DNA from: a virus
Reading direction: 5' to 3' (one strand)
IMG/VR virus record: IMGVR_UViG_3300020578_000427
Span: 1 to 24,022 of that record
Length of the DNA stretch: 24,022 nt
This document shows, one piece after another, positions 1-24,022 of this stretch. The position numbers and the translations under genes are program-made. The notes beneath the pieces are model-generated. The model made no database searches. It saw only the letters and a list, made by a program, of their open reading frames with translations, and was not told where the DNA came from. Position 1 is the first letter of the stretch, and the number at the start of each line of letters is the position of its first letter.

Positions 1-2596
1 CACCAAGGAATTCACTGTTGCTGACTAGGCCATTGTCACCATTGTCTAGTGCCAGTGCTGTATTTTGTATATAAGCCTGTACTCTATTGGTGTTCAGCGT
101 CAACGGAGTATCACCGATAATGAACGCTGTTTGTTTGCGATCATTATTTAGAGTGATCATGTTTTGTATCAGCTCTGGGTAACCTGGGCAAGCGATAATG
201 TTGTACTGTGTTTGTTCTTCACGTAAGGCTGTGCTAGATTCGATACTTGATTTGAGTGCTTCAACTACCACATTACGCTGTGCTTTACGACCAAAGAATG
301 GTACACCTGTAGTTGGATCATTGCCACTGGCACTTACCCAAGCTGCTACTACTGAAGCCGGAGTTGGATCATCTGCTAGTGCAGTGCTGTCAAATCTCTT
401 GACATTATAACCACTGCGGCGTGTATTGAATAATAGTGTACCGCGTGCATACAATTGATAATCTGGTGCATCGTAATCTAAATAATCACTGGTTAATAGA
501 TCTGCGATCTCTGGTACGTCATCAACTATAGGATCTGTAGTACCGTTAGCGGCCCAGCGTGCATCTGCGAACAGGATACCATCACTTGTGATCTGATCCG
601 TATTATCGATCAGTTCAAATGCTGTGCCATTGTAGCGATATATCACTGGGTAATTTTCCAGCTCGCCTGTGTCAATCCATAGATCACCTGCTACTACAGG
701 TGTCGTGCCATCATTTTGATAAACGGGTTCTGACGCACTAAGGATCGGACCATCTGGATCTGTGGCTGATAAGTCATAGCCTCGTGCATCATTTACCACA
801 TTTTGATAGCCTTTAAACCCACTACCATCGTTAATTAATATATCAACTTCAAGCGCTGTGTTGTAATACCAAAGAGTATCTTCTGCTGGATCACTAAATG
901 GAGCAGTAGTAGAAAATGTATATGTCAGTGCTTTAAACGGACTAGCTAAGAATACGCTACCTGCTGAAATAACCTGTATTTGATTGTCACTGATAATACC
1001 AGCTGTGGTTAATGGAGTACCTGTACCGTAGGTAAATTTAATAGTACCACCAGCTAAGTGGGTAATGCTGATAGCACCACTTGATTCGATGGCCGCTACT
1101 ACGTTTGGTAAGTTAGCTGCCAGGATCTTAGCTACTAAAGTCGTAGCTGTAGTACCAATTGAAGTGATCGTCGCGCTTTCTGTTGATGCACTTCCTGGAA
1201 CACTGACTTCCATAGTGAAGCTGTCACCGTTAGTGTATGCGGCGGCACCACCTGCTACTGTACCTGTGATTTTCAATAAGCCAGCAACATTCTTACGATA
1301 AAGTTTAAATGTGCCTGTTGTTGTGCCTAGTGTATCATATTGTACATATAATGTGCCTGCTGGCAGATCTGAACCGCCTGCTACTGGACTTAGCCCATAG
1401 ATTGCAGCTGTATCGCTAGCATATAAAGGAGCAGTCTGTAAAACAAAACTGTCTAAATTACTATCATATTCTTTGATACCATAATTAGCACCGTTACCTG
1501 TCGCTGAAGTTTTAAACCATACTGATCCATATGGACGTGGACTAGCATCTGTGTCTCTCCAAGCTGGAACGTTTCTATAGCTGTCAAATGCCACTAGTGG
1601 TCCTAGTAGTGTTCTGCTGTTACCTGTAATACCTTCACCATTGAAGATACCTAATTTCATCGCAGCATCAACGCCACCGATACCACTAGTACCACCTTTT
1701 TCAATTTGTAATGAACCGTTGGCTAATGCAAGGTTACCTGAGCTGGCTGCTAGGCTGTCAGCAAAAATTTCAAGTTGTCCTGAACTGTTAGCTCTAGCGC
1801 TAACACCAGTAATACCTGCACCGTTGATGTCGCTGGCTACTGATGTTACTGTAGTGCCAGTAAGTGTAACGTTGATACCATTCAGACGCATCTTGTTACC
1901 AATAGCTAGGTTAGCAGGGTTAGCAATAACACCAGTGATTACAGGTACGCGATCTTTCCAATCGTCACTACCCACTAGTGCCCAGGTGTTGTCATAACCT
2001 TTTAGGTAAATTGGATTTGATGTGCTGGTGGTAACCACAGCATATTCACCAATCGCACCTACTGAGCTTAATGGTACTGTACCGCTGACTTGAGTTGAGT
2101 CTGTTATCACCCTTGGTGTCTGTAAGACAAATTGATCTGCATCTGTCCATTCATAAATACCCCAATTAGTAGCATCTGCACTAACATCTAACCAATAAGT
2201 ACCATCTGTTGGTGTACCTGTTGGGCGGACGCTTGTACCTGTTAATTCATCTAGATCAACATCTGCACGTTGTACGTAGATCTGATTGCTAACACCAAGT
2301 GCGCTGTAGGCTGCTAGAAGACCGTATTCGTTACGTTCATCACCGTTTAATGGATTATCAGCGGCATCAACGCGGAATTCAATATTACCATAATTTGCTA
2401 CTAGTTCTCTTTGGCTAGTGATATTAAATAGTTTATTAGCATTAGCTGCTGTGGTATAGGGTGCAAGTGCACCGCTTGGGTTTGTTTTGTCTTGGGCAGT
2501 AGCAAGTAAAACATAAGCAATTGAACCAGCTGCGGTTGGGGTATATTGACTTTCGTCTGTTACCGTTACTTGTACTCCAGGTGAAATAAGTGCCAT
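1..2596 (-). CDS. 18: Tail sheath protein gp18, partial (C-terminus beyond left edge)
   Basis: This is the contractile tail sheath subunit, which polymerises around the tail tube and contracts at infection. The frame is open from an ATG at 2596 to the window edge, giving 865 codons without a stop. The N-terminus (MALISPGVQVTVTDESQY) is the form I know from marine T4-like sheath proteins. Near the left edge come a GVPFFGRKAQRN segment and then YNIIACPGYPELIQ. T4 gp18 has 659 residues, so this protein is much longer. Extra length lies in beta-rich, T/G/A-rich middle segments that contain three copies of a short module (about residues 127-165, 352-388 and 629-663) with the pattern G-x-x-W-(L/F/I)-(D/K)...YE/YR...F-(V/E)-L. 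The start is supported by an AGAGGAAC ribosome site and an upstream late promoter. The tube gene gp19 would be expected beyond the left edge. Identity is firm; the module boundaries are by eye. Confidence 0.9.
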   Translation of the reverse strand, partial: MALISPGVQVTVTDESQYTPTAAGSIAYVLLATAQDKTNPSGALAPYTTAANANKLFNITSQRELVANYGNIEFRVDAADNPLNGDERNEYGLLAAYSALGVSNQIYVQRADVDLDELTGTSVRPTGTPTDGTYWLDVSADATNWGIYEWTDADQFVLQTPRVITDSTQVSGTVPLSSVGAIGEYAVVTTSTSNPIYLKGYDNTWALVGSDDWKDRVPVITGVIANPANLAIGNKMRLNGINVTLTGTTVTSVASDINGAGITGVSARANSSGQLEIFADSLAASSGNLALANGSLQIEKGGTSGIGGVDAAMKLGIFNGEGITGNSRTLLGPLVAFDSYRNVPAWRDTDASPRPYGSVWFKTSATGNGANYGIKEYDSNLDSFVLQTAPLYASDTAAIYGLSPVAGGSDLPAGTLYVQYDTLGTTTGTFKLYRKNVAGLLKITGTVAGGAAAYTNGDSFTMEVSVPGSASTESATITSIGTTATTLVAKILAANLPNVVAAIESSGAISITHLAGGTIKFTYGTGTPLTTAGIISDNQIQVISAGSVFLASPFKALTYTFSTTAPFSDPAEDTLWYYNTALEVDILINDGSGFKGYQNVVNDARGYDLSATDPDGPILSASEPVYQNDGTTPVVAGDLWIDTGELENYPVIYRYNGTAFELIDNTDQITSDGILFADARWAANGTTDPIVDDVPEIADLLTSDYLDYDAPDYQLYARGTLLFNTRRSGYNVKRFDSTALADDPTPASVVAAWVSASGNDPTTGVPFFGRKAQRNVVVEALKSSIESSTALREEQTQYNIIACPGYPELIQNMITLNNDRKQTAFIIGDTPLTLNTNRVQAYIQNTALALDNGDNGLVSNSEFLG

Positions 2597-2628
2597 AGTA
2601 TCTGTTCCTCTAAATAGGTTACTTTAAA

Positions 2629-2637
2629 CTATTTATA
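2629..2637 (-). promoter_or_regulatory. T4-type late promoter for gp18
   Basis: The minus strand reads TATAAATAG, an exact match to the T4 late octamer TATAAATA, 33 nt before the gp18 ATG. The expected start point is near 2624. The octamer overlaps the upstream arm of a 7-bp inverted repeat (TAAATAG/CTATTTA, arms 2629-2635 and 2611-2617). The downstream arm abuts the GAGGAA ribosome site. Confidence 0.75.
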
Positions 2638-2685
2638 ATCTTTTGATAGAATTTGTGGTATAAGGTGCCCTTTGAAAGGTTCAGC

Positions 2686-2693
2686 CATAAATA
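2686..2693 (+). promoter_or_regulatory. Late promoter-like octamer directly before the HNH gene
   Basis: CATAAATA followed by CTAGT and then ATG at 2699. The extended form CATAAATACTAGT is identical to the one before the structural gene at 18345. With a usual T4 late start point about six bases after the octamer, transcription would begin at or next to the A of the ATG. No good ribosome site lies between. Confidence 0.5.
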
Positions 2694-2698
2694 CTAGT

Positions 2699-3049
2699 AT
2701 GGAATACCGTCCAATATGTCAAATTTGTGGTAAAAAACCCGTGGCGATCAACTATAAAATGCATGGCCGTACTTACTTCAGAACTCGCTGTGATAGTTGT
2801 ATCCGCAAAAAGAAAAATAAGCCTGCACCAAAGCCTCGTTGGCAGTTAGAAGGATATAAAAAGAAACCACACTGCGAAAAGTGTGGTTTTAAGGCTAAAC
2901 TAAAACAGCAATTATTTGTCTATCACATCGATGGTGATCTAAACAACAATAGTGTGTTAAATCTTAAAACAGTCTGTGCTAACTGTCAATATGAAATTGC
3001 CCAAGAAGGTTTAGGATGGCGTCAAGGAGACTTAGTTCCAGATTACTAA
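2699..3049 (+). CDS. HNH-like zinc-finger endonuclease, probable free-standing homing enzyme
   Basis: A 116-residue protein with four Cys pairs: CQIC, CDSC, CEKCG and CANC. The C-terminal part reads FVYHIDGDLNNNSVLNLK followed by TVCANC, which fits the HNH/McrA-type pattern in which a His-x-Asp and Asn-rich strand is followed by a zinc-binding knuckle. Similar small proteins ending GLGWRQGDLVPDY are common in marine T4-like phages and are usually called HNH endonucleases. Starting at ATG 2699 gives the familiar MEYRPICQICG N-terminus; an in-frame TTG at 2672 would add nine residues but would run through the promoter-like site. The gene is on the plus strand between minus-strand gp18 and gp1, as expected for an intergenic mobile endonuclease. 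A purely DNA-binding or regulatory role is possible. Confidence 0.7.
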   Translation: MEYRPICQICGKKPVAINYKMHGRTYFRTRCDSCIRKKKNKPAPKPRWQLEGYKKKPHCEKCGFKAKLKQQLFVYHIDGDLNNNSVLNLKTVCANCQYEIAQEGLGWRQGDLVPDY

Positions 3050-3057
3050 TATAAATA
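3050..3057 (+). promoter_or_regulatory. Late promoter directly before the GIY-YIG gene
   Basis: An exact TATAAATA followed by TTATT and then ATG at 3063. The same 5-nt spacing occurs at the HNH gene before it. It begins immediately after the stop of that gene. No AGG-type ribosome site is visible upstream of this ATG. Confidence 0.6.
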
Positions 3058-3062
3058 TTATT

Positions 3063-3617
3063 ATGACTTTCTATCTTTACATCAAAACACACAATAAGAC
3101 AGGATTAAAGTATCTAGGGCAAACATCACAACAAGATCCTCATAAATATCGTGGTTCTGGAACACGCTGGATATATCATTTACGCAAGCATGGTTATGAC
3201 TATTCTACTGAAATTCTTAAAGAATGTGTGGACAAAAATGAACTTAAAGTGTGGGGATTATATTACAGTAATCTATGGAACGTGGTTGAAGATCAAACTT
3301 GGGCCAATCTAAAGCCAGAAGAAGCAGACGGTGGGCAACAATCAGAAGAAAGTAAAAGAAAAATAGGTTTAGCTTCTAAAGGAAGAAAACAGTCTATAGA
3401 ATCACGAAAAATTAATAGTGAAAAGAATTCAGGACAAAATAATCCTATGTTTGGCAAAACACATACTTTAGAAGCTAGAAAGAAAATATCAGAAACTAGA
3501 CAAAATCGACCCAGTCCTACCAAAGGTAAAATCATGTCTTTTGAACAGAAAGAAAAAATCCGTCAATCTGTCAAAGCTCGACTTGCTCTAAAGAAGAACT
3601 TAGCAGTGAATTTTTAG
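3063..3617 (+). CDS. GIY-YIG-type homing endonuclease with NUMOD3 repeats (Seg-like)
   Basis: A 184-residue protein. The N-terminal part (YLYIKTHNKTGLKYLGQT, about residues 4-21) corresponds to the GIY and YIG strands. It is followed by YRGSGTRW (about 29-36) and a KHGYD...TEIL segment typical of phage Seg-like nucleases. The C-terminal half is basic and has NUMOD3-like DNA-binding motifs, such as NNPMFGKTHTLEARKKISET and an SKGRKQSIESRK segment. Homologues in T4-like phages are free-standing homing endonucleases that cut the intergenic sequence of related phages. It runs against its neighbours, and its last 47 bases overlap the 3' end of convergent gp1. Class is fairly sure; activity and target are unknown. 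Confidence 0.8.
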   Translation: MTFYLYIKTHNKTGLKYLGQTSQQDPHKYRGSGTRWIYHLRKHGYDYSTEILKECVDKNELKVWGLYYSNLWNVVEDQTWANLKPEEADGGQQSEESKRKIGLASKGRKQSIESRKINSEKNSGQNNPMFGKTHTLEARKKISETRQNRPSPTKGKIMSFEQKEKIRQSVKARLALKKNLAVNF

Positions 3618-4248
3618 TTATATTCAGTTCTATTTGATTGTACAATTCGTCTAGTGTGCCATCGTTGTTTAGGGTAATGTCAAACTTAGTTCCTACCCAG
3701 GCTGTTTCACTAGCATGGATTCCTAACTTTTCGATATTGTGTTTGCTTAAAGCCCAATTCATGTTACGTGTAGGTCCCTTGTTCATGCTACGAGCATCAT
3801 TAAACCAAGCAGGTTCTGGTCCTCGTTTGATACGCACCACACGTCCACCTGCGTTGCGGATAGCTTTGATTTCATTCGGAAAGCGGCAGTCAGTGATAAC
3901 GATGTCATCTGTTGACTGTCGTAGGCGATTTTCTAAGCTGGCCACCCACATATCATCGTGGAATCCTTTACGCACTACTTCGGTGCCCCAATACTGTAGG
4001 ACCCAACGTGGCGTTATATCTCGCTTTAGTCGTTTGCTCCACCATTCGTCCTTGGTTTCACGCCATTCACGAGCTTGTTTAGTACGTCCTTCTAATAGTG
4101 TTCTATCCCAACCAAACACTGCCGACACAGCATCTTTAAGGCTGTTAGCAAAGCTTTCTCGTTTATACCCATGGAAATTAACTAGATAATCTGCCACTGT
4201 GTCTTTACCAGCGCCGATCAGACCTACGATACCGATGACTTGACTCAT
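3571..4248 (-). CDS. 1: Deoxynucleoside monophosphate kinase (T4 gp1-like)
   Basis: This 225-residue enzyme (T4 gp1 has 241) phosphorylates dNMPs to dNDPs for phage DNA synthesis, using ATP, in the cytoplasm. A P-loop, GLIGAGKDT, lies at residues 9-17. It is followed by DYLVNFHGYKRESFANSLKD, a TPRWVLQYWGTE motif and a DIVITDCRFPNE strand, all typical of the phage dNMP kinase family (AAA/P-loop kinase fold). The start is supported by AAGGGGATT before ATG. It is a metabolic gene embedded among virion genes. Its 3' end overlaps the convergent GIY-YIG gene by 47 bases, so an insertion there seems to have landed against, or slightly altered, the gp1 C-terminus. I see no clear late octamer before it. 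Confidence 0.88.
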   Translation of the reverse strand: MSQVIGIVGLIGAGKDTVADYLVNFHGYKRESFANSLKDAVSAVFGWDRTLLEGRTKQAREWRETKDEWWSKRLKRDITPRWVLQYWGTEVVRKGFHDDMWVASLENRLRQSTDDIVITDCRFPNEIKAIRNAGGRVVRIKRGPEPAWFNDARSMNKGPTRNMNWALSKHNIEKLGIHASETAWVGTKFDITLNNDGTLDELYNQIELNITKNSLLSSSLEQVEL

Positions 4249-4309
4249 TGAAATCCCCTTGATTGATACTAATATTTTACGAGAGTTTTAGACTGTTGTC
4301 TAGAAGTTT

Positions 4310-5230
4310 TTAACCAGTTACCCACCACATTGGTTGGCCACCGTCCACATAGTTCTTGATTTCTTCGTCAAGTTTGAGTAGAAGTTCATTACCTTCTGCT
4401 TTAAGTGCTGTACCGTTTAAAGCTGTACCACCTTGCGGACCTGCTATTGAAGCAAATTTTTCACGGGCATTACCTACGCTAATTAGTGTCAAAGCATAAG
4501 CATAGTCTTGGATCCATGGAAATGCCTGCGGGTCATTTAGTAAGATCTGATCAGGTTTATAATTGTAGGTCAATAATAGCACGCTTTCTTTTACGAGATC
4601 ACTGCCTTGGATCCCACCAAATGGAATTTTTCGTATAAGAGTAAGTTTTTTAGTGACTTTGTTAAAGGTGTAGTTTATAAAACCACCAAACATCTTCATA
4701 GCCAGTTCTTGATATTGTACAAACAATTCGTAGTTTGTAAGCCCACCAACACGTCCAGCTACCAACATGTAGGTATTTAGATAACCTGATGCAAATGGTT
4801 CAAATTGGCTGGCTGTGGTACCAGATATACTGCCAATACCTCTGCGGAATATCTGTTTGACATCTATGATATAATTAGGTAAGATATATTCCTGTGTTTC
4901 GGGATATATATCTAGAAACACATAGCTTTCTTCTACTGAATTTGAACTCTTCTGGCGGTAGCGGATTAGTGCTTGTTTGATACCCATGTCGAAGTGTTCT
5001 TTGTCTGCTTCAACATCGATCATACCATAGCCTAAGCGTAGGCGGCAGTAGTCAATAATGTCATTCTGCTGTTTAGCTACTGAATCTAGCTGTGCTTGTA
5101 GATTAGCATCAAATGCGATATGCCCAGCACCTGTACCAGTTACGTTGCTATACAGACTTTTGGTCTGAACACTTAAGGTATTGGTAAGATTGCTAGATGT
5201 TGATGATATGTTTGCTGGTAATTCAGACAT
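4310..5230 (-). CDS. 13: Neck protein gp13
   Basis: A 306-residue protein, matching the T4 gp13 length (309). gp13 forms part of the neck that closes the filled head and accepts the tail. Seen in the sequence: DIIDYCRLRLGYGMIDVEAD near residues 58-77, matching the C-(L/R)-x-x-LG-x-P/G-x-I-(D/E) opening of the family. There is a central YxxYxEL-like region and the C-terminal block PWIQDYAYALTLISVGNARE, followed by KFASI, an ALNGTALKAEG segment and a final GGQPMWWVTG. That C-terminal pattern is the one I recall for T4-like gp13 of aquatic phages. The ribosome site is ACAGGAT before the ATG. That site forms one arm of a perfect 10-bp inverted repeat around the late promoter (see the 5236-5275 entry). 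Confidence 0.8.
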   Translation of the reverse strand: MSELPANISSTSSNLTNTLSVQTKSLYSNVTGTGAGHIAFDANLQAQLDSVAKQQNDIIDYCRLRLGYGMIDVEADKEHFDMGIKQALIRYRQKSSNSVEESYVFLDIYPETQEYILPNYIIDVKQIFRRGIGSISGTTASQFEPFASGYLNTYMLVAGRVGGLTNYELFVQYQELAMKMFGGFINYTFNKVTKKLTLIRKIPFGGIQGSDLVKESVLLLTYNYKPDQILLNDPQAFPWIQDYAYALTLISVGNAREKFASIAGPQGGTALNGTALKAEGNELLLKLDEEIKNYVDGGQPMWWVTG

Positions 5231-5235
5231 TTAAA

Positions 5236-5275
5236 TTATCCTGTTATCATGTATTTATTATCTACAACAGGATAA
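5236..5275 (-). promoter_or_regulatory. Late promoter inside an inverted repeat that can hide the gp13 ribosome site
   Basis: Perfect 10-bp arms, TTATCCTGTT at 5236-5245 and AACAGGATAA at 5266-5275, are separated by 20 nt. The loop contains the minus-strand late octamer AATAAATA at 5259-5252. In an mRNA made by read-through from upstream, AACAGGATAA (which holds the AGGA ribosome site of gp13) would pair with the upstream arm. A transcript started about six bases after the octamer (near 5246) lacks the upstream arm and leaves AGGA free. The arms are seen directly; the mechanism is inferred by analogy with T4 genes e, soc and I-TevI. Confidence 0.65.
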
Positions 5276-5301
5276 CTTTGCCTTTCGCTACCTTGAGGGG
5301 A

Positions 5302-6489
5302 TTAGTTTGCTTTTAATAAGATAGTATCAGCGTTGATACGACCGTTAAGTTTGATCTCTGTGGTCTTGATATTTTCAAGATACTTGCGCAACTCAACTTT
5401 GCTACTTGTTAAGAACTGTTTGATCTGTTCTTCTGGTTTTCTAAGTGTTTTTTGTGTGCTCTTGTTAGCATCATAACCCGTAATTGTGGTGCCTTTGACG
5501 CCTAGCGCACCTCCCATGGCTTCTGCTACATACTTGCCAATCTTGCGATTCTTAACATTGTAAACCCATAGAACTTCTGCACCTACGATATCTACCGGAT
5601 TGATTGACACAATCTTCAATGCAGTATCTTGCTTGAGATATTTCAAGCTCTTAACTAATTTTTCTTTTTGTGGTGGTTTGCGGACTGCGGCCTTTTTAGT
5701 GGCCTTTTTAGTTTGATTGTAAGCGGCCAAGTCTTGGAACAGTTTCTCATAGAAACTATCATAGCGTTTATAGTCTGCGGCTTTCATGTGGCTGTAGGCT
5801 TCTTTTAGTTGCTCACATTCACCCTTGCGTGCTTCTTGCACTTCTGCATGTCTAGGTTCAAACACTGAGGATATCTTGCTAATTAGTGCCTGTGGTACTA
5901 AATTCTTAACTAGGTATTCGTAGGCTTTAGGATCCACTGTTTCACCTGCGAACAATCCATCTTCAAGGATTTCAAAGTATAAGATGTGTTTCTTGGCTAC
6001 GTCATTCATGCGGTCTTGGATAGTAGGTAGTTTAACTTCAGGTTTCTTAGTGATTTTCTTTTCTTCTTCTGTGTCATCTGCTTTTAACAGTAGCACACGT
6101 TTAACAGCGTCAAAGATATATTCTACGTGTTTGTCACGCAAGGGCATGCCTTGTGTGTTGGCTTTGATCAGTGAGCAGACTGTCATTGGTGTTAGATTAT
6201 CTGCTGAACGGGCATATTGATCAATAGTAGTCTTATCTAACACGTGGATACCTTTATCACCTTCGTGTTGTCGCAACCATGCTACCACATATTTTTTAAG
6301 ATCTTTGGAACTATAATAGTAGTTGTAGTAACGAAAACTCTTGCGTAGGTGATGATCAAATTCTCCATCTGAAAAAGTTAGGGCACGATCATAGTCCCAT
6401 ACGGGTTCATTACCTGTGTATTTTTCGTCAGCAAAGTTAATATTTTTAACTTTGGCTTTCTTTTTCATGCCATCTAGTTTTATTGCCAT
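5302..6489 (-). CDS. Conserved phage protein of unknown function
   Basis: A 395-residue protein, Lys-rich and soluble in appearance, with no signal peptide or membrane segment. It opens with a basic MKKKAKVKN stretch, then an aromatic RYYNYYYSSKDLKKY region (about residues 51-65). An acidic/basic linker follows (DDTEEEKKITKK, about 139-150), then a helical middle and a Lys/Ala-rich hinge (KKATKKAAVRK, about 262-272). The C-terminal domain has a distinctive VDIVGAEVLWVYNVKNRKIG block. I believe relatives occur in other aquatic T4-like phages but cannot assign a function. The position between gp13 and the 88-residue gene suggests a role in head or neck assembly or in DNA handling; this is a guess from context. 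AAGGATACTG serves as the ribosome site. Confidence 0.75.
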   Translation of the reverse strand: MAIKLDGMKKKAKVKNINFADEKYTGNEPVWDYDRALTFSDGEFDHHLRKSFRYYNYYYSSKDLKKYVVAWLRQHEGDKGIHVLDKTTIDQYARSADNLTPMTVCSLIKANTQGMPLRDKHVEYIFDAVKRVLLLKADDTEEEKKITKKPEVKLPTIQDRMNDVAKKHILYFEILEDGLFAGETVDPKAYEYLVKNLVPQALISKISSVFEPRHAEVQEARKGECEQLKEAYSHMKAADYKRYDSFYEKLFQDLAAYNQTKKATKKAAVRKPPQKEKLVKSLKYLKQDTALKIVSINPVDIVGAEVLWVYNVKNRKIGKYVAEAMGGALGVKGTTITGYDANKSTQKTLRKPEEQIKQFLTSSKVELRKYLENIKTTEIKLNGRINADTILLKAN

Positions 6490-6502
6490 ACAGTATCCTT
6501 AT

Positions 6503-6510
6503 GATTTATA
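6503..6510 (-). promoter_or_regulatory. Late promoter-like octamer before the 395-residue gene
   Basis: The minus strand reads TATAAATC, seven of eight matches to TATAAATA, 13 nt before ATG at 6489. A direct repeat of ATACTGTAT flanks the octamer and the ribosome site. The short leader would just include AAGGAT. Confidence 0.45.
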
Positions 6511-6538
6511 TACAGTATATATGATATTCGACGTAAAG

Positions 6539-6805
6539 TCAACCACTTAATAGAACACCAAAAGTAACATACTGTTCAAATTGGGCTATTTCTTGATTTA
6601 TTTTGGCTACTAGTTCTCGGTGTTGGCGGGTTTGTTTGCCCATTCGTCGGCAATTGATTTCTTCTTCTGACAGAAGTTTAACCATGTCCCCAATATTACT
6701 GCTGATCTTTAACATTTCAGAACCATGGCGCTTCATACGTTTGGCGGCATTTTCTAGCTCAATACTAACAGATGCCCAATCTAAACTTGTAGTAATTTCA
6801 GCCAT
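6539..6805 (-). CDS. Small helical protein of unknown function
   Basis: An 88-residue protein, MAEITTSLDWASVSIELENA at the start, predicted by eye to be mostly helical with heptad-like hydrophobic spacing (ENAAKRMKRHGSEMLKISSN and following). No known motif is seen. It is divergent from gp14 (68-bp gap) and lies upstream of the 395-residue gene on the same strand, so the two may be co-transcribed. The sequence before the ATG is a 10-nt palindrome, ATACTAGTAT, followed directly by T and the start codon. There is no convincing AGG ribosome site, so the start is less certain. Coding is supported by an intact frame filling the gap between divergent genes. Confidence 0.6.
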   Translation of the reverse strand: MAEITTSLDWASVSIELENAAKRMKRHGSEMLKISSNIGDMVKLLSEEEINCRRMGKQTRQHRELVAKINQEIAQFEQYVTFGVLLSG

Positions 6806-6844
6806 AATACTAGTATAACATCATTTGATTGGGTAGTCAACGGC

Positions 6845-6852
6845 GATAAATA
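6845..6852 (+). promoter_or_regulatory. Late promoter for the gp14-gp15-Nudix unit
   Basis: GATAAATA followed by CTAGA, in the 68-bp divergent gap, with 21 nt between the octamer and the gp14 ATG. The predicted start near 6858 gives a short leader that includes the TTAGGATTAG ribosome site. Confidence 0.7.
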
Positions 6853-6873
6853 CTAGATAATTAGGATTAGATA

Positions 6874-8298
6874 ATGCCAAAACTTTCTTTGTGGCGTCCA
6901 AACAAGGGCAACGACTACAAATTTTTTGACCAGCGTATAAGTGAAATGTTCACTGTGGGCGGAGTGGATGTTTATCTACACAAATATCTCGGACCGATAG
7001 ATCAACCCTTTACTAGCAATACTGAACCAGGAACCACTGGCATTACCAGCATCCAAGATCTCTTGTTCTTGGAAAACCGTGATCGCAAGTATGACACCAG
7101 TGTCTATACCATGCGCACTATATATCGTATTAATGACAACGATTTTGATCTACAACAATTTGGTCTATTCCTAACTGGTGATACCATGTTCGCTGTGTTC
7201 CACTTGAACGACATGATTGACACAATCGGTCGCAAGATCATGGTAGGTGATGTCCTAGAACTACCAAATTTAAAAGACTATTATCCTCTAGATGACACAT
7301 TATCTGCGGCACTCAAACGTTATTATGTGGTACAAGACGCCACACGTGCGGCAGAGGGATTTTCACCAACTTGGTATCCACATCTATGGCGTGTTAAACT
7401 ACAACCCCTAGTAGACAGCCAAGAATACAAAGACATACTAGACAATATCGCCGCTGGCGATACTAACGGTGATGGTGTAGCGGATGCAAATGATACTCCA
7501 TTAGGTCAAGTGATCAGTACCTATAACAAATATATAGAAATCAATGATGCTATAGTAGCCCGTGCAGAGACTGACGTACCCAAGAGTGGATATGACACTA
7601 CTAATCTATACACTGCTCCAGTCACGCAAGAAGGACAGCCGGGCGATCCACAGGGCATACTCGCTAGCTCTAATGCCAATGTCTCAAGTAATACCTATTC
7701 GAGTTCAAGCACAGTATCACCGAGCGACAAGGTCAGGGGTTATTTAACCAGCGATGCATTCCCACCAAACGGTGCCGCAGTCGCCGCTGGTATAGCTTAC
7801 CCAACAAGCCCAGTCGTTGGTGACTACTTCTTGAGGTTAGATTATGTGCCCAATAGATTATTCCGTTTCGATGGTCGTCGTTGGGTCAAGATAGAAGATG
7901 GCCTACGTACCAACCTTACACCAGGTGCGACAAATACCACACAGCGTAGCGGATTTGTCAATAACACAGATGCTAATTATGCTAATGCATTGGCCTGGGA
8001 CGCGATACGTATTTCATCTGGTGCATATACGCCTGCGGCCAATGCACAGACTCTATCATTTACACTAGCTTCTAAACAAGTTGTTACCAAGACAGCTTAC
8101 AAGAATACTTATGGTGTTAAGACCAAACTAAACAGCAAGATCATTAACAACACCATCGCTAATACAGCAGGAAATATATCATTTACGGTATCTACAACAT
8201 TAAATACCAATGATGTACTAGAATATACTATCTATGCTAATGTTACATATCAGAGACAAAGTCTAAGTGACGCACTAAGAGCTTCAGCGGATAATTAA
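6874..8298 (+). CDS. 14: Probable neck protein gp14
   Basis: A 474-residue virion protein. The N-terminal 200 residues contain MPKLSLWRPNKGNDYKFFD, EMFTVGGVDVYLHKYLGP and VGDVLELPNLKDYYPLDD, then YYVVQDATRA and TWYPHLWRVKL. This arrangement (phage-type Y/HKYLGP, G-D-x-(I/L)-x-(F/L)-P, then F/Y-(E/V)-(I/V) strands) matches my memory of the gp14 neck family in aquatic T4-like phages. In T4, gp14 (256 residues) joins gp13 in the neck. The added C-terminal half is beta-rich and includes a GDYFLRLDYVPNRLFRFDG module near residues 312-330. The gene lies two bases before gp15, and T4 also has 13-14-15 together. gp14 is my best call from position and motifs; a different neck or baseplate protein is possible. 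Confidence 0.6.
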   Translation: MPKLSLWRPNKGNDYKFFDQRISEMFTVGGVDVYLHKYLGPIDQPFTSNTEPGTTGITSIQDLLFLENRDRKYDTSVYTMRTIYRINDNDFDLQQFGLFLTGDTMFAVFHLNDMIDTIGRKIMVGDVLELPNLKDYYPLDDTLSAALKRYYVVQDATRAAEGFSPTWYPHLWRVKLQPLVDSQEYKDILDNIAAGDTNGDGVADANDTPLGQVISTYNKYIEINDAIVARAETDVPKSGYDTTNLYTAPVTQEGQPGDPQGILASSNANVSSNTYSSSSTVSPSDKVRGYLTSDAFPPNGAAVAAGIAYPTSPVVGDYFLRLDYVPNRLFRFDGRRWVKIEDGLRTNLTPGATNTTQRSGFVNNTDANYANALAWDAIRISSGAYTPAANAQTLSFTLASKQVVTKTAYKNTYGVKTKLNSKIINNTIANTAGNISFTVSTTLNTNDVLEYTIYANVTYQRQSLSDALRASADN

Positions 8299-8300
8299 TT

Positions 8301-9734
8301 ATGCCAGCACTCCAGCAATATTTTTATGATGCCCAGATTGAGCGATTCCTAGCTCAATTCATACGCATGGTATCGGGCTTCCAAGTAGAGTTTGGTCAAG
8401 ACCGCCAAGGTAACACCACCCTGCAGCGTGTACCTGCTTACTATGCCGACGGTAGCCGACAGGTAGCACAGATCTTGACCAACGCCAGTGAAAATGCTAC
8501 GCCAACAGTACCGGCTATGACTGTGTACATCAATAACATAACCTACGATCGCGATCGTGTACAAGATCCTAATTTCGTAGGCAAGATGAGTATCCGCCAA
8601 CGTTATTATAATGAAGATACAGAAGAGTATGAAGCACGACAAGGTAACGCATTTAGCATAGAGAGGCTGATGCCTGTGCCATATACTCTCGAGCTAAAAT
8701 TAGATATCTGGACCTCAAATACCAAACAGAAACTACAACTGCTAGAACAGCTGATCGTATTGTTTAATCCAGCATTAGAAATACAGTCCACAGATAATTA
8801 TATAGATTGGACTAGCCTAACAGCAGTATATCTTGAATCACCAAATTGGTCCAGCCGTAGTGTTCCTATTGGAACTGGAAACCCCATAGACGTGGCTACC
8901 CTAACATTCAAGTTACCAATTTGGATCTCAGCACCAGCTAAGGTTAAAAAACTAGGTGTGATACAAAAAATTATAGCCAGCATACATGATAGCGACGGTA
9001 ATCTCAGCGAAGACGTTTATAACGACACTAATCTCATGGGCACAAGACAGTACTTTACTCCTTTAGACTACGGTGTGCTGTTAATAGGTAATACGCTGAC
9101 CCTGTTGAAATACAGTGAATTTGAAGATCCTAGAGATCCACCAACTGATCTTACTCCAAAACATCCTGTAACAGAAACACCAGTCAAAGTTGGAACCAGA
9201 GATATCTGGCGAAGTCTTATAAATGTATATGGTGTATTAGAAAATGGTGTAAGCCAAGTGAGACTGCTAACAGACGATGAAGTTGCTGAAGTCGTAGGTA
9301 CTGTTAGCTATCATCCCACTGATGATAGTCTATTAATTTTTAACGCTGACATAGATACATACCCCACTAATACCTTAGATCCCATAAATGCCATAATTGA
9401 TCCTCGCCAAGTAGAGGTTTCAAGTGATATTACCACACCAGCTGCTGGAACTAGATTCTTAATCCTGCATGGCATTGGTAGTTTTGATAATGCGCCAGGC
9501 TCAGGTCCTAGTGCTTGGCAGGGCTCCGGTGGTATAGATTTAGTGGCTGGTGCCAATGATATTATCCAATATGATGGTACTAAATGGTCTGTAGTATTTG
9601 ACAGTAGTGGTGCTACAAGTGTACAATATGTAAGTAATCTAAATACTGGAATTCAATATAAATGGTATCTCGATCAGTGGGTCAAAAGCTGGGAAGGCGA
9701 ATACAAGAACGGTCTATGGACATTGGTCCTTTAG
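8301..9734 (+). CDS. 15: Tail sheath stabiliser / tail terminator gp15
   Basis: gp15 forms the hexameric ring that caps the tail tube and sheath and joins the tail to the neck. The N-terminal 230 residues carry the family blocks: YFYDAQIERFLAQFIRMVSG at residues 7-26, PAMTVYINNITYDRDRVQDP in the middle, then RLMPVPYTLELKLDIWTSNT and LEQLIVLFNPALEIQ. A final NWSSRSVPIG...LTFKLPIWISAPAKVKK closes the core. T4 gp15 has 272 residues; here 477, because a C-terminal extension (about 300-477) adds a beta module with NDIIQYDGTKWSVVFD and ends KSWEGEYKNGLWTLVL. That extension also occurs, as far as I recall, in aquatic relatives. The gene starts two bases after gp14 with a weak ribosome site, suggesting translational coupling. 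Confidence 0.88.
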   Translation: MPALQQYFYDAQIERFLAQFIRMVSGFQVEFGQDRQGNTTLQRVPAYYADGSRQVAQILTNASENATPTVPAMTVYINNITYDRDRVQDPNFVGKMSIRQRYYNEDTEEYEARQGNAFSIERLMPVPYTLELKLDIWTSNTKQKLQLLEQLIVLFNPALEIQSTDNYIDWTSLTAVYLESPNWSSRSVPIGTGNPIDVATLTFKLPIWISAPAKVKKLGVIQKIIASIHDSDGNLSEDVYNDTNLMGTRQYFTPLDYGVLLIGNTLTLLKYSEFEDPRDPPTDLTPKHPVTETPVKVGTRDIWRSLINVYGVLENGVSQVRLLTDDEVAEVVGTVSYHPTDDSLLIFNADIDTYPTNTLDPINAIIDPRQVEVSSDITTPAAGTRFLILHGIGSFDNAPGSGPSAWQGSGGIDLVAGANDIIQYDGTKWSVVFDSSGATSVQYVSNLNTGIQYKWYLDQWVKSWEGEYKNGLWTLVL

Positions 9735-10144
9735 AAAACGTTGGCGCTTTTATCTATTGCACTAAAACCAAACGTTATCTATTCTTATTACGTAATAGTA
9801 GTAAATATGAAGGAACCTGGGGGGTCGTCGGTGGCCGAGTTGAGCCGGACGAACAGATAATCCATAGCCTTTCTAGAGAAATCAAAGAAGAGTTGGGTGG
9901 GATCATAAACGACGCTAGAATTATTCCAATAGAAAAATTTACCAGTGACAATGGTAATTTTACCTATCACACTTTCATCGCACCAGTAGATGATGAATTT
10001 GTTCCAGAATTAAATTCAGAACACAGAGGATACTGTTGGGTCAGTCTAGAGGACCATCCCAAACCTTTACACCCCGGAGTCTGGCGTACGATTAATTTCC
10101 AAGCGGTAATTAGTAAATTAAAAACTTTAGAAACGATACTATAA
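9716..10144 (+). CDS. Nudix hydrolase
   Basis: A 142-residue Nudix-fold pyrophosphohydrolase. The Nudix box GGRVEPDEQIIHSLSREIKE, followed by ELGG, fits G-x5-E-x7-R-E-U-x-E-E-x-G with all catalytic Glu residues present (about residues 40-63). These enzymes cut nucleoside diphosphates linked to another moiety; T4 has one (NudE), but this sequence alone does not set the substrate. I chose ATG 9716, which overlaps the end of gp15 by 19 bases and gives an N-terminus (MDIGPLENVGAFIYC) that leads straight into the first Nudix strand. An in-frame ATG at 9662 would add 18 residues lying wholly inside gp15. The 3' end overlaps the convergent gene by six bases. It is a non-structural passenger behind two tail/neck genes and should be expressed late. 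Confidence 0.85.
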   Translation: MDIGPLENVGAFIYCTKTKRYLFLLRNSSKYEGTWGVVGGRVEPDEQIIHSLSREIKEELGGIINDARIIPIEKFTSDNGNFTYHTFIAPVDDEFVPELNSEHRGYCWVSLEDHPKPLHPGVWRTINFQAVISKLKTLETIL

Positions 10145-10879
10145 ATCTGTTTCTAAAACAAAATCACGGAAGCTGATCTGTCTTAGATTGGTCAAATATT
10201 TCCAAATTTCTGGAGTAGGTCGTCTTCCTGACTCAGTTACCCTGACGAAATCTACATCATCATATATTCTGCACAGTGCCGCGATGTTAGCTATCCATTT
10301 GAGATCTGATACTGTAGCATTAGCTGCATCGTAACCTTTAGTGCCAGCGTAGATATTGTCATTGACACCAGGTGTATCTTGTCCATTAAATCCTAACAGA
10401 TATATTTTCTTATGTCCATCAAATGCGGCTATGTATGCAGCTGTAGTTCCTGCATCAGCATAAGGATCGTGAGGTATTAGGTAAAATCTTTTAGGAAATT
10501 CTAAACTGATATCAACATGAGTATAGACGATATTATCTTTGGTATAACCAGATTTTATCAATTCATCTGCTATGACTCTGTTGCTGACTACTAGGAAATC
10601 TGGAGTATGATCTCTATAGAAAGCATTACAGGCATAACTCTGTAGACTGTCTGCACCTAGCAAACCACTTTTTTTACGTAGGATGTGTTGTATAGGAAAA
10701 CTTTCTCTACCTGTACCATTACCAAATATCACCGCCCGATTTGAGATCTGATTATTGATAACATTATTTGGCACATACTCAGTAATAGTTTCCCATTTTC
10801 CCCCGGTAAGTTTACGTTCCTGTACTATGTCTTCACCAGTGTAGTTTTTCCTAAACAGCTTTTTGGTTAAATTAAGCAT
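10139..10879 (-). CDS. Unknown protein with a Rossmann-like, MptE/DUF115-type look
   Basis: A 246-residue protein. After a basic N-terminus come NRAVIFGNGTGRESF (a Gly-rich turn after a beta strand, about residues 47-61), a C-N-A-F-Y-R-D-x-x-P-D-F-L-V-V block (about 83-97), and later HKKIYLLGFNGQD (about 155-167). This sequence of motifs (NG-x-G/S, GCNA-Y-x-D-x-x-PD, K-I-x-L-L-G-F-D/N) resembles phage proteins distantly related to MptE/DUF115 or sialyltransferase-like folds. Such relatives sit beside fibre genes and have been guessed to act on sugars or nucleotides; I cannot confirm a reaction. It follows the 1074-residue fibre gene by 17 bases on the same strand, so co-expression with the fibre and a role in its modification are plausible. 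The ribosome site (GAAGAT) is modest. Confidence 0.7.
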   Translation of the reverse strand: MLNLTKKLFRKNYTGEDIVQERKLTGGKWETITEYVPNNVINNQISNRAVIFGNGTGRESFPIQHILRKKSGLLGADSLQSYACNAFYRDHTPDFLVVSNRVIADELIKSGYTKDNIVYTHVDISLEFPKRFYLIPHDPYADAGTTAAYIAAFDGHKKIYLLGFNGQDTPGVNDNIYAGTKGYDAANATVSDLKWIANIAALCRIYDDVDFVRVTESGRRPTPEIWKYLTNLRQISFRDFVLETDL

Positions 10880-10896
10880 TAGTATTATCTTCGTTA

Positions 10897-13800
10897 TTAC
10901 ACTATATAAGTAGTTAACAGCTTGATATTTGCATTCTGCGCATTATCAGGCGTATAGAACAATCTCACGGTTCCACTACTGATATTTGCTTGGAAAGTCC
11001 CTGGCACGGTACTAAGCACAGCATAGGTAGCTATGTTTGCAGTAGCAGTGTCATGAGAAACTATTAATTCAGCCGCTGAAACACTACTACCATTCTTGAT
11101 CTGTACTGTATATCTAGCAGTGGTAAACGCTGCTGTGCTGTAACTATCTAGTTCTTTAAGATTAGTGTTAGGTACATTAATAGCTGTCTGATCATAGACT
11201 GTCTTACCACGTAACTGCAATCTATCACCTGTTTCATTACCAATATTAATATTACCACTTGAGTCACCTAATACTGTCAATTGACCATTGATCAAGACAT
11301 CATTGGTAAATGTTACCTTACCAGTCGAACCATCAACACTGACACGCACTGTGGCCGCGCTGGTACCCGCTGTGATGTTAGCATAAGGTGCTGTTGCAAC
11401 GTCGAAGTTGTTAAAACCGTTACCACTTGATACCGCTGATACTGTAGATGTAGTAGTGAGTGTCCGTGCATCAATCGCATCGCCTGATGCTGGAGCCTCT
11501 GTGAATGTCAATGTAGTACCAGAAACAGAATAGGCTGTGGTTGGTATCTGTACCACACCGTTGACCATTACCAATGTGGCTGCTGTAGTAGAGGAGGAAC
11601 TCAACGTGAATGCTGTCTGCACTCCATTACCACTGAAGGTGTTTGTAGCGATAACTGTAAATACACTACCTGCTGCAGTGAACGAACTACCATCAAAGAA
11701 CTCTAGTAGGCTTGTTGTAGTGTTGAAACGTAACATGCCCTGCACGTTAGTATTACCTGTAGAACCTGGACGTTCTGCTGTAGTACCTACCGGAACTACA
11801 ATAGCACCAGTGCTATTGAATTTAACAACTGCACCATCTTGTACTGCAGCATTAGCACCACCAAACACTATGGCGTTTTTAGCTAGATCTGCATAGATCA
11901 AACTGTTATTTGTACCTTGACCTAGTACATGGAAAGTTTCAGCTGATTGTGTGCTGTTGATCCGCATGCCTTCACCAACGAACATGCTTTTACTTACTGC
12001 GGCGCCACCAGCAACAATTAATGCACCAGTGGTTAATGTAGTTGAATCTGTTGTGGCATTAGCATATACTGTGCCAGTCGCACGTAGATCAGTGAATGCG
12101 CCTGTGCTTGGAGTCGCATTGCCAATTGGTGTTGAATTGATAGCTGCAAATTGTCCTAGCCCACCAATTACATTACCTGTTACTGTTAATACACCATTTA
12201 CTGCTAAGGCATTATACGTACCACCTGCAGCTAATACATTACCTGTGGTGTTAAATTGAGCGGCATTTACTGTGCTCGCTGATACGTTACCAGTTGTATT
12301 GATGAATCCACTTGAGTTAACTGCGGCTAATGTACTAGTACCTGTGACATTTAAAGTTGCTCCATTTACTGCTGAAGCACTGATATTACCAGTGGTGTTG
12401 ATAAATCCACTTGAATTAACGGCAACTAAAGTAGTAGTACCAGTTGCGTTTAATGCACCTGCGTTGATCACTGCGCCACTGATATTACCAGTTGTATTGA
12501 TAAATCCACTTGAATTAACATCAACTAAAGTAGTAGCACCAGTTGCGTTTAATGCACCTGTGTTGATCACTGCGCCACTTATGTTACCAGTGACATTTAA
12601 TCCCGTACCAATAACTAGTTTGTTAAAATTCCAGCTGGTAGTTGCGTGTGTGTACAATAAAGTTGCACTTGGGCTTGGGCCTTCAACTGTCAAGCCCGCG
12701 CCATCCGCTGCGGCGCTGGAGGCGGCACCTTTGGCCACCGTGATATTTAGATCATCTACATCTAATGTAGTTGAATTGACTGTTGTTGTGACTCCGTTTA
12801 CAGTTAGATTACCTGTGATTGTCGTATCACCACCAACGTTTAAGTTTTTTGCGATGCCAACACCACCTTGTGTGATTATCGCACCTGAGGTAGTGTTTGT
12901 GCTTTCAGTCGTTGCTGTTGACTTAATCTGTCCACCTACTGTTGCGGCTCCACCTACGCCAACACCACCAGTTACTACCAATGCTCCTGATGTAGTTGTA
13001 GTTGATGCTGTGCTATTGCTGACCAAAACATCATTGGTTAAAGTTGTTCTATCCTGTGTGATGTTTCCAACTAGATCTGCGTCTACTGTTACTTCAATCC
13101 GACCAGTGCCAGTACTATCAATGATAGTAACACTAGTATCATCATCTTGGATGTTTGTAACACCACTTGATATTTGGCTATCAACATAGTTTTTCGTTGC
13201 GGCATCTTGGGCTGAAGTTGGATCTGTTACATTTATAATTTGGCTAGTATCAGCGTTAATTGCCCCACTACCATTTGGAGATAAGATCAAATCTTGATTT
13301 GTACCTGTTGTAGCGATGGTTGCATCAGTACCATTGATCGTAATTGGCTTAGCACCACCAACTGTTAGGGTGTTAGCTGTAAATGTTATACCAGCGTTGT
13401 CAACTAATAATCCACTTGTACTGGTAAAAACAACACGACCACTGGTTAATCCACTGGCTTTTAATGTCTGTGTGCTTACTTCTGTAGCTGATAAATTACC
13501 AGACGTATTAAACTGTCCAGAGTTTACTACCGCTGCGCTGACATTACCAGTGGTTTGTATGAAGCCACTTGAGTTAACTGCGGCTAATGTACTTGTACCT
13601 GTGACATTTAAAGTTGCTCCGTTGACTGCTGAAGCACTGACGTTACCTGAGGTATTGATAAATCCTGAAGCGTCTATGGTTGTAGCAGTGACATTATAGA
13701 ATGCTTGGAGATTGCCTAAGCGTAGATTAGCGAATGAAGTCTCTGCACCAATATTACCATAAGTCGTGCCAGCTTCTGTTGTGGCGATCAAGCGGAATTC

Positions 13801-14121
13801 GTCGGATGATTCATCCCAATAGAACGCTTGATTAACGTCAGTACCGCGCTCAAATACGAATCCAATATCGTAAATAGCACCAGCAGCGTAGGCGTTATTC
13901 AATACGATCAACGGATCGTTAACTAGGGTATTGGTACTGGCAACTGTTAGAGATGTACTAGCACCTGCAACATACAAGTTACCTGTGATAACAAAGTCAC
14001 TGGTTACTACAATGTTACTGCTGAAAAGTGAACCTACGATAGATCCTGGAATGATCTTGGCATTAGCCCAGATTCCTGAGTCTATGATCTGATTATTCTT
14101 AATTCTGGTTAAATTAGACAT
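10897..14121 (-). CDS. Large repetitive tail-fibre or virion-surface protein
   Basis: A 1074-residue protein rich in Thr, Asn, Gly, Ser, Ala and Val, with almost no Cys or Trp, typical of beta-helical or triple-stranded fibres. N-terminal residues 84-140 form an NDPLIVLNNAY...FVFERG...AFYWDESSDEFRL module, and a second copy lies at about 452-504 (DDLNITVAKG...LTVEGPSP). Two blocks of SSGFINTTGNISA-type repeats flank these (about 147-230 and 510-640). Residues about 784-890 hold an MLRFNTTTSLLEFFDG strand pair and the module FSGNGVQTAFTLSS to VSGTTLTFTEAPASGD. The last 85 residues form a domain shared with the 532-residue gene at 14249. No S74 chaperone domain is visible. CGGAG is the ribosome site, and a late promoter lies upstream. 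It is probably a receptor-contacting or support fibre; the attachment site on the virion is unknown. Confidence 0.8.
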   Translation of the reverse strand: MSNLTRIKNNQIIDSGIWANAKIIPGSIVGSLFSSNIVVTSDFVITGNLYVAGASTSLTVASTNTLVNDPLIVLNNAYAAGAIYDIGFVFERGTDVNQAFYWDESSDEFRLIATTEAGTTYGNIGAETSFANLRLGNLQAFYNVTATTIDASGFINTSGNVSASAVNGATLNVTGTSTLAAVNSSGFIQTTGNVSAAVVNSGQFNTSGNLSATEVSTQTLKASGLTSGRVVFTSTSGLLVDNAGITFTANTLTVGGAKPITINGTDATIATTGTNQDLILSPNGSGAINADTSQIINVTDPTSAQDAATKNYVDSQISSGVTNIQDDDTSVTIIDSTGTGRIEVTVDADLVGNITQDRTTLTNDVLVSNSTASTTTTSGALVVTGGVGVGGAATVGGQIKSTATTESTNTTSGAIITQGGVGIAKNLNVGGDTTITGNLTVNGVTTTVNSTTLDVDDLNITVAKGAASSAAADGAGLTVEGPSPSATLLYTHATTSWNFNKLVIGTGLNVTGNISGAVINTGALNATGATTLVDVNSSGFINTTGNISGAVINAGALNATGTTTLVAVNSSGFINTTGNISASAVNGATLNVTGTSTLAAVNSSGFINTTGNVSASTVNAAQFNTTGNVLAAGGTYNALAVNGVLTVTGNVIGGLGQFAAINSTPIGNATPSTGAFTDLRATGTVYANATTDSTTLTTGALIVAGGAAVSKSMFVGEGMRINSTQSAETFHVLGQGTNNSLIYADLAKNAIVFGGANAAVQDGAVVKFNSTGAIVVPVGTTAERPGSTGNTNVQGMLRFNTTTSLLEFFDGSSFTAAGSVFTVIATNTFSGNGVQTAFTLSSSSTTAATLVMVNGVVQIPTTAYSVSGTTLTFTEAPASGDAIDARTLTTTSTVSAVSSGNGFNNFDVATAPYANITAGTSAATVRVSVDGSTGKVTFTNDVLINGQLTVLGDSSGNINIGNETGDRLQLRGKTVYDQTAINVPNTNLKELDSYSTAAFTTARYTVQIKNGSSVSAAELIVSHDTATANIATYAVLSTVPGTFQANISSGTVRLFYTPDNAQNANIKLLTTYIV
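12206..12602 (-). repeat. Tandem 99-bp (33-residue) coding repeats in the large fibre gene
   Basis: The marker AATCCA recurs at 12305, 12404 and 12503, an exact 99-bp period, with a degenerate unit on each side. Each unit encodes a 33-residue segment of the type NSSGFINTTGNISGAVINAG followed by ALNATGTTTLVAV. A second smaller block of the same family lies at about 13501-13680. One stretch there (ending in the shared segment TTAACTGCGGCTAATGTACT) is almost identical to 12315-12334 more than 1.2 kb away. Confidence 0.85.
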
Positions 14122-14224
14122 TTAGTGTCTGGCTCCGCAAAAATATTATATTACTACTTAAATTCTTGTACTGCCTGCGGTTCCATATCCCCTAGAGCTA
14201 GGTACATTCAGTGTTTGTTTAAAA

Positions 14225-14232
14225 TATTTATG
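14225..14232 (-). promoter_or_regulatory. Late promoter for the large fibre gene
   Basis: The minus strand reads CATAAATA followed by TTTTA, in the 127-bp gap between the two fibre genes, 103 nt before the ATG at 14121. The predicted leader of about 97 nt is unusually long for this window and contains a near-palindromic CCTAGAGCTAGG at about 14191-14202. Confidence 0.6.
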
Positions 14233-14248
14233 CTTTTTTTGGATTTTT

Positions 14249-15847
14249 TTATATTATCAAGTACTGTTTTAATGTGCGTACATTTGTATTATTGTTGTCT
14301 GCTGTATATTGCACTAGAACATTAGTACCATTGATAGTAACGGAAACATTACCTAGGCTTCCTGCCGTGTTGATAACAGCGTATACAGTCCTGTAGGCAG
14401 TTGAACCATTATGTGTGACCAGGACTTCACTGCTTTCATAGGCAGAACTGGTATTTGCTTGTAATATATATTTGGCAGTCCTATATACTGCGGTTGAAAA
14501 TACATCAACATTAGTAGCCACACCGCTTGATGCTATGCTTATATTAGGATATGTGCCAATGATAGCACCTGTAGTGCCTATCTGTAAACTTAGATTTGCA
14601 TTTGTATAAAAATTAATTGCACCAGATGCTGAAGGTATAGAAATATTGCTGGTACCTAATGCTAGGGCGGCAACACTGGTAATACCAGTGGCTATGTGTC
14701 TAACTTCGATAGTATCTCCAGCCACTGGTATTTCAGTAAATATAATGTTGGTTCCGCTTACCGTATAGGCGGTAGTTGGTTGTTGTAGTGTACCATTTAT
14801 GCTGACAATTAAATCTGTTACTGATGTAACTGTGCTGCTTAATACAAACGTATTAGAAACACCATCACCATTTAGCACCTGTGATGTTAAAGCCGCAGTA
14901 CCAGCTTCCCACGTTGAACCATCATATACTTCTAGACCGCCTGTTTCTGTATTAAAACGGATGTACCCAGCAAATGAATTGCTAGGACGTTGTAGTGTGT
15001 TACCTGCAGGTAATCCTAGTGCATCGTTACCAACTATTTTAACTATTCCATAACCGCCGGCATTTAAAAAGATGTTTCCATCAGCGACTGTAGATATGGT
15101 TATCTGTGAGTTAGATGCTATAGTGGTATCACTGAGGGTGGTGTTTCCACTGGTGATTGGTCCTGACACATATAGATTAGCAGCTGTTATTACTCCAGAA
15201 TGGGTTGGTAGATACGTGGCCACTTGAACGTTACTGTATCCAGCTGGTAAGCCTGTAATTTGGCTACCATTTCCAAATAGATATTGTGCGGTTAGATTAC
15301 CATTTATTGTGATGTTGCTGGCTGTTAGTACACCTGTATATGTGGGCAGGAACGTAGCTACTTGCACATTACTGTACATACCAGACAGATGTCTTCCATC
15401 CCCCAATAGAAATTGCGCAGTGACGTTACCATTAACTGTGACATTACTGGCTGTGATTACCCCAGTGTATGTTTGTAAAAAACTTCCTACTTGTGAATTT
15501 CCGTATGCACTTGCCACTCCTGTTAGCTGACTACCATTGCCAGAGAAAAATTGCGCAGAGATATTACCTGAAGCAGTAACAGAATGTATGTAGAGATTAC
15601 CCCATGAATTTGTCGGAGTACCTATGTCAAATGCTATATTGGCTGAGGTATACAAGTGCCCACTGCTGATTTGCACATTACCGAATATGTCTAGTGCATG
15701 CTGAGGATTTGACTTGTTAATACCAAAACGATAATTATTAACATCAAAATAGGTTAATGTTTGTCCGTTACTAGAGATAAAAAGATCCGTACCTTGACGA
15801 TCTAAATTTGCTAGTAGAGAAAATCCCGGAACGCGACTGATTGCCAT
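14249..15847 (-). CDS. Repetitive fibre-like virion protein, paralogous at its C-terminus to the large fibre
   Basis: A 532-residue protein. Residues 39-62 (YRFGINKSNPQHALDIFGNV) match the RxGIG-x-x-xP-x-x-xLD-x-x-GN motif that opens many phage fibre and spike repeats. Residues 92-228 contain 43-46-residue repeats of the type YSNVQVATFLPTYTGVLTAS followed by NITINGNLTAQYLFGNGSQI. Residues 286-316 are a GYIRFNTETGGLEVYDGSTW strand pair. Residues 325-385 are an LNGDGVSNTFVLSS to GDTIEVRHI module. Residues 450-532 form the C-terminal domain shared with the 1074-residue fibre (about 990-1074). A GATAAATA promoter and an AAAGG ribosome site precede it, in a stem-loop. Likely a surface fibre or whisker; the exact place is unknown. 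Confidence 0.78.
   Translation of the reverse strand: MAISRVPGFSLLANLDRQGTDLFISSNGQTLTYFDVNNYRFGINKSNPQHALDIFGNVQISSGHLYTSANIAFDIGTPTNSWGNLYIHSVTASGNISAQFFSGNGSQLTGVASAYGNSQVGSFLQTYTGVITASNVTVNGNVTAQFLLGDGRHLSGMYSNVQVATFLPTYTGVLTASNITINGNLTAQYLFGNGSQITGLPAGYSNVQVATYLPTHSGVITAANLYVSGPITSGNTTLSDTTIASNSQITISTVADGNIFLNAGGYGIVKIVGNDALGLPAGNTLQRPSNSFAGYIRFNTETGGLEVYDGSTWEAGTAALTSQVLNGDGVSNTFVLSSTVTSVTDLIVSINGTLQQPTTAYTVSGTNIIFTEIPVAGDTIEVRHIATGITSVAALALGTSNISIPSASGAINFYTNANLSLQIGTTGAIIGTYPNISIASSGVATNVDVFSTAVYRTAKYILQANTSSAYESSEVLVTHNGSTAYRTVYAVINTAGSLGNVSVTINGTNVLVQYTADNNNTNVRTLKQYLII
15190..15560 (-). repeat. Degenerate 129-138-bp coding repeats in the 532-residue fibre gene
   Basis: The aligned CTTG markers at 15223, 15361 and 15490 are 138 and 129 bp apart, so units are 46 and 43 residues. 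Each unit encodes S-N-x-Q-V-(A/G)-(T/S)-(F/Y)-L-x-T-(Y/H)-(T/S)-G-V-(I/L)-T-A and then G-N-(V/L)-T-A-Q-(F/Y). Copies have diverged in DNA more than the 99-bp repeats in the neighbouring gene. Confidence 0.8.
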
Positions 15848-15856
15848 TAATTATCC

Positions 15857-15884
15857 AACCTTTCTACTATTTATCAGAAAAGTT
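15857..15884 (-). promoter_or_regulatory. Late promoter inside a stem-loop that can cover the fibre-gene ribosome site
   Basis: Arms AACCTTTCT (15857-15865) and AGAAAAGTT (15876-15884) can form a 9-bp RNA stem with one G-U pair. The 10-nt loop holds the minus-strand octamer GATAAATA (15875-15868). The downstream arm, AGAAAGGTT on the coding strand, carries the AAAGG ribosome site of the 532-residue gene. The upstream arm overlaps the stop codon of the preceding gene. Read-through RNA could fold; RNA started near 15862 could not. Confidence 0.6.
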
Positions 15885-16350
15885 AAGAGGCGATTGTAGA
15901 ATTAAGTCCGTGGATGATAGTAATGGCCGCACCATCACTGGGATTTGAAGCAAAATGAATGTCTGTACCTGCGGTTGCATTAGCGGCAAACTCATAGTTA
16001 GTACCAGGAATCTGATAAACTGTACCAACGTGAACAAGGATATTTGCCGCATATAGTTGTGGGCTAGCGGTATTGTAGTTGAAACTTAGTGGGCCATAGT
16101 CACTGGTTAATGCATTACCGGTGAAGCTATCTTTGGTAACACGGGCTGTCCCGGATCCCACATTGCTAACTGTCTGATAGACATTACCAGCATGGCTATA
16201 GTATTCAAGTTTGTCACTTGAGGTGCTGTAACGCAAGGCCGTTTGGCTGGTAAACCCCGCTACGTTTGGTCTAAAGCTAGTTGATGTAGCGGCTAATCCT
16301 AGAGCATAACTGCCAGAGTCAAATAAGGTATTTTTAGCAAAGCGTCCCAT
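15883..16350 (-). CDS. Small fibre-module virion protein
   Basis: A 155-residue protein starting MGRFAKNTLFDSGSYALGLA. Residues about 40-55 (LRYSTSSDKLEYYSHAGNVY) resemble the RFNT-x-x-x-LE-x-(F/Y)-DG strand pair of the two fibres. The rest (SFTGNALTSDYGPLSFNYNT to NPSDGAAITIIHG) is a shortened form of their NGDG...LVMVNGVVQ...YTVSG...GD-x-I module, here with ILVHVGTVYQIPGTNYEF. It thus looks like a stand-alone copy of a domain used in the fibres. The ATG follows directly on the stop of the upstream gene, with AGGAAT as ribosome site, so the two are translationally coupled. Likely a short fibre, collar or adaptor subunit; function is unproven. Confidence 0.72.
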   Translation of the reverse strand: MGRFAKNTLFDSGSYALGLAATSTSFRPNVAGFTSQTALRYSTSSDKLEYYSHAGNVYQTVSNVGSGTARVTKDSFTGNALTSDYGPLSFNYNTASPQLYAANILVHVGTVYQIPGTNYEFAANATAGTDIHFASNPSDGAAITIIHGLNSTIAS

Positions 16351-16665
16351 TTAGATTCCTATAAAGCTAACTGTCATTGAGATACTAGAAGATCCGCTAG
16401 CATTAGCCTTTAACATATCCCCACTGTTTAATATTAGTTTTTCACTGTCTATAACATAAGTGTCGCCAGCTTGTAGTTGTATACCTGAATAGATACGTGA
16501 GTTCAAAGGCGTTACGGTATTACCGCTTGGGCAAACATATATATCAAAAGTTCTAGCTGTAGAGTCTATGTTACAGAGGTACATAGCCGTAATTGCACTG
16601 TTACCACTGCTAATATAAACATTAGCGGCCGCACCAGTTGTCAGTAAAGAGTTGGTTATTGCCAT
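16351..16665 (-). CDS. Small beta-rich virion protein of unknown role
   Basis: A 104-residue protein, MAITNSLLTTGAAANVYISS at the start, with alternating hydrophobic residues (beta sandwich-like) and no Cys cluster except two single Cys. Motifs such as NSAITAMYLCNIDSTARTFD and LQAGDTYVIDSEKLILNSGD resemble small phage structural proteins that decorate or trimerise. It is the second gene of a four-gene run (17303 to 14249) and overlaps neither neighbour, ending directly at the next ATG. AGGATAATAAA is a good ribosome site. Function is not recognised. Confidence 0.7.
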   Translation of the reverse strand: MAITNSLLTTGAAANVYISSGNSAITAMYLCNIDSTARTFDIYVCPSGNTVTPLNSRIYSGIQLQAGDTYVIDSEKLILNSGDMLKANASGSSSISMTVSFIGI

Positions 16666-16685
16666 TTTATTATCCTATTATTGTC

Positions 16686-17303
16686 CTATAGTATGATCGA
16701 AAACACAATGGCTTTCGATTTGGTTACTAATTCGTCACTTGCTGTTCCACTGTTTACTACAAATAATCCACTGCCTGCACTGCCTACTGTATCAGCATAC
16801 AATACAACATTTCCAGCCACTGATGTCGGCGGATTAGCAGTTAGCAAGGATTGTAATTGCACATTAAATCCGTTGGTTATTAAATTACCACCAAGCCTTG
16901 GTGTGGTATCTTGTACTATTGCTGTTAATGCCGTTCCAGAACCAGTTAAGATATTAGCAAAAGTTGTACCATCTGTAGTGACTTCCCAGTTATCATATAT
17001 CTCGTTCCAGCGCAAACTTACATTGGCCTGAAGACCACGATCAACTATAAGTCCACTAGTGCCTGGACTAGCATTACCACCGACACCATAAAGAGTTTCA
17101 CCTACATTCAGTGCTATGTCTTTATCTTGGATATTAGTATTGGTTACGGTAGTGGTATCATAAACACCTGTGACGTGCAAGTTTCCAGTGATAAAAGCAT
17201 CTACAGCATCAATAAATAGAGTTTCTGAATCTAAAGTGATATTAGCACTTATGCCAGTAGACTGTATTAAAAGATTACTGTTAAATTTTTTTACTGCGGC
17301 CAT
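16686..17303 (-). CDS. Fibre-type virion protein with an NDxxIxLxxG module
   Basis: A 205-residue protein. Residues about 55-115 (TNTNIQDKDIALNVGETLYG, then GTSGLIVDRGLQANVSLRWN and YDNWEVTTDGT) are the same module as in the large fibre at about residues 76-140 and 452-504. The pattern is D-x-x-I-x-L-x-x-G, then G-L-x-V-x-x-G, then a W-x-x-x-x-x-x-W/F pair. The middle has DTTPRLGGNLITNGFNV, a motif common in phage tail fibre and spike proteins before a receptor-binding part. The C-terminus is short. It begins a four-gene minus-strand run after a strong terminator and has its own late promoter. Confidence 0.75.
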   Translation of the reverse strand: MAAVKKFNSNLLIQSTGISANITLDSETLFIDAVDAFITGNLHVTGVYDTTTVTNTNIQDKDIALNVGETLYGVGGNASPGTSGLIVDRGLQANVSLRWNEIYDNWEVTTDGTTFANILTGSGTALTAIVQDTTPRLGGNLITNGFNVQLQSLLTANPPTSVAGNVVLYADTVGSAGSGLFVVNSGTASDELVTKSKAIVFSIIL

Positions 17304-17324
17304 CGTAAATTATTCCGTTTTTAT

Positions 17325-17332
17325 TATTTATC
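17325..17332 (-). promoter_or_regulatory. Late promoter for the four-gene fibre run
   Basis: The minus strand reads GATAAATA followed by ATAAA, 21 nt before the ATG at 17303. The predicted leader includes CGGAATAA as ribosome site. It lies immediately downstream of the 17349-17378 terminator, so this unit is insulated from the gene before it. Confidence 0.65.
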
Positions 17333-17348
17333 TTCATTGATAGAATCA

Positions 17349-17378
17349 AAAAAATAGCGGCCGGAGCCGCTATTTTTT
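17349..17378 (-). terminator. Strong intrinsic terminator with C(UCCG)G tetraloop
   Basis: Perfect 13-bp stem: AAAAAATAGCGGC pairs with GCCGCTATTTTTT on the minus strand, with loop TCCG, followed by a U run. It lies 13 bases after the stop of the 317-residue structural gene. The C(UCCG)G loop is a member of the extra-stable UNCG family only on the coding (minus) strand; the other strand would have CGGA. A-rich and U-rich flanks could allow termination both ways. Confidence 0.9.
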
Positions 17379-17391
17379 GATGTGACTATGA

Positions 17392-18345
17392 TTAGTCGTT
17401 TGTTGCTAGTTTTACTGTGGTATTAACTACCGCAGCATTTACACTCCAAATTGCCTGTGCATTAGCCGCGAATTGAGCTCCAGGTGTTGCTCCAGCTGGC
17501 GATAAGGTCACTGTGCGACCATCGAGCTTGGTAACAAAATATGTACCACCTGCGCTGTCAGTGGCTGAAATAGTCATTAGTCCTTCTGCATGTGGACCAA
17601 CTCCTGCATTAGCTGCCGCTACTTCTGTTGCTAAAATCAAACGCACTGTACCAGAACCTTGATCGTTGGTTACTCTATATCGACGAGCACCCTTGATGCT
17701 GGTAATATCCCCTAATCTTCCACCTGCACCGCCCGTGATAAATGCATTGGCCTGTATGGTATTGGCTGTGGTCACTGCGGGATCCATTGTCGCTACTACG
17801 TTACCGAGTCTACCTACGTCACCAAAACTAATTGGGCTAGTGATAGCTGCAGTGTTAGCCATGCTCATGGTAATATTACCAGTGGTTGTATTGACACTGA
17901 CAACCTTGGTTGGATTACCTAAATGTAGGCTAGTAAAGAACACGTTAGCAACCATACCTGCATGAATGCCTGACGTTACACCGCTTGAAAACTTGAATAC
18001 ATTTCCTGCAATTTGAGTGAACCCATCCACTACCACGTTAGATGGTTTGTTGAATCCAAACGTAACATTGGCTTGGACATTTCTCACTAGATATCCGCCA
18101 CCTGCTGATGTTAATGTGACGCTTGCTATGTTACCATTACCAGTAAGTCCTGCTGTAGGGGCCACGAATTCAATTGTGGCAGTGGCAGTGCTACCACCAC
18201 CTTGACCTGGTGCTGGGAACGTAATAGTTGTACCTGCTGAATAATTGTTACCACCATGTACTTGCAATGAAGCAACGCTTTCACCACCAGATGCATTGGT
18301 GCTTGAGTTAGTGTTAATAAATCTTTTCTTAATAGGACGTCCCAT
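17392..18345 (-). CDS. Virion structural protein of unknown place, GRPIKKRF N-terminus
   Basis: A 317-residue protein from ATG 18345, which has an excellent AAGGAG ribosome site. The open frame extends to a GTG at 18420, but that start lies only three bases after the late octamer and lacks a ribosome site. The N-terminus MGRPIKKRFI is basic. Next come two Gly-rich beta repeats (HGGNNYSAGTTITFPAPGQG, and SAGGGYLVRNVQANVTFG), then T/V/A-rich beta segments. The Gly-rich pattern resembles N-terminal modules of structural proteins in aquatic T4-like phages. It is a single-gene transcription unit with a promoter, a structured 79-nt leader and a strong terminator, suggesting high late expression. 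No named T4 counterpart is recognised. Confidence 0.72.
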   Translation of the reverse strand: MGRPIKKRFINTNSSTNASGGESVASLQVHGGNNYSAGTTITFPAPGQGGGSTATATIEFVAPTAGLTGNGNIASVTLTSAGGGYLVRNVQANVTFGFNKPSNVVVDGFTQIAGNVFKFSSGVTSGIHAGMVANVFFTSLHLGNPTKVVSVNTTTGNITMSMANTAAITSPISFGDVGRLGNVVATMDPAVTTANTIQANAFITGGAGGRLGDITSIKGARRYRVTNDQGSGTVRLILATEVAAANAGVGPHAEGLMTISATDSAGGTYFVTKLDGRTVTLSPAGATPGAQFAANAQAIWSVNAAVVNTTVKLATND

Positions 18346-18365
18346 TTGTTTCTCCTTAATTATTA

Positions 18366-18399
18366 GCGTTCTAGGCCTACGCGGTGGGGACCGCATAAA
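18366..18399 (-). promoter_or_regulatory. Structured leader hairpin before the GRPIKKRF gene
   Basis: GCGGT (18381-18385) and ACCGC (18390-18394) form a perfect 5-bp GC-rich stem around a 4-nt loop, 36 nt before the ATG. A smaller GCGT/ACGC pair (18366-18369 and 18379-18382) is an alternative partner that overlaps it. GCATAAA at 18393-18399 also pairs with the promoter sequence TTTATGC at 18426-18432. This GC-rich patch stands out in an AT-rich gap. Its role is unknown; it may stabilise the mRNA 5' end. Confidence 0.4.
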
Positions 18400-18423
18400 C
18401 TCTCGATTAAGAGCGAACACTAG

Positions 18424-18431
18424 TATTTATG
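18424..18431 (-). promoter_or_regulatory. Late promoter for the GRPIKKRF structural gene
   Basis: The minus strand reads CATAAATACTAGT, identical over 13 bases to the site before the HNH gene at 2699. It overlaps the stop codon of the HNH/NUMOD3 gene at 18427. The transcript would carry a leader of about 73 nt ending in AAGGAGAAACAA before the ATG. Confidence 0.7.
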
Positions 18432-19206
18432 CTAAGATATATAATTTACAGTGTTTACCGTGCCAACGAGAGTAATTTAATTTTTTAACTGTAATAGCAC
18501 AATGCGGACAAGTTAGCATAATTTGTGTATGATGTTTACCTTCTCTTGCTAACTGTTTTAATGTGATGGTTCGTTTTTGTATCGATTCTACCGCTTTAGA
18601 TTTTCCCAACAGTGCAATTGATCTCTTTATCTTTTCTTGTGTAGACATTGGTCCTTTAGCTTTACCTAACAATGTATTACGTATTTTGTCTTTAGTTTCT
18701 TGTGTTTGTTTACGACCAGTATTTGTTGCAATCATTTTTGCAATTCTTATGACATTTTCTTCAGGTGTAAGTTTGCGTCTGTTACGAATTCTTTCTCGTT
18801 GTTTTTCTAACTCAGTGCCCACTAACTTCTTACCTTTGTTTACTGGTTCTTTATACTTATTCATTATACTACTATTCTTTGCGTGTTCAGTTTTATAATG
18901 TGCATAAACTCTAGAGGTTATTTTTGTTTCATACCGTTGATTATTATGATTACTGCTTTTAACTCGCATCATATGTAATGCGAATATCATTTTTCTTCTT
19001 GCAATATCAGTGGTCATTTTAGTTAATAACCAATGGCATATAAAATGCTCTCTAGCTGTGAGATCAACAATATTGTCTTTTTTATTACTACCACTTAAAC
19101 TGCGTGGTATAATATGATGTTTTTCTGTATAATTTGTTGTGTTGCGTTCTTTTGCTTTTTTAACTATTTGATAGTATATTTTTGTATATTTAGAATTGTT
19201 AAACAT
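18427..19206 (-). CDS. HNH homing endonuclease with NUMOD3 repeats and a zinc knuckle
   Basis: A 259-residue protein. The HNH core is TEKHHIIPRSLSGSNKKDNI at about residues 27-46, followed by LTAREHFICHWLL, with the His-His, Asn and His positions intact. Then come a Lys-rich middle, NUMOD3-type segments (NKGKKLVGTELEK, NTGRKQTQETKDKIRNTLLG and GPMSTQEKIKRSI, about 125-215), and a C-terminal knuckle, TCPHCAITVKKLNYSRWHGK followed by HC. This is the layout of free-standing phage homing endonucleases. It sits just after the gp23 terminator, a common place for such genes in T4-like phages. Its base composition is clearly more AT-rich than the flanking structural genes, a sign of separate origin. 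The stop overlaps the next gene's promoter. Confidence 0.85.
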   Translation of the reverse strand: MFNNSKYTKIYYQIVKKAKERNTTNYTEKHHIIPRSLSGSNKKDNIVDLTAREHFICHWLLTKMTTDIARRKMIFALHMMRVKSSNHNNQRYETKITSRVYAHYKTEHAKNSSIMNKYKEPVNKGKKLVGTELEKQRERIRNRRKLTPEENVIRIAKMIATNTGRKQTQETKDKIRNTLLGKAKGPMSTQEKIKRSIALLGKSKAVESIQKRTITLKQLAREGKHHTQIMLTCPHCAITVKKLNYSRWHGKHCKLYILA

Positions 19207-19232
19207 AATAAAGTCTCTTTACTTTATTTAGT
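19207..19232 (-). promoter_or_regulatory. Late promoter and stem-loop at the HNH/NUMOD3 start
   Basis: Perfect 8-bp arms AATAAAGT (19207-19214) and ACTTTATT (19221-19228) face each other around a 6-nt loop. On the coding strand the loop reads AAAGAG, the likely ribosome site, and the downstream arm runs into the ATG. The late-like octamer ACTAAATA (19232-19225) overlaps the upstream arm, so RNA started near 19219 would lack it. A second late-like site, TATAAATT (19262-19255), lies just after the gp23 terminator and would make RNA that keeps the hairpin. Confidence 0.5.
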
Positions 19233-19269
19233 CAAACCTAACCTTTCAATATAAAATTTATAATCAAAT

Positions 19270-19293
19270 AAAAACCCGCCGGAGCGGGTTTTT
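19270..19293 (-). terminator. Strong intrinsic terminator after gp23, C(UCCG)G tetraloop
   Basis: On the minus strand AAAAACCCGC pairs perfectly with GCGGGTTTTT around a TCCG loop, and a T-rich tract follows. It lies 28 bases beyond the gp23 stop. It uses the same C(UCCG)G loop as the terminator at 17349-17378. It marks the end of the head-gene operon and separates the capsid gene from the HNH gene. Confidence 0.9.
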
Positions 19294-19320
19294 AATGTTA
19301 AGTTCAATAATCTTGTTAGA

Positions 19321-20496
19321 TCACTGAAAACTTAAATTGCTTACACCAACTTCTTCTAAGTAGTCAGCTGCGTTACCTAGAGATGAAGCTGTGTTGCTTA
19401 ACTCTACATAACCATAACGTGTCATGAAGCCTACTACTGGTTCGAATGTTGATGGATCTAACACAACACCAGAGCTCATTAGTGGTACATATGGGCAATA
19501 GAACGCAGCTGCATCAGCTTCGCTAGAACCTTTGTAACCTACTAGAACTTCTTGTGTGTCAGCAGCATAACCGTCAACATAAATTCTCATAGCACTGTTT
19601 AAAGTACCTACGAATTTAGTGTTTGTTGGTGCTTCAAAAGTACCTTCTGTACTACGAGCAAAAGCTGAAGTAGTTGCAGATTGTAGTACTGTTAAAGCTG
19701 CTGGACTTACAACTGCCCAGTTACCTGCACCGCGACGTGTACGTTGAGCGATCAAGTTAGCTGCGCGGTTGATTGTAACCGCTAGAGCAGCGTGCTCGTC
19801 ACCTACGAATGTAGCTGTACCAGATACTGTAGCTTGGTTGTAGTTAAATGTGTTACCTGAAAGTGAACGTAGAGATGCTAGGATCTCTTGATCAATTTCA
19901 ACTGTGATTTCTTGTGCTAAAGCTGCCATGATTTCTGCTTCAACATCTAAACCGTGCATTGATTGTGCATCTTGAGCTGCCTCAAATGTCCAACGTGCTG
20001 ATAGTTTACGTGTTTTAGCTTCAACAACTTGTTTCAAGATTTGAACGTTAATTCTCTTACCTGGTGAGCCTTCTAGTGTGCTTGTTGCAGCAGCTAGGCC
20101 AGCAGTTCCATCACCAGAATATGCAACAGCAACTTTGAATGGGCTTAGAGCTTCATCACCAGCTGTTACGTCGTTGGCAGAACCTGTTGCATCATTGGTA
20201 TCAGCATAACGTACACGTAGAGTGTGGATTTGAGCTACTGGGCCAGTCATTGGTTGCACGCCAACGATTTCGTTAGCGATAACTGTTGGCATTACTCGAC
20301 GAATCACTGGAAGGATCACGCGATTTAGTGTAGCTACGTTGCTTGCGCTAGTAGAACCACTAGTTGCAGTTTCCATCAAGTGCTTCTTTGTATTTTCTAA
20401 AATTACAGCCATTGTGGTTCTTTTCGAACCTTGTAGACCTTCTAACAGGGCGTCTTTGGTCTCGTTCCAACGGCCTTCTAATAGTTGGGTTGTCAT
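19321..20496 (-). CDS. 23: Major capsid protein gp23
   Basis: This protein builds the head shell as hexamers. Hallmarks are GVQPMTGPVAQIHTLRVRY (about residues 79-97), TRKLSARWTFEAAQDAQSMH followed by GLDVEAEIMAALAQEI, and near the end VGYKGSSEADAAAFYCPYVP followed by VGFMTRYGYVEL. All are diagnostic of T4-type gp23. It has 391 residues against 521 in T4, so the insertion domain and N-terminal part are reduced, as in distant T4-like phages. The gp21 protease consensus (I/L)-x-E occurs in the N-terminus at E7, E19 and E34 (VILEN); E34 is the best candidate for the maturation cut. AGAGGAAAA is the ribosome site. It is the last gene of the 20-to-23 cassette and is followed by a strong terminator. 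No separate late promoter was seen before it. Confidence 0.95.
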   Translation of the reverse strand: MTTQLLEGRWNETKDALLEGLQGSKRTTMAVILENTKKHLMETATSGSTSASNVATLNRVILPVIRRVMPTVIANEIVGVQPMTGPVAQIHTLRVRYADTNDATGSANDVTAGDEALSPFKVAVAYSGDGTAGLAAATSTLEGSPGKRINVQILKQVVEAKTRKLSARWTFEAAQDAQSMHGLDVEAEIMAALAQEITVEIDQEILASLRSLSGNTFNYNQATVSGTATFVGDEHAALAVTINRAANLIAQRTRRGAGNWAVVSPAALTVLQSATTSAFARSTEGTFEAPTNTKFVGTLNSAMRIYVDGYAADTQEVLVGYKGSSEADAAAFYCPYVPLMSSGVVLDPSTFEPVVGFMTRYGYVELSNTASSLGNAADYLEEVGVSNLSFQ

Positions 20497-20525
20497 TTCT
20501 TTATTTTCCTCTTAAAAAATTACTA

Positions 20526-21623
20526 CTATTTTAGCCCTGCTAAACGTCGAATTTCTACAACATTGTTGAGTGATTCGTCGTCTGTTTTAGCAGATTTATC
20601 ACCTGTCACTTCTGTACGTGACTCAGCTAATACCGGCTTTTCAGCTTTTGGTTTCGCAGAGACATTGTTTAGAACTGCTGGTAGATACTTTTCATATGCA
20701 GCCTGAAGACGTTCAGTTTGCACACTTTCGAGCAAGCTTGACATTACATCTGCTTTCTCTTTGTTCAAAGGTTTGAGTAATTCAGCAAGCTTCTCTTTAC
20801 GAGCTACGCTTTCTGTGATAACTCTAACTTCACGATCCTTACTTTCAACTAAAGCTTCTTTTTCAGCGATTGTCTTGGAACTAGCGGCGATGATCGCATC
20901 TTTTTCTGCGATAACATCTTGTAGTTTTTTGAATTCTTTGTTTTCACTTAGGTGTGTAACAGCGAATTCATTAGCAAATGCTTCGAAGATACGACGACCA
21001 AACATGTTCTCGCGAGCACTTTGGATGTCTTCTTTAAGTTGAGCTAGTTCTGAGCCTAGATTTTCTGCTACTGCTTCCTTAACAAGTATAGCTGAACGTT
21101 TGACAAAAGCTGATTGTAGTTCTGCTAATTTTTGTTTAGCTTCTGCTACTAATTTTACTTTAGTTTCAACTACTGCTTTCTTGTCTTGGTCGAACTCTTT
21201 GATCTCTTCAGCTAGTGCATGGATAACAAATTTCTCTAACTTAGCGACTGCTTCAGTTTGAGTCTTGCGATCTCCACGTAGCTCTTTGATCTCTTCAGCT
21301 AGTTTAGTAACCATAAAGTCATTAAACTTGCCTGCAGACTCAATCATGTGAGTTTTGAATTTCACGCGATCTTCTGCTAGAGCTTTTTTCTCTTCGGCAA
21401 ACTCATTGAGTTCAGCGGTGAGACTTTCAGTAACCATTTTGTCTAGAGCTTCAACCATTACATTTTTGTCGTGTTCATAGCGACCCGCAAACTCTTCACG
21501 CAATTCTGCGCGAATAGTTTCACGAGCTTCAACTAATTTAGATTCCCAAGCTTCTGTTAAAGCAGTTTGAGTTTCTTCATTGATGATGCCGGAATCCAAC
21601 AATGGTTTGATAGCGTCTAACAT
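20526..21623 (-). CDS. 22: Prohead core scaffold protein gp22
   Basis: A 365-residue, highly charged (Glu/Lys/Ala-rich), almost wholly helical protein. It forms the internal scaffold on which gp23 assembles and is later degraded by gp21. Long heptad-like stretches run through about residues 20-290, and several near-repeats of the type KLAEEIKELRGDRKTQTEAV and ALAEEIKEFDQDKKAVVETK suggest internal duplication. The C-terminal part (SSLLESVQTERLQAAYEKYL, then PAVLN) resembles the conserved end of gp22 in aquatic T4-like phages, and the terminal NNVVEIRRLAGL is also familiar. T4 gp22 has 269 residues, so this scaffold is longer. AGGAG lies before the ATG. It sits between the protease and the capsid gene as in T4. 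Confidence 0.88.
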   Translation of the reverse strand: MLDAIKPLLDSGIINEETQTALTEAWESKLVEARETIRAELREEFAGRYEHDKNVMVEALDKMVTESLTAELNEFAEEKKALAEDRVKFKTHMIESAGKFNDFMVTKLAEEIKELRGDRKTQTEAVAKLEKFVIHALAEEIKEFDQDKKAVVETKVKLVAEAKQKLAELQSAFVKRSAILVKEAVAENLGSELAQLKEDIQSARENMFGRRIFEAFANEFAVTHLSENKEFKKLQDVIAEKDAIIAASSKTIAEKEALVESKDREVRVITESVARKEKLAELLKPLNKEKADVMSSLLESVQTERLQAAYEKYLPAVLNNVSAKPKAEKPVLAESRTEVTGDKSAKTDDESLNNVVEIRRLAGLK

Positions 21624-21632
21624 TGTGATCTC

Positions 21633-22274
21633 CTATTTAATTTTTAGATCTTTGATAAGACTTGTTACGGCCTGTTTCAAATACTTCTGTACCTTTTGAT
21701 CTGCGCTGGCCTCTTTAGCCATTTCGAATACCTTACTGCCACCACGCATATTCATCAGTCCTTCGTAAATCGCTGTTGGATATGCATTTGGTGCGCTTGG
21801 TTGCGCAACTACATCTACAGTAACTATTTCAAAGTCACTGACTTTGCCATCTCCGTCGTTCACGTTGCCGCTACCACGACTAGATACGCCAAGTTTTACT
21901 CCTGACTGCAACATGGTCGATACTAACTGACCCATTGGAGTAGGAAGAACTTTTAATTTACCAAAACCATTAGGACCATCCATCCACATGTCGATGATCA
22001 TGTGGCTGACGCGATCTAAGTTAATTTTCAAATCATCGGGGTGATCTACTTCGCCTAAGACGCTGTAACCACCCTTGATTTGTTCGTTTAAGTTAGAAAC
22101 GGCTTTTTCGATCTCGTTAACTGGGTAAACTCTTTCATTGTGGTTTTTTACACCGCCTTGGATGAATATACCTTTCATGTAAAGATTCTTACTCTTGCCG
22201 TCCTGCGAGTCTTCAGTTAAAACTTCCATCCTCGCCGCATCAAAAGTTAAGTTCTCTTTAAGATAAAATGCCAT
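21633..22274 (-). CDS. 21: Prohead maturation protease gp21
   Basis: A 213-residue serine protease (T4 gp21 has 212) that processes the capsid and core proteins inside the prohead. Family blocks are seen in order: MKGIFIQGGVKNHNERVYP at about residues 33-51, LGEVDHPD with the catalytic His at 78, and GVKLGVSSRGSGNV with the nucleophile Ser at 131 or 132. DFEIVTVDVVAQPSAPNAYP follows at about 147-166. These match the herpesvirus-type protease fold of gp21. The gene has a TAGGAAAC ribosome site and lies 12 bases after the acidic core gene and nine before gp22. Several (I/L)-x-E sites in gp23 and the core proteins are plausible substrates. Confidence 0.93.
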   Translation of the reverse strand: MAFYLKENLTFDAARMEVLTEDSQDGKSKNLYMKGIFIQGGVKNHNERVYPVNEIEKAVSNLNEQIKGGYSVLGEVDHPDDLKINLDRVSHMIIDMWMDGPNGFGKLKVLPTPMGQLVSTMLQSGVKLGVSSRGSGNVNDGDGKVSDFEIVTVDVVAQPSAPNAYPTAIYEGLMNMRGGSKVFEMAKEASADQKVQKYLKQAVTSLIKDLKIK

Positions 22275-22287
22275 TATAGTTTCCTAA

Positions 22288-23223
22288 TTATTTTGCTACT
22301 GGTGTTGTTTTGTTAACAGCACCTTCTTCTTTATTAACTGCTGATTCTTTTTTAGCGTATGCCTGACCAGCTCTAGCACCAGGAACATTTTCATATGAAC
22401 CTGCGTGTGGTAAATTGCCTTTGGCTTTTACTGCTGCTTTTGGACTTGTGCCATCTGGATTAGCTTCTGCGCCACCTTTAGCGATGTTAGCAGAACTGCC
22501 ACCCATGTCATTTTTACCAGCTACAGTAGATGATTTGTTTACGTTTGCAGAACCATGTGCGCCAGCTTCTTTACCGCTTTCTGACTTTTGACCATGATCA
22601 GCTACTTTTTCTACGTATTCACGAACGATTGTTTCTTCAACATCGTCCGCATCTTCGTCAAGTTCTTCTGTTTCTTCATACATTTTATCATCATGTTTCT
22701 TTTTGTCATGCATTTTGTGATCCATGCCTTCCATTTCACCAGCGTGCATCTTTTTGTCATGCATTTTGTGATCCATGCCTTCCATTTCACCAGCGTGCAT
22801 ACCACCATAATGCATTTCTGCCATTTCATCATATGCATCTGGCATTTCTTTGCCTTCATCTTCGCCTGCCATCAATGCATCAAATTCCGCTTTTAATTCG
22901 TCTAATGCATCTTCAAGATCTAAAACGCGATCTTCAAGTGCTTCCTCACCACCTACATCAGCATGATGGTCATGTTCAGCATCAAGTGCTGGTTCATCAT
23001 CCATTTCTTGATCTTCTTCTTCACTGATACCTTGTTCGTCGATGGTGATTTCGTCTACGAGATCTTCAACTTCATTGCCCCCAACTTCTGCTAGATCTTG
23101 TTCATCGATTAGTGATTCGTAGATATCACGCGATTTTTCTACTACTATTGTATGGAATAATTCACGAGCTTTGTCAGTTTCATCGTTGATAATATGCTCG
23201 ATCAGTTGTTCATATTTGTTCAT
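22288..23223 (-). CDS. Acidic prohead core protein at the gp68 position, His/Met-rich
   Basis: A 311-residue protein. Residues 1-135 are strongly acidic and helical (for example EQLIEHIINDETDKARELFH, then an E/D-rich region with EDRVLDLEDALDELKAEFDA), like the internal core proteins of T4-like proheads. Residues about 136-185 are extraordinarily rich in His and Met: two exact copies of the 17-residue unit MHAGEMEGMDHKMHDKK, with a leading HYGGMHAGEM. The C-terminal 110 residues are Gly/Ala/Ser/Lys-rich and probably disordered (SANVNKSSTVAGKNDMGGSS). Its place between the gp67-position gene and gp21 matches T4 gp68, but T4 gp68 is only 141 residues, so homology is inferred from position and the acidic N-terminus. 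AAGGAG is the ribosome site. Confidence 0.7.
   Translation of the reverse strand: MNKYEQLIEHIINDETDKARELFHTIVVEKSRDIYESLIDEQDLAEVGGNEVEDLVDEITIDEQGISEEEDQEMDDEPALDAEHDHHADVGGEEALEDRVLDLEDALDELKAEFDALMAGEDEGKEMPDAYDEMAEMHYGGMHAGEMEGMDHKMHDKKMHAGEMEGMDHKMHDKKKHDDKMYEETEELDEDADDVEETIVREYVEKVADHGQKSESGKEAGAHGSANVNKSSTVAGKNDMGGSSANIAKGGAEANPDGTSPKAAVKAKGNLPHAGSYENVPGARAGQAYAKKESAVNKEEGAVNKTTPVAK
22699..22800 (-). repeat. Perfect 2 x 51-bp tandem repeat encoding a His/Met-rich unit
   Basis: Copies at 22699-22749 and 22750-22800 are identical over all 51 bases, or 17 codons. They add exactly 17 residues in frame to the acidic core protein. Perfect identity implies a recent duplication or active homogenisation. 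A degenerate third start (HYGGMHAGEM) borders the block on the N-terminal side. Confidence 0.95.
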
Positions 23224-23279
23224 GAAAGAACTCCTTAAAAAATATTAAATCCGGACTAATACTCAAGTGACCAGTATTA

Positions 23280-23287
23280 TGTTTATA
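23280..23287 (-). promoter_or_regulatory. Possible late promoter for the core-21-22-23 operon
   Basis: The minus strand reads TATAAACA, seven of eight matches to TATAAATA, in the 128-bp gap before the acidic core gene. Next to it is a perfect 7-bp inverted repeat, TAATACT (23257-23263) and AGTATTA (23273-23279) with a 9-nt loop, which would form at the 5' end of the transcript. It is the only promoter candidate seen for the head operon within the gap. Confidence 0.4.
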
Positions 23288-23351
23288 TATTTACACTTTG
23301 ATTACAAAAAAAGGGTTAAATGCTGTGTTTTTGATTGATTTGTAAGGATAA

Positions 23352-23576
23352 TTACATCATTGGTGCGGCTGCTGCGGCTTGTTTGTATTGGTTTTTGACA
23401 GAGTCTAGCTTTTGCTCATGCTCTAGCTTGCGCACATCGTTCATGATGCGTAGGCGATTTAGTTGTTTTAATGTTAGTTTTGTCTTGCGTAGGTCGCTGA
23501 GTTTTGGCACAGAGTTGTCGTCTTTTTCTGTGCTATAACCAGCGGGATTCGTGTCAAATATTTCAAGGATGTTCAT
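23352..23576 (-). CDS. Small head protein at the gp67 position
   Basis: A 74-residue protein: MNILEIFDTNPAGYSTEKDD, a charged helical middle (KLSDLRKTKLTLKQLNRLRI) and an Ala-rich tail ending AAAAAPMM. A gene of this size stands between gp20 and the core protein in T4 (gp67, 80 residues, a prohead core protein) and in many aquatic T4-like phages. I recognise the NPAGYS...SDLRKTKLTL pattern from the latter. It is not as acidic as T4 gp67, so true homology is uncertain. There is no good ribosome site; instead ACTAAATA ends exactly five bases before the ATG. Confidence 0.72.
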   Translation of the reverse strand: MNILEIFDTNPAGYSTEKDDNSVPKLSDLRKTKLTLKQLNRLRIMNDVRKLEHEQKLDSVKNQYKQAAAAAPMM

Positions 23577-23581
23577 AAGAG

Positions 23582-23589
23582 TATTTAGT
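23582..23589 (-). promoter_or_regulatory. Late promoter-like octamer directly before the gp67-position gene
   Basis: The minus strand reads ACTAAATA, then CTCTT, then ATG at 23576. The 5-nt spacing is the same as at the two plus-strand endonuclease genes. ACTAAATA also occurs before the HNH/NUMOD3 gene. It lies between the gp20 stop and this start. Confidence 0.4.
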
Positions 23590-23596
23590 AAATTGC

Positions 23597-24022
23597 CTAT
23601 AAACCTAATCCACCACCGGGTGCTTCTGGTGCTGCACCTGCGGTTTCTGGTGCTGCTCCTGGAGGAACAGCCCCGGGCTGTGGTTCAACTGGTGCTAGAG
23701 TATCCATGTCTTGCTGTAAACCTGCTGTAGTCACACCTACTGCACGTAGCCCTGCTTCTGGAGCAGTAGTCTGTTCAGCTTCACCGTTTTCCTCATTCCA
23801 CATTTCTTCATTTTCCTGCATTTCTTCTTCGCTGAGATCTAGATAGCGTTTGAGCAGGAAACGTTTTGATAGATATGGAACCTGTTCTAGCTGACCATAA
23901 GATTGTATGCGCACAGCATCTACTTCTGCTTGGCGATATTTGGCAAAGTTCTGTGGTTCGTTAAAGCGTAATTCAAATACGCTACCATCAATGTTTATAC
24001 CTCTCCAACGCATAAACATCTT
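23597..24022 (-). CDS. 20: Portal vertex protein gp20, C-terminal part only
   Basis: The last 141 codons of the portal protein, the dodecameric ring through which DNA enters the head. The frame is open to the right edge, so the ATG at 24019 is internal. Recognisable blocks are FELRFNEPQNFAKYRQAEVD, SYGQLEQVPYLSKRFLLKRY and DLSEEEMQENEEMWNEENGE, which follow the C-terminal end of T4 gp20 closely (F-E-L-x-F-N-x-P, then a LP-(Y/F)-(I/L)-SKRF block, then L-x-EE-(I/M)-x-EN-E-x-MW). A Pro/Gly/Ala-rich tail of about 60 residues (ending APEAPGGGLGL) extends beyond the T4 homologous part. It is the first gene of the cassette as seen here. Confidence 0.92.
   Translation of the reverse strand, partial: KMFMRWRGINIDGSVFELRFNEPQNFAKYRQAEVDAVRIQSYGQLEQVPYLSKRFLLKRYLDLSEEEMQENEEMWNEENGEAEQTTAPEAGLRAVGVTTAGLQQDMDTLAPVEPQPGAVPPGAAPETAGAAPEAPGGGLGL

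Follow-up and report, generated by a model that had tools for sequence, protein, structure and literature searches.

We found that the hairpin preceding the gp13 neck-protein gene of a large T4-like myovirus is conserved among related phages and, judging from the sequence comparison, is best explained in the way the first-pass annotation had proposed, i.e., it very probably serves as a cis-acting RNA switch for the temporal control of gp13. This is a known kind of switch, found here in new genes and phages. The window (the whole stretch of DNA analyzed, a viral contig of 24,022 bases) has a T4-like gene content that includes a gp13-like neck protein, a major head protein, tail genes, and a dNMP kinase. 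The regulated gene (4310..5230, minus strand) encodes a gp13-like neck protein/head-tail adaptor Ad2 (phrog_211, E = 1.3e-29), the homologs of which are annotated as neck protein; those in known phages, mostly jumbo phages, show 25–43% identity.

Direct reading of the minus strand confirmed the perfect 10-bp inverted repeat described in that annotation, with an octamer in its 20-nt loop and the AGGA of the ribosome site in its downstream arm. Specifically, the 5′ (upstream) arm TTATCCTGTT (5275–5266) and the 3′ (downstream) arm AACAGGATAA (5245–5236) are exact reverse complements flanking the 20-nt loop GTAGATAATAAATACATGAT, which holds the T4-type late promoter motif AATAAATA (5259–5252). The gp13 Shine-Dalgarno (SD) sequence AGGA occupies positions 5242–5239 of the 3′ arm, and 8 nt separate it from the ATG (5230–5228), so that the strand reads ...CAAAG TTATCCTGTT GTAGAT AATAAATA CATGAT AACAGGATAA TTTAA ATG. 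A pattern search found this arm-octamer-arm arrangement only once in the record. Counting perfect 10-bp inverted repeats whose loop is 3–30 nt long gave five in the window, compared with a mean of 0.5 and a maximum of 2 in 30 dinucleotide shuffles; a repeat of this length is therefore unusual but not unique, constitutes weak evidence alone, and has to be judged by comparison with relatives. The added coincidence beyond the repeat is the octamer in the loop together with the SD in the arm. Taken alone, WATAAATA shows no enrichment (4 copies in the window versus 5.3 expected), and no Rfam covariance model matched positions 4900–5600 up to E = 1. The remaining four perfect short-loop repeats lie at 2864, 14682, 17349, and 19269, the last of them just beyond where the major head protein gene ends; it may be a terminator.

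A nucleotide search of the region against the phage collection gave zero matches, and searches were therefore run at the protein level. The gp13 start was available in 77 of 80 related loci, which together with the window represent 39 distinct leaders. In all 39, [ACGT]ATAAATA sits 18–23 nt before the ATG, and the octamer follows the 5′ arm, in the same order as in the window. In phage CBB, ATAAATA has been proposed as a late promoter before structural genes, the same paper states that it had been predicted in GAP32, and CBB encodes a gp55-like sigma (PMC5259590). Further copies in the window are found ~20 nt ahead of the start codons of ORFs that are long or of late type (6846+, 15868−, and 17325−). 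Based on the CBB/GAP32 prediction and these copies, we treat the octamer as a putative late promoter, with a predicted RNA start at ~5246 from T4 spacing. A homing-endonuclease-like ORF carrying a NUMOD3 motif (3050–3617, plus strand, opposite to gp13) also has TATAAATA 5 nt before its ATG.

The 10-bp repeat stood up to folding, although the predicted helix proved longer than annotated. The minimum free energy (MFE) structure of a 111-nt read-through RNA (−23 kcal/mol; z = −3.2 versus shuffles) contains 15 consecutive pairs, joining extended arms at 5278–5264 and 5247–5233, and 5 further outer pairs that reach the start codon. The isolated 40-mer folds at −11.8 kcal/mol, while RNA from 5247 forms only a weak fold (−4.8). 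Comparing long and short RNAs had been suggested as a check, and the predicted outcome was as anticipated: the probability that AGGA is unpaired was ~0 in the long RNA versus 0.52 in the late-start RNA. A helix pairing AGGA was predicted in 39/39 distinct leaders, with an unpaired probability of ~0 in read-through RNA (except for 0.25 in L064 and L065) and of 0.17–0.93 in RNA starting 6 nt past the octamer.

The compensating arm changes that the annotation had expected in relatives are present. In an alignment of 34 distinct rows, 90.9% of the cells across 16 pairs are able to pair and 7 of the 16 pairs have changed on both sides, with a covariation score of 0.152 versus 0.079 for shuffled data (0/500 shuffles as high) and ≤0.033 for slid structures. 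RNAalifold on a MAFFT alignment recovered only 10 pairs because the register of L034, L041, and L080 is off in that alignment. When arms were swapped among 11 leaders, cognate combinations averaged −13.2 kcal/mol versus −10.5 kcal/mol for non-cognate ones (2/20,000 permutations as good). Divergent leaders are re-paired by other bases: AATATCCTGT/ACAGGATATT in L062, CCTGTGT/ACACAGG in L064, ATCTTATTTT/AAAATAGGAT with one G-U pair in L052, AAGTTATCCT/AGGATAACTT plus GCTG/CAGC in L080, and ATCCTA/TAGGAT plus an inner helix in L034, where the 5′ arm falls within the end of the upstream ORF. In L041, a 411-aa ORF separates phrog_11903 from gp13 and the leader has a different 5′ side, yet the arms are still complementary (TATCCT-C-TTATACT with AGTATAA-C-AGGATA). 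Arms that had diverged without re-pairing, which would have spoken against the proposal, were found in 0/39 distinct leaders. In L048 (~4460–4500, plus strand), a 144-aa gene inserted between phrog_11903 and gp13 has its own late promoter and lacks an SD hairpin; the gp13 gene downstream of it retains one.

These data also bear on whether the repeat is a DNA-level dyad bound by a protein regulator of the late promoter, with RNA pairing being incidental. Its arms are indeed symmetrical around the promoter, as in an operator, and the late promoter of I-TevI is likewise overlain by an operator (PMC2988022). However, a dyad predicts a fixed sequence without G-U pairs, whereas the pair at columns 23 and 53 is G-U in 22/34 rows (otherwise A-U, G-C, or U-A), L035 has two G-U among its ten pairs, and L052 uses one as well. 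Moreover, arm sequences vary freely provided that pairing holds, and in other clades the arms and shapes differ yet cover the SD and/or start region. Since the arms change together, including to G-U pairs, selection appears to act on RNA rather than on a DNA dyad, and we give the latter explanation a slim chance at most.

The gene order around gp13 suggests where the long RNA may originate. Upstream and co-directional lies the phrog_11903 gene (5302..6489, minus strand; family match), presumed to be early from promoter-like sequence and to be the source of read-through RNA; an 88-aa ORF precedes it (6539–6805, minus strand). The sigma-70-like motif TTGACT-N17-TATACT occurs on the minus strand before both phrog_11903 (6514..6542) and the 88-aa ORF (6812..6840), and the former copy could supply the read-through RNA. 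It is mostly kept in relatives, many of which match TTGACA-N16/17-TATAAT at 12/12 positions, and is missing directly upstream of phrog_11903 in L006, L049, L054, L057–L059, L077, and L079. Downstream of gp13 is a dNMP kinase gene with an early-type function (T4 gene 1-like; 3571..4248, minus strand; phrog_139, E = 8.1e-52; PF21448). The co-directional layout phrog_11903–gp13–dNMP kinase is one in which early RNA would cross a late gene. Counting against the switch, an imperfect late-like TATAAATC precedes phrog_11903 at 6510–6503 and might yield late transcripts with the hairpin included. Many relatives share a near-invariant stretch (CTCAAGGTAGCG at 5286–5297 in the window, minus strand; approximately TAATCCCCTCAAGGTAGCGTAAAG) that lies between the stop codon of phrog_11903 and the hairpin; it remains beside gp13 despite an intervening gene in L021 and L067 and is missing in L049, L057, and L058. 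Its GGTAG is predicted to be able to pair with CTACC in gp13 codons, giving a longer hairpin base.

A stem at this position could instead be an intrinsic terminator or attenuator that halts early RNA before gp13, and a T-run does follow the stem just before the ATG in several RaK2-like leaders (GAP32, BF, XaC1, and the RaK2 sheath), where the hairpin may do both. In the window, however, the stem has only 3 G-C pairs among 10 and is followed by TTTAA, and the minus-strand terminator scan reported none at 5236–5275 and found no terminator-like site between phrog_11903 and gp13. L062 is the only member of the window clade in which a T-run follows the stem. We therefore consider termination a very unlikely primary role for this hairpin.

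Under the switch model, RNA from the sigma-70-like promoters (6840–6812 and 6542–6514) through phrog_11903 would carry both arms, which would fold into a helix of ~15 bp that buries the gp13 SD and leaves gp13 untranslated early. Firing of the putative late promoter AATAAATA in the loop would then produce RNA starting at ~5246 without the 5′ arm, in which the gp13 ribosome site would be accessible. We infer the timing of transcription, the T4-spaced start, and translational repression; the resemblance to the T4 e/soc/I-TevI mechanism, put forward in the first-pass annotation, is strongly supported by the comparison of leaders. The T4 precedents are as that annotation stated. The RBS of e, soc, 49, and I-TevI is sequestered in early RNA, and release in late-promoter RNA is documented for e and I-TevI (PMC3014915; PMC2988022), with lysozyme synthesis being ~100-fold lower from the structured RNA (PMC3014915).

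As in T4 e, the predicted long RNA hides the TIR, with the SD/start paired, and a TATAAATA-type late promoter is placed so that late RNA would lack the 5′ stem strand (PMC3014915). Unlike e, the gene encodes a neck protein rather than lysozyme, the phage group is different, and the arm sequences are unrelated; furthermore, the effect and 5′ ends were measured for e, whereas the gp13 switch is predicted here from sequence. T4 I-TevI, soc, and gene 49 and Aeh1 mobE, too, have a sequestered RBS and, although late genes, are carried on early/middle polycistronic RNA (PMC3014915; PMC2988022); gp13, with its co-directional neighbor and the conserved sigma-70-like promoter, may share this arrangement. 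Those four have homing endonuclease, decoration, or recombination functions, whereas gp13 and tail sheath belong to the core of the virion, and the gp13 switch differs from them in having covariation over dozens of leaders.

To quantify sequestration, we calculated how much energy it takes to open the region from the SD to the AUG in the long RNA, in the late-start RNA, and in the long RNA after shuffling everything upstream of the promoter. Medians for the window clade were 14.5, 1.8, and 4.1 kcal/mol, respectively, with p ≤ 0.05 in 36/37 leaders; L064 fails to beat its shuffles (p = 0.20). In RaK2-like phages, the corresponding medians were 18.6, 4.0, and 11.0 kcal/mol for gp13 (17/17 at p ≤ 0.05) and 12.7, 1.8, and 4.7 kcal/mol for the tail sheath gene (9/9 at p ≤ 0.05). 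For PA5oct/Atu-like gp13 with a co-directional or presumed co-directional neighbor, they were 10.2, 2.3, and 8.1 kcal/mol; long and short RNAs differ by at least 4 kcal/mol in 14/14 leaders and 6/14 beat shuffles; in eight of them, the 5′ arm is partly downstream of the octamer, and that portion stayed unshuffled.

By comparison, gp13 genes with a divergent neighbor (Atu_ph07, Phosso, SCTP-2, Vibrio 2.275, L185, and L140) gave medians of 5.0, 2.6, and 5.0 kcal/mol, with 0/6 beating shuffles and 1/6 differing by at least 4. When other genes with a late promoter were taken from the window clade (homologous to either the 6874+ virion gene or the 1074-aa gene), a difference of at least 4 was seen in 3/31 and p = 0.05 was reached in 1/31. 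The 1074-aa gene had at first looked partly switch-like by a lenient SD measure (8/25) and was rejected, as 1/20 differ by at least 4 kcal/mol and none reached p ≤ 0.05. Taken together, the opening energies and shuffles indicate that the hairpin tracks gp13 and a co-directional neighbor, an association across orientation classes that are few, phylogenetically clustered, and not independent, with neighbors in uncultured contigs called from simple ORFs.

The leaders of other clades carry comparable hairpins with other sequences. In RaK2-like phages, early-type genes (nudix, glutaredoxin, macro domain, and peptidyl-tRNA hydrolase) are followed by gp13 and then by dNMP kinase and tail sheath. The gp13 leader arms are GCACCCCTATAAATA...AATAGGGGTGC in Munch and ACCCCTAAATATG...CATGTTTAGGGGT in the CBB group, and those of the RaK2-like sheath are AATCCTCCAATAAATA...TTGGAGGATT; a comparable arrangement is absent from RaK2-like dNMP kinase leaders. 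PA5oct-like metagenome loci carry GCTGATAAATA CTCTGT...ACAGAGG...ATGTCAGC; CTCTAT/ATAGAG and CTCTAC/GTAGAG occur there as compensated versions, and the inner 5′ arm of these loci covers approximately −5 to +1 of the predicted late RNA. In L142, the promoter bases AAATACCT are predicted to pair with AGGTATTT, and in the Atu-like L186 a hairpin lies over the start codon with phrog_11903-like C-terminal codons directly upstream. From their sequences, the RaK2-like gp13, RaK2-like sheath, and PA5oct-like gp13 versions look independent. A RaK2 gp13 query of viral_contigs returned only RaK2 itself and one poor match.

In phage operons, strong stems between genes can serve as sites of RNA processing, and the hairpin might accordingly be an RNA processing or stability element, e.g., an RNase III-like cleavage site in polycistronic RNA. 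Such a site would not be expected to have the SD in its 3′ arm, as seen in the window and RaK2-like clades, nor to keep the SD and/or start region paired in most other clades despite differing sequence and shape; in addition, the other late genes examined lack the hairpin. This explanation seems to us scarcely credible, and a switch controlling translation remains our preferred reading.

The CBB and GAP32 late promoters predicted previously have an identical ATAAATA core before structural genes (PMC5259590). A text search of the CBB paper found no mention of "hairpin" (PMC5259590), and the predicted hairpins at gp13 and tail sheath of both phages are reported here. A full-text literature search covering few subscription journals found no description of a late-promoter RBS hairpin at tail sheath, although one may exist elsewhere. 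Genome-wide, switch-like starts (≥8 kcal/mol) numbered 6/54 versus 7/187 for control motifs in RaK2, 7/62 versus 8/161 in GAP32, and 4/38 versus 6/130 in PA5oct; given this moderate excess, we confine the confident claim to gp13 and sheath. A similar arrangement, TGTATCCTC...CTAAATA...GGGGATACA, whose 3′ arm contains the SD, precedes a gene for a 226-aa secreted-looking DNA/RNA non-specific endonuclease (PF01223) beside denV (RaK2, NC_019526.1, 211210, plus strand; L130:15211–15891). Another leader, ACTCCAAGG...GATAAATACTC...CCTTGGAGT with a T-run before the ATG and perhaps a terminator plus switch, belongs to a gene that precedes or neighbors one for a virion structural protein (RaK2 139479 and GAP32 235913, both plus strand), the RaK2 copy lying between helicase/protease and topoisomerase genes. 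The annotated RaK2 gp13 start (NC_019526.1, 18826) may be 12 nt early, as comparison with XaC1 and the hairpin position favor the ATG at 18838.

The classical silencing of late genes in early RNA comprises a handful of T4 cases, to which a neck-protein gene across an uncultured phage group can now probably be added. A similar logic with different sequences is seen in the isolated jumbo phages RaK2, 121Q-like, GAP32, CBB, and Munch, and also at the tail sheath gene, making the distribution of the switch unexpectedly wide and apparently recurrent. More generally, late genes that follow co-directional early genes in large T4-like phages may repeatedly evolve promoter-embedded anti-SD hairpins, with gene order being predictive and with sequences and shapes unrelated between clades (the window clade places its arms outside the promoter, PA5oct-like phages have a promoter-to-start arm, and in L142 the promoter bases pair with the SD), some RaK2-like hairpins with T-runs possibly doubling as terminators; we judge this generalization to have an even chance of holding. 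Neighbor orientation seems predictive of the hairpin, which offers a simple, testable timing rule for phage genomes that lack a transcriptome, and the switch suggests how early operons can house late genes.
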